A DNA stretch of 64,000 bases from Pseudolabrys sp. (GTDB taxonomy: Bacteria; Pseudomonadota; Alphaproteobacteria; Rhizobiales; Xanthobacteraceae), in assembly GCA_019689975.1 (NCBI GenBank), contig JADGGK010000006.1, positions 1-64,000 on the forward strand, given 5' to 3'. How positions within the stretch are numbered: the stretch's first letter is position 1; each line of letters opens with the position of its first letter. The position numbers and the translations under genes are program-made. A model generated the notes under the pieces. The model made no database searches and was not told the origin of the DNA. It saw only the letters and a program-made list of their open reading frames with translations. Of this stretch, positions 1 to 64,000 are shown piece by piece.

Positions 1-330
1 CCCGGGCAAGGAACACCGGGGGCGATCAGAAGCTCACCACGATAGCCGTCACGATGATCATGGTCTCGGTCGGCATTACTGCCGCAGTCAATTGATTTTC
101 ACATCGCGAAAACCGTGCGAACTCGGCTGCGTCGCTCTTCCTGCGGCGGGGATCGTCTCGGGTTTCATGTTCTGCGTCGCGTTTCTTTTCATGAGCGTGC
201 CGCTGCGACTCAATTTGTGATGGAACCGAGGGCGTTCCGCGCGCTTATGCCGCAGACTCGCCGGAGTTCGCCCTTCAAACGCCACATCCTGCATCCATCC
301 ACGAAATCTCCCGCAAACATCGGAGCCGAT

Positions 331-939
331 ATGATTTGCAAGAAAAGATTTGCCGCCGTCCTGCTTGCGGTCGCGGTTCCGGCAAGTCTCGCCGCCCAGC
401 CCCGCGAGCGTGTTCGCCACGACGCCAACGGCAATCTCGATGCTCTCATCGCCAAGCACGCGGCCGCCAACAACCTGCCGGAAAGCCTTGTGCGCCGGGT
501 GATTGCGCGCGAGAGCCGCGGCAATCCCCGGGTCGTCAGTCACGGAAATTACGGGCTGATGCAGATCAAGTTGGCTACTGCCCGCGCGATGGGTTATCGC
601 GGCAGCGCCGCCGGTCTGCTCGATGCCGACACGAACATGACCTATGCGGTGAAATACCTTGCCGGCGCCTATCGCGTTGCCGGAGGGAATGCCGATCGCG
701 CGGTACATTATTATGCACGAGGCTATTATTACGCCGCCAAGCGCAAAGGGCTTGCCAAGCTCGCCGCCGGAAATGAAACACTCGCTTTCGCCTCCGCGCC
801 GAACGCGGTCTCGAACCATGGCGTCGGTGCCCGCCAGGATGTGTCGGCCATGAAAGCGAAGCTCGCAAAGGCCCGCGAGTCGACCGGCGGCGTGAGCTCG
901 GCCTCGAATCCTTATACCGGCAAACTCGATTATTACTGA
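331..939 (+). CDS. Lytic transglycosylase (SLT domain) family protein
   Basis: Start reassigned to ATG 331 (MICKKRFAAVLLAVAVPASLAA signal peptide). SLT-like motifs ARESRGNPRVVSHGNYGLMQIKLATARAMGY. Confidence 0.85.
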   Translation: MICKKRFAAVLLAVAVPASLAAQPRERVRHDANGNLDALIAKHAAANNLPESLVRRVIARESRGNPRVVSHGNYGLMQIKLATARAMGYRGSAAGLLDADTNMTYAVKYLAGAYRVAGGNADRAVHYYARGYYYAAKRKGLAKLAAGNETLAFASAPNAVSNHGVGARQDVSAMKAKLAKARESTGGVSSASNPYTGKLDYY

Positions 940-1607
940 GCGCCGCGCCGCGGCCGCGCCGCCGTTGTCCGCGCGGCGGCGGGGGCGTTCGACGCATCGC
1001 CGCGCGCCTTGTTCTCGGCGGACGAACCGAAGAGAGCTTCGAACAGATTGAACTTGTGCGGCTCGTATGTGGGAGCCCCGCGTGGGCGCGATGACATTGC
1101 GGACCGCGCGTGGCGCGGATGACGCGCGCGATGTTGCTGCTGCGTATGAGCGGACACGCCCCGCTCTGCGCCGCGCGCCCTCCGCCCGGTTGCCGGCGGA
1201 ATTGCCGCAGGCGCAACGGATGGCAGCTCGTCTGTTGCTACGGCTATGACGGGCTCGCCGTCAGGTATCGACGCGAGCGCCCGCTCCGGCGTCGTGGTCG
1301 TGGAGATCGCCGGCGACGTCGCGGCCGCAGCCTCCGGCCCGAGATCCGCCCCACTCGCCGGGGACGCGACGGGCGAGTCGGGCAGCGCACGCAGGCGCTC
1401 AAGTTCTTCGGCGCGGCGCAGGGCGGCATGCACGAGCCACTGCCGCCATTCCGGATGAACGGAACGATCCACCAGCGGACCCAGCGCGCCGGCCGTCAGG
1501 GTTAGTGTGTGCGACGACCAGCCGGGCGGGGAGCTCGGGACCGCGAGCCATGTGACGATCGCGAGGAAAACGCCGCCCGCAGGGATGATGCGCAAGATCG
1601 GCAGCAT
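933..1607 (-). CDS. Hypothetical protein with N-terminal hydrophobic segment
   Basis: ORF; MLPILRIIPAGGVFLAIVTWLAV start. Low-complexity Ala/Pro/Arg-rich remainder. Confidence 0.5.
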   Translation of the reverse strand: MLPILRIIPAGGVFLAIVTWLAVPSSPPGWSSHTLTLTAGALGPLVDRSVHPEWRQWLVHAALRRAEELERLRALPDSPVASPASGADLGPEAAAATSPAISTTTTPERALASIPDGEPVIAVATDELPSVAPAAIPPATGRRARGAERGVSAHTQQQHRARHPRHARSAMSSRPRGAPTYEPHKFNLFEALFGSSAENKARGDASNAPAAARTTAARPRRGAQ

Positions 1608-1766
1608 CACTTGTGCATAACTGAGTCGCCGCCTTTGCGAAACCTGGTCCTGTCGCCTGCGCCGGCCTGTCGCCGGAACGACAGGATGCTCGTGCGGCCA
1701 AGGCGGTGACAAGGCGGCGACCGATTGCTAGGAAACATCCGCACTTGGCGCTGAGGGGGAACGCTC

Positions 1767-2732
1767 ATGTTCAAGAAGCCTGCCTGTCCCGTGATCGCCA
1801 TCGAGGAGCATTATTGGGATCCCGAGCTTTCCAAGCATTTCGTCGGTCCGGAAGCGGCGCGCGGCAGCGAAACCGACGAACGCCTTTACGATCTGGGTAG
1901 CCTGCGGCTCAGGGAGATGGATGAGGCCGGCATCGACGTTCAAGTATTGTCGCACGGAGCACCCTCGACGCAGAAACTTCCGGTCGAGATCGCTGCCGAG
2001 CTCACCCGGAGCGTCAATGACCGGCTGGCGGGGATATGCGCCGCCAATCCCGCGCGTTTCGCGGCCTTTGCGGCGCTGCCGACCGCCGATCCCGCGGCGG
2101 CGGCTGACGAGCTCGAGCGGACCGTCCGTACGTACGGCTTCAAGGGCGCGATGGTGCACGGCATGGCCAACGGAGAATTTCTTGATTTGAAGAAGTACTG
2201 GCCCATCTACGAGCGGGCCGAGAAGCTCGACGTTCCGATCTATTTTCACCCCTCGCTGCCGAACCCGACGGTCACCGAAATCTATTATCAGGATTACGCG
2301 AAGGACTTCCCGCTGGTGGTGCGGCCAGCCTGGGGTTACACGGTTGAAACGGCGACGCAGGCGATCCGCCTTGTGCTATCGGGGGTGTTCGAGAAATATC
2401 CAAAGCTGAAAATCATACTCGGCCATTTCGGCGAGACGCTGCCGTTTCTGGTCTGGCGCATCGATGCGTCACTCAAGCGGCCCGGACAGAAACCGCTGAG
2501 TTTCCGCGACATCTTCTGCAACAATTTCTACGTCACCACGAGCGGCTTCTTTTCCAATCCGGCGCTGCTGTGCTGCGTCATGGAAATGGGCGTCGATCAC
2601 ATTCTGTTCGCGGTCGATTGGCCCTTTGTCATGAACCCGCCGGCAATCGAATGGATGCGGAGCGTGCCGCTATCGGACGAAGACAAGGCAAAGATCCTCT
2701 CCGGCAATGCGAAGCGGTTGCTGAGGATGTGA
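1767..2732 (+). CDS. Amidohydrolase family protein (ACMSD / gamma-resorcylate decarboxylase-like)
   Basis: IAIEEHYW N-terminus, VPIYFHPSLP, KIILGHFGETLPFLVWRID, HILFAVDWPF motifs of the amidohydrolase_2 family. Confidence 0.88.
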   Translation: MFKKPACPVIAIEEHYWDPELSKHFVGPEAARGSETDERLYDLGSLRLREMDEAGIDVQVLSHGAPSTQKLPVEIAAELTRSVNDRLAGICAANPARFAAFAALPTADPAAAADELERTVRTYGFKGAMVHGMANGEFLDLKKYWPIYERAEKLDVPIYFHPSLPNPTVTEIYYQDYAKDFPLVVRPAWGYTVETATQAIRLVLSGVFEKYPKLKIILGHFGETLPFLVWRIDASLKRPGQKPLSFRDIFCNNFYVTTSGFFSNPALLCCVMEMGVDHILFAVDWPFVMNPPAIEWMRSVPLSDEDKAKILSGNAKRLLRM

Positions 2733-3137
2733 TCATTCGATCGCATGCTGCCGAAAATAATCGAGGTCCTCGGCGGACGGCGTCCATTCGGGGTGCCCGC
2801 GCCAATTGCGGATGCGCGCACGTAGATCCGTGCCGTAACGGACGCGGAACAGCAGCGTGCGACCGGTGCCGTTTTCAAACTCATGCAGTTCACCCGGGGG
2901 ATGCACGACGAAGGTGCCGGGCGCGACCGCGAAGGTCTCCTGCGGCGTCCGCATGACTCCACCGCCCGAGAAGCAGAAATAGATTTCTGTCGCTCCCGGA
3001 TGACAGTGGTGGGGGCTGATCTGGCCGGGTTCCCAGCAAGCCACCGCGACGTCGCCTCCCGCGACGGTACCGAGAATTTTTTCGATGTGACGCGCAGGAT
3101 CCCATTCTTGCTCGTGCAAGAGGTTGAAGGCATACAT
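2733..3137 (-). CDS. Cupin domain-containing protein
   Basis: Start at ATG 3137 (MYAFNLLHEQEW). Cupin motifs GQISPHHCHPGATEIYFCFSG and PGTFVVHPPGELHEFEN. Confidence 0.85.
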   Translation of the reverse strand: MYAFNLLHEQEWDPARHIEKILGTVAGGDVAVACWEPGQISPHHCHPGATEIYFCFSGGGVMRTPQETFAVAPGTFVVHPPGELHEFENGTGRTLLFRVRYGTDLRARIRNWRGHPEWTPSAEDLDYFRQHAIE

Positions 3138-3238
3138 GGCGACTCCTCCCACTGACCTCCGAGACGACCGCAAGGAGCGGCATGTGCCTGAGGCGATTGC
3201 GCATCCGCCCAATGCATTGATACAAGACGGCAACTGCG

Positions 3239-3315
3239 GGGCCCGTAGCTCAATTGGTCAGAGCCGACCGCTCATAACGGTCTGGTTGGAGGTTCGAGCC
3301 CTCCCGGGCCCACCA
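3239..3315 (+). tRNA. tRNA with CAU anticodon, most likely tRNA-Ile2 (k2C)
   Basis: Full cloverleaf: GGGCCCG/CGGGCCC acceptor, GCTC/GAGC D-stem, GACCG-CTCATAA-CGGTC anticodon arm, GGAGG-TTCGAGC-CCTCC T-arm, encoded ACCA end; 77 nt. Confidence 0.95.
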
Positions 3316-3325
3316 GCTTGCCGTC

Positions 3326-4300
3326 CTATCGGTCGGCAAGCCCGGCCGCCTCGTCGCGCACGCTCGTGTCAATCAGTGACGCGACCGGCACCGTCTTCGG
3401 CACGACCCCCGCTTTCTTGAACAGCTGCTGCATCCAGTCGATCCGATCGGTCGGGATCGGTAGCGTCGCGTCGATCAGTTTCTCCTCCCGTACCTGCTCG
3501 GCGATGAACTGGGCGCGCTTGTCGTCGGGTTTGGCGTGGGTCAGCTCCACGGCGATCTTGGTCGCCTCGTCAGGGTGAGCGAGCGCATACTTATAGGCGT
3601 CCATCTCGGCCGCGATGAAACGCACCAGTTGGTCTCGCTTGTGGGCGATCACTTTGTCGGTCGTGGCCACGCAAAGACGGAGAAACTTCGGCACGGCGGT
3701 CGTGGCTTTCATCAGCACATGAATATTGGAGGGCATGATCGCCTCGAATTCGTTCGATACGACGGCCGCGTCGGTTATGCCGGCGACAAGCGACTTGTAG
3801 CGATCGAGGTCGGCACCTTGCGTCGCGAATTTCACTTCGGACGCATTGACACCCGCCGAGTCGAGCATGCCGCGAAACAGGAGATCGGGCAGCGAGCCGG
3901 GAGAGGAGATCGCGACGGTCTTGCCCTTGAGATCGGCCGGAGTCTTGATTTCCGCCTTGGCAAGCACGACCTGCGGCATGCCAGGCCAGGTGCAGCCGAC
4001 AATCTTGACACCGGCACCCCGAATGCCGGCGACGATCGACTCGGCGGCACCCATATCGACGCTGTCGATCTCGCCGGCGATCAGCGCTTTCATGAGCGTG
4101 GCACCGGCCTTCACCTGGAACAGCTCGACCTTGAGCCCCCGTTTGGCGGCAAAACCACCTTTGTCGACCATGGCGATGAAGCCGGAATCGCTCTTTGCTT
4201 CGAGAATGCCGTGCTTCCAGACCTGCTCCTGCGCGAGCGCGGGGCAGAAACTCCAGCCAAGCGCAAGGGCACCAAGGGCAAGCGGTTTCATCGGGATCAT
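3326..4300 (-). CDS. ABC transporter substrate-binding protein (NMT1/SsuA-like)
   Basis: Signal peptide MIPMKPLALGALALGWSFCPALA. NMT1-like pattern (VDKGGFAAKRGLKVELFQVKAGATLMKALIAGEIDSVDMG). Confidence 0.85.
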   Translation of the reverse strand: MIPMKPLALGALALGWSFCPALAQEQVWKHGILEAKSDSGFIAMVDKGGFAAKRGLKVELFQVKAGATLMKALIAGEIDSVDMGAAESIVAGIRGAGVKIVGCTWPGMPQVVLAKAEIKTPADLKGKTVAISSPGSLPDLLFRGMLDSAGVNASEVKFATQGADLDRYKSLVAGITDAAVVSNEFEAIMPSNIHVLMKATTAVPKFLRLCVATTDKVIAHKRDQLVRFIAAEMDAYKYALAHPDEATKIAVELTHAKPDDKRAQFIAEQVREEKLIDATLPIPTDRIDWMQQLFKKAGVVPKTVPVASLIDTSVRDEAAGLADR

Positions 4301-4341
4301 GCGCGATTTCCTTCCTGCCAGGAGCGTCACGGGTCGTGCGG

Positions 4342-5331
4342 TCAGATGCGGTACTCACCGCCGCGCTTATACCCCTGGTCCACGCTCAGGAACAGTTGTT
4401 CGAGTGTCAGGCGTTTCTTGATCAGGCCTTGCTCGTAAGAATAGCCTATGAGCGTCTCGAGATTCTTTCGGTTTCGCTCGGTGAGGCCGTACTCCCAGGG
4501 GTCAGGCCCCAGCTCCCTCTCCTGCTCCTCCCAGGCGGCACGGTACCACGCGAGCGGCACGATCCGCGGATTGGCCATACGTTTCATCGCGAGTTGCTTC
4601 GATGCATCGAACGCACGGAACAGATTGATCGCAAGCCAGGAATGCCGTTCGACCAGCCGTTGGCGGATACCGAGCACGTGCATGATCGGAAAAATTCCGG
4701 TACGCCGATAATAGGCTATTTCCTCCGCTTTGTGATCGGGGAACAGCCTGGCCACTCGAGGATCTCTGGCGAGAAACGGTTTGATAAGATCGGAATGGAG
4801 CACGGCGTCGAGTTCGCCTTCCGCCAACATGACCTCCACCGATCGATCGCGCGGAAGCAGCGTATACCTGACGTTTGCCGGCAGTTCCACGTCGATGTCG
4901 TTGTTGAGTTCGGCGACCCACTCGATGCTGGTAAGCGGCACGCCGTATTCATGCTGAAGGATACCGCGCATCCACAAAACCGCGCTCGTCATCAGAGTCT
5001 TGACGCCGATACGACGGCCTGCGAGGTCGGCCGGTTTGTTGATGCCTTTTTGCGTATTGATGAATATGAAGCCGTGGCGGAAGCGGCGATGCAGGAAGAC
5101 CGGTATCGCATATACCGGCAGGTTGTGGTCGCGTGCGGCGAGATAGGAAGAGCTCGAAACCTCGGCCACATCGAATTCACCATTGCGCAGGAAACGCCAA
5201 TGCCGGGTGGCCGAGTCCATATCGGTGAGGATCGTCAGATCCACACCGTCGACCTCCACCTTGCCCTCGATCAAGGGGCGGACTAGCTCATAGTCGCCGC
5301 ACGCCAATGTCAGGGGAAGCTTCTTCGGCAT
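4342..5331 (-). CDS. 4,5-dihydroxyphthalate decarboxylase / substrate-binding-like family protein
   Basis: LPLTLACGDYELVRPLIEGKVEVDGVDLTIL N-terminus and DVAEVSSSSYLAA typical of the Pht5-like family. Confidence 0.75.
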   Translation of the reverse strand: MPKKLPLTLACGDYELVRPLIEGKVEVDGVDLTILTDMDSATRHWRFLRNGEFDVAEVSSSSYLAARDHNLPVYAIPVFLHRRFRHGFIFINTQKGINKPADLAGRRIGVKTLMTSAVLWMRGILQHEYGVPLTSIEWVAELNNDIDVELPANVRYTLLPRDRSVEVMLAEGELDAVLHSDLIKPFLARDPRVARLFPDHKAEEIAYYRRTGIFPIMHVLGIRQRLVERHSWLAINLFRAFDASKQLAMKRMANPRIVPLAWYRAAWEEQERELGPDPWEYGLTERNRKNLETLIGYSYEQGLIKKRLTLEQLFLSVDQGYKRGGEYRI

Positions 5332-5364
5332 CGACGCCTCGCTCCGGCGGAGTTCGGGCCTGTT

Positions 5365-6966
5365 TTAGTGTCCGATCGCCATTTTTGCCAGCCGAGACGG
5401 ATCGTCCGGCAATCGGTTCCCGCGCCATACAATGTGCAGATCCGGCCGCACCAGCAATAGGTCGTAGCCATAGACGTCGCGCGGCCGTTCATCCGAAAGG
5501 ACGAGCTCGGTGTAGGGTGCCCCGTGGCGAGCGAAAGCCGCTGCCAGCGGCTCGGAGTCGGCTGCGGTACGACCGAGCCGAAGCAGCGTAAAACCGTCGC
5601 CGATGCGATCATGCAAGGCTGTTCCATCCGCAAGCCAGACATGGGGCAGCCGCGCGCCGGGCCAGGTGGTGGGCACGTACCGCATGAATTCATCGGGAGG
5701 CCCTTCGCCGGGCTCAGGCCAGATGATCGGCGATCCTCGATAGCGGTACCCAAGTTCGGCGCCGATCATCTCGTTACTTTTGCGCTGTTCGACATCGGCA
5801 ATCGCCGCAAGACGGGCGCGCGTCGCCGCGCCTTCGGGCGTCTTGTCGCGGATATTGGGTTGCCACGCGTTGCGCCACGCACGGCGACCGCGCGCGGCTT
5901 GGCGCGACGCCTCGACGTTACGCGCGCCGACCTGCCGCCGCTCGATCTCATACGAGGCGAGCAGGTTCGGTCCGCCCCAGCCCTTGAGCGTGGCCGCAAG
6001 CTTCCAGGCAAGGTCGATCGCGTCACCGACGCCGCTGTTCATTCCCAGTCCGCCGGTGGGAATGACAAGATGCACCGCATCGCCAGCGAGAAACACGCGG
6101 CCTCTGCCATAATTGTCGGCCAACAACAGATTCTGCCGCCACGGTGCACAGTAAAGCATTTCGTAGCGGACCGGCATCGCGACCGTCGTTTCGAACATGA
6201 CCTTCATGTGCTCGTCGCTATCGACCACGGAATGAAGAGTGAAATGCCGTGTCGAATCTTGCACGATCAGGAATGTCGAACGGTCGTCCGCAACATGATA
6301 GTGCCGACCTTTGCCGATCGGAATCCGTTCAAATAGGTCGTCGCAGCGGTAGAGCGCCTGCCGCAATTGCATGATATTGGCTTCGCCGGCGAGTTTTATG
6401 CCGAGTTTGCGCCGTACCGTGCTGGCGCCGCCGTCGCAGCCGACAAGATAGGCTGCCCGCAATGTCTGCGTTCTGCCGGCCTGTTCGACGCGGGCGGTCA
6501 CGCCGGTCTTGTCCTGAACGACGTCGAGAAATTCACAACCGTAGCGGACATCCACATTAGACATCGACTCGGCGACGGACTTGAGTAGCGGTTCCAACGT
6601 GTATTGTGAGATGAGCTGATATGGCTCGCGTGGCATCGAGCCATCCTCACAAGCGGCAATTTGAGCCTCGGCCTGTGCCACCGAAGGGTATGGCAGATGC
6701 AGAAGCGGCGGTTCGACGAGGGACGTGACAATAAAAACGTCCATCGGACAGTCGCGGGGGAAGCCGGCATCCCGCACCTTTTGTGCGATACCGAGCCGAC
6801 GATAGATTTCCATCGTCCGCGCGTTGCACCGCTCCATCTTGGGCAGGAACTGCGGTTCTTCCTTCCGCTCGACAAGGACGCAGCGGACTCCGCGCCGTCC
6901 CAGCGCGATGGCGAGCGTCAAGCCGACCGGACCGGCACCAACGACGACAACCTGCGTGTCCATCAT
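5365..6966 (-). CDS. FAD-dependent aromatic monooxygenase (PheA/TfdB-like)
   Basis: [29 protein letters not shown] Rossmann motif; [38 protein letters not shown] motif. Confidence 0.93.
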
Positions 6967-7361
6967 TTGCGGATTTTGGTTTCAAGCCGTTTTGCGAGCC
7001 GCGCCAGATCGACCACAACGCGCTCGTGTGTTCCTGTGCCGATTTCCTCGATCTCGTCACGGGCGCTGACCTTGAATTCAATGCGTCGGCCGTCGACTTT
7101 GGTCACTTCCGCTTCCGCCGTGATGTGCTGACCGGCGGGTGTCGCGGCCAGATGACGGATATTGACCTGGGTGCCGACCGCGCTCTCCCCGGCGTCGAGA
7201 TAATCTCGAACCGCATTGAGCGCGGCGTTTTCCATGGCGGCAACCATCATCGGCGTGGCGAAGACAGGCGGCAGCGCCGCGTCCTTAAACTGGTTGGCGA
7301 GATGCGCGGGTGTCACTCGCAGGCTGAAGAGCCCCTTTGCTCCGACGGGGATGGGTCGCAT
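6963..7361 (-). CDS. Thioesterase, fluoroacetyl-CoA thioesterase (FlK)-like hotdog fold
   Basis: [18 protein letters not shown]...[42 protein letters not shown]. 4-bp overlap with the monooxygenase gene. Confidence 0.85.
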
Positions 7362-7364
7362 GTG

Positions 7365-8573
7365 TCACGCCTCCGCGCCTTTGACCTGGCTGATCGCCGG
7401 GGCGAGGGCCATCAGGATGATGCCGCAGCAGGCGATCGGCAGGAAGGCCAACGCCGGAACTCCGCTCACGTCCCACATCATGCCGCTGATGACCGGAACG
7501 ATGACGGCGCAGCTATAGCTGATGGTAAACATCGCCGCGGTCACCCGGTGAACGTCATCGGGGGGCGCAAGCAGCGGCGGCAGGGCAAGAACGAGAATGA
7601 GGACGCCGGCGGCGGTAAAACCCAACAGCGTTGTCGCCGCGACCACCACCGGGCCCGAACCGAATACGACCCCGATGATGGCTACGATGCAAAACGCCCC
7701 GCAAGCGACGAAAGGCCAGACCTTGAGTTCGAGGCGTCTGGCGAAGGCGAGCAGCAGAAACGAGGCCGGCAATTGCCCCAGGTTCAAGCCCGTAAGCGAA
7801 GGATTGATCCAGCGGTAGAGATCATGGCTTGCCAGATAGTCGGGCAGGAAAGCGTTGCTGGCGAAATACATGGCATTGACGCTGCCGAGCATGATGCCGA
7901 GCCTCCAGATCAACGGGCTTCGCCAGTCCGGCCACCAGCGTCGGTGGAGCGGAGTGACGCCGTTCTGTGTCGTCTGTCGCGGTGTCAGGATCACGACCAG
8001 CAGCGCAATCGCCGCAACAGGGGCGCTCCAGAATGCGAAGCCCCATTGCCAATCGCCGACGAGCGGCAAAACGAGCGGCAGCATCGACGCCACGGGCAGA
8101 ATTTCACCGATGAGCAGTCCATTGGTATAGACCGCGGTGGCAAAACCGATGCGGGTCGGCGCCCATGCGCGCACTGCCGGCGGCATCGTTACCTGCATGA
8201 TCGCGACACCGGCGCCCATCATGATCGTTGTGGCATAGAGCCAATAGACGTTCGGCAAGCCGCCGCGCAGCGCGCCGCCCAGCGCGTTGAGCGCAAGTCC
8301 GACGATCATGGCGCTACGCACGCCGAGGCGTGCGATCAGGAGGGCGCCCGGAACGGCGGCGAAAGCGAAAAGCATCGACGGAAGTCCCGTGAGGATGCCA
8401 ATCTGGGTTGCATTGAGCGCAAGCTCATCGTGGATGAGCGGGATGACCGGCGGCACTGCGAGAATCGTCAATCTCAAGGCGACGCCGATGAGCCAGAGCA
8501 ATACCAGCGCAGTCGGCAGCGCGGGCCGGATAGTGCCGCTAGAGGGTGCGCGCATGGACGGTTTGTCGATCAC
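7365..8573 (-). CDS. MFS transporter, CynX/NimT-like
   Basis: 12-TM hydrophobic protein; LTGLPSMLFAFAAVPGALLIARLGVRSAMIVGL. Confidence 0.85.
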   Translation of the reverse strand: MIDKPSMRAPSSGTIRPALPTALVLLWLIGVALRLTILAVPPVIPLIHDELALNATQIGILTGLPSMLFAFAAVPGALLIARLGVRSAMIVGLALNALGGALRGGLPNVYWLYATTIMMGAGVAIMQVTMPPAVRAWAPTRIGFATAVYTNGLLIGEILPVASMLPLVLPLVGDWQWGFAFWSAPVAAIALLVVILTPRQTTQNGVTPLHRRWWPDWRSPLIWRLGIMLGSVNAMYFASNAFLPDYLASHDLYRWINPSLTGLNLGQLPASFLLLAFARRLELKVWPFVACGAFCIVAIIGVVFGSGPVVVAATTLLGFTAAGVLILVLALPPLLAPPDDVHRVTAAMFTISYSCAVIVPVISGMMWDVSGVPALAFLPIACCGIILMALAPAISQVKGAEA

Positions 8574-8725
8574 GAAAGGTACGGCGCGTCGCAGTCGCGA
8601 CGCAGGTCTTGACTAGCAAATTTCGCATCGAGAGAGAAATTCCGGCCGCTGATGGATCCCATGCAGGCGCAAGGCGCCCGCTGCGTTCCTATCGCCGCAT
8701 GGGAGGGGCCGGATTGACGCCGGGT

Positions 8726-9050
8726 TTAAGTCGGCAGCGGCTTTCCCTTGGTCTCGGGCAGCAGAGGTGCGACGGCGACCGATATAGTCTGCGAGAACGC
8801 CGCCGACGAAGCCGCCGACGCCCCAGCCAAGCAGCGTGATGCCGATAACGGTTCCGGCAAGGGCCGGGATCTGCCCGTGTTGCGATGGGTCGAGAAGCTG
8901 ATGCAGGGCGACCCCGACCGTCAGGATCAACGCGTATGTCTCGTAGCCGTCGAACATCCAGCCGATGTTCGACGCGATCATCGTCTTCCACTGGTTCGCG
9001 TCGAGGCCTCGATACCACGGCCTTGACCTTGTCATAGCGGCCATTGACAT
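8726..9050 (-). pseudogene. MFS transporter remnant (N-terminus joined out of frame to the C-terminal tail)
   Basis: Frame from 9050 encodes an MFS N-terminus ending GGVLADYIGRRRT. The next bases in another frame read PLLPETKGKPLPT*, the conserved MFS C-terminus. About 300 codons appear to be missing. Confidence 0.8.
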
Positions 9051-9089
9051 GGTTCCCTCCCTGAAAGTCGCGGTCTTTGCTGCGTCGTT

Positions 9090-9575
9090 TCAACCCCGCT
9101 TGCTCTTGCGTGCGGCGAGCTTGACCGCCTGCAAAATTTCTGGATACGCCCCGCAGCGGCACAGATTGCCCGAGAGATAGTCCTTGATCTCGTCGTCGCT
9201 CGGCTGCGGATTTGTGGCGAGCAGGGATTTGGCCGAAAGAATGAAGCCCGGTGTGCAGTAACCGCACTGGAATGCCCCGCATTCGATGAAGGCCTCCTGC
9301 ACCGGGTCGAGCCGGTCCGGTTCTCCGAGGTGTTCGATCGTGACGATGTCGGCACCGTCGGCAAATGCCGCAAGATAAAGACAACCGGAAACCGGCTTGC
9401 CGTCGAGCAGCACGGTGCAGCATCCGCAAAGCCCCTGGCCGCAGCTCTCGCGCGCACCGGTCAATTCGAATTGCGCCTGCAGCATCTCGATCAGCGTATG
9501 ATGCGATGCCACTTCGGCCGATACGGCACGGCCGTTCAGCCTGAAATGAATCGTACGGGTGGTAGCGCTGATCAC
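9090..9575 (-). CDS. (2Fe-2S)-binding subunit, xanthine dehydrogenase / CO dehydrogenase small-subunit family
   Basis: ESCGQGLCGCCTVLLDGKPVSGCLYLA and CGAFQCGYCTPGFILSAKSLL...LSGNLCRCGAYPEI double [2Fe-2S] motifs. Confidence 0.95.
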   Translation of the reverse strand: MISATTRTIHFRLNGRAVSAEVASHHTLIEMLQAQFELTGARESCGQGLCGCCTVLLDGKPVSGCLYLAAFADGADIVTIEHLGEPDRLDPVQEAFIECGAFQCGYCTPGFILSAKSLLATNPQPSDDEIKDYLSGNLCRCGAYPEILQAVKLAARKSKRG

Positions 9576-9645
9576 GACTATTCATGTCCTGTTCGTTGGG
9601 CCGCGTGTGACCATCGCTTTCGCGGCACCGTGCCCGTGGCAGATC

Positions 9646-10138
9646 TCATCGTCGATCCTCGATCGGCATGCCGGCTTTGGCGCGTAGCGCACGGAAAATG
9701 GCCTCCGGCGTCAGCGGCAGTTCGGTAATTCGCACGCCCACTGCGTCGTCGATGGCGTTAGCGATCGCCGGTGACACGTTGAAAGTCGCCAATTCGCCCA
9801 CGCCCTTGGCCCCGAAGGGTCCGTTCGATTGCCAAGCCTCGACGATCTCGTTTTCCATCGGCGGTATGTCGTGAATGCCGGGGATCCTGTAATCGGCAAG
9901 CGAGGCGTTGACGACCTGCCCCCCATCAAGATGCATCTTTTCGACCAGGGTGAAGCCGAGCTGCATGGTTGCGGCGCCCGAAAGTTGCGTTTCCACAATC
10001 TTCGGATTGATCGGGTTGCCCACATCGGCAACGTTAATCAGCCGCAGGATACGTAACCGGCCTGTCGGTATCGATTTCGACCTCGGCCGCCGAGCCGGCG
10101 GCCATCCAGAATGGCGTCGCGTTAGGCGTCTGCCCTGT
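9646..10138 (-). pseudogene. C-terminal fragment of xanthine dehydrogenase family molybdopterin-binding subunit, frameshifted
   Basis: Downstream frame: RLRILRLINVADVGNPINPKIVETQLSGAATMQLG...NGPFGAKGVGELA. Upstream frame: TGQTPNATPFWMAAGSAAEVEIDTD, joined by a frameshift near 10062-10066. The N-terminal ~600 aa is absent. Confidence 0.75.
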
Positions 10139-10463
10139 CTGTGTGAATAAGCGTCCGGTCGCCGTCGTCATCGAGTCGCGCCCGGGCCGTCGCCGTCAGC
10201 CGCCCGACCACGCCGAGCGGCGTCCCCTCGACGCGCGCCTCGATTTCATGCGGCGGCACAAGTCTGGTCATCTCGACGCCGATCTTGAATGTGAAGCGCA
10301 TGTAGGCGATGCGGGTCGTGAAGGTGGCGCGATATCGCGCACCGTCGACGGCGGCAAGCTCTTGCACTCCCTCGATGCAGGAAGCGAAGAATCGCGCGTC
10401 GCTCAGCCGCTGAAAAACCTGGTCGCGCGACGCCTCAACACCCAGTTTGCCTTCGATGTTCAT
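10122..10463 (-). pseudogene. CoxG/SRPBCC-family protein, truncated at 3' end
   Basis: MNIEGKLGVEASRDQVFQRLSDARFFASCIEGVQEL...TATARARLDDDGDRTLIHT, then switches to the XDH-fragment junction (DRADA*). Confidence 0.65.
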
Positions 10464-10603
10464 GGTCCGGACCCGTGCGCGCGAAAAGTGCAGCGGGGCG
10501 CGATGGTTCGCAAAGGTGATCCGGCCTGGCAATGCGTACATCAGCCGGGGTGAACGATTTTGACTTTCACGATGTGCAAACACCGTCCATCAACGGGCAC
10601 GGA

Positions 10604-11149
10604 TCAACCCGCCTGCGCGCCTAAGAGACGGCGGACAAGGGTGGCAAGCGACTCGGTCAGTGCGTCAAAGCGCAGGCCGGCAATGCCGAAGGCACGCGCC
10701 GCCTCCATATCGGCGTCGGTGTCGCCGATGAGCACGCTGCGGGCCCGGTCGATCGCGAAATCCCGTGCCGCCCGTTCGAGCAGGCCAATGCCCGGTTTGC
10801 GGCAGCGGCAGGCAACGGCGTAGGCGGCAACGGTGCCTTCAGGGTGATGCGGACAATAGTAGAAGGCATCGACGCGTGCGCCGTTGCGCGCGAGCTCTTC
10901 GCGCATGTAGGCGTGCAGCTCCTTTACCGCGGTTTCGTCATAAAAACCGCGCGCGACGCCGGATTGGTTGGTGACCACGATGACCAGGTAGCCCGCGGTA
11001 TTGAGCAGCCGGACGGCTTCCGCGGCGCCCGCGTTCCATGTGATCTGATCCGGCCTGTGGACATAACCATGGTCGACATTGAGGACCCCGTCGCGGTCGA
11101 GAAAAGCGGCGGGCCGTGCGGCGTTCGAAGCAGCGCTGATCGTGGCCAT
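10604..11149 (-). CDS. gmhB: HAD-IIIA hydrolase, D-glycero-D-manno-heptose-1,7-bisphosphate 7-phosphatase-like
   Basis: PAAFLDRDGVLNVDHGYVHRP, VTNQSGVARG, YYCPHHPEG...CRCRKPGIGLL, VLIGDTDADMEAA. Confidence 0.88.
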   Translation of the reverse strand: MATISAASNAARPAAFLDRDGVLNVDHGYVHRPDQITWNAGAAEAVRLLNTAGYLVIVVTNQSGVARGFYDETAVKELHAYMREELARNGARVDAFYYCPHHPEGTVAAYAVACRCRKPGIGLLERAARDFAIDRARSVLIGDTDADMEAARAFGIAGLRFDALTESLATLVRRLLGAQAG

Positions 11150-11284
11150 CAGTCCGAAAGTTTATATGGCGCCCGCGCCGGATTGGCCAGTACGCTCGGA
11201 GGGTCGATCATGCCCTTGCGTCTGCGGTCTGAAGGCCTTGCCGGTTCGAACCGGAAGTCTCGCGGCGCATGATCAGCGGGAGTC

Positions 11285-12109
11285 ATGATGATGAGTCTGT
11301 TTATTTGTACCGCCTGCGGCACGCAGTACCCCGAGAGCGCCGAACCGCCCGCACAATGTGCGATCTGCGAGGAAGAGAGGCAATACGTCCCGCCCGGCGG
11401 ACAGACCTGGACAACGCTGGCGGTCCTCGCGCGGTCGCATTTCAACAGCTATCGCACCTACGAGTCGGGAGTTCTGGGCGTCGGCACACAGCCGCCATTC
11501 GCGATCGGTCAGCGTGCGCTGCTGCTACAGACAACGGGCGGCAATGTACTTTGGGATTGCATCGCGCTCATCGATCCGGCGACGGTGGCGGTGATCAACG
11601 GCCTCGGAGGACTCACAGCGATTGCCATCTCCCACCCGCATTTCTATACCACCATGGTGGAATGGGCGCACGCATTCGCTTGTCCGATCTATCTGCATGC
11701 TGCCGATCGGGCCTGGATCATGCGACCGGATCCGGCAATCAAGCTGTGGCAAGGTGACAGTCTCCGTCTTTGGGACGGAGTGACGCTCGTCCGGTGCGGA
11801 GGGCATTTCGAGGGCGGGACGGTGTTGCATTGGGCCGAAGGAGCGAACGGTCGTGGCGTCGTGTGCGCAGGCGACATTCTCACCGTCACCACCGATCGCA
11901 AATGGCTTTCCTTCATGCGCAGCTATCCGAATTTCATCCCCCTCTCGAAAGCGGCGGTCGAGCACATTGGCGCGGCGCTGGAGCCGTTTTCATTCGAGAC
12001 GATATACGGGCATTACTTCGATCGCGTCATCCTCACCAATGGCAAGGATGTTCTCAGGCGATCGATCGAACGATACGTCGCTGCGATCGAGGGTCGAAGG
12101 GGCTATTAG
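11285..12109 (+). CDS. MBL-fold metallohydrolase with N-terminal zinc ribbon
   Basis: CTACGTQYPESAEPPAQCAIC zinc-ribbon; LTAIAISHPHFYTTMVEWA and CGGHFEGGTVLHW MBL-like motifs. Confidence 0.82.
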   Translation: MMMSLFICTACGTQYPESAEPPAQCAICEEERQYVPPGGQTWTTLAVLARSHFNSYRTYESGVLGVGTQPPFAIGQRALLLQTTGGNVLWDCIALIDPATVAVINGLGGLTAIAISHPHFYTTMVEWAHAFACPIYLHAADRAWIMRPDPAIKLWQGDSLRLWDGVTLVRCGGHFEGGTVLHWAEGANGRGVVCAGDILTVTTDRKWLSFMRSYPNFIPLSKAAVEHIGAALEPFSFETIYGHYFDRVILTNGKDVLRRSIERYVAAIEGRRGY

Positions 12110-12351
12110 CGGTCATCCGGACTATCCGCCGACAAGCGCGATCCGATTTTGCGAGCATGCCTCGTTGCTCCTCGAATCGAGACCTTTGCAAGGCACGAGG
12201 CGCGGACGCGGATCCGGTCATGGCATTGGCAGGCCGGCCCATGGGAGACGTCAACTCGCCGAGCGGGGCCGAATAGCCTACCACGGAGCGGACATGCCGC
12301 GGTCGTTGGCGGCCTTCCTTATCCTGCGCCGAGCGAGGCGATGGAAGGCGT

Positions 12352-13065
12352 TCACTCGCGTCCGCTGCCGCCTTTTCCGCCGATTTGTTTGAGCTTGGCC
12401 AGCACGGCGTTGACGTCGAGCTCTTCGCTCGCTTTCTTGTCTGCCACGCTGGCGGAGGTGGCCTCTGCCGTCTCTTTTCGCGCAGTCGTCTCGGCGGCGG
12501 GCAGCAAGGTTGCGCCCGCATCCGCCGGAGCCGGTTTCTCCTTGTTGGCACGCTGAACTTCCAGATCGAGATCGGTCTGCGTGCAGAGTCCGAGGGTAAC
12601 CGGATCCATGGGAGTGAGATTCGCCGAGTTCCAGTGCGTGCGATCACGTATCGAGGCGATGGTGGACTTGGTCGTGCCGACCAGTCGCATAATTGCGCTA
12701 TCACGCAGCTCGGGATGGTTGCGCACCAACCAAAGGATGGCATTTGGCCGATCCTGCCGCCGCGACACCGGGGTATAGCGCGGCCCTTTTCTGCGTTGGG
12801 AGGCCGGCAGCGCGACCTTGGGCGGCGTCAGCTTCAGCCGCACGTCAGGATTGGCCTCCGCCTCGGCGATTTGCTCGCGGGTGAGCTGGCCGGTCTGGAT
12901 CGGGTCAAGACCCTTGATTCCCTGCGCCGCGTCGCCGTCTGCGATCGCTTTCACCTCGAGCGGATGTAGCTTGCAGAAATCCGCAACCTGGTCGAAGGTC
13001 AAAGCGGTGTTCTCCAGCAACCAGACGGCGGTCGCCTTCGGCATCAAAGGTGCTGCACCGGCCAT
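12352..13065 (-). CDS. trcR: DUF1013 family protein (TrcR-like cell-cycle transcriptional regulator)
   Basis: PKATAVWLLENTALTFDQVADFCKLHPLEVKAIADGDAAQGIKGLDPI, characteristic of alphaproteobacterial DUF1013. Confidence 0.88.
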   Translation of the reverse strand: MAGAAPLMPKATAVWLLENTALTFDQVADFCKLHPLEVKAIADGDAAQGIKGLDPIQTGQLTREQIAEAEANPDVRLKLTPPKVALPASQRRKGPRYTPVSRRQDRPNAILWLVRNHPELRDSAIMRLVGTTKSTIASIRDRTHWNSANLTPMDPVTLGLCTQTDLDLEVQRANKEKPAPADAGATLLPAAETTARKETAEATSASVADKKASEELDVNAVLAKLKQIGGKGGSGRE

Positions 13066-13250
13066 GGAAAAACCTCCTCACCGCTTCGCCCGATCAATGG
13101 GGGCAAAGCACGGATCATCGGCGATGATCGGAAAACGCGGAGAATATAGGCACTTGCCCGCGCGGGCGCAACCATCGCGTCTTGACAGACGCGGCCGACG
13201 CGTCCCATGTCGGGGCGTGCGCGACCCCACGCCCACCCCCGAGGAGATCA

Positions 13251-14216
13251 ATGGCCGATAAGCCCGCCCTAAAAGTGCTGCTCTGCTCGCCGCGTGGATT
13301 TTGCGCCGGTGTGGTGCGCGCCATAGAAACCGTGGAACGGGCGCTCGCCCTGTACGGCCCGCCGGTCTATGTCCGGCACGAAATCGTCCATAATCGCTAT
13401 GTGGTCGACAGTCTGCGCGCCAAAGGGGCCATTTTTGTCGAAGATCTCGCCGAGGTTCCCGACGGAGACGCGCCGGTGGTGTTTTCCGCGCATGGGGTGC
13501 CACGCATGGTTCCCGAAGAGGCCGCACGGCGGAAACTTTTTACCCTCGATGCGACCTGTCCGCTGGTCACCAAGGTGCACCGAGAGGCCGAAATTCATTT
13601 CCGACGCGGGCGGGAGATCGTGCTGATTGGTCATGCAGGCCATCCGGAAGTGGTCGGCACGCTGGGTCAATTACCGGCGGGTGCAATCACCCTGGTGCAG
13701 TCGCTTGCCGAAGCAGAGAGTTTCACCCCGCGTGATCCCGATAATCTGGCATTCGTGACCCAGACCACCCTTTCGGTGCAGGACACGGCGGAAATCGTCG
13801 ACCGTCTCAAAGCCCGCTTCCCGGCTATTGTCGGCCCTCATAAGGAAGACATCTGCTATGCCACGACCAATCGACAGGAGGCGGTACGCAAGGTCGCACC
13901 GATGGTGGATGCGATGATCGTAGTCGGCTCGCCAAACTCGTCTAATTCGCAACGGCTGAGGGAGGTGGCGGTTCGGGCCGGATGCCCGTATGCCGTGCTG
14001 GTTGAGCGAGCGGCCGATATCGATTGGGGCTTCTTCAGCGGAATCGCAACCCTCGGCGTCACGGCGGGCGCGTCGGCGCCGGAAGTCCTGGTCGAGGAGG
14101 TGATCGACGCGTTCGCCGCCAAATTTGCCGTCGACGTCGAGACCGTCTTTGGTGTCGAGGAACGAATGTTCTTTCCGTTGCCGCGTCCTTTGCGCGAGGA
14201 GCAACCGGCTGAGTGA
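13251..14216 (+). CDS. ispH: 4-hydroxy-3-methylbut-2-enyl diphosphate reductase
   Basis: [23 protein letters not shown]...[10 protein letters not shown]...[13 protein letters not shown]. Start placed at ATG 13251. Confidence 0.97.
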
Positions 14217-14222
14217 TTTTCG

Positions 14223-15188
14223 ATGGCCGTCTATACCGACGTCACGGCGGAGGATCTTGCGCAATTTCTTGCCGACTACGATCTGGGCGATCTGCTTTCG
14301 TACAAAGGTATTGCCGAGGGTGTTGAGAATTCCAACTTCGTATTGCATACCCGTGCGGGCAGTTTCATTCTCACGCTTTACGAAAAGCGCGTGGCCGAAA
14401 AAGATCTGCCGTTTTTCCTTACGTTGATGGAATATCTGGCTGCACGGGGGATCACTTGCCCGCAGCCGGTAAAGAACAAAAAGGGTGGCGTGCTCGGTCG
14501 CGTGGCCGGTCGGCCGGCCGCCATCGTTACGTTTCTCGACGGTCTATGGGTCCGGCGCCCGAACCCCGGTCACTGCGCGGCCGTGGGTGAAGCGCTTGCA
14601 CGATTGCACCGTGTCGGCAGCGACTTCCCTCTTCAGCGTGTCAATGCCCTGTCAATCGCAAGTTGGCGTGCGTTGTACGAGCAGGTCAAGGATCGCAGCG
14701 ATGACGTGCGGCCGGGGCTCGGCACCGAGATCGCTTATGAGCTCGACGCCCTCGAAAACGAGTGGCCGCGCGATCTGCCGAGCGGAATCATCCACGCGGA
14801 TCTGTTTCCCGATAACGTCTTTTTTCTCGGCGATACGTTGTCGGGACTGATCGATTTCTACTTTGCGTGCACCGACATGCTTGCCTATGATGTCGCGATT
14901 TGCCTCAACGCCTGGTGCTTCGAATCGGATCATTCTTACAACGTCACCAAAGGCCGGGCGCTGCTCAGGGCCTACGAGAAGGTGCGCGGGCTGTCGCAGT
15001 CCGAACATCGGGCATTGCCTATACTGGCGCGCGGCGCTGCCGTGCGTTTTCTATTGACACGGCTGGTCGATTGGCTGGCGGTGCCGGACGGGGCTCTGGT
15101 CAAGCCGAAGGATCCGCTCGAATATTATCGGAAACTGCGTTTTCATCAGTCGGTGAGAAGTGCGGCAAATTACGGCTTTGCCTCATGA
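14223..15188 (+). CDS. thrB: Homoserine kinase (ThrB2 type)
   Basis: [39 protein letters not shown]...[14 protein letters not shown]. Confidence 0.95.
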
Positions 15189-15655
15189 CGAGGGAGCATG
15201 TGGTCATCCATACCGACGGCGCATGCTCGGGTAACCCCGGCCCGGGTGGTTGGGGCGCGATTCTCGTCTCAGGCCGCCATAGGAAGGAGCTCAAGGGCGG
15301 CGAGGCGATGACGACCAATAATCGGATGGAATTGATGGCGGCGATTTCGGCGCTGGAAGCGCTCAAACGTCCCTGTGTCGTCGATCTCTACACGGACAGC
15401 GAATATCTCAAGAAAGGCATTACCGACTGGATCCAGGCGTGGAAGCGTAACGGCTGGCGCACGGCAAGCAAGGAACCGGTCAAGAATGCCGAATTATGGA
15501 AACGCCTCGATGCGGCGCTCGCTCCCCATCAGGTGCGGTGGCGCTGGGTGAAAGGGCACGCCGGCAACGCCATGAACGAACGGGCCGATCAACTTGCGCG
15601 CGAGGGCATGCTGGCCGTGCGCGCCGGCACCAAGGGCGCCTTAGGTGCGACGTAG
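15185..15655 (+). CDS. rnhA: Ribonuclease HI
   Basis: [22 protein letters not shown]...[17 protein letters not shown]...[23 protein letters not shown] overlap with thrB. Confidence 0.97.
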
Positions 15656-15693
15656 ATAGGCGATCTTACTGACGTCGTCGCCAATGACGGTGG

Positions 15694-16179
15694 TCAGAGC
15701 TGCGCCAGCAGCGCCTGGCCGCTGGAGATCTCGCATTTGCCCGGCGCATCCTCGACATTGAGTTTCTTCACCACGCCATCCTCGACCAGCATGGAATAGC
15801 GCTTGGAACGCAGCCCGAGGCCATTGCCGGAGCCGTCGAAGGCCATGTCGATCGCTTTGGCGAACTCGCCGTTGCCGTCGGCAAGAAATTCGATCTTGTC
15901 GCCCGCATTGCTCGCCTTTCGCCAGGCGTCCATGACGAACACGTCGTTCACGCCCGTGACGGCAACGGCCTGCACTCCCTTCGCCTTGAGGGCATCAATG
16001 TTGTTGAGAAAGCTAGGCAGATGTAGATTGTTGCAGGTCGGCGTGAAAGCGCCCGGAACGGCGAACAGTGCAACCTTGCGACCTTTGAATATATCGTCGG
16101 TGGTTTTCCAGGCGGGGCCCTCCGCGGTCATGACGCGAAATTTTGCGGCGGGCAAGCGATCACCGACCTTGATGGGCAT
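15694..16179 (-). CDS. Peroxiredoxin (Prx5/redoxin family)
   Basis: KVALFAVPGAFTPTCNNLHLPSF active site; NDVFVMDAW. Confidence 0.95.
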   Translation of the reverse strand: MPIKVGDRLPAAKFRVMTAEGPAWKTTDDIFKGRKVALFAVPGAFTPTCNNLHLPSFLNNIDALKAKGVQAVAVTGVNDVFVMDAWRKASNAGDKIEFLADGNGEFAKAIDMAFDGSGNGLGLRSKRYSMLVEDGVVKKLNVEDAPGKCEISSGQALLAQL

Positions 16180-16251
16180 GGCTATCCTCGTGCTGTCTGA
16201 ACAGAGCCTTCATGCTCGGGCTCGGGTTGCTAATTACCGCCTCGGGCGGAA

Positions 16252-17100
16252 TTAGTCGAGACGGGTTTTGATCTCATAGGCGCGTTGGCCGGCGACGACC
16301 GTAAAGGTGAGTTCGAAGGGCCCCTTGTTTGGGTCGACGCCGGGCGGCAGACCGTCGAGCGCGAAAGTGAAATGCTCAAATCCGTCTTGCGTGTCGTGCA
16401 CGGGTGTGGGGATCGGCAGTGCCCATTCCGGCGTCGGTCCTTCGGCGAAAAGCTGTACCGGACGATCCGGCGCCTTGAGCGCGACGGCGATCAAGGGTTT
16501 TGCCCCGCCGCTGACCCGGCGCAGGGTAAGACCCAGGGCCGCAGCGGCGACCGGCTGCGGCACCCGCGCCTCGGCGGCGGTCAGCGCGGCATTCTCCGAA
16601 TCGCCGCTCCGCCCCAAGGTGAGTTCGGCGCTGCCTTCCACCGGCAGGCAGAGCTTCTCGCACACGGCATAATCGACCTTCACGCGCAGTGTGACCGGCT
16701 GGCGCGGGTCTTTGGCGGTGACGTCGACGGGAAAGACGACACTGCCTTCGTAGCCGAGCGTTTGGCCGGTCTCGTCACTGAACAGGTGCGGTGCCGGGAA
16801 GCGGACCTTGGCTGCGGCGAGGTTGGATGAGCCGGAAAAATCGAATCGGGGCGGCACACCCGAATCCCCCGGATAACGCCAATAGGTGTGCCAGCCCGGT
16901 TCCATTCTGATCTCGATGCCGGCACGCAAATTGGCCGAGTCGCCCGCGGCGGGGCCGGCGATCAAGCGGAAGCCCGAGTGCAGATCGTTGACCCAGCGCG
17001 ACGAATCAGCCGCATGGGCGGGCTGGAAGGCCGGCAACGAGACCGCTAGGGTCACGACGACGCCCGACGCGACTTTTCGCAGGGCCCCTTTTTTCCACAT
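16252..17100 (-). CDS. DsbD-like N-terminal (ScsB-like) domain protein, exported
   Basis: Start at ATG 17100; signal peptide. EPGWHTYWRYPGDSGVPPRFDFSGSSNL and DYAVCEKLCLPVEGSAEL motifs. Confidence 0.87.
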   Translation of the reverse strand: MWKKGALRKVASGVVVTLAVSLPAFQPAHAADSSRWVNDLHSGFRLIAGPAAGDSANLRAGIEIRMEPGWHTYWRYPGDSGVPPRFDFSGSSNLAAAKVRFPAPHLFSDETGQTLGYEGSVVFPVDVTAKDPRQPVTLRVKVDYAVCEKLCLPVEGSAELTLGRSGDSENAALTAAEARVPQPVAAAALGLTLRRVSGGAKPLIAVALKAPDRPVQLFAEGPTPEWALPIPTPVHDTQDGFEHFTFALDGLPPGVDPNKGPFELTFTVVAGQRAYEIKTRLD

Positions 17101-17275
17101 GGCGCGACCGTGTACCGGGTTCGCTGGTACGGCGCCATTGAATTCGTCGTGAGCGGTGCACGACGCCGAGAACGACGATTTTGCCACAATTCCCGTTTCC
17201 AATAGAATGGCGGGTATTCGCTCATCCGTTCGGGTTGTCGTTTGCAAGGGCGAGTCGATTGGATAACCTTCCGCT

Positions 17276-17893
17276 ATGAAGCTCACCGGACACAGAATCG
17301 ACCGGCCGGCAAACCACGGCTACCTCGACGGGCAGATGCTGATTGCCATGCCGACGATGGCCGATGAGAGATTCTCGCGCAGCTTGGTCTATATCTGCGC
17401 GCATTCCAGCGAGGGGGCCATGGGCATCGTGGTCAATCAGCCGGCGCCGAACATCAGGTTCCCTGATTTGCTGGTACAGCTCGAAGTCATTCCGGCCAGT
17501 GAGCGTATCCAGTTGCCCACACGCGTCGAAGAGGTGCGCGTGCTGCGAGGAGGTCCTGTCGAAACCGGACGCGGTTTCGTCCTGCACTCGGCCGATTTTT
17601 TCATTGAAAATTCGACCTTGCCGATCGACGAGGGAATCTGTCTGACCGCCACGCTCGAGATTCTTAAAGCGATCGCCCGGGGCAACGGGCCGTCGAACGC
17701 GGTGCTCGCGCTCGGCTACGCGGGTTGGGCGCCGGGTCAGCTCGAGCACGAGATCCAGCAGAATGGCTGGTTGCATTGTGCGGCCGATCCGGATCTCATC
17801 TTCGGTGCCGATATCGAAGGGAAGTACGAACGGGCATTGCGCAAGATCGGAATCGATATCAGCATGCTCTCGACCGACGCCGGTCACGCCTAA
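17276..17893 (+). CDS. YqgE/AlgH family protein
   Basis: [40 protein letters not shown]...[17 protein letters not shown]. Confidence 0.95.
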
Positions 17894-18735
17894 CGCTTGG
17901 TTGCACAGGCAACCCAGAACGGCGCCTTGTCGGAGAACACGATATCGGCGAAGCCGGCCGCGCGGAGCATCGAAGCTATCTCGGTCTGCGTGAAACGCCG
18001 CTCGAGTCGCGTGCAGAAGCGATCGAAGGCATCGGTACGCATCACATAGAATGCACGCTGCCGGTAGTAGGCGAGCGGCCAGGAGCGCGGCAACGATCCG
18101 ATACGTTCGAGCAGCGCTGCAAGGCGCGCGAGAGGCCAATAGACGAACAGTGCAATCAAATACGTCGCAATCCGCTGTACCGCAAACGGCGCGCGGGAAA
18201 GAAGAAAGCGTCCGATTTCCGAGATTTTCCAGAGCCAGCGATAGACAGGCGAACGATTGTCGAACGCGTAGTAGAGATAGAGAAGAAAGGGCGCGCCGGA
18301 TTTTAGCTTGGCAGCGATATCGCAGATGGCCTTGGCGGTATCCGGCACGTGATGCAGCACGCCGAGCGCATAGGCAAAATCGAGAGAGGCATCAGGGAAC
18401 GGCAGTGCCGAGACCGACGCGGCGTGAAAGCGAACGTTTTCCGCGTTTGCCAGATTGGCGCGGGCCACCGCGAGCGCCAGCGGCGACGGATCAATCACGT
18501 GCAGCTCGCCGACGCGCGGGGCGACCAGTACGGCCCAGCGCCCGCTTCCGCACCCGATGTCCGCCCCGACGCTTCCGGCTGGCAGCGTTTCCCAAGGGAA
18601 AATCCCGAAATACGCGTCGAACATCGCCCGCCGATCGGCCTCGCTGAACGCGGGCGGCGATTGCGTAAACATCCCCCATTCGCGGCCGAAGCCATCGATC
18701 GTCGCTTGGTCGGCGTTGCGCGTCTCGCTCATCAT
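17890..18735 (-). CDS. Class I SAM-dependent methyltransferase
   Basis: [48 protein letters not shown]. Confidence 0.9.
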
Positions 18736-18738
18736 TGC

Positions 18739-21660
18739 TCAGCGCGCGATCTCAAAACGCTCGCCGGCAAGCAACGCGCGCGCCTCCTCCGGCGACATGG
18801 GCTCACCGAATGCAAAGCCCTGAGCGTATTCGCAACCGAGTTGATACAATTCCACCGCATCGGAATCGGTTTCGGCGCCTTCCGCCACCACCTCCATGCC
18901 CAGATCGTGGGCGAGCGCAATGATCGATCGTAGAATGACCGGCCGCTTGCCGGTCGCGGTTGTGCGTACGAAGGACTGGTCGATCTTGATGGTATCGAAG
19001 GGAAAACGCTGCAGGTAAGCGAGCGAGGAATGGCCAGTGCCGAAATCATCGAGCGATAATCCCGCGCCAAGCTCCTTGATACGCGCAAGGATTTGCGCCG
19101 AATGTTCGGGGTTTTCCATCACCAGAGATTCGGTAATTTCGAGCTTGAAGGTCCCGCGCAACAGCGTCGTGCGCGCCATGATGCTGCGCAAGTCCTGTAT
19201 AAGATCGTGTCGCAGCAGTTGTCGTGAGGAAACGTTCACGCTGGCGAAAATCGGGTCGCGACCGCGGTTGGCCGCTTGCCAAGTGGCGAGCTGGCGCGCC
19301 GTGCGCTCCAGCACGAGAAGACCGAGATCGACGATCAGGCCGATCTCTTCGGCTATGGAAATGAATTCCGCAGGTGACAGGCGGCCTAGCCTGGGATGGT
19401 CCCAACGCGCAAGCGCTTCGAAGCCGGCGACAGCTCGATCCTCCAACCGCACGATCGGCTGATAAATCACCTTGATCTCCTGCCGTTCGATCGCTCGGCG
19501 CAATTCCGATTCGAGCATCAAACGGTCCGTCTTACGCGCGCGCATGGAAGGCTTGAAGATCTCAATGCGGTCGCCGCCGACGCGCTTGGCGTGGTACATG
19601 GCGAGCTCGGCGTTCTTGAGAATCTCATCCGCGCGGTGAGACTCATTGTCGGCCAGCGCAAGGCCGATCGATGCGGTGAGAAAGATTTCGCGGTTGTTGA
19701 ACGCGATTGGCGCGCGCAACGTGCGCCGTAACGATTCCGCAAATGCCACGATGCGGGCCGGCTCCTTTTCGGAAATCAGTATCAAGGCAAACTGATCCCC
19801 TGCCAACCGCGCCAAGGTATCTTGTGGTTTAAGTAGGCGCGAGAGTCTACGTGCGGCCGCAAGCAGGATCGAGTCGCCGACAGCGATTCCAACCGAATCA
19901 TTCACCTGCTTGAAACGATCAATATCTATTACCAGCACCGAAGGCTTGAGTTGAGGGTCGGAGCGGGCGAAAGCGAATGCGGCCTCCATCCGATCGAGAA
20001 ACAATTGGCGATTCGGGAGACCGGTAAGATTATCGTGAACCGCATCAAACAAGAGGCGCTCTTCGGCATGCTTCATTTCGGTCACGTCGGTGAGAGTGCC
20101 AACGACACGTACCACCTCGCCGTCGGATCCGACCACCGGACGCGCCTTGAGCGCGAACCAAAGATATTGGCCGTCGCCGGCTCGCAAGCGGAAATGCTGC
20201 GCAAGCCGTCCGCGGCGCTGCTCCACAATGCCGTCGAGCGCGGCGCGGAAGCGATCGCGGTCGAGAGGGTGTAATATGTCCAGCCATCCGGCGGCTGGCC
20301 CTTCGAGCGTTCCGCGCCTGACATTGAGCAGGTGTTCGGTTTCAGGGCTGGTGTAGACTTTGTCGGCCGACACATCCCAATCCCAGATCATGTCGCCGGC
20401 GCCCGTCAGGGCGAGCGCCCGCCGCTCGACGTCGGAGACGATGCCGTGCGTTATGCCGCCGGCAAAAGCATGCTGCATAACGGTAAATCCGATCAGCATC
20501 ACGATCAGTACGAGGCCGCCAAGGAGCGCGGGGGCGATGATGTCGTTGGTGACCGCGCCGGTAACGGCAAGGCCGGTCGCGAAGGTCCAGACGACCAACA
20601 GGAGCCACGTGGGAATGAGCAATACCGCGCGATCGAATCCGTGCGTCGACAGATAGATCACCACCGCGAAACCGACGATCGCGATTCCCGCAAATGAGAT
20701 GCGCGCGATGCCGGAGGCGATCGCCGGCTCGAACAAAGCCACGCCAATGAGCGCTCCCAGCGCGGTCAGCCATGCGGCGGTGACATGCGCGTAACGGACG
20801 TGCCACCGCGAGAGGTTCAGATAGGCAAACAGGAAGACGAGCAGGGTCGCGGCAAGAATGGCCTCGCCGCACGCGCGCCAGACGCGCTCCGCGGCGGGCG
20901 AAATGTCGAAAACCTTGCCCCAGAACCCGAAATCGATCCCGATATAAACCAGTACGGCCCAGCCGAGCGCGGCCGCGGCGGGAAACATCATGGAGCCTTT
21001 GACGACGAACAGGATGGTCAGGAACAATGCCAGCAGGCCGGCGATTCCGATGACAATGCCGTAATAAAGCGTAAACGAGTTGATCTTGTCCTTGTAGGCG
21101 TCGGGATCCCACAAATATAGCTGGGGGAGTTTGTCCGTGCGCAATTCCGCGACGAAGGTGATGACCGAGCCCGGATCAAGCGTGACGCGGAAGATGTCCG
21201 ACGTGTTGTTTGCCTCCCGCACCGGCCGGTCACCCGACGACGGCGTTATGGTGACGATCCGCGAAAGTCCGAGATCGGGCCAGAATAAGCCCGAACCAAC
21301 CATGCGATAATGCGGAGCGACGATCAGACGATCGATCTGCTGATCACTGGTGTTGGTGAGGGCGAACACGGCCCAATGGGTGCCGCCGTCGCGCGCGTGC
21401 ACTTCAATGCGGTGCACGATGCCGTCGGGACCTGGTGCCGTCGATACCTGGATGCGGTCGGTGGAAGTCGTCTGCAGTTCGGTTGCATTGGTAAGATCGA
21501 TTGCCTTGACGTCGAGACGGATGTTGACCGCTTCGACGGCGCGCGCGGCCGGCCCCGCCGAGACAACGAAGGCGAGCGCAAGCGCAGCAATCGCCGCACA
21601 GCGTTGCACCAGCAATCCAAATCCCCCGTCTTGTAACGCGCCACCGCGACCGAATAGCAC
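18739..21660 (-). CDS. 7TM sensor - PAS - GGDEF (degenerate) - EAL protein, predicted c-di-GMP phosphodiesterase
   Basis: 7TMR-DISM-like N-terminus; AGDQF in place of GGDEF; intact FEALARW, LEITES, DDFGTGHSSL, IKIDQSFV. Confidence 0.92.
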   Translation of the reverse strand: MLFGRGGALQDGGFGLLVQRCAAIAALALAFVVSAGPAARAVEAVNIRLDVKAIDLTNATELQTTSTDRIQVSTAPGPDGIVHRIEVHARDGGTHWAVFALTNTSDQQIDRLIVAPHYRMVGSGLFWPDLGLSRIVTITPSSGDRPVREANNTSDIFRVTLDPGSVITFVAELRTDKLPQLYLWDPDAYKDKINSFTLYYGIVIGIAGLLALFLTILFVVKGSMMFPAAAALGWAVLVYIGIDFGFWGKVFDISPAAERVWRACGEAILAATLLVFLFAYLNLSRWHVRYAHVTAAWLTALGALIGVALFEPAIASGIARISFAGIAIVGFAVVIYLSTHGFDRAVLLIPTWLLLVVWTFATGLAVTGAVTNDIIAPALLGGLVLIVMLIGFTVMQHAFAGGITHGIVSDVERRALALTGAGDMIWDWDVSADKVYTSPETEHLLNVRRGTLEGPAAGWLDILHPLDRDRFRAALDGIVEQRRGRLAQHFRLRAGDGQYLWFALKARPVVGSDGEVVRVVGTLTDVTEMKHAEERLLFDAVHDNLTGLPNRQLFLDRMEAAFAFARSDPQLKPSVLVIDIDRFKQVNDSVGIAVGDSILLAAARRLSRLLKPQDTLARLAGDQFALILISEKEPARIVAFAESLRRTLRAPIAFNNREIFLTASIGLALADNESHRADEILKNAELAMYHAKRVGGDRIEIFKPSMRARKTDRLMLESELRRAIERQEIKVIYQPIVRLEDRAVAGFEALARWDHPRLGRLSPAEFISIAEEIGLIVDLGLLVLERTARQLATWQAANRGRDPIFASVNVSSRQLLRHDLIQDLRSIMARTTLLRGTFKLEITESLVMENPEHSAQILARIKELGAGLSLDDFGTGHSSLAYLQRFPFDTIKIDQSFVRTTATGKRPVILRSIIALAHDLGMEVVAEGAETDSDAVELYQLGCEYAQGFAFGEPMSPEEARALLAGERFEIAR

Positions 21661-21775
21661 TCCGCGCGTTTTTTGTTAGTGGTGTTCTCGGCCGACATTA
21701 CGCCGATTTCGCGGCTTCCGGCATGCTGTCCGAGACCGCAAAGCTTCGGCAAGTGCGATAATTTTATTCATCGAA

Positions 21776-22771
21776 TCAAACAGTTAGCACGATCTTGCCG
21801 ATGTGGCTGCTGGTCTCCATCAGCTGATGAGCGTCGGCCGCCTCCCTGAGGGCAAAGGTTTTGTAGATCACCGGCTTCACCTTTCCCGCAGCGATCAGCG
21901 GGAGCACGTTCTGTTCGATGGCGCGCGCGATTGCCGCCTTGTCCGTTATCGATCGCGAGCGCAGCGTCGAGCCCGTGTGATGGAGCCGTTTGAGCATGAT
22001 ACGGCGGAAATCAACCGTCGCTTTGGAGCTCCCGAGAAAGGCGATTTGCACAATACGTCCTTCGACTGCCGCGGCTTCGTAGTTGCGCGCAATGTAGTCA
22101 CCGCCCACCATGTCGAGGATCACGTCGGCGCCCTTGTCGGCGGTCGCCGTCTTGACGGCCGCCACGAAGTCCTCGGTTTTGTAGTTGATGGCGATATCGG
22201 CACCGAGCCTGCGGCAGGCTTCACACTTTTCGTCCGATCCTGCGGTGACGACGACGCGAGCGCCAAACGCCTTGCCGAGCTGGATCGCCGTCGTGCCGAT
22301 CCCCGACGAGCCCCCATGGACAAGCAGAGTTTCGCCGCGCTTCAGGCCACCGCGTTCGAACACGTTGTGCCAGACGGTGAAGAAGGTTTCCGGTATCGCC
22401 GCGGCTTCGGTCATCGACAGGCCGGAGGTCGGCAGCGCGTGGTCCGCATGTGCGACGCAATATTCGGCATAGCCTCCGCCGGCGACCAGAGCCATGACGC
22501 GATCACCTGTCTTCCATCGTGTCACGCTGTTGCCGCACGCGACGACCTCACCTGCGACCTCGAGGCCGGGAATGTCCGATGCTCCGGGCGGGGGCGGATA
22601 GAGGCCTTGGCGCTGCATCACGTCGGGCCGATTGACACCCGCGGCCGCGACCTTGATCAAGATTTCGCCCGGCCCGGGTGCAGGAATAGGGCGTCGCTCC
22701 GGCTGCAACATGGCGGGACCGCCGGGCGCCTTGATTCCGATCGCGGTCATGTCGGACGGGAGGCGAGTCAT
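21776..22771 (-). CDS. NAD(P)H quinone oxidoreductase, PIG3 family (zinc-type alcohol dehydrogenase-like)
   Basis: MTRLPSDMTAIGIKAPGGP start at 22771; GVNRPDVMQRQGLYPPPPGASDIPGLEVAGEV; LLVHGGSSGIGTTAIQL. Confidence 0.93.
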   Translation of the reverse strand: MTRLPSDMTAIGIKAPGGPAMLQPERRPIPAPGPGEILIKVAAAGVNRPDVMQRQGLYPPPPGASDIPGLEVAGEVVACGNSVTRWKTGDRVMALVAGGGYAEYCVAHADHALPTSGLSMTEAAAIPETFFTVWHNVFERGGLKRGETLLVHGGSSGIGTTAIQLGKAFGARVVVTAGSDEKCEACRRLGADIAINYKTEDFVAAVKTATADKGADVILDMVGGDYIARNYEAAAVEGRIVQIAFLGSSKATVDFRRIMLKRLHHTGSTLRSRSITDKAAIARAIEQNVLPLIAAGKVKPVIYKTFALREAADAHQLMETSSHIGKIVLTV

Positions 22772-22877
22772 CAGTTCCTCCGCATGGCAAATGAGGCTAA
22801 TAGACGGTGGCGTCTGTTTAGGCGGGCGTCGGCGGCGTGACAACCCAGGGCAACCGACGGCGCCGGGAGGAAGGACG

Positions 22878-23078
22878 ATGCCGGCATTCGACGATGAGGA
22901 CACGCCTAAGAAAAAAGTCGTTCACGAGATCGGGCAGGACCTTACTCTGCTGTCGATCGATGAACTGACCGCCCGCATCGAGCTGCTGCGCGCGGAGATC
23001 AGTCGCCTGGAAGCCGATATCGCCAGCAAGCGCGCCTCGCGCGCGACGGCCGACCAGCTGTTCCGGCGGTCGCGGTGA
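22878..23078 (+). CDS. DUF1192 family protein
   Basis: MPAFDDEDTPKKKVVHEIGQDLTLLSIDELTARIELLRAEISRLEADIASKRASRATADQLFRR. Confidence 0.88.
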   Translation: MPAFDDEDTPKKKVVHEIGQDLTLLSIDELTARIELLRAEISRLEADIASKRASRATADQLFRRSR

Positions 23079-23131
23079 TCGACGATGCCGACATCGAAGG
23101 GAAGCAAAAATTTTTTATTTGCAGTCTTTTT

Positions 23132-23146
23132 TTAAGACCTCGTTAA
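23132..23146 (+). promoter_or_regulatory. CtrA-like full box TTAA-N7-TTAA
   Basis: Direct match TTAA GACCTCG TTAA in an AT-rich intergenic segment, about 25-39 bp upstream of the putative sRNA start. Confidence 0.5.
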
Positions 23147-23170
23147 GCTTTCCGGGTCATTACTGTTATT

Positions 23171-23265
23171 GTCCATCTTCATGGACAGCGAGTGGCTCCT
23201 GTCCACTCTGTTTGACGCCTCCCTGTTATCACCTTCGAGCCGCCGGCAACGGCGGCTCTCTTTTT
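23171..23265 (+). ncRNA. Putative trans-acting small RNA with terminator; possible relative of the suhB/MmgR-type alphaproteobacterial sRNAs
   Basis: Hairpins GTCCAT-CTTC-ATGGAC (23171-23186) and GAGTGG-CTCCTGT-CCACTC (23190-23208), single-stranded TTTGACGCCTCCCTGTTATCACC, then terminator GAGCCGCC-GGCAAC-GGCGGCTC-TCTTTTT. Family assignment is from memory only. Confidence 0.6.
23237..23265 (+). terminator. Rho-independent terminator
   Basis: Perfect 8-bp stem GAGCCGCC/GGCGGCTC, loop GGCAAC, tail TCTTTTT. Confidence 0.88.
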
Positions 23266-23434
23266 GTCCCGTTTTGGGGCAGTCGGCGCCCGCCGGCGAC
23301 GGCATTAAGCTTGATCAATAATTAATTGGCACGCCGAGGCGCGGCCCGTCTGGACACGACGGCCGGCAGCGGTAATGCTGAGGCGACGCCACAATATGGT
23401 TAAGCGTAGGTGTCGCAGCGTTAGGCGTAGCGCG

Positions 23435-23959
23435 ATGTCGGACCAGTTCCGCGACCAGGCCGAGCCAGTCTCATTCGGCGAAAAGCTCGCCAATTCGCAG
23501 GCCTTCGCCGACCTTTTTCGCGAAGGCATGGCACTGGTCGAGGAAACCGCCACCTATCTGGACGGCATCGGTCGACAGGAATGCAAGAAACTCGCGCGTG
23601 CGGCCGCACTTGCCTACGCGACCGAAAGCATGCGGCTGACCACACGCTTGATGCAGCTTGCGTCGTGGCTGCTTCTGCATCGGGCGGTGAAAGAAGGGGA
23701 AATGACGCTTGCTCAGGCGAGCAAGGAAAAAGTCAAGGTCAAGTTATCCTCGCCCGACCTGCATGATAGCCATAACATCGGGCTGTTACCGCCGACATTG
23801 CGCTCTTTGATCGAGCGCTCGCAGACCCTGCAACTAAGGATATGCAGGCTCGATGCCACGATTCACAACACGCGCCTCGTGGCCACGCCTGCGCCCAATC
23901 CCGTCGCGCGCCAGCTTGGATTGTTGAAGGCCGCATTCGACGTCGAAAGCGGCGTCTAA
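23435..23959 (+). CDS. rcdA: DUF1465 family protein, RcdA-like CtrA-proteolysis adaptor
   Basis: Start at ATG 23435. SFGEKLANSQAFADLFREGMALVEETATYLDGIGRQECKKL...YATESMRLTTRLMQLASWLLLHRAVKEGE. Confidence 0.87.
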   Translation: MSDQFRDQAEPVSFGEKLANSQAFADLFREGMALVEETATYLDGIGRQECKKLARAAALAYATESMRLTTRLMQLASWLLLHRAVKEGEMTLAQASKEKVKVKLSSPDLHDSHNIGLLPPTLRSLIERSQTLQLRICRLDATIHNTRLVATPAPNPVARQLGLLKAAFDVESGV

Positions 23960-24043
23960 CGCATTGTGGAAACCGGCGACGGAAGTCGCTTGCCGTCATC
24001 GCGCAGCGGGCGATCGCCGAGACGGTCAACCGGTACCCGCGGA

Positions 24044-24286
24044 CTATTTCCTTTTCGTGCCCGCTTTGTCGAGGAAACCGGAAAACTTCTTTTGGAAACG
24101 CGAGACGCGGCCGCCGCGATCGACGATCTGCTGCTGTCCCCCAGTCCAGGCCGGATGGGATTTCGGGTCGATATCGAGATGCATGACATCGCCCTCCTTG
24201 CCCCAGGTCGAACGGGTGATGAACTCGGTGCCGTCGGTCATCACGACCTTGATAACGTGATAGTCGGGGTGAATGTCGGGCTTCAT
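24044..24286 (-). CDS. rpmE: 50S ribosomal protein L31
   Basis: [68 protein letters not shown]. Confidence 0.98.
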
Positions 24287-24413
24287 GAGCCTTGAAACCT
24301 CAAGCTTGATGCGCTGCGACCAATGCGCGCGCGAATTGCATTGGAACTGGCGGCTCTATACAGGAGGCGGTGAGAAGCGGCAAGGCGGTGCAGCGGGATT
24401 GGGACGAACGGCG

Positions 24414-25775
24414 ATGACGAAGCAGGAGTTCCGGGCGGCCGTTTCGCTTTCCGCCGTTTTTTCCGTGAGGCTGCTCGGCTTATTCATGATCTATCCCGTG
24501 TTTGTCTCCTATGCCAGCGGCCTTTCCGGCGCGACCGCCTACCTCGTCGGCGAAGCGCTGGGCATTTACGGACTGACCCAAGGGCTGCTGCAGATCCCGT
24601 TCGGGCTCATGTCCGACCGGTTCGGGCGCAAACGCCTGATCGTGATCGGCCTGGCCCTGTTCGGTTGCGGCAGCGCGATTGCTGCGCTGTCCGGCTCGAT
24701 CGCGGGCGTCATCATCGGCCGCGCGTTGCAAGGGGCGGGAGCGATCGGCTCGGTTGTGCTGGCGCTGGTCGCGGATTTGACGGCCGAGGATAGTCGCACG
24801 GCGGCGATGGCCATGGTGGGCCTCAGCATCGGGGCGTCGTTCATGATCGCGCTCGTCGCGGGGCCGATTGTCGCGCACATCGTCGGTGTCGCGGGCGTCT
24901 TCTGGCTCATGGTCGCGCTGGCCGCTGCGGGGATCGCGATCACGCAATTCGCGGTTCCGAATCCGCACCGCCTCGTTCTACATCGCGATGCCGAAACCGT
25001 GCCCGGTTTGGTCGGCGCCGTGCTGCGGAATGCGGAATTGCTGCGACTTGATCTGGGGATCTTCTGCCTCCATGCCATGCTGACGGCGGGGTTCCTGGTC
25101 GTGCCGAAGCTGTTGCGCGACACGCTGGGTGTAGCCAGTCGCGACGACTGGGTCGTCTATTTGCCGGTCCTTTTGGTATCGGTGGCGGCGATGGTGCCGG
25201 GCCTCGTGGTCGCGGAAAAGTATCGGCGGATGAAGGAGGTGTTCGTTGCTGCGGTAGCCATGCTGGCGGCAAGCCAGGTCATGCTCTACTTCGCCGCGCA
25301 TCATGCCGCGGTATTGCTCGCGGCGCTTATCTTGTTCTTTACCGCCTTCAACGTGATGGAAGCGAGCCTGCCCTCGCTGATCACGAAAGTGGCGCCGGCC
25401 GACGCCAAGGGCACCGCCATGGGCGTCTATTCGAGCTTGCAGTTCCTGGGAATTTTCGCCGGCGGGGCAGCGGGAGGTTGGGCCAACCAGATTGCGGGCG
25501 GCGGCGGCGTGTTCGCATTCACGACGGCGCTCGCGTTCGTCTGGCTCGTTGTCGCCGTCACCATGGCGCGGCCGAGCTTGCTTACCACCCGACTCCTTCG
25601 CGTCGCCGAGGGACAGGCGCTCGAGCCCGAACGTCTGGCCAGTCGTCTGCTTGAAGTTCCCGGCGTGGCGGAAGCGGTCGTGGATGGCGACGAGAAAATT
25701 GCGTATCTGAAAGTGGATTCGAGACGTTTTGATGCCGCAGCAGCCGAACGTCTGGTGCGCGACTCAAGAGGCTGA
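24414..25775 (+). CDS. MFS transporter with C-terminal soluble domain (YajR-like)
   Basis: Start at ATG 24414. LLQIPFGLMSDRFGRKRLIVIGL; C-terminal LLEVPGVAEAVVDGDEKIAYLKVDSRRFD resembles the YAM domain. Confidence 0.88.
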   Translation: MTKQEFRAAVSLSAVFSVRLLGLFMIYPVFVSYASGLSGATAYLVGEALGIYGLTQGLLQIPFGLMSDRFGRKRLIVIGLALFGCGSAIAALSGSIAGVIIGRALQGAGAIGSVVLALVADLTAEDSRTAAMAMVGLSIGASFMIALVAGPIVAHIVGVAGVFWLMVALAAAGIAITQFAVPNPHRLVLHRDAETVPGLVGAVLRNAELLRLDLGIFCLHAMLTAGFLVVPKLLRDTLGVASRDDWVVYLPVLLVSVAAMVPGLVVAEKYRRMKEVFVAAVAMLAASQVMLYFAAHHAAVLLAALILFFTAFNVMEASLPSLITKVAPADAKGTAMGVYSSLQFLGIFAGGAAGGWANQIAGGGGVFAFTTALAFVWLVVAVTMARPSLLTTRLLRVAEGQALEPERLASRLLEVPGVAEAVVDGDEKIAYLKVDSRRFDAAAAERLVRDSRG

Positions 25776-26026
25776 CGCGAGAAGGCGTTGCCTGGCCTCC
25801 CGCATGCGCATCGTGCATTCACGCGGCATGGATGTCGATGCGGACGAGAGGCTTGAGCGGAGTTTGGTCGAATTGACCCGTCATGGCGAGCCCGACATGG
25901 GTCGGTCATTGTGAGCCGGGGCATCGCGAGCTCGGGCAATGCGGTGGCGAATGAAACCAGAATTGATAACCGGCCTCGGATTGCTTCGTCGCTCTTTGCG
26001 GGGCTCCTTGCTTTGACGTTCGCCAT

Positions 26027-26500
26027 TCAGTCCGATCGGGGCCTATTCCCGATGCGCCATGCCATGCGATTGACCGGCCTGCCCGAGATCGGATTGGCGG
26101 CTTCTCCGACATAGACGAAGCCGTGTTTCTCATAGAAGCGAATGGCGCGGGCATTCTCCTTGTTGACGAGGAGTTCCAACCCGCCCGGCGACAGCCGTTT
26201 GGCTTCGCCGAGCAACGCGCCCGCGACTCCGGTGCCCCAGTACTCGGGTGCAACCACGATTTGATCCAGATATCCGGACTTCGGATCCACGGTGACGAAG
26301 CCTACCAGCATCCCGCTCAGTTCGGCCACCACGATGACCGATGTGGGCACGAGCTCCTGTCGCCAGCGCTCGCGCCACCACGATACCCGCGCGTCGAAGT
26401 CAATGTGAGGGAAATGGTGTGTCCAGGTCCGACGCCACAGCTCGATCGCCGCGTTTTCGTCGGCGCTTACATAGCGCCGCAAGGCGATCGCAGGGCTCAT
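26027..26500 (-). CDS. GNAT family N-acetyltransferase
   Basis: YLDQIVVAPEYWGTGVAGALLGEAKRLSPGGLELLVNKENARAIRFYEKHGF. Start 26500 preferred over 26560. Confidence 0.9.
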   Translation of the reverse strand: MSPAIALRRYVSADENAAIELWRRTWTHHFPHIDFDARVSWWRERWRQELVPTSVIVVAELSGMLVGFVTVDPKSGYLDQIVVAPEYWGTGVAGALLGEAKRLSPGGLELLVNKENARAIRFYEKHGFVYVGEAANPISGRPVNRMAWRIGNRPRSD

Positions 26501-26781
26501 CTCAGGTGTGACGACATAGACGGTCAAGGACGGCAGCGATGCCGCCACGCGTGCAAGCAAATGCTCGCCGAGCGAGGGCCCGTTGCCGCGCGCGACCCGT
26601 CACACCGTGGTGCGGCGAGGCAGTCCGGGGCGGTCCCTGACGGAAGCTCCGAGGCAACCCGCGCATGGCGGCGAAGCGACGCCACTCTTCGATCTTGTCG
26701 GCAACCGAATGGAGCCAAGCGCGTTCGTGCCCGCGCCAGCTTGCCTCATCGAGATCAACAACCATGCCTCCTGCGCCCGTT

Positions 26782-27810
26782 CTACCGTTCGGTGAGCTTC
26801 AGCTCGATGCGGCGGTTGCGACGATAGGCCTCTTCCGTGGTCCCGGTATCGATCGGCTGAAATTCGCCGAAGCCGGCGGCCACCAGCCGCTTGGGCGACA
26901 CGCCCTTGCCGATCAGGTACTGCACCACCGAAATGGCGCGAGCGGCTGACAGTTCCCAGTTCGATTTGAACGGGCCGCCGGTGATCGGACGCGCGTCGGT
27001 GTGGCCGTCGACGCGCAGCACCCACCCGATGTCAGGAGGGATCTGCTTTTCCAGCCCGAGCAAGGCATCCGCAACCTTATCGAGTTCGGCGCGACCTTCA
27101 GGCTTGATGTCCGCCTTATTGGTGTCGAAAAACACCTCCGATTCCAGGACGAAGCGATCACCGACGATGCGCACATCCGGTCGATTACCCAGGATTTCGC
27201 GCAGCTTGCCGAAAAAATCGGACCGGTAGCGCGATAGTTCCCTCACTCGTTCGGCGAGCGCGAGATTTAACCGCTGCCCCAGCTCGGTGATCCTGGTCGC
27301 CGATTCCTGATTTTTCTTCTCCGAGGCATCGAGCGCCTGTTCGAGCGCGGTCAACTGCCGTCGGAGAGCGGCAATCTGCTGGTTGAGCACTTCGACCTGC
27401 GCGAGCGCATTGGCTGAAATCTTCTTTTCACCCGCGAGTTCGCTGCTGAGCGCGGCGATCTTGTCCTGCGCCGCGACCTGGTCGGCGCCCGCGCTCTCGG
27501 CACGCGCCTTATATTGGTCGCGCTCGCTCTCGGTTGCGGCGAGAGTTGCGCGCAGCCGTGCGAGTTGATCCTCCGCATCTGCCTTGTTGGTCTTCTCCAG
27601 AGACAGCATGTTGGTGAGTTGCGCGATCTGCGCCTTCAACCGCTCGAGCGCGGTGTCCTTACCGGCTACCTCCTGCTGCAGATAATACTGAACCACCACG
27701 AACACCGTGAGCAGGAAGATTATGCCGAGAATGAGCGTTGACAGGGCGTCGACAAAACCCGGCCAGTAGTTCATGCCGCTTTCGCCGCGGCGTGCGCGTC
27801 CAAGGGCCAT
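26782..27810 (-). CDS. MotB/OmpA-like peptidoglycan-binding protein with single TM and coiled coil
   Basis: NYWPGFVDALSTLILGIIFLLTVFVVVQYYL TM with Asp; long coiled coil; OmpA domain VDGHTDARPI...NWELSAARAISVVQYLIGKGV. Confidence 0.92.
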   Translation of the reverse strand: MALGRARRGESGMNYWPGFVDALSTLILGIIFLLTVFVVVQYYLQQEVAGKDTALERLKAQIAQLTNMLSLEKTNKADAEDQLARLRATLAATESERDQYKARAESAGADQVAAQDKIAALSSELAGEKKISANALAQVEVLNQQIAALRRQLTALEQALDASEKKNQESATRITELGQRLNLALAERVRELSRYRSDFFGKLREILGNRPDVRIVGDRFVLESEVFFDTNKADIKPEGRAELDKVADALLGLEKQIPPDIGWVLRVDGHTDARPITGGPFKSNWELSAARAISVVQYLIGKGVSPKRLVAAGFGEFQPIDTGTTEEAYRRNRRIELKLTER

Positions 27811-27816
27811 GACGAG

Positions 27817-28800
27817 TTACCGATTGGCGTGTTCTCGAACGATGATCTCGAGGAGTTTTTTTATCTCACGCTGCTGCTCGGCCTGTGCGTCAACCCAGTC
27901 GCGGATCATTTGCTGCTCCGTGCGCATGTGATGGACCAGGCTCTGGATGGCTTCGGCAAGATTCGACATCGCAACCGACGCCGACTTGCTCGTGCTCGCC
28001 TCGTTGATCACCTCGCGCAGCCGATCGAGCGCCGAGCGTACTTCGCCGGTCATTCCCGTGGCGGCCACGGCCGTCGGCTCGACCCCTTGGTCGTAGACGG
28101 TGGTCGAGAGCCAATCTTCCAGCTCGGTGTAGAACCGGTTTTGCGCTTGACTCGATTGCAGATCGAGGAAACCGAGGATCAACGAGCCGGCAAGGCCGAA
28201 CAACGAGGACGAGAAGGAGATGCCCATGCCGGACAATGGCGCCGCCAGCCCTTGCCGCAACGAATCGAAAATGGATCCGGCGTCACCGGTTGCTTTCAGG
28301 TTCTGAATGACGCCTCCCACCGAGCCGACGGTCTCGATCAGACCCCAAAAGGTGCCGAGCAGGCCAAGGAACACCATGAGTCCGGTCATATAGCGGGAAA
28401 TGTCGCGTGCTTCATCGAGCCGAGTGGCGATCGAGTCGAGGATGCTTCGCATCAGGATGGGCGATACCGCCATGCGACCCATCCGGCTGCCGAGAATTGC
28501 CGCCATCGGCGCGAGCAGGATCGGCGGCCGCTCGACCGCGAGACCGGGATCGGCCAGTCGGAAATTGTTCACCCAGGAAATTTCCGGGTAAAGGCGGATC
28601 ACCTGGCGAAAGGAGAGCACGATGCCGATCGCCAGCACGGCCAGAATCAGGGAGTTGAGGCTTGGATTGGCCATAAAGGCGGCCGCCACCTGCCTGTAAA
28701 GCACGAAGACGATGAGCGCGCCGAGGATGATGAACACCAGCATCCGGAACAGGAAGATGCGCGGGGACGACAGTTTGAGCGGGTCGAGGTCTTTGGCCAT
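27817..28800 (-). CDS. MotA/TolQ/ExbB-family proton channel protein
   Basis: Start at ATG 28800. GLLGTFWGLIETVGSVGGVIQNLKATGDAGSIFDSLRQGLAAPLSGMGISFSSSLFGLAGSL. Confidence 0.92.
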   Translation of the reverse strand: MAKDLDPLKLSSPRIFLFRMLVFIILGALIVFVLYRQVAAAFMANPSLNSLILAVLAIGIVLSFRQVIRLYPEISWVNNFRLADPGLAVERPPILLAPMAAILGSRMGRMAVSPILMRSILDSIATRLDEARDISRYMTGLMVFLGLLGTFWGLIETVGSVGGVIQNLKATGDAGSIFDSLRQGLAAPLSGMGISFSSSLFGLAGSLILGFLDLQSSQAQNRFYTELEDWLSTTVYDQGVEPTAVAATGMTGEVRSALDRLREVINEASTSKSASVAMSNLAEAIQSLVHHMRTEQQMIRDWVDAQAEQQREIKKLLEIIVREHANR

Positions 28801-28940
28801 GGTCTTGATGGTCGGACGGCGAGCGGATCCATGCACACTATGCCACAGAGCGGCGGCAGTTGAGAAATCGCCGGAAGCGGGCTTAAAGCGCGACAATGAG
28901 TTGAAAATAGGGTCGGGTTCCTTTTTCCGCCGGGGCGGTG

Positions 28941-29738
28941 TCAGGATGCCGCCGCCGCGCGTAGCACTCGCAGCAGCTCGCGGTGGAGCGTCTCGTTGCC
29001 GGCGGCGATGTGGCCTTTGGCGAACATGGCCTGGCCGCCGTCGCAATCGGAAACAAAACCGCCCGCTTCGCGGACCAGGATGATTCCTGCGGCCATGTCC
29101 CATGGCTTGATCTCGCGTTCCCAATAAGCATCGAGTCGCCCCGCCGCCACCCACGCGAGATCGAGCGCGGCCGCGCCGAACCGTCGTAGCCCGGCGACTC
29201 GGCTCTGCACGGCCGCCGTCTCCTTATGGGCAAGAGCAATGCCCGGCCGCCCGTAATGCGGCAGGCCGCAAGCGACGACCGCGTCGAGCAGGCGTCTGCG
29301 CGCGGCGACGCGGATGCGCTGATCGTTGAGGAAGGCCCCCTTGCCCCGCTCGGCGACGAACATTTCTTCCGTCGCGGGATTGTAAACAACGCCAGCGGCG
29401 ATCGTGCCTTCCCGTTCGAGGGCGATGGAGATGCAGAATTGCGGGATGCCATGCAGAAAATTGGTGGTACCGTCGAGCGGATCGACGATCCAGCGATGTG
29501 TTCTGTCGGATCCCTCGCGCGTTCCGCCTTCCTCCCCGAGAAAACCGTAGTTGGGACGCGCTTTGGCAAGCTCGCTGTAAAGCGTCTCCTCGGCGCGGCG
29601 ATCCGCGGCCGACACGAAATTGGCGGGACCTTTGAGCGAAACCTGCAGCTTTTCGACTTCGCCGAAATCGCGTTTAAGAGCGCGTCCGGCCTTGCGCGCG
29701 GCAGCCATCATGACGTTGAGCAGGGCGGAATGGACCAT
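28941..29738 (-). CDS. suhB: Inositol monophosphatase family protein
   Basis: LGEEGGTREGSDRTHRWIVDPLDGTTNFLHGIPQFCISIALE; KPWDMAAGIILVREAGG. Confidence 0.95.
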   Translation of the reverse strand: MVHSALLNVMMAAARKAGRALKRDFGEVEKLQVSLKGPANFVSAADRRAEETLYSELAKARPNYGFLGEEGGTREGSDRTHRWIVDPLDGTTNFLHGIPQFCISIALEREGTIAAGVVYNPATEEMFVAERGKGAFLNDQRIRVAARRRLLDAVVACGLPHYGRPGIALAHKETAAVQSRVAGLRRFGAAALDLAWVAAGRLDAYWEREIKPWDMAAGIILVREAGGFVSDCDGGQAMFAKGHIAAGNETLHRELLRVLRAAAAS

Positions 29739-29771
29739 GGATCGGGGGTCTGCCCGCGCTCGTGCGTCGCG

Positions 29772-30740
29772 TCAAGGCCGCGGTGTGGCGGTGGCGAGCC
29801 ATTTCTTCGCCGCTCGTTCGGCGGCCTCCCGCACGTCCTTACTCTGCTTGCTGGCGAAAAGGTCGAGCTCGGGATCGCTGGAGCCCCCGGCTTGCGCAAT
29901 AAGGTGCCATTTAACCGCCTCGACCGGATCGGCCGGCATGCCACGCCCTGCCATCAGGATACGGGCAAGGCGGTCCTGTGCGATCGGACTGCCCCGGCGT
30001 GCGGCCCGCAGGAATAGTCGCGCTGCGGCGCTTTCGTTTTTCGGCACTCCGTCGCCGTTGAATTGGGCGATCGCGTATTCGACCATGGCGTCGAGATTGC
30101 CGGCGACCGAAGCGGCACCCAGCAACTGCGCGGCTTGTGTGGGATCCTTGGGCACGCCCCGGCCTTCCTTGTACAGCGTGGCCAGGGCATATTGCGCTTC
30201 CGGATTGCCCGCGTCGGCCGCGGCCTTGAACAATTGCGCTGCGCGGCCGAAATCCTGCGGTACCTGGTGCCCGTCGAGATACAGCAGGCCGAGATCGTAA
30301 GCGGCGACCGGCAGACCGAGTTTCGCCGCTTCGGTCAACAATCGCGTGCCTTCCTCTGGATTGGGCGGGCCGGCTCGGCCTTGGAAAGCGAACATGGCGA
30401 GTGCGAACAGCGCATGCGCATCGCCTCTGCTGGCGGCCAGCTTGTACCATTGCGCCGCCTTGTTGTCGTCGCGCGGAACGCCCAACCCTTGTGAATAGAT
30501 TTCGCCCAACAGCGTCATCGCGGCGGGATCGTTTTGCTGCGCGCGCTTCGTCGCCTCGTTGAGCGCGGTGAGATAATAACCGCGCTGAAAGGCGCCATAG
30601 GCGAGATCGACTTTGCTGTCGTCCGCGGCGGGTGCGGCGGCCGGCGGCGTCGGCGGTCGCGGAGATTGCCTCTGTGCGACGGCGGAGGTTGCGATCGCCA
30701 GAAATACTAACACGAGAACGGCGGCAGGACGGCGCATCAT
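29772..30740 (-). CDS. Sel1-like / TPR repeat protein, exported
   Basis: Start at 30740 (MMRRPAAVLVLVFLAIATSAVAQ). Repeats such as AAQWYKLAASRGDAHALFALA and AAQLFKAAADAGNPEAQYALATLYKEGRGV. Confidence 0.9.
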   Translation of the reverse strand: MMRRPAAVLVLVFLAIATSAVAQRQSPRPPTPPAAAPAADDSKVDLAYGAFQRGYYLTALNEATKRAQQNDPAAMTLLGEIYSQGLGVPRDDNKAAQWYKLAASRGDAHALFALAMFAFQGRAGPPNPEEGTRLLTEAAKLGLPVAAYDLGLLYLDGHQVPQDFGRAAQLFKAAADAGNPEAQYALATLYKEGRGVPKDPTQAAQLLGAASVAGNLDAMVEYAIAQFNGDGVPKNESAAARLFLRAARRGSPIAQDRLARILMAGRGMPADPVEAVKWHLIAQAGGSSDPELDLFASKQSKDVREAAERAAKKWLATATPRP

Positions 30741-31405
30741 GCGGAGGTTTCTTGCACCTGCAGCCGTCCGGCGGCCAACGCGATCAGGTCGACGACGGCT
30801 TGTTGGTCGTGCCAGAGCCAGTCGCCGAGGGCGACGAAATCGGCGCCGGCGGCAACGAGTGGAGCAACCTCGTCGATTGACGAAGCCCAGCCGACGCACG
30901 GAATTTCGAACAGGTCCGCCCACCACGCGACGCGCTCTTCGACGGCGGCAAAACTCGGTCGCCGGCCGGCTTGGTCCGGCTCGCCGAACATGACGTAATC
31001 GGCACCTTTTTCGCCGACGACCATGGCATCGTGACGGGTGGCGAGTCCGCCCGCGCCGCAAATGCGGTTCGGTTTGAGGGTTGCGACGGCTGCAACGAAG
31101 GCGGATACGCCGGTGAGGTGGGCGCCGTCCGCGCCGGTCCGTTCCGCTAGGCGCGCGTAACCATCGACGACCAGCGCTACGCCTCTGTCCTGCACGACGG
31201 GCGCAAGCATCGCGATATGTTTGCTCAGCGTTGCTTCATCGGCGGGTGACAACCGCAGCAGCACCGCCGCGATCGAGTCCTCTGAATCCGCCGCAAGCGC
31301 GGTTTCGAGCGTGCCGGTCAACGACGCGGCATCGATGATCTCCGGCGTCACCAGATAGAGACGCGGGGCCGGGCGGGCAACCGCTTGCTTGCGACGTGAG
31401 GCCAT
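30737..31405 (-). CDS. Thiamine phosphate synthase-like protein
   Basis: PRLYLVTPEIID; ADGAHLTG; GADYVMFGEPD; ThiE-fold-like but divergent. Confidence 0.78.
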   Translation of the reverse strand: MASRRKQAVARPAPRLYLVTPEIIDAASLTGTLETALAADSEDSIAAVLLRLSPADEATLSKHIAMLAPVVQDRGVALVVDGYARLAERTGADGAHLTGVSAFVAAVATLKPNRICGAGGLATRHDAMVVGEKGADYVMFGEPDQAGRRPSFAAVEERVAWWADLFEIPCVGWASSIDEVAPLVAAGADFVALGDWLWHDQQAVVDLIALAAGRLQVQETSA

Positions 31406-31451
31406 GGCGTTCGGATGTTAGCGCAAAAAGGCGGAAAGTTGACCGGCGTGC

Positions 31452-33656
31452 TCAGTTCGCCGCACCGCGCCGCGCCGCGAATTCCGTGAGCGCAGCCTGG
31501 AGTTTGGCGATGACGCTATCCCAGTCCCCGATCGACGGTTGTCGGAACAGCCGCGCGGTTGGGTACCAGGGACTGTCTTCGCGCTCAAGCAACCAGCGCC
31601 AATCCAGGATGTGCGAAAGCAGGATCCATATCGGCTTGCCCAGGCTACCGGCGAGGTGTGCGACCGCCGTATCGACCGAGATGACGAGGTCGCATTGCTC
31701 GGCGGCCGCCGCCGTATCGGCGAAATCGCATAGATCGTCGTCGATCCGGCGCAGTGCGGGGAATTGCCCCAGCACGGCAAGATCGGCCTCACGGTACTCG
31801 CGCTGCAGGCTGACGAAATCGATCCCGGGATTGGCCAAGATCGGGCCGAACCGAGAAATCGGCAGCGTACGGTTATGGTCGTTCTTGTGGGTCGCTTTGC
31901 CGGACCACGCCAGGCCGACGAGCGGGCGATTGCCGCGCGGCAGGCGGCGACGCCACTTTTCGGCATATGCAGGCGGTACGGAGAGATAAGGCACCCGCGC
32001 CGGAATGGTCGCAAGCGTGGTGCCGAAGGCAAGGGGAAGCGACATCAACGGGCAATGCAGGTCGAAAGCCGGCAAAGCATCCCCGCGGCCGACGAGGGTG
32101 GTCACCCCCGGAAGAGTGGCGAGAAGCGGCAGCAGAGCGTCGGGCGCTTCCAACACGATTCTGGCGCCGCGTTCCGCCACCATGGGAACATAGCGCGCAA
32201 ATTGAAGGGTATCGCCATAGCCTTGTTCGGCATGAAGCAAGATGGTTTTGCCGGCAATGTCCTCGCCGTACCATTGCGGCTGAGAAAAGCCGCGCGGGGC
32301 GAGCTGCGTCGCGCCGCGCCAGCGCCATTCGTACCCGCGCCATCCGTTCTCGTAGTCTCCGAGCGACAAGTTGAGCAGCGCTTTATTCCAATGCGCTTCG
32401 GCAAGATCGGGTTCGAGCGCGATCGCCTGATCGAAGCTGGCGAGAGCTTCAGCATGCCGACCGAGATAGCGCAGCGCGCTGCCGCGATTGACCAACGCAA
32501 AAGCGACCGGCTTTGCCGCTACCGCCCGGTCGTAGTCAACCAATGCTTCATCCGGGCGATTGAGCTCGAGCAGGGCGTTGGCCCGATTATTATGGGCTTC
32601 AATGTAATCCGGCTTGAGTGCCAGGGCTTTTGCATAGCTTGCGAGCGCTTCGTCGTGGCGGCCAAGCGCGTGCAGCGCGTTGCCGCGATTATTGAAGCCA
32701 TAGGCGAAATCGGGGCGCATCGCCAACGCACGCTCGTACTCGGAAAGCGCCTCGGCGAAACTGCCCATTTCGTAGAAGACATTTCCGCGTGCGACCACCA
32801 CCTCGACGTAATCCGGTTTGAGTGCGAGCGCGCGGTCATAGGCGACGAATGCGTCGTTGAAGCGCCCAAGGTCGCGCAGGACGAGGCCGCGATTGGCATG
32901 GGTTTCCGCATCGTCCGGCTTGATGGAGAGCACCTGTTCATAGCATGCAAGCGCAGCGGCATGCTGTTTGCGACTGCGCAGCAGATGACCGCGCTCTTTC
33001 AGCGCCGGGACGTGGTCGGGAACGAGCGCCAGAGCCGCGTCGAAACTTGCCAGGGCCTCGTCGGCACGCTTGAGCAGGAGGAGGCATTGGCCGCGGTTGA
33101 CGAGCGCATCGGCATAGTCCGGCCGGCATTGAAGCGCGGCGTCGTAGCTCGCAAGCGCCGCCTCATGACGGCCAAGCTCCAACAGCGCATTGCCCCGGTT
33201 GTTGAGCGCCTCCGGATAATCGGGACGAAGATCGAGCGCCTTCTCGTAGCTTACGAGGGCCTCCTCCACGCGCTTGACGGCACGCAACGCGTTGCCGCGA
33301 TTGTTGAACGCCTCGGCGTAGTCCGGCTTGAGCGCAATGGCTCTCTCGTAGCTGGTGAGCGCGTCCTCGTAGCGACCGAGCGCCGCGAGCACGAGGCCGT
33401 AGTTGGAGTGGGCCGCGGGCACGTGCGCGTTGACGGCGAGGGCCGCGGCGAGGAGCTTGGCGGCGGCCGCCGGTCGGCCGCGTTGATGCATCAATATTCC
33501 ATAGAGATGGAGCGCGTCGAAATGGTCGGGATCTGCGGCGATGATGGTGCGGTAAATGGCTTCGGCTTGGTCCCATTCACCGCGCTGGTGGTGGAGCCCG
33601 GCACGGTAGAAGAGGTCGGATAGATCGAGCGGTCGCGTGGCCTGTGATTGGGGCAT
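31452..33656 (-). CDS. TPR repeat protein with C-terminal GT9-like glycosyltransferase domain
   Basis: About a dozen 34-aa TPRs (e.g. YEKALDLRPDYPEALNNRGNALLELGRHEAALAS), then HAEQGYGDTLQFARYVPMVAERGARIVLEAP and DLVISVDTAVAHLAGSLGKPIWILL. Confidence 0.92.
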   Translation of the reverse strand: MPQSQATRPLDLSDLFYRAGLHHQRGEWDQAEAIYRTIIAADPDHFDALHLYGILMHQRGRPAAAAKLLAAALAVNAHVPAAHSNYGLVLAALGRYEDALTSYERAIALKPDYAEAFNNRGNALRAVKRVEEALVSYEKALDLRPDYPEALNNRGNALLELGRHEAALASYDAALQCRPDYADALVNRGQCLLLLKRADEALASFDAALALVPDHVPALKERGHLLRSRKQHAAALACYEQVLSIKPDDAETHANRGLVLRDLGRFNDAFVAYDRALALKPDYVEVVVARGNVFYEMGSFAEALSEYERALAMRPDFAYGFNNRGNALHALGRHDEALASYAKALALKPDYIEAHNNRANALLELNRPDEALVDYDRAVAAKPVAFALVNRGSALRYLGRHAEALASFDQAIALEPDLAEAHWNKALLNLSLGDYENGWRGYEWRWRGATQLAPRGFSQPQWYGEDIAGKTILLHAEQGYGDTLQFARYVPMVAERGARIVLEAPDALLPLLATLPGVTTLVGRGDALPAFDLHCPLMSLPLAFGTTLATIPARVPYLSVPPAYAEKWRRRLPRGNRPLVGLAWSGKATHKNDHNRTLPISRFGPILANPGIDFVSLQREYREADLAVLGQFPALRRIDDDLCDFADTAAAAEQCDLVISVDTAVAHLAGSLGKPIWILLSHILDWRWLLEREDSPWYPTARLFRQPSIGDWDSVIAKLQAALTEFAARRGAAN

Positions 33657-33753
33657 CGACGCTGCGGAGCATGGCCAGGCCAAGGACGCAACGCGGCCGG
33701 CGGCGAATCATCGCCCAGAATATGCCGCGGATTGCCCGTGTTCCAAGTGCCGG

Positions 33754-34383
33754 TCAAGGCATCGGCACCGGGCCCGTATCCTTCGGCACCCTGTAGCCTT
33801 TCTGCACTGCCGGACGGGCGGCAATGGCCTCGTACCAGCGTTTCACGTTTGGATATTGCTTCAAATCGATGGTCTGCCATTCGAACCGCGAGATCCAGGG
33901 CCAGATGGCAATGTCGGCGATCGAATAGTCGTCGGCGACGAACTCTCGGCCGCCGAGCCGCGTGTCGAGGACCTTGTAGAGCCGATGCGCCTCCTTGAGA
34001 AAGCGTTCTTCGGCATAGGGGGCTTTGCCTTTGTTGTATTTCACGAAGTGATGCACTTGGCCGAGGAAAGGGCCGGGGCCGCCCATCTGCCACATCAGCC
34101 ATTCGATGACCCGATAGCGTCTTTCGCCCGAGGGCGGCAACAGCTTGCCGGTCTTGTCGGCGAGGTAGATGAGGATCGCGCCCGATTCCATCAGCGCGAT
34201 ATTGGTATCGCGATCGACGATCGCCGGAATTTTGTTGTTCGGCGCGATTTTCAAGAAATCCGGTGCAAATTGCTCGTTATTGTTGATATCGACGGCATGG
34301 ACCGTATACGGGAGACCGAGCTCCTCCAGCGCAATGGAAATCTTGCGGCCGTTCGGCGTAGTCCAGGTATAAAGATCGATCAT
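33754..34383 (-). CDS. Glutathione S-transferase family protein (YfcG/YghU-like)
   Basis: MIDLYTWTTPNGRKISIALEELGLPYTVHAVDINNNEQFAPDFLKIAPNNKIPAIVD. Confidence 0.94.
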   Translation of the reverse strand: MIDLYTWTTPNGRKISIALEELGLPYTVHAVDINNNEQFAPDFLKIAPNNKIPAIVDRDTNIALMESGAILIYLADKTGKLLPPSGERRYRVIEWLMWQMGGPGPFLGQVHHFVKYNKGKAPYAEERFLKEAHRLYKVLDTRLGGREFVADDYSIADIAIWPWISRFEWQTIDLKQYPNVKRWYEAIAARPAVQKGYRVPKDTGPVPMP

Positions 34384-34475
34384 CGTCCAATCCTTTGCAC
34401 TGTTCTCGGCGTCGCCGGCATTTCCGGGAATCCCCGTCTTGCATCGACGTCGCCAAGGATGGGAGCAAAACGCGG

Positions 34476-34497
34476 ATGCCCGGCGGGAGCCGGGCAT
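34476..34497 (-). terminator. Hairpin, possible terminator downstream of fba
   Basis: Perfect 9-bp stem ATGCCCGGC-GGGA-GCCGGGCAT; only a short T-rich stretch on the minus-strand 3' side. Confidence 0.5.
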
Positions 34498-34553
34498 GGT
34501 CCTTCAGTTAGCGGACTTCGTGCGCGGATGTCACATGGCATGCCGCAATGCTG

Positions 34554-35576
34554 CTATGCGGCCATCTTCTCCAAGTCCGCCTTCCATTGGCCAAGCGTGG
34601 CGAGCCCGTTCATTCTCGCGCGATGGGCAAACGCGCGCTGGGCTGCGGCGACGTTCTCGGGCTTTCCGCGCCAAGCCTTCTGAGGGGCGGCCTGCAAGGC
34701 GCGGCCGTAAGAGAAGGTGAGCGCCCAAGGCAAGCCACCGATCTTGTTCATCGCGTCAAGATGAGCCGTGGCTTCCTCGTCCGATTGGCCGCCGGAGAGA
34801 AAGGCAATGCCCGGTACCGCCGCCGGTACGCAGGCCTTGAGCATTTTGATCGTCTTCTCCGCCACCTCGTCGATTGACGCCTGCTTCGCACATTTCTTGC
34901 CCGGCACGGCCATGTTCGGCTTGAGCACGATGCCTTCGAGCGCGACGCGGTTGTAGAACAACTGCTGAAACGTCTCTTTCAGTACCCAGGTCGTGACCTC
35001 GACGCAGCGGTCGATGTCATGATCTCCGTCCATCAGCACCTCGGGTTCTACGATGGGCACGAGATTGTGGACTTGGCAAAGAGCCGCATAGCGCGCCAGC
35101 GCGTGCGCGTTGGCCAAGATGCAGGCATAGCTCGGAATGCCGACCCCGATGTCGATCACGGCGCGCCATTTGGCGAAGCGCGCGCCCTGCTCGTAATACT
35201 TCGGAAGCCGGTCGGGAAGTTTGTCGAGCCCCGCGGTGACGACCTCGCCCGCGCAGAAGGGCAGCGGCTTTGTTCCCTCGTCCACTTTGATGCCGGGAAT
35301 GGATCCAGCCTGTTGAATGAGCCGTACCAGGGGCGTGCCGTCCTTGGCCTTCTGCCAGATCGTTTCGTCATAGAGAATGACGCCGGATATGTATTTCATG
35401 CCGTCGGTGGTGCGGAACAGCAACTCACGATAGTCCCGGCGGTTTTCCTCCGTAGACTCGACGCCGATTGCATCGAAGCGTTTTTTGATCGTGCCGGTGG
35501 ACTCGTCGGCCGCCAGGATGCCTTTGCCGGCGGCGACCATGGCGCGTGCCACCTGGTTCAGTTCGTCGAGGTTCAT
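34554..35576 (-). CDS. fba: Fructose-bisphosphate aldolase class I
   Basis: MNLDELNQVARAMVAAGKGILAADESTGTIKKRFDAIGVESTEENRRDYRELLF. Confidence 0.96.
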   Translation of the reverse strand: MNLDELNQVARAMVAAGKGILAADESTGTIKKRFDAIGVESTEENRRDYRELLFRTTDGMKYISGVILYDETIWQKAKDGTPLVRLIQQAGSIPGIKVDEGTKPLPFCAGEVVTAGLDKLPDRLPKYYEQGARFAKWRAVIDIGVGIPSYACILANAHALARYAALCQVHNLVPIVEPEVLMDGDHDIDRCVEVTTWVLKETFQQLFYNRVALEGIVLKPNMAVPGKKCAKQASIDEVAEKTIKMLKACVPAAVPGIAFLSGGQSDEEATAHLDAMNKIGGLPWALTFSYGRALQAAPQKAWRGKPENVAAAQRAFAHRARMNGLATLGQWKADLEKMAA

Positions 35577-35719
35577 TGTTTTTCCTCCAATTCTTCTTCC
35601 GGACGCGGCAGCGTGCAAACCCGTGATCCATAATCTGCGTGGTCGGATGCGCGCTGGCGCCGTCTATGGACGTCGGATCTGCCGATGCTGCGGGCGCGCC
35701 CCTGACTGAAAGACTTTGC

Positions 35720-36913
35720 TCATTTTACCCTGAGTACCTCGACCCCGGGCAAGACCTTGCCTTCCAACCACTCCAGGAACGCGCCGCCGGCGGTCGAGAC
35801 ATAGGTGAGGCGGCTTGCGACCCCGGCGGCGTTGAGCGCGGCGACGGTGTCGCCGCCGCCGGCGACCGCGACGAGCCGGCCCGTCCCGCTGAGATCGGCG
35901 GCCGCCTTGGCGACCTCGAAGGTTCCGGCGCCGAACGGTTCCGTCTCGAAAGCGCCCAGGGGGCCGTTCCACACCAATGTGCGCGAACGCTCGAGCACGG
36001 AAATGACGCGCTCGAGGCTGCGCGGGCCGATGTCGAGAATGATGTCGTCATCGCCGACGGCGTCGATCTCAACCGTGCGCGCGGGCGCATGCGCCTCGAA
36101 TTTCTTCGCGACGACCGCATCGAGCGGCAACACGATTTCCTTTTGTTGGCTCTCAGCCTCGGCGAGGATTCCTCTTGCCGTCGCAACAAGATCGCGTTCG
36201 ACGAGCGATTTGCCGACTTGATGGCCTTGCGCCAGCAACAAGGTATTGGCCATGGCGCCGCCGATGACCAGCTTGTCGACTTTCTTCGACAGGTGGCCGA
36301 GCAGATCGAGTTTGGTCGATATTTTGGCGCCGCCGACGATTGCCGTCAGCGGACGCTGCGGATCCTCGAGCGCGCGCGTGAGAGCCTCGAGTTCGGCCTG
36401 CATCGCGCGCCCCGCGTAAGCGGGAAGCCGGTGGCCGAGCCCTTCGGTCGAGGCGTGCGCGCGATGCGCCGCGGAGAAGGCGTCATTGACCCAGAGGTCG
36501 CCGAGTTTTGCCAATGCATCGACGAAGGCGGGATCATTTTTCTCTTCGCCGGCGTGAAAGCGGGTATTCTCGAGGCACAGGATTTGACCGGATTTCAATT
36601 TTGCGACGGCGTGTTCCGCGATGTCACCGACGCAATCGGCGGCGAACGCGACCGGTCGCTTGATGATACGCTCGATCTCGGCAACGACGGGTTTAAGGGA
36701 GTGTCGGAGGTCCCGTCCCTTCGGGCGACCGAAGTGCGACAACAGGATGACCTTGGCGCCCTTGTCGGCGAGCTCGGTCATTGTGGGTGCTGCGCGTGCG
36801 ATACGAGTCGCGTCGGTGACGACGCCATTCTCGACGGGAACGTTGAGATCCACGCGCAGGAGAACGCGCTTGCCTTTGACTTCAAGCGAGTCGAGCGTGC
36901 GAAACCCGGCCAT
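35720..36913 (-). CDS. pgk: Phosphoglycerate kinase
   Basis: VLLRVDLNVPVENG...LLSHFGRPKG...VGGAKISTKLDLL...AVAGGGDTVAALNAAGV. Confidence 0.97.
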   Translation of the reverse strand: MAGFRTLDSLEVKGKRVLLRVDLNVPVENGVVTDATRIARAAPTMTELADKGAKVILLSHFGRPKGRDLRHSLKPVVAEIERIIKRPVAFAADCVGDIAEHAVAKLKSGQILCLENTRFHAGEEKNDPAFVDALAKLGDLWVNDAFSAAHRAHASTEGLGHRLPAYAGRAMQAELEALTRALEDPQRPLTAIVGGAKISTKLDLLGHLSKKVDKLVIGGAMANTLLLAQGHQVGKSLVERDLVATARGILAEAESQQKEIVLPLDAVVAKKFEAHAPARTVEIDAVGDDDIILDIGPRSLERVISVLERSRTLVWNGPLGAFETEPFGAGTFEVAKAAADLSGTGRLVAVAGGGDTVAALNAAGVASRLTYVSTAGGAFLEWLEGKVLPGVEVLRVK

Positions 36914-36932
36914 TACTGGCGCCCGCCGCGGC

Positions 36933-37940
36933 TTAGATCAATTTACCCATCGCGACCGCAACGTCGACCATGCGGTTCGAGAAACCCCATTCATTATCGT
37001 ACCACGACATCACGCGCACGAAGGTGCCGTTCATCACTCTGGTTTGGTCAAGATGCACGGTTGACGAGTGTGGATCGTGGTTGAAGTCGATCGAGACGTT
37101 GGGATCTTCGGTGTAACTGAGAATGCCTTTGAGCTGCTGCTCGGCCGCGCGCTTCATCGCGTCATTTATCTCGCCGGCCGATGTCGTGCGCTTGGCCACG
37201 ATCTTCAGATCGACCACCGAAACGTTCGGGGTGGGAACGCGGATGGCGACCCCGTCAAGCTTGCCCTTGAGCTCGGGCAGCACGAGTCCGATCGCCCTTG
37301 CCGCGCCGGTTGAGGTCGGGATCATCGACAGCGCGGCCGCGCGGGCGCGGTAGAGATCCTTGTGCAGCGTGTCGAGCGTCGGTTGATCGCCGGTATAGGC
37401 GTGGATTGTCGTCATGAAGCCAGTCTCGATGCCGACGGTGTCGTTGAGCACTTTGGCGATCGGCGCGAGACAATTGGTGGTGCATGATCCGTTCGAGACG
37501 ACGAGGTGGTCTTTCGCCAGCCTGTCGTGGTTGACGCCGAACACCACGGTAAGATCGGCGCCGTCGGCCGGGGCCGAGACCAAGACCCGCTTGGCCCCGG
37601 CGGCGAGATGCGCGGAGGCCTTCTCTTTCGACGTGAAAATACCGGTGCACTCGAGCGCGACATCGACGCCGAGTTCCTTCCAGGGAAGCTTTGACGGATC
37701 GCGTTCGGCGGTAACCTTGAAGACGCCGTTGCCGACGCTGATGGTATCGCCCTTGACCTTGACCTCGACGGGGAAGCGGCCGTGAACGCTGTCATAGCGC
37801 AGCAGGTGGGCATTCGTTTCGACCGGCCCGAGATCATTGACCGCCACGACGTCGATGTCCTTGCGCCCGGTCTCGACAATGGCGCGCAGAATGTTGCGGC
37901 CGATGCGGCCAAATCCGTTGATTGCTACGCGGACTGTCAT
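36933..37940 (-). CDS. gap: Glyceraldehyde-3-phosphate dehydrogenase, type I
   Basis: Start at ATG 37940. [36 protein letters not shown]. Confidence 0.97.
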
Positions 37941-38163
37941 GGTCCTTGCTCTCCCTGTTCCTTCAATCACTGTCTCACCGCTCGACGACTGTCCAGGGCT
38001 TCGGATGTCAGCCTGGAATCGCCGATGCCTATGCCGGGTGACACCGGGCCATGTCGTCCCGATCATTCATGGCTCGTCGCCTCCGAACCTTCGACGACGC
38101 CCGCCGCGGGATCCGCCCCGCTCCTTCGCCGTTAAGGCCGGTTTGCGATGATGTCCGGTGTGC

Positions 38164-40218
38164 TCAAATCTTCTCGAGCCTATGCGTTGCCGCATCCGCG
38201 ACCGCTTCTGCGGTAATGCCGAAGTGTTTGTAGAGTTCCTTATAGGGTCCGCTGGCGCCGAAGCCGCGCATACCGACGAAGAGACCGTCGCTGCCGATGA
38301 CCGCGTCCCAGCCTTGTCGCACACCCGCCTCGACGGCAATCCGCACGGGTGCGCCACCGATGACAGCGCCACGAACGCTCTCCGGCTGCTCGAGGAACAG
38401 ATCAAGGCAGGGAACCGACACGACCCGCGCGAGGATGCGACGCGCCGCGAGGAGTTTCGCCGCCTCGACCGCCACGGCCACCTCCGAGCCGCTGGCAAAG
38501 ATCGACACGGCGGCGTCGTCGCGGCCCTCAAGGATCTGATAGGCGCCGGCCGCGCATCGGTTGTCGACATCCATGCGAAGCCGCAGTTGGGGAAGATTTT
38601 GGCGCGTAAGGGCGATGACGCTCGGCCGATCCTTCCGTTGCAGTGCGAGTTCCCAACATTCGATGGTTTCGACGGCGTCACACGGGCGAAAGAGCAGCAG
38701 GTTGGGGATCGCACGCAGGCTCGCAAGCTGCTCGACCGGCTGATGCGTGGGTCCGTCCTCGCCGAGGCCGATCGAGTCGTGCGTCATCACATGGATCACG
38801 CGCACGCCCATTAGCGCCGCAAGCCGGATCGCCGGGCGTGCATAATCGGAAAAAACCAGAAACGTGCCGGAATAGGGAATGACTCCGCCGTGCAGCGCCA
38901 AGCCGTTCATGGCGGCCGCCATCCCATGCTCGCGCACGCCGTAATGTATGAATCGGCCGCCGTAGTTGCCGGCGTTCATCGCCGTCATAGATTTGGTGCG
39001 CGTATTGTTGGACCCCGTGAGGTCGGCGGAGCCGCCTAGCAACTCGGGCATTGCCGGAACGAGCGCTTCCAGGGCGCGTTCAGATGCGACGCGCGTCGCG
39101 ATCTCTTGCGGCGCGCTCGCAAGCTGACGTTTCAGCCCCGTGACCGCCGCGGCGAGCGCCCGGTCCGGCAGGTCGCCACGCATGCGGCGCTCGAATTCGG
39201 CGCGGGTCGCAGCGTCGAGTGCCGCGAGCCGGCGCTTCCACTCGGCATGGATGCTCTGGCCGCGTTGCCCGACCGCGCGCCAGGCGGCCAGAACGTCGTT
39301 TGGGATTTCGAACGGCGGATACGGCCAATTCAGGTTCTCGCGCGCGCCCCTGATCTCGTCGGCACCGAGCGGCGATCCATGCGCCGAGGCCTTGCCCGAT
39401 TTTGTCGGCGCGCCAAAACCGATCGTCGTCCGGCATGCGATGAGCACCGGTCTGTCCGAGTTTTGTGCCTGCTCGAGTGCAGCGGCAATGGCGGAAGGAT
39501 CATGGCCGTCGATGCGCGAAGCATTCCAGCCGGCGGCCTTGAAGCGCATGACCTGGTCGACCGAGTCGGCAAGCGACAGCGGCCCGTCAATGGAAACATT
39601 GTTGTCGTCGAACAGCACGATCAGCCGGTTGAGCCGGAGATGGCCGGCAAGCGCGATTGCCTCCTGGCTGATGCCCTCCATCAGATCGCCGTCGGACGCG
39701 ATGACATAGGTTTTGTGGTCGACGAGGCTGCCGAACTCGGCGGCAAGATGCCGTTCCGCGATCGCCATGCCGACCGCGTTGGCAAGACCTTGCCCCAGCG
39801 GACCGGTCGTCGTTTCGACACCCGGTGTCAGGAAATTTTCCGGATGACCGGGCGTTCGCGATCCGAGCTGACGAAAGCGCCTGATCTCGTCCAGCGTCAC
39901 CGATGCATAACCGGTGAGATAGAGCAGCGCGTAGAGCAGCATCGAGCCGTGCCCGGCCGAGAGCACGAATCGATCGCGATCGGGCCATGACGGATCGGCG
40001 GGGTCGAATTTGAGGAACCTCGCAAATAATACCGTGGCCACGTCGGCCATGCCCATGGGCATGCCGGGATGGCCGGATTTCGCCTGTTCCACGGCGTCCA
40101 TGGCGAGTGCACGGATGGCATTGGCCATCCGCGCATGGTCGACGGCGGCAATACCCGGCGCCTCGCCTTGGCGCGTCGCGGGCGCCAGGGCGGGCGAGGG
40201 CGAAGCGTGTGCAGGCAT
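38164..40218 (-). CDS. tkt: Transketolase
   Basis: [77 protein letters not shown]. Start 40218 preferred. Confidence 0.96.
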
Positions 40219-40419
40219 GGAAAAGGGCTCGTTTGCGGCGCTGGATAGCATGGCAGGTCGGGGAGTCAATGTGATGGCAACGGCGCGCCTCCGCCATGCA
40301 CAGCCCCCAAATCAATAGGGCATATCTGCCCCGGGGCGTTGACGCCGCGCTTGTGCGGCACCTAAAATTTCACGTCTAAACAGTTGCCTCGACTGTAGAT
40401 TTCGTCACGAGGACGGGTC

Positions 40420-40713
40420 ATGAGCGAGCCGAGCGCAATCGACGCGGCGGTGAAGCGTTTGGCGCTTGCGCTCGACGCGCTCGACGCTGCGGTCGAACGA
40501 CGCTGTCAGGCGGATCGCGACGAGGACGCATTGGCCGCTCAGGTGCAGGCGCTCGGCCTTGACCGCGCCAAGCTCGCCGCGGCGCTCGACGAGGAGACGG
40601 CACGGGCGCGTTGCCTGGAAGACACCAACCGCGCGGTTGCCGAGCGGCTCGAGGCGGCCATCGCGACGATCCAGTCGGTATTGAGCAGCGCGGGCGACCA
40701 GTGGCGCAAGTGA
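40420..40713 (+). CDS. DUF4164 family protein
   Basis: Short helical ORF directly upstream of zapA; MSEPSAIDAAVKRLALALDALDAAVERR. Confidence 0.8.
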   Translation: MSEPSAIDAAVKRLALALDALDAAVERRCQADRDEDALAAQVQALGLDRAKLAAALDEETARARCLEDTNRAVAERLEAAIATIQSVLSSAGDQWRK

Positions 40714-41081
40714 CCGCAACCATTGCCGGACGCCAGTTCCGTCTCGCTTGCGAGGACGGGCAGGAGGAGCATTTGCGGGCGCTCGCGCGCGACATCGATC
40801 AGCGCATCATCGACCTGCGCCGCAAGTTCGGGGAAATCGGCGATACCCGTCTCACGGTGATGGCGGCGCTCACGGTGGCCGATGAGTTGCTGGAGGCTAC
40901 GCGCAAGATTCGCCGGTTGGAGGAAGAGATTGCGGCGCTGCAAGACGCGCGTCTCGTCGCCTCCGATCGCGCGAAAGCCGCCTCGGAGGCGGTGGTCGCC
41001 GCTTTCAACTCGGCCGCCGACCGCATCGAAGGGATCGCGCAGCGGCTTAATGCCACGCTCGGCGGCGGGCGGAACGGCTGA
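40701..41081 (+). CDS. zapA: Cell division protein ZapA
   Basis: GTG start at 40701 (VAQVTATIAGRQFRLACEDGQEEHLRALARDIDQRIIDLRRKFGEIGDTRLTVMAALTVADELLEA). Confidence 0.9.
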   Translation: MAQVTATIAGRQFRLACEDGQEEHLRALARDIDQRIIDLRRKFGEIGDTRLTVMAALTVADELLEATRKIRRLEEEIAALQDARLVASDRAKAASEAVVAAFNSAADRIEGIAQRLNATLGGGRNG

Positions 41082-41202
41082 TATCGGCGGCCGCGTCCGC
41101 GCCTCGCGGCGGCCCATTTCCGATGCCCTGCGCGCCGTTCCCCGAGCGGCTTGGTCGCGGGCGGCGCTTGTGGCGCAACCTGTTCCGGCACTACATTCTA
41201 TG

Positions 41203-41362
41203 CCGCGGAGCTGCGGGGTGCGTCAGGAGGCTATATCCCCGGGGCCTTATCGATCCTCAAGGGAGCTGTCCCTGACCGAGCTCGTGGGCTCGGACATATG
41301 GCGCCCACCTACTTTCGTAGGGAACCCGGGATCGATGCTCCAACGGCCATCGCGGCTCCGCG
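41203..41362 (+). ncRNA. ssrS: 6S RNA
   Basis: Lies between zapA and 5-FTHF cyclo-ligase, the classic 6S context. Terminal helix GCGGAGCTGCG / CGCGGCTCCGC (one G-U pair), length ~160 nt. Approximate ends. Confidence 0.85.
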
Positions 41363-41372
41363 CCTCTTGCGC

Positions 41373-41963
41373 ATGACAGACCTCGCCGCACAAGAAAGTC
41401 CCAAGGCCCGGTTGCGTGCTGACGCGCTGTCGCGCCGCGATGCGTTGCCGGCGGCAACGCGCGCCGCCGCGGCGGAGCTCCTGGCGGCGCGGCCGTTTCC
41501 CGTGCCCGTCGAGCCGGGCGTGATCGTCTCCGGCTTCATGCCCATCGGGAGCGAAATCAATCCGCTGCCGCTGATGCGCCATCTTGCCGCTGCCGGCGCG
41601 CGGTTGGCGTTGCCGGCAATTCAAGGACGCGGCCGGCCGCTCGTCATGCGCGCCTACGCGTTCGGCGACGAACTCGCCCGCGGCCAGTGGGGAATCCGGG
41701 AGCCGAAGGCCGAGGCTCCCGAGGTCGCGCCCGACATTCTCCTCGTTCCGCTTGCCTGCTTTGACCGTGTCGGCCATCGCATCGGTTACGGGGCCGGCTA
41801 TTACGACATGACCATCAACGCGCTTCGGACAAGGAAGACGATCATCGCAATCGGTGTAGCCTTCGCCGTGCAGGAAATTGCCCGCGTCCCCGCCACGCCG
41901 ACAGACGCGCGTCTCGATCTCGTGCTAACGGAGCGTGAGGTGATCGATTTCCGCGGATCCTGA
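41373..41963 (+). CDS. 5-formyltetrahydrofolate cyclo-ligase
   Basis: Start at ATG 41373. GYGAGYYDMTINALR; RLALPAIQGRGRPLVMRAYAFGDELARGQWGIREP. Confidence 0.94.
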   Translation: MTDLAAQESPKARLRADALSRRDALPAATRAAAAELLAARPFPVPVEPGVIVSGFMPIGSEINPLPLMRHLAAAGARLALPAIQGRGRPLVMRAYAFGDELARGQWGIREPKAEAPEVAPDILLVPLACFDRVGHRIGYGAGYYDMTINALRTRKTIIAIGVAFAVQEIARVPATPTDARLDLVLTEREVIDFRGS

Positions 41964-41967
41964 CCGA

Positions 41968-42789
41968 ATGCGCATTTTGTTTGTCGGCGATGTGGTTGGT
42001 CGTTCGGGACGAACCATTGTCAACGAGATCCTTCCCGGTCTCATCAGGAAGTGGAGGCTCGACCTTGTGGTGGTCAACGGAGAGAACGCGGCCGGTGGTT
42101 TCGGCATTACCGAACCGATCTATAACGAACTGATCGACGCGGGAGCCGACGCCGTCACGCTCGGCAACCATGCATGGGATCAGCGGGAAGCGCTGGTATT
42201 CATCGAACGCGCGCCGCGTTTGCTCCGGCCCGTAAACTATCCCAAGGGCACGCCCGGTCGCGGCGCCGCGATGATTGGCACCAAAAACGGCAAACGGGCG
42301 TTGATCATCAATGCGATGGGTCGCATCTTCATGGATGCGCTCGACGACCCTTTCGCGATCATTGACCGCGAGCTCGGTGCCTGCGCGCTCGCCCGTGATG
42401 CCGATGCCATCGTAATCGACTTCCACTGCGAAGCAACGAGCGAAAAGCAGGCGATGGCATATTTCTGCGACGGCCGCGCAAGCGTTGTGGTCGGAACTCA
42501 CACTCATGCCCCCACCGCGGATCATCGCATCCTGCCCGCACGAACGGCGTTCGTATCCGACGTGGGTATGACGGGGGATTTCGACTCCGTCATCGGGATG
42601 CAGAAGGACGAACCGCTCAACCGGTTCCTGCGCAAGATTCCGGCGAACAAATTCGAGCCGGCCGCGGGTGCGGCCACGCTGTGTGCCCTGGCGGTTGAAA
42701 CGGACGACTCGACCGGGCTTGCGGAACGCGTGGCGGCAGTCCGCCTTGGCGGCATTCTGGAAGAGGCGCGGCCGGCGTTTTGGGAATAG
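41968..42789 (+). CDS. TIGR00282 family metallophosphoesterase (YmdB-like)
   Basis: [25 protein letters not shown]...[40 protein letters not shown]. Confidence 0.95.
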
Positions 42790-42850
42790 ATTTTCCGCGG
42801 TCGTCCGCTTATATAGCTGCCCGCATCAGAGACATTGCTGCACCGCTGCC

Positions 42851-43597
42851 ATGGCCGGCCATTCGCAATTCAAGAATATCATGCATAAGAAGGGGCGCGC
42901 GGATAAGGCGCGCTCCAAGCTGTTTTCCAAGCTGGCGCGCGAGATCACCGTGGCGGCCAAGCTCGGATTGCCCGATCCTGCGCACAATCCCCGCTTGCGC
43001 GCGGCCGTGCTCGCCGCCCGTTCCGAAAATATGCCGAAGGAGAATATCGAGCGCGCGATCAGAAAGTCGCAAGGCGGCGACGCGGAGAGTTATGACGAGA
43101 TCCGCTACGAGGGCTATGCTCCTGGCGGCGTCGCGATCATCGTGGAAGCCTTGACGGACAATCGCAACCGCACTGCCGGCGAGGTGCGCGCGATCTTCAG
43201 CAAGAACGGCGGCACGCTCGCCGAGACCGGCGCCGTGTCCTACCTGTTTTCGCATGTAGGCATCGTCGAGTTCGATGCGAAAGTCGCCGGCGCCGATGCC
43301 ATGCTGGAGGCGGCGATCGAGGCGGGCGCCGAAGACGTCGTCTCGGGCGACGACGGCCATCAGGTCTACACCACGCCGGAATCCTTGAACGACGTGGCCA
43401 GGGCACTGGAGTCGAAATTCGGCGAACCGCGCAAAACCGCACTCATTTGGAAACCGCAAACCACCGTGGTCGTCGACGACGAGGCGGGTGAGAAGGTACT
43501 CAAACTGATCGATGCGCTCGACGAGTCGGATGACGTGCAGAACGTCTACGCCAATTTCGAGATATCCGAGGCGCTGCTGCAGAAAATGAGCGCCTGA
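42851..43597 (+). CDS. yebC: YebC/PmpR family DNA-binding protein
   Basis: Start at ATG 42851. [32 protein letters not shown]...[17 protein letters not shown]. Confidence 0.96.
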
Positions 43598-43817
43598 TTA
43601 GGCCTGAACGCGGCAAAGTCCGGCGCGACCGGCGGGGCCGGGGCGGCGGCGCTGCCGTGGGCGGCCTTATGGGGCGCAGGCGGATGCGTCGGGCGCCCGG
43701 GCAGGGCGGTGTCCCGCGCGGTGATCCTTCCTTCGGCCTCCGCTCGCGCCGGGGAATGCGGGCATGGCGTGCAAAACCCGCTAGGCCGCGGCGGGATGCG
43801 GCGCTATCAACGGATGC

Positions 43818-44327
43818 ATGAACGTCCGTCCGATTCGTATTCTCGGCATCGACCCCGGGCTCCGTCGCACCGGCTGGGGTCTCATCGAGCTTGATGGAAG
43901 CCGACTCGTGCCGCTCGCCTGCGGTTCCCTGGAGACGAGCGAACGTGACGCGCTGGGGGCGCGGCTGGTCGCGATCCATGACGGGCTGGCCGCGGTCATC
44001 GACCACTATCGGCCGCAGGAGGCCGCCGTGGAGGCGACTTTCGTCAGCCGCAACGCGGCCGCGACGTTGAAGCTCGGCCAGGCGCGCGGCGTCGCCCTTC
44101 TGGTGCCGGCCAAATCGGGAATCGCCGTGGCCGAGTACGCGCCGAATCTGGTGAAAAAGAGCATCGTCGGCGTAGGCCATGGCGAAAAACCGCAAATCCG
44201 CATGATGATCGGCGTGCTGCTTCCGCGCGCCGATCCGCCGAGCGAGGACGCCGCTGATGCACTCGCCGTCGCGGTCTGCCATGCGCACCATCGCTCGAGC
44301 GCTTTGTTGAAGGCGGCGGCGTCATGA
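43818..44327 (+). CDS. ruvC: Holliday junction endodeoxyribonuclease RuvC
   Basis: [24 protein letters not shown]...[27 protein letters not shown]. Confidence 0.97.
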
Positions 44328-44941
44328 TCGGTAAGCTCAGGGGCATTATCGACTCCTACGGCGAGGACTACGTTGTCCTCGACGTCAACGGCGTCGGTTA
44401 TCAGGTGCATTGCGCGTCACGTACGCTGCAGATGCTGCCCGCGATCGGCGAGGCGGCGGCGCTGTCGGTCGAGACCCATGTGCGTGAGGATCAGATCCGA
44501 TTGTTCGGATTCACCAGCGACGTCGAGCGCGAATGGTTCCGGCTGCTGCAGACCGTCCAGGGGGTTGGTGCCAGGGTCGCTCTTTCGGTGCTCGGCACGT
44601 TGAGGCCGTCGGAACTCGGCGAGGCGATTGCGCTGCGCGACAAGGCGAGCATCGCGCGCGCGCCCGGCGTGGGACCGAAGGTGGCCGAGCGCATCGTCAC
44701 CGAGCTCAAGGACAAGGCACCCGCGCTGGCCAATATCGAACCGAGCCTCACGCGCTCGGCGGGAGCGGTTGACGAGCACCGCGCTCCGAAGCCGTTTGCG
44801 GATGCAGTCTCGGCGCTGGTCAATCTCGGCTATGGTCAGGCGCAGGCCGCTGCTGCCGTCGCCGCCGCCGCGCGCCAAGCCGGCGAGGGTGCCGACACGG
44901 CGATGTTGATCAGGCAGGGATTGAAGGAGCTGGCAAAGTGA
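44324..44941 (+). CDS. ruvA: Holliday junction DNA helicase RuvA
   Basis: [39 protein letters not shown] overlap with ruvC. Confidence 0.97.
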
Positions 44942-45020
44942 CCGGCCGAATGCACGTCACTCGGTATTGCTATCGCCTCCGGAAGGGTCACGGGATCTCA
45001 CGTCGCAGGCAAGACCGACC

Positions 45021-46061
45021 ATGACCAGTCCGCGCCTTGTTGCCGCCGATGCCCGCGAGGACGACGCTGATCCCTCGCTGCGCCCGCAACGGCTCGCCGA
45101 ATTCATCGGCCAGGACAAGGCGCGCAGCAATCTGTCCGTGTTCATCAAGGCCGCGATTGCGCGCAAGGAGCCGCTCGACCACGTCCTTTTTGTCGGTCCG
45201 CCCGGTCTCGGCAAGACCACGCTGGCCCAGATTGTGGCGCGCGAGCTGGGTGTCAATTTTCGCGCCACGTCGGGGCCGGTGATCGCAAAAGCGGGCGACC
45301 TTGCCGCGCTGCTTACCAATCTCGAGGCGCGCGACGTCCTGTTCATCGACGAAATTCACCGGCTCAATCCGGCGGTCGAGGAAATTCTCTACCCGGCGAT
45401 GGAAGATTTCCAGCTCGACCTTATCATCGGCGAGGGCCCAGCGGCGCGCTCGGTGAAGATTGACCTTGCGCCGTTCACGCTGATCGGCGCAACGACGCGC
45501 GCCGGTCTTTTGACCAATCCGCTGCGCGATCGTTTCGGCATACCCGTGCGCCTGGAGTTCTACAGCGAGCGCGAGCTCGAGGAGATCGTCACCCGCGGGG
45601 CACGGGTGTTCGGTATCGGGATGACCGCCGATGGCGCCAACGAGATCGCGCGACGCGCACGCGGCACGCCGCGCATCGCCGGACGTCTTTTGCGGCGCGT
45701 GCGCGACTTCGCCCTCGTCGCGAAGGCCGAACGCATCGACCGAAAGATCGCCGACCGCGCCCTTTCCGCGCTCGAGGTCGATCACGCCGGGCTCGACGCC
45801 ATGGATCGGCGCTATTTGTCGACCATAGCCGCCAATTACGGCGGCGGCCCCGTCGGAATCGACACGCTCGCCGCCGCGCTGAGCGAACCGCGTGACGCCA
45901 TCGAAGACATCATCGAGCCGTTCCTCATTCAGCAAGGGTTTGTCCAGCGCACGCCGCGCGGTCGCTTGCTCACCGGCGCGGCCTTCAGGCATCTCGATTT
46001 GCCCGAACCTGCGCGCGACCCGGCACAATTCGGGTTGTTCGGTGACGGAACGGATGACTAG
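45021..46061 (+). CDS. ruvB: Holliday junction DNA helicase RuvB
   Basis: Start at ATG 45021. [24 protein letters not shown]...[26 protein letters not shown]. Confidence 0.97.
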
Positions 46062-46159
46062 CGGAATCGCCGTCATGCGCTGGCACCATGCCAGGGTCGC
46101 CTCATCTTTGTCACGCGGCGCGTGGATGGCTGGATCGACTCACGATACGGGTAGGGACC

Positions 46160-46621
46160 ATGGGCAACCCGCTCGACGGTGAAATCTCCGGCGGTCGCCA
46201 TCGTCAGCAGGTACGCGTCTATTATGAAGACACGGACTTTTCGGGAGTCGTCTATCACGCGAGCTATCTGCGTTTCATGGAGCGCGGGCGCACCAACTAT
46301 CTGCGACTGATCGGCGCCGACCATCGCGCGCTTTTTGAGCAGGCAAAAGCCGAAGCTCCGGGTTTTGCCTTCGTGGTCACGCACATGACGCTCGATTTCA
46401 AGCGACCGGCCTTCATGGACGACGTGCTCACCGTCGAGACCGCGCCCGTCGAGGTGAAAGGCGCCTCCGTGTGGCTCGCCCAGAGGGTCATGCGCGGCGA
46501 AGAGGTGCTGGTGCAAGCGCGGGTGCAGGTCGCTTTCGTCTCCGGCGGCCGCGCTCGGCCGATACCCCGGCCATTGCGCATGGCCATGAAGGCTGATCAG
46601 GAATCGGGCGGTATTGCCTGA
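46160..46621 (+). CDS. ybgC: Tol-Pal system acyl-CoA thioesterase YbgC
   Basis: Start at ATG 46160. VRVYYEDTDFSGVVYHASYLRFMERGRTNYLRLIG. Confidence 0.94.
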   Translation: MGNPLDGEISGGRHRQQVRVYYEDTDFSGVVYHASYLRFMERGRTNYLRLIGADHRALFEQAKAEAPGFAFVVTHMTLDFKRPAFMDDVLTVETAPVEVKGASVWLAQRVMRGEEVLVQARVQVAFVSGGRARPIPRPLRMAMKADQESGGIA

Positions 46622-47003
46622 GGGCGCATGCATGTCGGTGGCATGACGGACCTGAACTTTGCCCTATGCTGCAAAGCCGTCAGCGCCTGCTCCTCGCCGG
46701 CGGCTTCTCCCCTGGCAACGGCGTGATCGCCAAACGATGGCGGCTTTCTCGGTCGTTTCTGTTCCGCGCCGCCAAGCCCTTCTTGCGGGACCCATCGGGG
46801 GTACGCGCAAGCACGGCGAGATACCCCGTGGTTGCTCCGGCGGCGCCGGTGCGGATTGCGGCGGCGATGCTCCACACGCTCGCGCTAGGCCCATAGGGGG
46901 CTTTGCATCCAGGGACAGCGATCTCGATGCGCTTGCCAGGGCTGCGAGCGAGGCGATCTGCGGCAACCGCCGAGGTCGACCGTCGACGCCGATGCGGGAC
47001 CCA

Positions 47004-47020
47004 TGTTAATATCATTTACA
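47004..47020. promoter_or_regulatory. Putative TetR operator upstream of tetR
   Basis: TGTTAAT-ATC-ATTTACA: imperfect inverted repeat, 3-bp spacer, 13 bp upstream of the tetR ATG. Confidence 0.6.
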
Positions 47021-47033
47021 CACGAGCGATCTC

Positions 47034-47669
47034 ATGACTTGGGGCAGGCACGGCCACGGGCCGCGCGGCTACCATCATGGCAACCTGAAGGAAGCCTTGG
47101 TGCGGGCCGCGTTGGATTTGATTGCGAAGAAAGGGCCTGCCGGCTTCACATTCGCCGAAGCGGCGCGCTGGGCGGGGGTCAGCCCGGCTGCGCCTTATCG
47201 GCACTTCCGCGATCGCGATGCCCTGCTGGCCAGCGTGGCCTTGCAGGGATTCGAGCGCTTCGCGGCGATGCTCGCCACCGCCTGGAACGGCGGCAAGCCC
47301 GATCCGCGCAGAGCCTTTGAAGAGCTCGGCAAGGCCTATCTCGCCTTCGCGCGCACCGAGCCCGCCTATTATTCGGCGATGTTCGAGGCGGGGATCCCCC
47401 TGCACAGCAATCCGGAATTGCTTGCAGCAAGCGAGCGCGCCTTTGCCGTGCTGCGCTCGGCCTGCGAGACGCTGATCACCGCGATGCCGGCGCGCGAGCG
47501 GCCGCCCGTTCTGATGATGGCGCTGCACATCTGGGCGATGTCGCACGGCATCGCCTCGTTGTTTGGCCGCGGCGATTCCGCCCGGCGCGCATTGCCGATG
47601 CCTCCGGAGGAATTATTGGAGGCAGCCTTGTTGATCTATCTGCGCGGGCTGGGATCGTCGCCTGCGTGA
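47034..47669 (+). CDS. TetR/AcrR family transcriptional regulator
   Basis: GYHHGNLKEALVRAALDLIAKKGPAGFTFAEAARWAGVSPAAPYRHFRDRDALLASVA. Confidence 0.93.
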   Translation: MTWGRHGHGPRGYHHGNLKEALVRAALDLIAKKGPAGFTFAEAARWAGVSPAAPYRHFRDRDALLASVALQGFERFAAMLATAWNGGKPDPRRAFEELGKAYLAFARTEPAYYSAMFEAGIPLHSNPELLAASERAFAVLRSACETLITAMPARERPPVLMMALHIWAMSHGIASLFGRGDSARRALPMPPEELLEAALLIYLRGLGSSPA

Positions 47670-47872
47670 CGCGCCGGCGCCAGCCCGTCTGTGGCGGTTC
47701 GGATCGCATGCGGCTTTCCCCGCCGCTTTCGCCTCGCGGCCCGCGAGCCGACCGGGGCGGGCCTTAAGGCGCGGCCGGTCCAAGGACGCCGACGTCACGC
47801 ATGACGCATGCGGCCGCACTTTCACCGCCCACCCGCGAAGATGGCGGAAGGGAAATTTGAATGACGAAGGTG

Positions 47873-47901
47873 TTGACATTCGTTGCGCCGCTGCCTACTA
47901 A
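47873..47901 (+). promoter_or_regulatory. Putative sigma-70-type promoter for the DUF2852 gene
   Basis: TTGACA (47873-47878), 17-bp spacer, TACTAA (47896-47901); the operator overlaps the -10 and start region. Confidence 0.55.
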
Positions 47902-47920
47902 TGTAAATGTTATTTACATT
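47900..47920. promoter_or_regulatory. Putative TetR operator upstream of the DUF2852 gene
   Basis: Perfect inverted repeat AATGTAAAT-GTT-ATTTACATT, 15 bp upstream of ATG 47936; same core and spacing as the site at 47004-47020. Confidence 0.7.
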
Positions 47921-47935
47921 CACGCGAGGCCCGTT

Positions 47936-48403
47936 ATGCCGATCACCGCGAAGCTCGACGAATACGGCAAACCTGCCTGGATCGCCCTCATCGTTCTCGG
48001 CTTTTGGGTGTTTTGGCCGCTCGGCCTGGCCATCCTGATCTTTACGATATGGAGCGGACGCATGGGTTGCGGATATCACGCGAGCTACGGCGATTATGAG
48101 CGCTGGCAGCAGCACTGGCAGCACAAAATGGAGCGGCTGCAACGTAAGCTCGATTGGATGCGCTCGCGCATCAGCGGCGATTCCTCGGGCGGCGGAATGT
48201 GGCGCGGGCCCTCAAGCGGTAATCGGGCCTTCGACGAATATCGGGCCGAAACCCTGCGGAGATTGGAGGAAGAACAGCGGGAGTTCCGCGAGTTCCTGGA
48301 CCGTTTGCGCATGGCCAAGGACAAGGCGGAGTTCGACCAGTTCATGGCCGAACGGCGTCGCCGGCAGGGTCCCGAGACGCCGCAGCCCTCGGCCCAAGGC
48401 TGA
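47936..48403 (+). CDS. DUF2852 family membrane-associated protein
   Basis: Start at ATG 47936, downstream of promoter and operator. AWIALIVLGFWVFWPLGLAILIFTIWSGRM...EYRAETLRRLEEEQREFREFLDRLRMAKDKAEFDQFMAERR. Confidence 0.9.
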   Translation: MPITAKLDEYGKPAWIALIVLGFWVFWPLGLAILIFTIWSGRMGCGYHASYGDYERWQQHWQHKMERLQRKLDWMRSRISGDSSGGGMWRGPSSGNRAFDEYRAETLRRLEEEQREFREFLDRLRMAKDKAEFDQFMAERRRRQGPETPQPSAQG

Positions 48404-48424
48404 ACGAGCCGGCCCGCTGCACGG

Positions 48425-48466
48425 GGCCGCGGAGGGAGGTTCCCTTCCGCGGCCGTTTGCTTTCTT
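48425..48466 (+). terminator. Rho-independent terminator after the DUF2852 gene
   Basis: Perfect 9-bp outer stem GGCCGCGGA/TCCGCGGCC followed by GTTTGCTTTCTT. Confidence 0.7.
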
Positions 48467-48743
48467 GCCCCGGCGGGCCGCCTTCACTAAGCATTCTTTA
48501 ACCACAATAGGCGCTGTCTAGCGGCGCGAGGGCCCGGTTCGGCGCTCTCGGTGCGCCCAAGTTCGGCCAAGTTTCGCGACGATTTGCTGGCCCGACGGTG
48601 GCGGGATCAGCGATTTTCGCGACGGTTGGAGTTGGGCGGGCCGTGCATGCGAGCGGACCGCCGTGGCGCAACATCTCGTTGGGATGGAGGCGCGCCGCGG
48701 CGGTGCGACCCGTCATTAGCCGGATGGCGAAAGGACGTGCTCA

Positions 48744-49466
48744 ATGAATCCCGACGTGGCACAGTCGGCGTTGCCGCTCACATCGTCCGATCTTTCGCTG
48801 CTCACGCTGTTTTGGCACGCCCATTGGATCGTCAAGAGCGTGATGATCGGGCTGCTCGGCTGCTCGGTCTGGGTCTGGGCGATTTTCATCGACAAGACCG
48901 TCCTTTACGCCCACAGCCGCAAGGCGATGGACCGCTTCGAACAGGCGTTCTGGTCGGGCGACTCGCTCGACGAGCTCTACCGCTCTTTATCGTCGAAGCC
49001 GAACCACTCAATGGCGGCCTTGTTCGTCGCGGCGATGCGCGAGTGGAAGCGCAGTTTCGAGGGCGCGCCGAAATCCTTCGCCGGTCTGCAGGCGCGCATC
49101 GAAAAGGTCATGGACGTGACGATCGCGCGCGAGGTCGAGCGCCTCGAGCGCCGGCTACTGGTGCTCGCCACCATCGGCTCGGCCGGCCCCTTCATCGGCC
49201 TGTTCGGCACGGTTTGGGGCATCATGACGAGCTTTCAGTCGATCGCCGCCTCGAAAAACACGTCGCTCGCCATCGTCGCGCCGGGCATTGCCGAGGCGCT
49301 GTTCGCCACAGCCCTCGGCCTCGTCGCCGCCATACCGGCGACGATTTTCTATAACAAGTTCGCCGCCGAGGTGAACAAGCAGGCCCAGAGGCTCGAGAGC
49401 TTCGCCGACGAGTTCGCAGCCATTCTTTCACGCCAGATCGACCTGAACGGGGTGAGAGGCGCATGA
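48744..49466 (+). CDS. tolQ: Tol-Pal system protein TolQ
   Basis: LLTLFWHAHWIVKSVMIGLLGCSVWVWAIFIDK...GSAGPFIGLFGTVWGIMTSFQSIA. Confidence 0.96.
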   Translation: MNPDVAQSALPLTSSDLSLLTLFWHAHWIVKSVMIGLLGCSVWVWAIFIDKTVLYAHSRKAMDRFEQAFWSGDSLDELYRSLSSKPNHSMAALFVAAMREWKRSFEGAPKSFAGLQARIEKVMDVTIAREVERLERRLLVLATIGSAGPFIGLFGTVWGIMTSFQSIAASKNTSLAIVAPGIAEALFATALGLVAAIPATIFYNKFAAEVNKQAQRLESFADEFAAILSRQIDLNGVRGA

Positions 49467-49524
49467 TCCCGGAAGGCAGCCGCGGGTTATCGAGCCGGAT
49501 CAGGGACCAAGGGGCGCGAGTCTG

Positions 49525-49980
49525 ATGGCCGCCAATGCTGGCACGCCGGTTCTCGGGCACAGGAAGCATCATCGCCGCAAGGTGATGAGCGAAATCAACG
49601 TCACGCCCATGGTGGACGTGATGCTGGTGCTGCTCATCATCTTCATGGTGTCGGCGCCGCTGCTGACCGTGGGGGTTCCGATCGATCTGCCCACCAGCCA
49701 GGCAAAAAGCCTCGAGCAGGACAAGGAGCCGCTGACCATCTCCGTCAATGTGAAGGGGCAGATCTACCTGCAAAATGCCGAAATTGCATTGGACGATCTG
49801 ATACCCAAGCTCATGGCCATCGCCCAGGCGCGCGGGGGGACCGAGACCCAGGTCTATGTGCGCGGCGACAGAAAGGTCGATTACGGCACCATGATGAAGG
49901 TCATGGGGCGGTTGTCGGCCGCCGGCTTTCACCGGGTCGCGCTGGTGACGGAGTTCGAGCAAGGCACGAAGGTCCAATAA
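49525..49980 (+). CDS. tolR: Tol-Pal system protein TolR
   Basis: MSEINVTPMVDVMLVLLIIFMVSAPLLTVGVPIDLP. Confidence 0.96.
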   Translation: MAANAGTPVLGHRKHHRRKVMSEINVTPMVDVMLVLLIIFMVSAPLLTVGVPIDLPTSQAKSLEQDKEPLTISVNVKGQIYLQNAEIALDDLIPKLMAIAQARGGTETQVYVRGDRKVDYGTMMKVMGRLSAAGFHRVALVTEFEQGTKVQ

Positions 49981-50846
49981 TGCGGATGAGGACGGCCTCA
50001 GCGATTTCGGCCGGGCTCCACATCGCCGTATTGCTGTGGGCCACGCTTTCCTTTACCGGCAAGAGTTTCGATGCCCCGCAACCCGACCCCTTGCCGGTCA
50101 ATCTGATCAGCGACAAGGAGTTTTCCGAGTTGACCAAGGGCGTCAAGCAAGCGCCCAAGCCGGTCGAAAAACCCAAGCCGTTGGTCGAGAAGAAGGCTGA
50201 CGAGGTCAAGCCGGTCGAGGAAATCAAGCCCAAGATCGACGACAAGAAGCCGGAAATCAAACCGACCGCCGAACAGGTGCCCCCGCCGGCACCGCTGCCG
50301 AAGCCCGATCCGATTGCCGAGAAGCTCAAGTCGGAACCCGACCCGCGCGCGGCGAAGGCCGACCCCGCCCCTCTGCCGCCGCACAAGCCATCTCGGCCGC
50401 AACCGAAATTCGATGCGAGCAAGATCGCCGCTCTGCTCGACAAGCGCGAGCCGGAACGCAAGGCCGCGCTGGGCAGCGATTTGAATAGTTCTCCCTCGCT
50501 CGGCGCGCCGATGGGCAACGCCGCCAGGCTCTCGCAGTCCGAGCTCGACGCATTGCGTGCACGGTTGATGGCATTATGGAATCCGCCGGATCCGGGTCGG
50601 GATGCCGAGCGGCTGCGCATCACCATTCGCATCACCTTTACCCGCGGCGGGATGCTGGCGGCACCGCCCATCGTGCTCACCAGCGGCAGCGGGCCGCGCT
50701 TCATGGCGATGCGCGACAGCGCCGTGCGTGCGGTGTTGATCGGCCAACCTTACACGATGCTGCGCCCGGAGCACTACGACAGCTGGCGCGAAATCGACTT
50801 CACCTTCGACACCTCGGAAATGTACAAAGATCTTCCGACACGATGA
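49980..50846 (+). CDS. tolA: Cell envelope integrity protein TolA-like
   Basis: N-terminal TM, Pro/Lys-rich middle, C-terminal TolA/TonB-like domain; directly after tolR with overlapping stop/start. Confidence 0.9.
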
Positions 50847-52180
50847 ATCGACCGAACCCCCTTGCCGATTCCGGAATCGACCGTCGCCGCTTGCTCACGG
50901 GTGCGGGTGCGCTCGCGTTGCTCGGATCCCGTCCGGCACGCGCGGTCCTGAACATCGACATCAATCGCGGCAATCCGCAGCCGATGCCGATCGCCATCCC
51001 CGATTTCGTGGCCGGGTCACCCGGCGACATCGAGGCGGCGCGCAATGTGACCAGTGTGATCACGAACGATCTGCGCCGCAGCGGGTTGTTTGCCCCCATC
51101 AGTCCTCAGGCATTCGTCGAACGGATCACCAACGGCGACGCGATCCCCCGCTTCCAGGATTGGCGGGTCATCAATGCGCAGGCGCTGGTCACGGGAGGCA
51201 TCACGCGCCAAGGTGACGGACGATTGCGCGCGCAGTTTCGCCTCTGGGACGTGTTTGCCGGCCAGCAGCTCGACGGCAAGCAGTATTATACCGGCCCGGA
51301 CAATTGGCGGCGTATCGCCCATATCATTGCCGACCAAATCTACGAGACGCTTACCGGTGAGAAGGGTTATTTCGACAGTCGCATCGTCTTCGTCGACGAG
51401 ACCGGTCCCAAGGATCGCCGCGTCAAACGACTCGCATTAATGGATCAGGACGGGTTCGGCGTGCGGTATCTGACACGCGGCGATGAGCTCGTACTCACGC
51501 CGCGCTTCAACCCGACGACGCAGGAAATTACCTACATGGCCTACGGGCAGGGCGAGCCGCGCGTCTATCTGCTCAACATCGAAACGGGCCAGCGCGAAAT
51601 CGTCGGGAATTTCCCCGGCATGACCTTCGCGCCGCGTTTCTCGCCGGATGGACAGCGCGTGGTGATGAGTTTGCAGCAGGGACCGAACGCCAATCTGTTC
51701 GTCATGGACCTGCGCTCCAAACAGACCACGCGCCTGACCGATACGCCCGCGATCGATACCGCACCGTGCTATTCTCCCGACGGCCGGCAAATCGTGTTCG
51801 AAAGCGACCGCGGCGGTTCGCAGCAGCTCTATGTGATGCCGGCGAACGGTGGCCCGGCGACCCGCATCAGCTTCGGGGACGGACGCCATTCGACGCCGGT
51901 CTGGTCGCCGCGCGGCGACTATATTGCATTCACCGGCATGATCGGCGGCCAATTCGCCATCGGCATCCTGCGGCCCGACGGATCCGGGGAACGGATTCTC
52001 ACCGAAGGGTTCCACAACGAAGGGCCGACTTTCGCCCCTAACGGCCGGGTTTTGATGTTTTTCCGCGACCTCGGGCCCGGTCCCTTCCTTTATACGATCG
52101 ATGTCAACGGACGGAACGAATTGAAGGAGCCGACCCCGAGCTACGCCTCGGATCCCGCCTGGTCGCCGTTGCTGTCCTGA
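50843..52180 (+). CDS. tolB: Tol-Pal system beta-propeller protein TolB
   Basis: ATG 50843 overlaps tolA stop. Signal with [14 protein letters not shown]; propeller repeats [41 protein letters not shown]. Confidence 0.96.
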
Positions 52181-52285
52181 CCGGGTACCGGTTTCTCCCA
52201 ACAAGCGCCTTAATTTTCACGCGCTCTTAACCATCACGACAGGTATCCGCGGTTCCAACAATTTTAACGGCGCCGCGCAAGGCCT

Positions 52286-52319
52286 CATCAAGGTTGATGG
52301 AACGTTCGTTTAACGAACG
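52286..52319. promoter_or_regulatory. Two adjacent inverted repeats upstream of pal
   Basis: CATCAA-GG-TTGATG (52286-52299) and CGTTCGTT-T-AACGAACG (52303-52319). Confidence 0.45.
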
Positions 52320-52372
52320 GGGCGTTAGACCTCGGGCCAGCTCCGGTCATGTGTGCGAATGGAGGCACCGGA

Positions 52373-52867
52373 ATGATCGATCTCGGAAAAACGCTACGCG
52401 GCATCCGCCTGGCGGCGATCCTCGGCGCCGCGCTGAGCATCGCGGCGTGCGCCAACCAGAACGCCGATAACGCTCTTGCCAATGCGAATAGCGCGGCGGT
52501 TCCCGGCAGCCAGCAGGACTTCGTGGTGAACGTCGGCGACAGGGTGTTCTTCGAAACCGATTCGTCGGAACTCTCCGCTCAGGCGCGCGCCACCCTCGAC
52601 AAGCAGGCGCAATGGCTGAGCCGCTATCCGCAATATACTTTCACGATCGAGGGGCATGCCGACGAGCGCGGGACGCGCGAGTACAATCTCGCGCTCGGCG
52701 CTCGGCGCGCGCAGGCCGTGCGCGATTATCTGATTTCGCGCGGCATCGCGGCCAACCGCATGAACACGATATCCTACGGCAAGGAGCGGCCGGTTGCGCT
52801 GTGTGACGACATCTCCTGCTGGGCACAGAATCGTCGCGCGGTGACCGTGCTCAACGCGAGCTCGTAG
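52373..52867 (+). CDS. pal: Peptidoglycan-associated lipoprotein Pal
   Basis: Lipobox LSIAAC; OmpA-like FTIEGHADERGTREYNLALGARRAQAVRDYLISRGI. Start at ATG 52373. Confidence 0.96.
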   Translation: MIDLGKTLRGIRLAAILGAALSIAACANQNADNALANANSAAVPGSQQDFVVNVGDRVFFETDSSELSAQARATLDKQAQWLSRYPQYTFTIEGHADERGTREYNLALGARRAQAVRDYLISRGIAANRMNTISYGKERPVALCDDISCWAQNRRAVTVLNASS

Positions 52868-53029
52868 GCCGCGCGGTCGTCGCGATCGATCAAGGTGCGG
52901 TGTGGACATGCGGCGCCGCCTCCCGGGCGAGGATCGGGCAACCTCCCGGTCCCGTTCGCAGTCACAATTTCGACGCAGCGGCGCTCGATGCTGGGGGTTC
53001 CCGGAGACCGGGGCCGGACCGTAATCACA

Positions 53030-54076
53030 ATGAACCGCTTGCAACATCCGCGTTGCACAGTTGTGCTCGCTGCGTTCGCCATGCTCGTCATCGCCGGCGC
53101 GGTTCGGGCGCAGGATCGCGGCGGTCTTTTCGATGACATCTTCAATCGAGGCGAGCCGCCGCAGAGCCAGAACCGCACGGTGGTCCAGAACGACGAAGCG
53201 GGCGAACTTTCCGCGCGCGTCGCTCGCTTGGAGAATGCGCTGCGGCAGCTAACCGGGACGGTGGAACAGCTGCAGCATCAGAACCAGCTGCTGCAGATGC
53301 AGCTGCAGCAGCTTGGAGCCCGCGGCGCGGCCCCCGCGGCACCGCCGGCCGGCGCGCCGCCCGTGAGCGCGCCCCCCGTGGCCGCACCCCCGGCAGCCAC
53401 TCCAAGCACGCTGCCGCCGGTGGATCGGCATTCCGACGCCTTCGATCCGACCAAGAATCCCAACGCCCCCGGCGCGCCGCGCGCGCTCAACCTCGAAGCG
53501 CGGGGCGTGGCGGCGCCGGCCGCCCCTCCCATGCCGGCCGCCGCCGAGCCCGCGGTCGGCGCGCCCGCAGGCCGCGAGGCCGGCGCACCGCTCGACCTCA
53601 ATTCGCTCGCCACCCCGGCCGAGCGCAATGCCCCTGCCTCGCCTCCCCCTTCACCTCCGACCGGCGTCAATCTTGCGACCTTGCCGCCGTCGCCGCGTCC
53701 GCAGGACGAATACGACATGGCCTACGGCTACGTGCTGCACAAGGATTATGCCCTCGCCGTCCAGGCCTTCCGCGACTTCATCCGGCGGCATCCCGACGAG
53801 CGTCTCGTCCCCGACGCGCAGTATTGGCTCGGCGAAAGCCTGTTCCAGCAGCAGCGTTATCGCGACGCGGCGGAAGCCTTCCTGACCGTGTCGACCAAGT
53901 ACGAACACTCGGCCAAGGCGCCCGAGGCGCTGTTGCGGCTCGGCCAGTCGCTTGCGGCGATGCATCAGAAGGAAGCCGCCTGCGCGACGCTCGCGGAAGT
54001 GGGCCGCAAATATCCGCGTGTCCCGGCCGGGATCAAGCGCAGTGTGGCGCAGGAACAGAAGCGTGCGCATTGCTGA
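53030..54076 (+). CDS. cpoB: Tol-Pal system coordinator CpoB/YbgF
   Basis: Signal peptide; coiled coil; C-terminal TPRs DEYDMAYGYVLHKDYALAVQAFRDFIRRHPDERLVPDAQYWLGESLFQQQRYRDAAEAF. Confidence 0.93.
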   Translation: MNRLQHPRCTVVLAAFAMLVIAGAVRAQDRGGLFDDIFNRGEPPQSQNRTVVQNDEAGELSARVARLENALRQLTGTVEQLQHQNQLLQMQLQQLGARGAAPAAPPAGAPPVSAPPVAAPPAATPSTLPPVDRHSDAFDPTKNPNAPGAPRALNLEARGVAAPAAPPMPAAAEPAVGAPAGREAGAPLDLNSLATPAERNAPASPPPSPPTGVNLATLPPSPRPQDEYDMAYGYVLHKDYALAVQAFRDFIRRHPDERLVPDAQYWLGESLFQQQRYRDAAEAFLTVSTKYEHSAKAPEALLRLGQSLAAMHQKEAACATLAEVGRKYPRVPAGIKRSVAQEQKRAHC

Positions 54077-55133
54077 GACAAGGCCCATTTCCGTCTCCGA
54101 AGCCAGCGCGCTCTTTTCCGATCTCTCCGATCTGCCCGCGGCGATCATTGCTGTTTCGGGAGGACCGGATTCGACCGCACTGATGCTGCTGATGGCGCGT
54201 TGGCGCGCTTCGCGTAAAACCGGGCCCAAACTCGTCGTCGCGACGGTCGACCACGGCCTGCGCCCCGAATCGCGGCGCGAGGCCGTCGCCGTGGGCCGTC
54301 TGGCACGCAAATTGGGGCTGCCGCACCGCATCCTGCGTTGGACGGGGAAGAAGCCCGCCACCGGCCTGCAGCAAGCGGCGCGCGCGGCGCGTTATCGACT
54401 GCTCGCCGCCGCCGCGCGTGCGACCGAGGCCCGCCACGTGCTCACCGCCCATACCCGTGACGATCAGGCCGAAACGGTGCTTATTCGCCTCTGTCGCGGC
54501 AGCGGGCTGAGCGGCTTGGCGGCCATGAGTCGGCGCGCGGCGCTGCCCGGTGCCCCGGATCTCGAGCTCGTTCGTCCGCTGCTCGACGTTCCCAAGTCGC
54601 GGCTGCTGGCCACGCTCAAGGCCGCGAGAATTCCTTTCGCCAGCGATCCGTCCAATCGCGATCCTCGTTTTGCGCGGACGCGGCTGCGCGCTCTGCTGCC
54701 GGCGCTGGCGGAGGAGGGGCTCGACAGCGCCCGGCTCGCGCTCTTCGCCCATCGTGTCAAGCGCGCGGAGGCGGCGCTGGAGGCGGCGACCGACCAGGCG
54801 GCGCGCGCCCTGCTGGTCGAACTGCCCGGCGGCGCAGTGACGCTGGAAGCCGCGCGCCTGGCCGATCTGCCGACCGAGATCGCACTGCGGCTTCTCGGGC
54901 GACTTGTGGCACGGATCGGGACCGAAGGACCGGTCGAACTCGGCAAGCTCGAGGCTCTCCAATCGGCGCTGGCGGCGGCCATCGCGACGAAAGGTCGCCT
55001 GCGGCGGAGCTTGGCGGGGGCGGTCGTGACATTGGCTGGGATAAATGTCGTGATCGAGCCGGCCCCGCCGCGGCGTGCGAGAAACTTAACCACGGGCGGA
55101 AGGGGTGCAGCGGCCGGCACGAAAACGCGCTAG
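54063..55133 (+). CDS. tilS: tRNA(Ile)-lysidine synthase
   Basis: IIAVSGGPDSTALMLLMARW PP-loop; DHGLRPESRREA; HTRDDQAETVLIRL. Probable GTG start at 54063. Confidence 0.92.
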   Translation: MRIAETRPISVSEASALFSDLSDLPAAIIAVSGGPDSTALMLLMARWRASRKTGPKLVVATVDHGLRPESRREAVAVGRLARKLGLPHRILRWTGKKPATGLQQAARAARYRLLAAAARATEARHVLTAHTRDDQAETVLIRLCRGSGLSGLAAMSRRAALPGAPDLELVRPLLDVPKSRLLATLKAARIPFASDPSNRDPRFARTRLRALLPALAEEGLDSARLALFAHRVKRAEAALEAATDQAARALLVELPGGAVTLEAARLADLPTEIALRLLGRLVARIGTEGPVELGKLEALQSALAAAIATKGRLRRSLAGAVVTLAGINVVIEPAPPRRARNLTTGGRGAAAGTKTR

Positions 55134-55280
55134 AATGGACGGAAATCCGTTAAATCGGGCCTTTCCTTGCCTCATTGCGGTGCCTACATTCGACGCAGGT
55201 CTGGACGAGCATTGGCCCCGAATGTCGTAGGACGGAAACATGGAGCTGCGGCGCAACCCTTTGCGGCGTAGAAACGCCTG

Positions 55281-57206
55281 ATGAATGCCAATCTTCGCAA
55301 CTTTGCCCTTTGGGTGATCATCGTCCTCCTGCTGCTGGCTCTGTTCACGCTCTTTCAGAATCCGGGGCAGCGCACCGCCTCGCAGGACATTTCCTTCTCA
55401 CAATTCCTCAACGAGGTGGATCAAGGTCGCGTGCGCGACGTGACCATCCAGGGCCAGGATATCCGCGGCACGTTCCAGAACGGCAGCAGTTTCCAGACCT
55501 ATGCGCCGCAGGACCCCGGTCTGGTGCAGAAACTCTACGCCAAGGGCGTCTCGATCACGGCCAAGCCGCCTTCCGACAACGTGCCCTGGTTCGTGTCGCT
55601 GCTCGTGTCGTGGCTGCCCTTCATCGCGCTTATCGGCGTCTGGATTTTCCTTTCCCGCCAGATGCAGGGCGCCGGCGGCAAGGCGCTCGGCTTCGGCAAA
55701 TCGCGGGCAAAACTTTTGGCCGAAACCCACGGCCGCGTCACCTTCGAGGATGTCGCCGGCGTCGACGAAGCCAAACAGGATCTGCAGGAGATCGTCGAAT
55801 TTCTCCGTGACCCGGGGAAATTCCAGCGCCTTGGCGGGCGCATCCCGCGCGGCGTGTTGTTGGTCGGCCCTCCGGGCGTGGGAAAGACCTTGATCGCGCG
55901 CGCCGTCGCCGGCGAAGCCAATGTGCCGTTCTTCCTCATTTCGGGGTCCGACTTTGTCGAGATGTTCGTGGGCGTCGGCGCCTCGCGCGTGCGCGACATG
56001 TTCGAGCAGGCGAAGAAGAACGCGCCGTGCATCATCTTCATCGACGAGATCGATGCGGTCGGTCGCCATCGCGGCGCCGGGCTGGGCGGCGGCAATGACG
56101 AGCGAGAGCAGACGCTCAACCAGTTGCTGGTGGAAATGGATGGTTTCGAGGCGAATGAGGGCATCATCCTGATCGCCGCCACCAACCGCCCCGACGTGCT
56201 GGATCCGGCGCTGTTGCGTCCCGGCCGGTTCGACCGCCAGGTGGTGGTGCCCAATCCCGACGTCGTCGGTCGCGAGCAGATTTTGAAGGTGCACGTGCGC
56301 AAGGTTCCGCTGGCGCCCGACGTCAATCTCAAGACGATCGCGCGCGGCACGCCCGGTTTTTCCGGCGCCGATTTGATGAACCTTGTGAACGAGGCCGCGT
56401 TGCTGGCGGCGCGACGCAACAAGCGCATGGTCACGCAAGCCGAGTTCGAGGATGCCAAGGACAAGGTGATGATGGGCGCCGAGCGCAAGTCCATGGTGAT
56501 GACGGATGAGGAGAAGCTTCTCACCGCCTATCACGAGGGCGGGCATGCCATCGTCGCACTTAACGTCAAGGCGGCCGATCCGGTCCACAAGGCGACCATC
56601 ATCCCGCGCGGCCGCGCGCTCGGCATGGTGATGCAGCTGCCCGAGCGCGACAAGCTGTCGATGTCGCTCGAACAGATGACGTCGCGCCTCGCCATCATGA
56701 TGGGCGGCCGTGTCGCGGAAGAACTGGTATTCGGAAAGGACAAGGTCACCTCGGGCGCGGCATCGGACATCGAGCAGGCGACCCGCCTCGCCCGCATGAT
56801 GGTCACGCGCTGGGGCTTGTCGGAGGAACTCGGCACCGTCGCTTACGGCGAGAACCAGGACGAGGTGTTCCTCGGCTATCAGGTCACGCGCCAACAGAAC
56901 ATTTCCGAGGAGACGTCACGCAAGATCGATGCCGAGATTCGTCGCCTGATCGAGGCCGCTTACGCCGAGGCCAAGCAGATTCTGACGGAGAAGCGCGCCG
57001 ACCTCGAAGTGTTGGCCAAGGGCCTGATCGAATTCGAGACGCTGACCGGCGAGGAGATCAAGGACCTGCTCCAGGGCAAGCGTCCGGTGCGCGAAAGCGT
57101 GATCGAGCCTGCAGGCCCTCGCTCCTCGGCGGTTCCCCCGGCAGGCAAGCCGCGTCAGCGACCCGGCTCGCCCACCGGCGAGGTCGCGCCGCAGCCGCAG
57201 GGATAG
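55281..57206 (+). CDS. ftsH: ATP-dependent zinc metalloprotease FtsH
   Basis: [73 protein letters not shown]. Confidence 0.98.
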
Positions 57207-57706
57207 CGCGGATCAAGCGTGTCGATGTGGTCGTCGCCCGCGTCGGCCGACCGACGGAAAGCCGCGAACATCGATGGCGCAGCGTTGATCGGCTCGCTTT
57301 TCCCGCCGGGGGCAACGGCCAAACTGCGTGCACGGTTCGCATCGAGCCGCCGAGAGGGCTTGCGGGCATCGTCCGCCGCGCCAGGGCGCCCGCTGCCCGG
57401 GAGTGATGTCGAGACCAATCCCTCCGCCTGTCCGCGCATCGCGCCATCCACGGCTCCTGTCGCAGCGCGGGGGTCGGGCATCGCGGAACCTGCGCCGGTG
57501 CGGCGTAGCGCCGCGCCGGATCAGGGGCAGGGTCGGGCAATATCTCGCGGCCGCGGATGTGGACGGGTTACGGGCGCCACCGGGTGGCGGGAATCGGTGG
57601 CCATCGCTGTTCACGGCGGCGCGCGGCCGAGAGCTTGCCGCCGTCTTTCGGCCGAATGCGCCTTGATCTGCAATCGTGCCCGCGCGTGTCAAGGAGGTCG
57701 AGATTC

Positions 57707-58906
57707 ATGTCGATGCCCGCCGCGTTGAGCCGCCGTCGCGGCTATGCCGGTCCTGCGCTGTTCGCCTACGGATTCCGCCCCTTCTTTCTGGCAGCCGGAC
57801 TGTGGGCGCCCTTCGCGATACTCATCTGGCTGCCGCAATATTTCGGGCAATTGACGTTGCCAATCGCCTTCGGCGCGCTCGATTGGCACATGCATGAAAT
57901 GCTTTACGGCTACGTGGCCGCGGCGGTCGCGGGCTTCCTGCTCACCGCGATCCCGAACTGGACCGGCCGTCTACCCGTCAGCGGCTGGCCGCTCGGGGGC
58001 CTCGTGTTGCTCTGGGCGGCCGGTCGCTTGGCGATTCTGTTATCGGCCTGGATCGGTGCGACGACGGCCGCGGTCATCGACGTCGCCTTTCTGATGACGC
58101 TCGCCATCGTTGCCGGCCGAGAGATCGTGGCCGGAAAGAACTGGCGCAATCTGCGCGTCCTGCTCTTGCTCGGTGTGCTGATCGCGGGCAACGCCGTGTT
58201 TCACGCGGAAGTGCTTCTCGACGGCACGAGCGCCTACGGTCCTCGCATCGGGCTTGGCGCCATCGTGTTGCTGATCTCATTGATCGGGGGTCGTATCGTG
58301 CCGAGCTTCACCCACAACTGGCTGGTGCGCCACAATCCCGGTCTTCTGCCGAAGCCGTTTTCCCGTTTCGACGCGCTGACCCTTGCCGCGAGCGCATGCG
58401 CGCTGCTTGGGTGGATCGTCGCGCCGACGCATCCGGCAAGCGGTGTCATGCTGGCGCTGGCGGGGTTGCTCCAGATCGTACGGCTCGCGCGATGGAGCGG
58501 CCATCGGACGGTCGCCGATCGACTCGTGCTGGTCTTGCACGTGGGCTATCTGTTTGTCCCCGCGGGATTCCTGCTGGTCGGCGCTTCCGCCTTGACTGCC
58601 GCCGTGCCGTCCACGGCCGGCATTCACGCCTGGACGACGGGAGCCATCGGTCTGATGACGCTCGCGGTGATGACGCGGGCGACGCTCGGTCATACCGGGC
58701 AGGCTCTGCAAGCGGGGCCGGCGACGCAAGCGGTCTATGCCCTCGTGTTGGCGGCCGCGTTGCTGCGCATTGGGGCGGCCTTTGCCGGATCATACGCGCT
58801 CCTCGAATGGGCCGGCGCGGCCTGGATCATCGGCTTTGTGGTCTTCGTGGTGGTTTATGGGCCGTTGCTCGTCGCGTCCAAACCGGTCTGGTCGGGGACG
58901 CGTTGA
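57707..58906 (+). CDS. NnrS family protein
   Basis: ALFAYGFRPFFLAAGLWAPFAILIW...DWHMHEMLYGYVAAAVAGFLLTAIPNWTGR. Start at ATG 57707. Confidence 0.94.
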   Translation: MSMPAALSRRRGYAGPALFAYGFRPFFLAAGLWAPFAILIWLPQYFGQLTLPIAFGALDWHMHEMLYGYVAAAVAGFLLTAIPNWTGRLPVSGWPLGGLVLLWAAGRLAILLSAWIGATTAAVIDVAFLMTLAIVAGREIVAGKNWRNLRVLLLLGVLIAGNAVFHAEVLLDGTSAYGPRIGLGAIVLLISLIGGRIVPSFTHNWLVRHNPGLLPKPFSRFDALTLAASACALLGWIVAPTHPASGVMLALAGLLQIVRLARWSGHRTVADRLVLVLHVGYLFVPAGFLLVGASALTAAVPSTAGIHAWTTGAIGLMTLAVMTRATLGHTGQALQAGPATQAVYALVLAAALLRIGAAFAGSYALLEWAGAAWIIGFVVFVVVYGPLLVASKPVWSGTR

Positions 58907-58909
58907 CGA

Positions 58910-60121
58910 TCAGGCGGCTTCGATCGGCGGCGGCTCTGACGCCGTCGGCCTCCCGCGCGCCCAGGCGAAGTGCACTATGGCCGCCATGATGACGAGCATG
59001 GCGACGACCAGCGCGACACAACCGGGCCAGCGACCGAAGGTCCACGCCACTCCGCCCAAGGCGGCCCCGAAGCTGCCCCCGATGTAGAAGCTCGTCACAT
59101 AGAGACCCACCGCGGAGGAACGGCCGGCCCTGGCCGTGATCGTCACGTAGCTGGTGGAGACCGCCTGGCAGATCAGTCCGCATCCCGCGCCGAGCGCGAG
59201 TCCGGCGATGATCAGCGTCAGCCAGGGCGAGAGCGTGAGCGCAATGCCGAGCATCCACAGCGCGATGATCGCGATCATGAAGCGCCGCCGTCCAAAACGG
59301 CCCACGGCCCAGCCGATCCAGGGTGTCAATACCGAGCCGGTGAGATAGACCACGAACAGCGCGCCGAGCCAGCCCGCGGACAAGCCGTAGGGTGCGGCGG
59401 CAAGGTGAAAGCTGACATAGGTGAACGTGGAGATGAAGTTGAACAGCACGCCGAAGCCGACCGCATAGGTCGCGAGCAGCTGCCGGTCGCGCAAATGCGA
59501 CAGCATCTGCCGGCCCGACGCAACGAGTCCCTCCGAACGCACGAATTTGCGCTCGCGCGGTAGCAGGCACGCAACCGCCACGGCGCCCGCCAGCGTGATG
59601 CCGGCGAGCGTCATGAAGCCGGCGCGCCAGCCGATCAGGTCGGCAACGAGGCCGGTCACCAATCGCCCACTGAACCCACCCAGGCTCGAGCCGGAGGAGT
59701 AGATGCCCGCGGCGGTGGTCGCCTCGCGCGCCGGCCATTCGTCGCCGATATAGGCGACGGTAACGGCGAAGATCGGAGGCAGCATCAGCCCCTGCATCAC
59801 CCGCCAGAAGATGAGCTCCGACAGGCTGGAGGCGAGGCCGACCATCAATGTCGGCACCGTGAGCGCGAACATGGCGGCGACGATGACCCGCTTGCGGCCC
59901 AGCACGTCGGCGACCGTGCCGGTGAAGGGAGCGGTCGCCGCCACCGCGAGCGTGCTGACGGTGATAATGGTGGACACTTCGGCGGCCGTGGCGCTGAATT
60001 CGCGCGACAAAAGCGGCAGAATGGACTGCGGCGAATAAAGATTGATGAAGGCGCAGTAACCCGCGAGTCCCACGGCGAGCTGACGCGTGGACAGGGAGCG
60101 ATGTCTGGCGGGAGGACGCAT
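58910..60121 (-). CDS. MFS transporter (YnfM-like)
   Basis: GLAGYCAFINLYSPQSILPLLSREFSATAAEVSTIITVSTLAVAATAPFTGTVADVLGRKRVI. Start at ATG 60121. Confidence 0.92.
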   Translation of the reverse strand: MRPPARHRSLSTRQLAVGLAGYCAFINLYSPQSILPLLSREFSATAAEVSTIITVSTLAVAATAPFTGTVADVLGRKRVIVAAMFALTVPTLMVGLASSLSELIFWRVMQGLMLPPIFAVTVAYIGDEWPAREATTAAGIYSSGSSLGGFSGRLVTGLVADLIGWRAGFMTLAGITLAGAVAVACLLPRERKFVRSEGLVASGRQMLSHLRDRQLLATYAVGFGVLFNFISTFTYVSFHLAAAPYGLSAGWLGALFVVYLTGSVLTPWIGWAVGRFGRRRFMIAIIALWMLGIALTLSPWLTLIIAGLALGAGCGLICQAVSTSYVTITARAGRSSAVGLYVTSFYIGGSFGAALGGVAWTFGRWPGCVALVVAMLVIMAAIVHFAWARGRPTASEPPPIEAA

Positions 60122-60389
60122 TCCGGGCACCGGAAGGACGAGGCGATCTATGCTCGTTTTGCCGCCGCGCGCCAAGTCCTCGACTGGGCGGGGCTGCGCG
60201 GCGCCCGCCGCATGGCTTCGGGGCGCCATCGCGCGCCTGGCGCGCGCGGCGGGCGCGGCGACCTCGAATCGTCGCAAACACGACGCGGCGGCGTCGCAGC
60301 CATGGCAGCGCGGACAGGTGACGAAGACCTTGAATTGACGCTATCGATCGCCATGTTGCGGTGAGGGGACGACACGGGAGGCGTCCCTT

Positions 60390-61433
60390 ATGCGTGCGCT
60401 GACAGTCGAGCCCGGGCGGCCCCATTCGATCGATCTTGAAGACGTTCCTCACCCGCCTGCAAGCGATGGCAATCTGTTGGTCCGCGCCTTGGCGCTCGGC
60501 ATTTGCGGCACGGATCGGGAAATTGTCGCCGGGAGCTACGGCTGGGCGCCGTCGGGCGCGCGACGCCTGATCCTCGGTCACGAGTCGCTCGGCCAGGTGG
60601 AGGCGGCGCCGGAAGGCAGCGGATTCCGGCGCGGCGATCTCGTCGTCGGCATCGTGCGCCGGCCCGACCCGGTGCCGTGCGCCGCATGCGCGGCCGGCGA
60701 ATGGGACATGTGCCGCAACGGGCGCTATACCGAACGCGGAATCAAGCAACGCCACGGCTATGGCGCCGAACAATTCCGGCTGGAGAGCGACTTCGCGGTC
60801 AAGCTCGATCCGCGGCTCGGCATCCTCGGCGTGCTGCTCGAGCCCACCAGCGTCGTGGCCAAGGCTTGGGATCATGTCGAGCGCATCGGAAAGCGCAGCG
60901 CGTCCTGGCAACCGCGGGTTGCGTTGATCACGGGGGCGGGGCCGGTGGGCCTGCTTGCGGCGCTCATCGGCAAGCAGCGCGGACTCGACGTCCACATCCT
61001 CGACCGCGTGACGGGCGGCCCGAAGCCGCAGCTCGCGCGTGATCTTGGCGCCGTCTATCACGTCGGCGACCTCGGCGCGCTCGCGCCCGACGTGGTCATC
61101 GAATGCACCGGCGCGGGTAACGTCGTGCTGGACGCGTTGCGCCGTGCCGCGCCGCAGGGCATCGTCTGCCTTGCCGGCGTGTCCTCGGGCGGCCACAAGC
61201 TCAGCTTCGACGTCGGCGACCTTAACCGCACGATGGTGCTGGAGAACAGCCTGGTGTTCGGCTCCGTCAACGCCAATCGGCGCCATTACGTCGCCGCTGC
61301 GGAGGCGCTCGCCAAAGCGGACAAGGATTGGCTCGCGCGTCTCATCAGCCGCCGGGTTCCGCTTGCTCGCTGGCGCGAAGCCTTCGAGGTCCGTTCCGAC
61401 GACGTCAAGGTAGTGCTCGATTTTGCCGCCTAG
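60390..61433 (+). CDS. Glucose 1-dehydrogenase-like zinc-dependent dehydrogenase
   Basis: GICGTDREIVAGSYGWAPSGARRLILGHESLGQV...CAACAAGEWDMCRNGRYTERGIKQRHGYGAE. Confidence 0.9.
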   Translation: MRALTVEPGRPHSIDLEDVPHPPASDGNLLVRALALGICGTDREIVAGSYGWAPSGARRLILGHESLGQVEAAPEGSGFRRGDLVVGIVRRPDPVPCAACAAGEWDMCRNGRYTERGIKQRHGYGAEQFRLESDFAVKLDPRLGILGVLLEPTSVVAKAWDHVERIGKRSASWQPRVALITGAGPVGLLAALIGKQRGLDVHILDRVTGGPKPQLARDLGAVYHVGDLGALAPDVVIECTGAGNVVLDALRRAAPQGIVCLAGVSSGGHKLSFDVGDLNRTMVLENSLVFGSVNANRRHYVAAAEALAKADKDWLARLISRRVPLARWREAFEVRSDDVKVVLDFAA

Positions 61434-61458
61434 CGGCGATAGCGGAAAGACGAAAACC

Positions 61459-63315
61459 ATGTCCGCGCGTATCGAAGACTATGCGCTGATCGGGGATCTC
61501 GCGACCGCCGCACTGGTGGCGCGCGACGGTTCGATCGATTGGCTGTGCTGGCCCGGCTTCGATTCGGACGCATGTTTCGCTGCGCTCCTGGGGACGCCGG
61601 AGCATGGCCGCTGGCGCATCGCGCCCAAGCAACCCGCCGTTCGCGTCACGCGCCGCTACCGCCCCAACACGCTGATCCTCGAAACGACGTTCGAGACGGC
61701 GGATGGCGCCGTCACCCTCGTCGACTTCATGCCGCCCCGCGCCCTCCCGCGGCAGGACGGCGAGTCGCATCTGGTGCGCATCGTGGCCGGCACCCGCGGC
61801 CGAATCGCCATGCACAGCGAGCTCGTGTTGCGCTTCGGCTATGGTGCAACCGTGCCCTGGGTCACGCGCGTCGATGACAGCACGATACGGGCCGTTGCGG
61901 GTCCCGATATGGTCGCGTTGCGCTCGGCAGTGCGCATGCGCGGCGAGAATTTCAAGACCGTCGCCGATTTCACGGTCACGGCCGGCGAGCGCCTCGCATT
62001 CGTGCTATCTTACGCACGCTCCTATCACCCGTTGCCGGAACCGATCGACGCGGAGGCGCAGTGCAAGGCCACCGAGTCCTTCTGGACCGGCTGGATCGGC
62101 AAGAACGTCATTTCCTGTCCGTGGGACGATGCCGTCTGCCGCTCGCTGATCACGCTCAAGGCGCTCACGGACGTGCGGACCGGCGGCATGGTCGCCGCGC
62201 CGACCACGTCATTGCCGGAGCAGATCGGCGGTCCGCGCAACTGGGATTATCGGTTCTGCTGGTTGCGCGACGCAACCTTCACGCTGCTCGCGTTGATGAA
62301 CGCCGGCTATTACGAGGAAGCGCGCATGTGGCGCGACTGGCTGATGCGCGCCGCGGCCGGAAGCCCGCGTCAGATCCAGATCATGTACGGCATCCGCGGC
62401 GAACGGCGGCTCAGCGAGTGGGAAGTGCCCTGGTTGCCCGGCTACGAGAATTCCCGGCCGGTGCGCGTGGGCAATGCGGCGCACAGCCAGCGACAACTCG
62501 ATATCTTCGGCGAGGTCATGGATGCCCTGCATCAGGCGCGCCAGGGCGGGCTCGGCCTGGTCGAGGCGGGCTGGGATCTCCAGCGCGAGCTGCTCGCCTA
62601 TCTGGAAACGATCTGGGCGGAGCCCGACGAGGGTATCTGGGAGGTGCGCGGCGGTCGGCAGCATTTCACCTATTCCAAGGTGATGGCCTGGGCTGCTTTC
62701 GACCGCGCGGTGAAAAGCGCCGAAAGCTTCAATCTTCCCGGTCCGGTCGCGCGGTGGCGGGCTTTGCGCGAGCAAATCCATGTCGACATCTGTGCGCATG
62801 GCTTCGATCCTGCGTTGGGCGCATTCGTGCGTGCCTATGGCAGCAAGGAGCTCGATGCGAGCCTGCTGCTGCTTCCCGCCGTCGGCTTCCTGCCGCCGCA
62901 GGATCCGCGCATTCGCGCCACCGTGGCGGCGATCGAGGCGCGATTGACGGTGGATGGACTCGTCCTGCGCTACGACACGGCCACCGCCGCGGACGGTCTG
63001 CCGCCCGGGGAGGGCGTCTTTCTCGCCTGCTCCTTCTGGCTTGCCGATGCCTACCTGATGCTCGGCCGCAAGGACGACGCCGTGCGGCTGTTCGAACGGC
63101 TTTTGTCGTTGCGCAACGACGTCGGCCTGCTGAGCGAACAATACGATCCGCGCGAACGGCGTCTCATCGGCAACTTCCCGCAGGCTTTCTCGCACCTTGC
63201 GCTGGTCAATACGGCGAGCAATCTGGGCCACCACCGCAAACCGGCCGAGCAGCGTTCGGCCCGCTCCGTCGATCGCAAGACGGCGCGGCGCCTGGGCGTG
63301 ACGGAAGCGTATTGA
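61459..63315 (+). CDS. Glycoside hydrolase family 15 protein
   Basis: RIEDYALIGDLATAALVARDGSIDWLCWPGFDSDACFAALLG; LPEQIGGPRNWDYRFCWLRDATFTLLALMNAGY. Confidence 0.95.
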   Translation: MSARIEDYALIGDLATAALVARDGSIDWLCWPGFDSDACFAALLGTPEHGRWRIAPKQPAVRVTRRYRPNTLILETTFETADGAVTLVDFMPPRALPRQDGESHLVRIVAGTRGRIAMHSELVLRFGYGATVPWVTRVDDSTIRAVAGPDMVALRSAVRMRGENFKTVADFTVTAGERLAFVLSYARSYHPLPEPIDAEAQCKATESFWTGWIGKNVISCPWDDAVCRSLITLKALTDVRTGGMVAAPTTSLPEQIGGPRNWDYRFCWLRDATFTLLALMNAGYYEEARMWRDWLMRAAAGSPRQIQIMYGIRGERRLSEWEVPWLPGYENSRPVRVGNAAHSQRQLDIFGEVMDALHQARQGGLGLVEAGWDLQRELLAYLETIWAEPDEGIWEVRGGRQHFTYSKVMAWAAFDRAVKSAESFNLPGPVARWRALREQIHVDICAHGFDPALGAFVRAYGSKELDASLLLLPAVGFLPPQDPRIRATVAAIEARLTVDGLVLRYDTATAADGLPPGEGVFLACSFWLADAYLMLGRKDDAVRLFERLLSLRNDVGLLSEQYDPRERRLIGNFPQAFSHLALVNTASNLGHHRKPAEQRSARSVDRKTARRLGVTEAY

Positions 63316-63382
63316 CCGAGTCGCTCCTCGCCGGGAAAAGTGCGCGCGCCGCAATGACGCGGTCAAGCAAGGGAGGCGCGAC

Positions 63383-63724
63383 GTGCTCATCGACCATCGG
63401 ACCTACACCGTTCGACCCGGCACCCTGCCGGACCAGCTCGATCTCTACGGCAAGCTCGGCTATCCGGTGCAGCTCCGCTATCTCGGCGAGCCGCTCTATT
63501 ATCTCGTGGCGGAAAGCGGCGAACTCAACACGCTGGTGCACGGCTGGGTTTATGAGAGCGCCGCCGACCGCGAGGCCAAGCGCGCCAAGATGGCTGCGGA
63601 TCCCGACTGGAAGCGCTACCTCGCCGAGAGCGCGAAGGCGGGCAATGTGGTCAGCCAGCGCAACGTGCTCATGGTGCCGGCACCTTTCGCGCCACCGCTG
63701 AGCATGCCGAAGATCCATCGTTGA
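63383..63724 (+). CDS. NIPSNAP family protein
   Basis: LIDHRTYTVRPGTLPDQLDLYGKLGYPVQLRYLGEPLYYL...DREAKRAKMAADPDWKRYL. Confidence 0.88.
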   Translation: MLIDHRTYTVRPGTLPDQLDLYGKLGYPVQLRYLGEPLYYLVAESGELNTLVHGWVYESAADREAKRAKMAADPDWKRYLAESAKAGNVVSQRNVLMVPAPFAPPLSMPKIHR

Positions 63725-64000
63725 AAAGGCGAAAAGGCTAGGACCCCCGTTTCGTCGCCGGACGCGGGCGCGACAGTTGGTCGTGGGCGGATGCCCGCGG
63801 CCTTGGTGCCAAGAGCGGGCGTGATCGCGCGGCATGGCGGCCGTGCCTGCGCTTGGCGATAGCGGCTGGCCGCGCGCCGGCGGCCCGGTCCAAGGCAAGC
63901 GGAGTTTGCGCGGGGTGATCTTGCTGCTGCCGAGGGGTGACCGGTCATCCGCGGTGCATGCCGCCGCCCGCAGCTCGTTTTCCTCCCGGCCGCGCCTTTG

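Follow-up and report, generated by a model that had tools for sequence, protein, structure and literature searches.

A short intergenic region of a Pseudolabrys genome, lying between a DUF1192 gene and rcdA, carries a CtrA-like box followed by a structured segment that could encode a small RNA. Which RNA is this, would CtrA control it, and on which mRNAs might it act? We addressed these questions in a window of 64 kb (the whole stretch of DNA that was analysed, whose numbering is used here) and in related genomes. An earlier note on this DNA had proposed an sRNA that is driven by CtrA beside rcdA and has a role within the CtrA circuit.

The RNA itself is already known: it is a member of BjrC1505 (RF02356). 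cmscan matches window positions 23124-23265 over the full length of the Rfam model (positions 1-140 of 140) at 115.8 bits, over twice the cut-off of 50 (E = 8e-22). The Rfam model starts upstream of the box, its first ~45 positions being promoter; R1, a model of the RNA alone from which the box is excluded, gives 107.4 bits for the sRNA of about 97 nt at 23169-23265 on the forward strand. BjrC1505 is reported to have been verified as an expressed small transcript in B. japonicum. It is present as a single copy in the Pseudolabrys genome, where the predicted transcript is ~97 nt long and ends at 23265. PMC7143759 cites the inventory of BjrC RNAs in B. japonicum (Madhugiri et al. 2012). The earlier note had allowed for a known sRNA family, with the box and the rcdA link then as the new part; the catalogued family is RF02356. 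The family that it named, suhB/MmgR, was the wrong one, as its cut-off is 41 bits where the RNA reaches 23.2, and a separate true suhB is found in the same genome at 73.3 bits.

Folding of the 97 nt yields -39.9 kcal/mol (z = -4.8), a stability that none of 200 shuffles attained. All of its elements lie on the forward strand. Hairpin 1 (23169-23188) shows double changes at 4/4 modelled pairs, and in 101 sequences 96.5% of its cells are paired. Hairpin 2 (23190-23208), GAGUGG-CUCCUGU-CCACUC, holds CUCCU in its loop as a second anti-Shine-Dalgarno-like site and shows double changes at 6/6 pairs (98.9% paired). It is followed by the most conserved stretch, GACGCCUCCCUGUUAUC (23214-23230), which includes the unpaired CCUCCC and the proposed seed CCUCCCUGU(U), and by an intrinsic terminator with a 9-bp GC-rich stem and a U run (23237-23265), whose helix 3 has double changes at seven of eight pairs. 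The unpaired probability is ~1.0 for CCUCCC, the flanks of which are able to form a weak stem, and for UCCU of loop 2. Over the three helices and 101 sequences, 17/18 pairs have changed on both sides and 97.2% of cells are paired, where slid controls reach 41-59%. Fitting the alignment to the model favours the structure, but the gap to the controls and the pair-type changes still count. The best-kept sequence is GACGCCUCCCUGUU, which is retained in distant homologues with a diverged hairpin 2. Identity within the 34-nt core is biased among the initial 35 model sequences and among loci found by pattern, as both sets were chosen for an exact core, and free of this bias among loci derived from the R1 model. 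The two hairpins, the unpaired stretch and the strong terminator of the earlier note were all found where it had placed them, its anti-Shine-Dalgarno-like CCUCC and CUCCU are exposed in the fold, and the sRNA gene that it called is borne out by the RF02356 score and by covariation.

This gene sits in an old neighborhood. The DUF1192 gene (PF06698; 22878-23078, forward strand) is the adjacent upstream neighbor in 81 or more of the 109 loci of a non-redundant set, and rcdA (PF07323/NF051867; 23435-23959, forward strand) the adjacent downstream neighbor in 98/112, window included. The protein, previously described as RcdA-like, is a true RcdA, scoring 201.6 bits with the equivalog model NF051867 against a cut-off of 170. 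Its start is most likely the ATG at 23435, picked by RcdA alignment within the ORF 23375-23959, which places the sRNA about 170 bp ahead of it on the same strand. The conserved neighborhood also includes rpmE, encoding ribosomal protein L31 (24044-24286, reverse strand), and a divergent upstream ORF for a PIG3-type quinone oxidoreductase (21776-22903, reverse strand; TIGR02824, 502.8 bits over residues 52-375), which is kept in most loci and whose true start lies downstream of the first GTG. When loci were gathered by the exact 19-nt core of hairpin 2, rcdA was found in the fetched stretch of 143/148, mostly 150-360 nt downstream; in four of the five others, the stretch stops within about 300 nt. 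Four loci from several families (L156, L165, L166 and L170) keep DUF1192, the sRNA and the box with rcdA not adjacent. On this comparison of loci, the order DUF1192, sRNA, rcdA is ancestral, and some lineages without rcdA downstream still have the RNA and the box. The synteny and covariation that the earlier note had put forward as a check were thus both found. Elsewhere, the window holds a 6S RNA (RF00013, 89.8 bits; 41205-41362) and its sole tRNA gene, tRNA-Met (CAT), at 3239-3315.

The box, TTAA-GACCTCG-TTAA, can be read directly at 23132-23146 on the forward strand, exactly as described before. It is the one exact TTAA-N7-TTAA in the 64 kb window, where 0.05 are expected (the motif is palindromic). 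Among 115 non-redundant promoters of the sRNA, 49 have an exact TTAA-N7-TTAA and 111 have it with at most one mismatch, compared with 1.2 and 12.4 expected from first-order shuffles. Other spacers (N3-N6, N8-N12) stay near background in the 115 upstream regions, with 0-4 exact occurrences and 13-39 with one mismatch. The spacing from box to sRNA is near-constant, and promoters aligned on the box give the consensus TTAAC-N6-TTAA followed at constant distance by an A/T-rich -10. In the window, the predicted -10 element is CATTAC (23158-23163, forward strand), which corresponds to an A/T-rich hexamer that is conserved across 111 aligned promoters, 26-31 nt after the start of the box. TTAAC-N6-TTAA followed by a -10 at a fixed distance is the usual layout of CtrA-activated promoters. 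Together, the box and the -10-like hexamer point to a transcription start at ~23169-23171, and the conserved TTAA-N7-TTAA would then cover the -35 region, a placement that depends on this predicted start. The box matches the CtrA motif, as had been claimed, and from this layout we infer that CtrA binds it and acts as an activator. A CtrA box directly before rcdA is unsupported as a general rule, being found with at most one mismatch in 17/97 sRNA-rcdA segments (4.5 expected). For this reason, the sRNA, and not rcdA, appears to be the better conserved CtrA target at the locus. With an RF02356 match at E = 8e-22, three covarying helices and a box whose conservation spans dozens of families, the observation is confirmed to be beyond chance.

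We then delimited the range of the RNA. RF02356 matches 131/150 genomes of the family, and for the order R1 gives 212/249. Among the named hosts are Bradyrhizobium, Afipia, Tardiphaga, Pseudolabrys, Rhodoplanes, Bosea, Chelatococcus, Microvirga, Phreatobacter, Stappia, Roseibium, Breoghania and Aestuariivirga. Elsewhere in the class many matches are weak, and homologues were counted solely with rcdA or DUF1192 alongside; synteny-confirmed copies occur in well over ten families of other orders. Some copies of these orders fall under the RF02356 cut-off. One family of another order has tandem BjrC1505-type RNAs upstream of rcdA (L168:27-128 and 220-327, from G359; G763:C6:79514-79814). RF02356 has no match in the control genomes, among them Caulobacter vibrioides, the model for CtrA, and Sphingomonas parapaucimobilis has a DUF1465 gene with no BjrC1505-type RNA beside it. 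Within the family itself, four genera (g2, g14, g19 and g41) gave no BjrC1505 match even with the broader model R2, and another (g7) gave a single weak R2 match in one genome. The genomes of these four genera are mostly near-complete and offer natural knock-outs for the transporter hypothesis developed below.

Diverged copies ahead of rcdA were found in S. meliloti CP090106.1, Sinorhizobium sp. K101 and Shinella, with 32-36 bits by R1 and 27-32 bits by RF02356, which is below the cut-off; the S. meliloti copy, at 27 bits, is missed by Rfam. Methylobacterium bullatum scores 50.5. An exact TTAA-N7-TTAA was read in the S. meliloti and Shinella copies, that of the S. meliloti sRNA being TTAACCGCAAATTAA (L251, about 2166-2180). 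A second exact TTAA-N7-TTAA lies nearer rcdA in CP090106.1 (L251, about 2339-2353). CP090106.1, NZ_CP069303.1 and NZ_CP104131.1 are labelled as plasmids, measure 3.5-4.6 Mb and carry rcdA (CP090106.1 also rpmE), and are probably mislabelled chromosomes. In S. meliloti, a CtrA ChIP signal was reported upstream of rcdA, whose mRNA is unresponsive to CtrA depletion (PMC4433202). The sRNA could be the gene that answers to CtrA bound there, and as a CtrA target it offers an explanation of how CtrA can bind upstream of rcdA and leave the rcdA mRNA unchanged. The peak at rcdA is ambiguous, because there are two boxes, one before the sRNA and one nearer rcdA.

We further investigated which mRNAs the RNA could reach by searching the Pseudolabrys genome and its relatives for ACAGGGAGG, the complement of CCUCCCUGU, followed by an ATG after 3-12 nt. 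Solute-binding proteins make up about 36/54 distinct downstream proteins, an approximate count taken from Pfam tallies and sequence clusters, against about 3/41 when GAAGGGAGG and ACAAGGAGG served as control ribosome-binding sites (Fisher p about 2e-9). Four or more kinds are represented among them (Peripla_BP_6, TctC, DctP and NMT1/phosphonate-binding), and by a crude rule signal-peptide-like starts are seen in 39/54 proteins behind ACAGGGAGG versus 9/41 behind the controls. GAAGGGAGG keeps 7/9 complementary bases and yet shows no enrichment of solute-binding proteins, which favors the GU end of the seed, and BjrC1505 over suhB. CCUCCCU is also present in the suhB RNA of Pseudolabrys, and some candidate sites of BjrC1505 could be within reach of suhB as well; the suhB complement is CTAGGGAGG. 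Seven CCTCCCTGTT sites occur in the Pseudolabrys genome: one is sRNA-like (BjrC1505), two are antisense to ribosome-binding sites of solute-binding proteins (on C55 and C185) and four have no ribosome-binding site or terminator. Duplex energies calculated with the full-length RNA did not separate targets from controls. The seed is complementary to many ribosome-binding sites of solute-binding proteins, as in an AbcR- or GcvB-like sRNA; this likeness is one of complementarity alone, a sequence association, and transporter genes may owe their fixed style of ribosome-binding site to another cause. By analogy with AbcR or GcvB, we infer a regulon in which one seed addresses many transporters, with repression by base pairing.

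Taken together, we consider it probable that BjrC1505 is a CtrA-activated, trans-acting anti-Shine-Dalgarno sRNA that acts on transporter mRNAs. The segment 23169-23265, present in one copy, would be transcribed from a promoter of its own and end at its intrinsic terminator. CtrA in its phosphorylated form would activate it by binding TTAA-N7-TTAA across the -35 region, and the sRNA would therefore peak when CtrA peaks. The RNA would leave two sites exposed, CCUCCC within a weak loop and CUCCU within loop 2, and CCUCCCUGU(U) would pair with ACAGGGAGG ribosome-binding sites, mainly those of the periplasmic solute-binding proteins that serve ABC, TRAP and tripartite tricarboxylate transporters. 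Pairing would block translation of these proteins, and nutrient uptake would thus be lowered or reprogrammed in a CtrA-dependent phase. A bolder version, which we put forward tentatively, holds that a CtrA-driven sRNA dating from early Alphaproteobacteria represses many solute-binding proteins through their shared ACAGGGAGG site, that CtrA thereby sets nutrient uptake post-transcriptionally, and that this accounts for the ChIP signal upstream of rcdA without change in rcdA.

Other explanations share part of this evidence. The conserved rcdA link and the CtrA box, together with the precedents of CcnA (PMC8959179) and EcpR1 (PMC4414408), would also suit a BjrC1505 under CtrA whose main job is feedback in the cell-cycle circuit, on the ctrA, gcrA, dnaA or rcdA mRNA. 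This is the kind of role that the earlier note had in mind, and it now looks unlikely: the target evidence instead favors transporter mRNAs, the seed complement being enriched, among the sites searched, at transporter and not at cell-cycle genes, and there are lineages that keep the RNA though rcdA is missing downstream. Such lineages also bear on the idea that the RNA serves mostly as an rcdA leader or attenuator, with CtrA driving rcdA by read-through of the terminator. The shared strand and the distance of about 170 bp to the rcdA start agree with it, as does the rcdA gene of agrobacteria, which has several TSSs and lies downstream of CtrA sites (PMC10469942). However, the terminator is strong, the most conserved bases sit in the RNA core, and L156, L165, L166 and L170 retain DUF1192, sRNA and box without an adjacent rcdA. 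We regard this arrangement as very unlikely, and the simpler concern raised in the earlier note, that the region is only the 5' leader of rcdA, is unlikely in view of the terminator and of these lineages.

The box might serve another regulator, or the RNA might be constitutive, leaving only the trans-acting role at transporters, as for AbcR, MmgR and SorX. The 3' module, which suhB and SorX-type RNAs have in common with BjrC1505 and carry without a box, speaks for this, but it is improbable given a textbook CtrA site, with TTAA-N7-TTAA, a TTAAC consensus and -35 placement, conserved in 111/115 promoters. Hairpin 1 holds an ATG from which a short frame runs in the window, and the conserved element could have been a small ORF, or a decoy for a protein, instead of an antisense RNA. 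Most relatives lack that ATG, and in L128, L129 and L136 one extra nucleotide in the U run breaks the frame with the structure kept. Such 1-nt indels in the core rule out a coding reading, and we find the alternative as a whole hardly credible.

In the literature searched, which did not include the family's original paper, no regulator or function of BjrC1505 was found. What this analysis adds to Rfam is the conservation of the box, the old synteny with rcdA and DUF1192, the range in S. meliloti and other orders, and the proposed seed and targets; the original paper may already mention the box or a neighbor. A near-invariant CtrA box and an old rcdA synteny place BjrC1505 among the best-conserved candidate CtrA-controlled RNAs outside Caulobacter. 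Through this RNA, nutrient uptake may be linked to the cell cycle, and the match to transporter ribosome-binding sites provides a directly and cheaply testable route from one to the other via an sRNA.

Compared with known RNAs, the window RNA is the same as BjrC1505 in sequence, hairpins and terminator, with nothing different in the window itself. Cell-cycle-linked sRNAs offer looser parallels. CcnA of Caulobacter likewise has a promoter box with presumed CtrA activation (PMC8959179); unlike the window RNA, it lies at the replication origin, acts with a CCCC loop on ctrA and gcrA, and has no rcdA synteny. EcpR1 and GspR of S. meliloti are cell-cycle-linked Rhizobiales sRNAs, and EcpR1, beside divK-pleD, differs by its locus, its conserved loop UCCGCCGCAUCU and its stress/ppGpp control (PMC4414408). 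These different loci and loops rule out identity with EcpR1 or CcnA. sRNAs of the AbcR1/2 and GcvB type use one seed against the ribosome-binding sites of many solute-binding protein mRNAs, and to our knowledge CtrA does not drive any of them. The way of working that we propose for BjrC1505 is similar, with no claim of membership by sequence.

Some other RNAs resemble the window RNA at the 3' end. suhB/MmgR (RF00519) shares with the window RNA the module CCUCCCU-(N)ACUU-GCCGCC terminator and the anti-Shine-Dalgarno style, although the Pseudolabrys suhB (73.3 bits) has CCUCCCUAG where the window RNA has CCUCCCUGUU. Membership in SorX (RF02784) and SorY (RF02651) was rejected, the window RNA being unlisted for the former at E up to 10 and scoring 14.9 bits against a cut-off of 111 for the latter. 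Weak class-level R2 matches (about 29-40 bits) were likewise not taken at face value, as L176, L179, L272-L274, L277, L278, L280 and L284 are SorX/suhB-like, have no more than the 3' module in common with BjrC1505, and lie off rcdA and without the box. These loci make up a second sRNA group (CCTACGTCTCCCAGACGTGAAGCCTCCCTGTT-AACTT-terminator; e.g. L274:2501-2591) that is near SorX and suhB yet under their cut-offs. SorX of Rhodobacter sphaeroides, which represses the potA transporter mRNA (PMC9438474), arises from an mRNA 3' end, whereas the window RNA has its own boxed promoter; SorX-like loci carry the CCUCCCUG-type 3' module, as the window RNA does. The second sRNA group suggests an alphaproteobacterial sRNA superfamily with a common CCUCCCUG 3' module.
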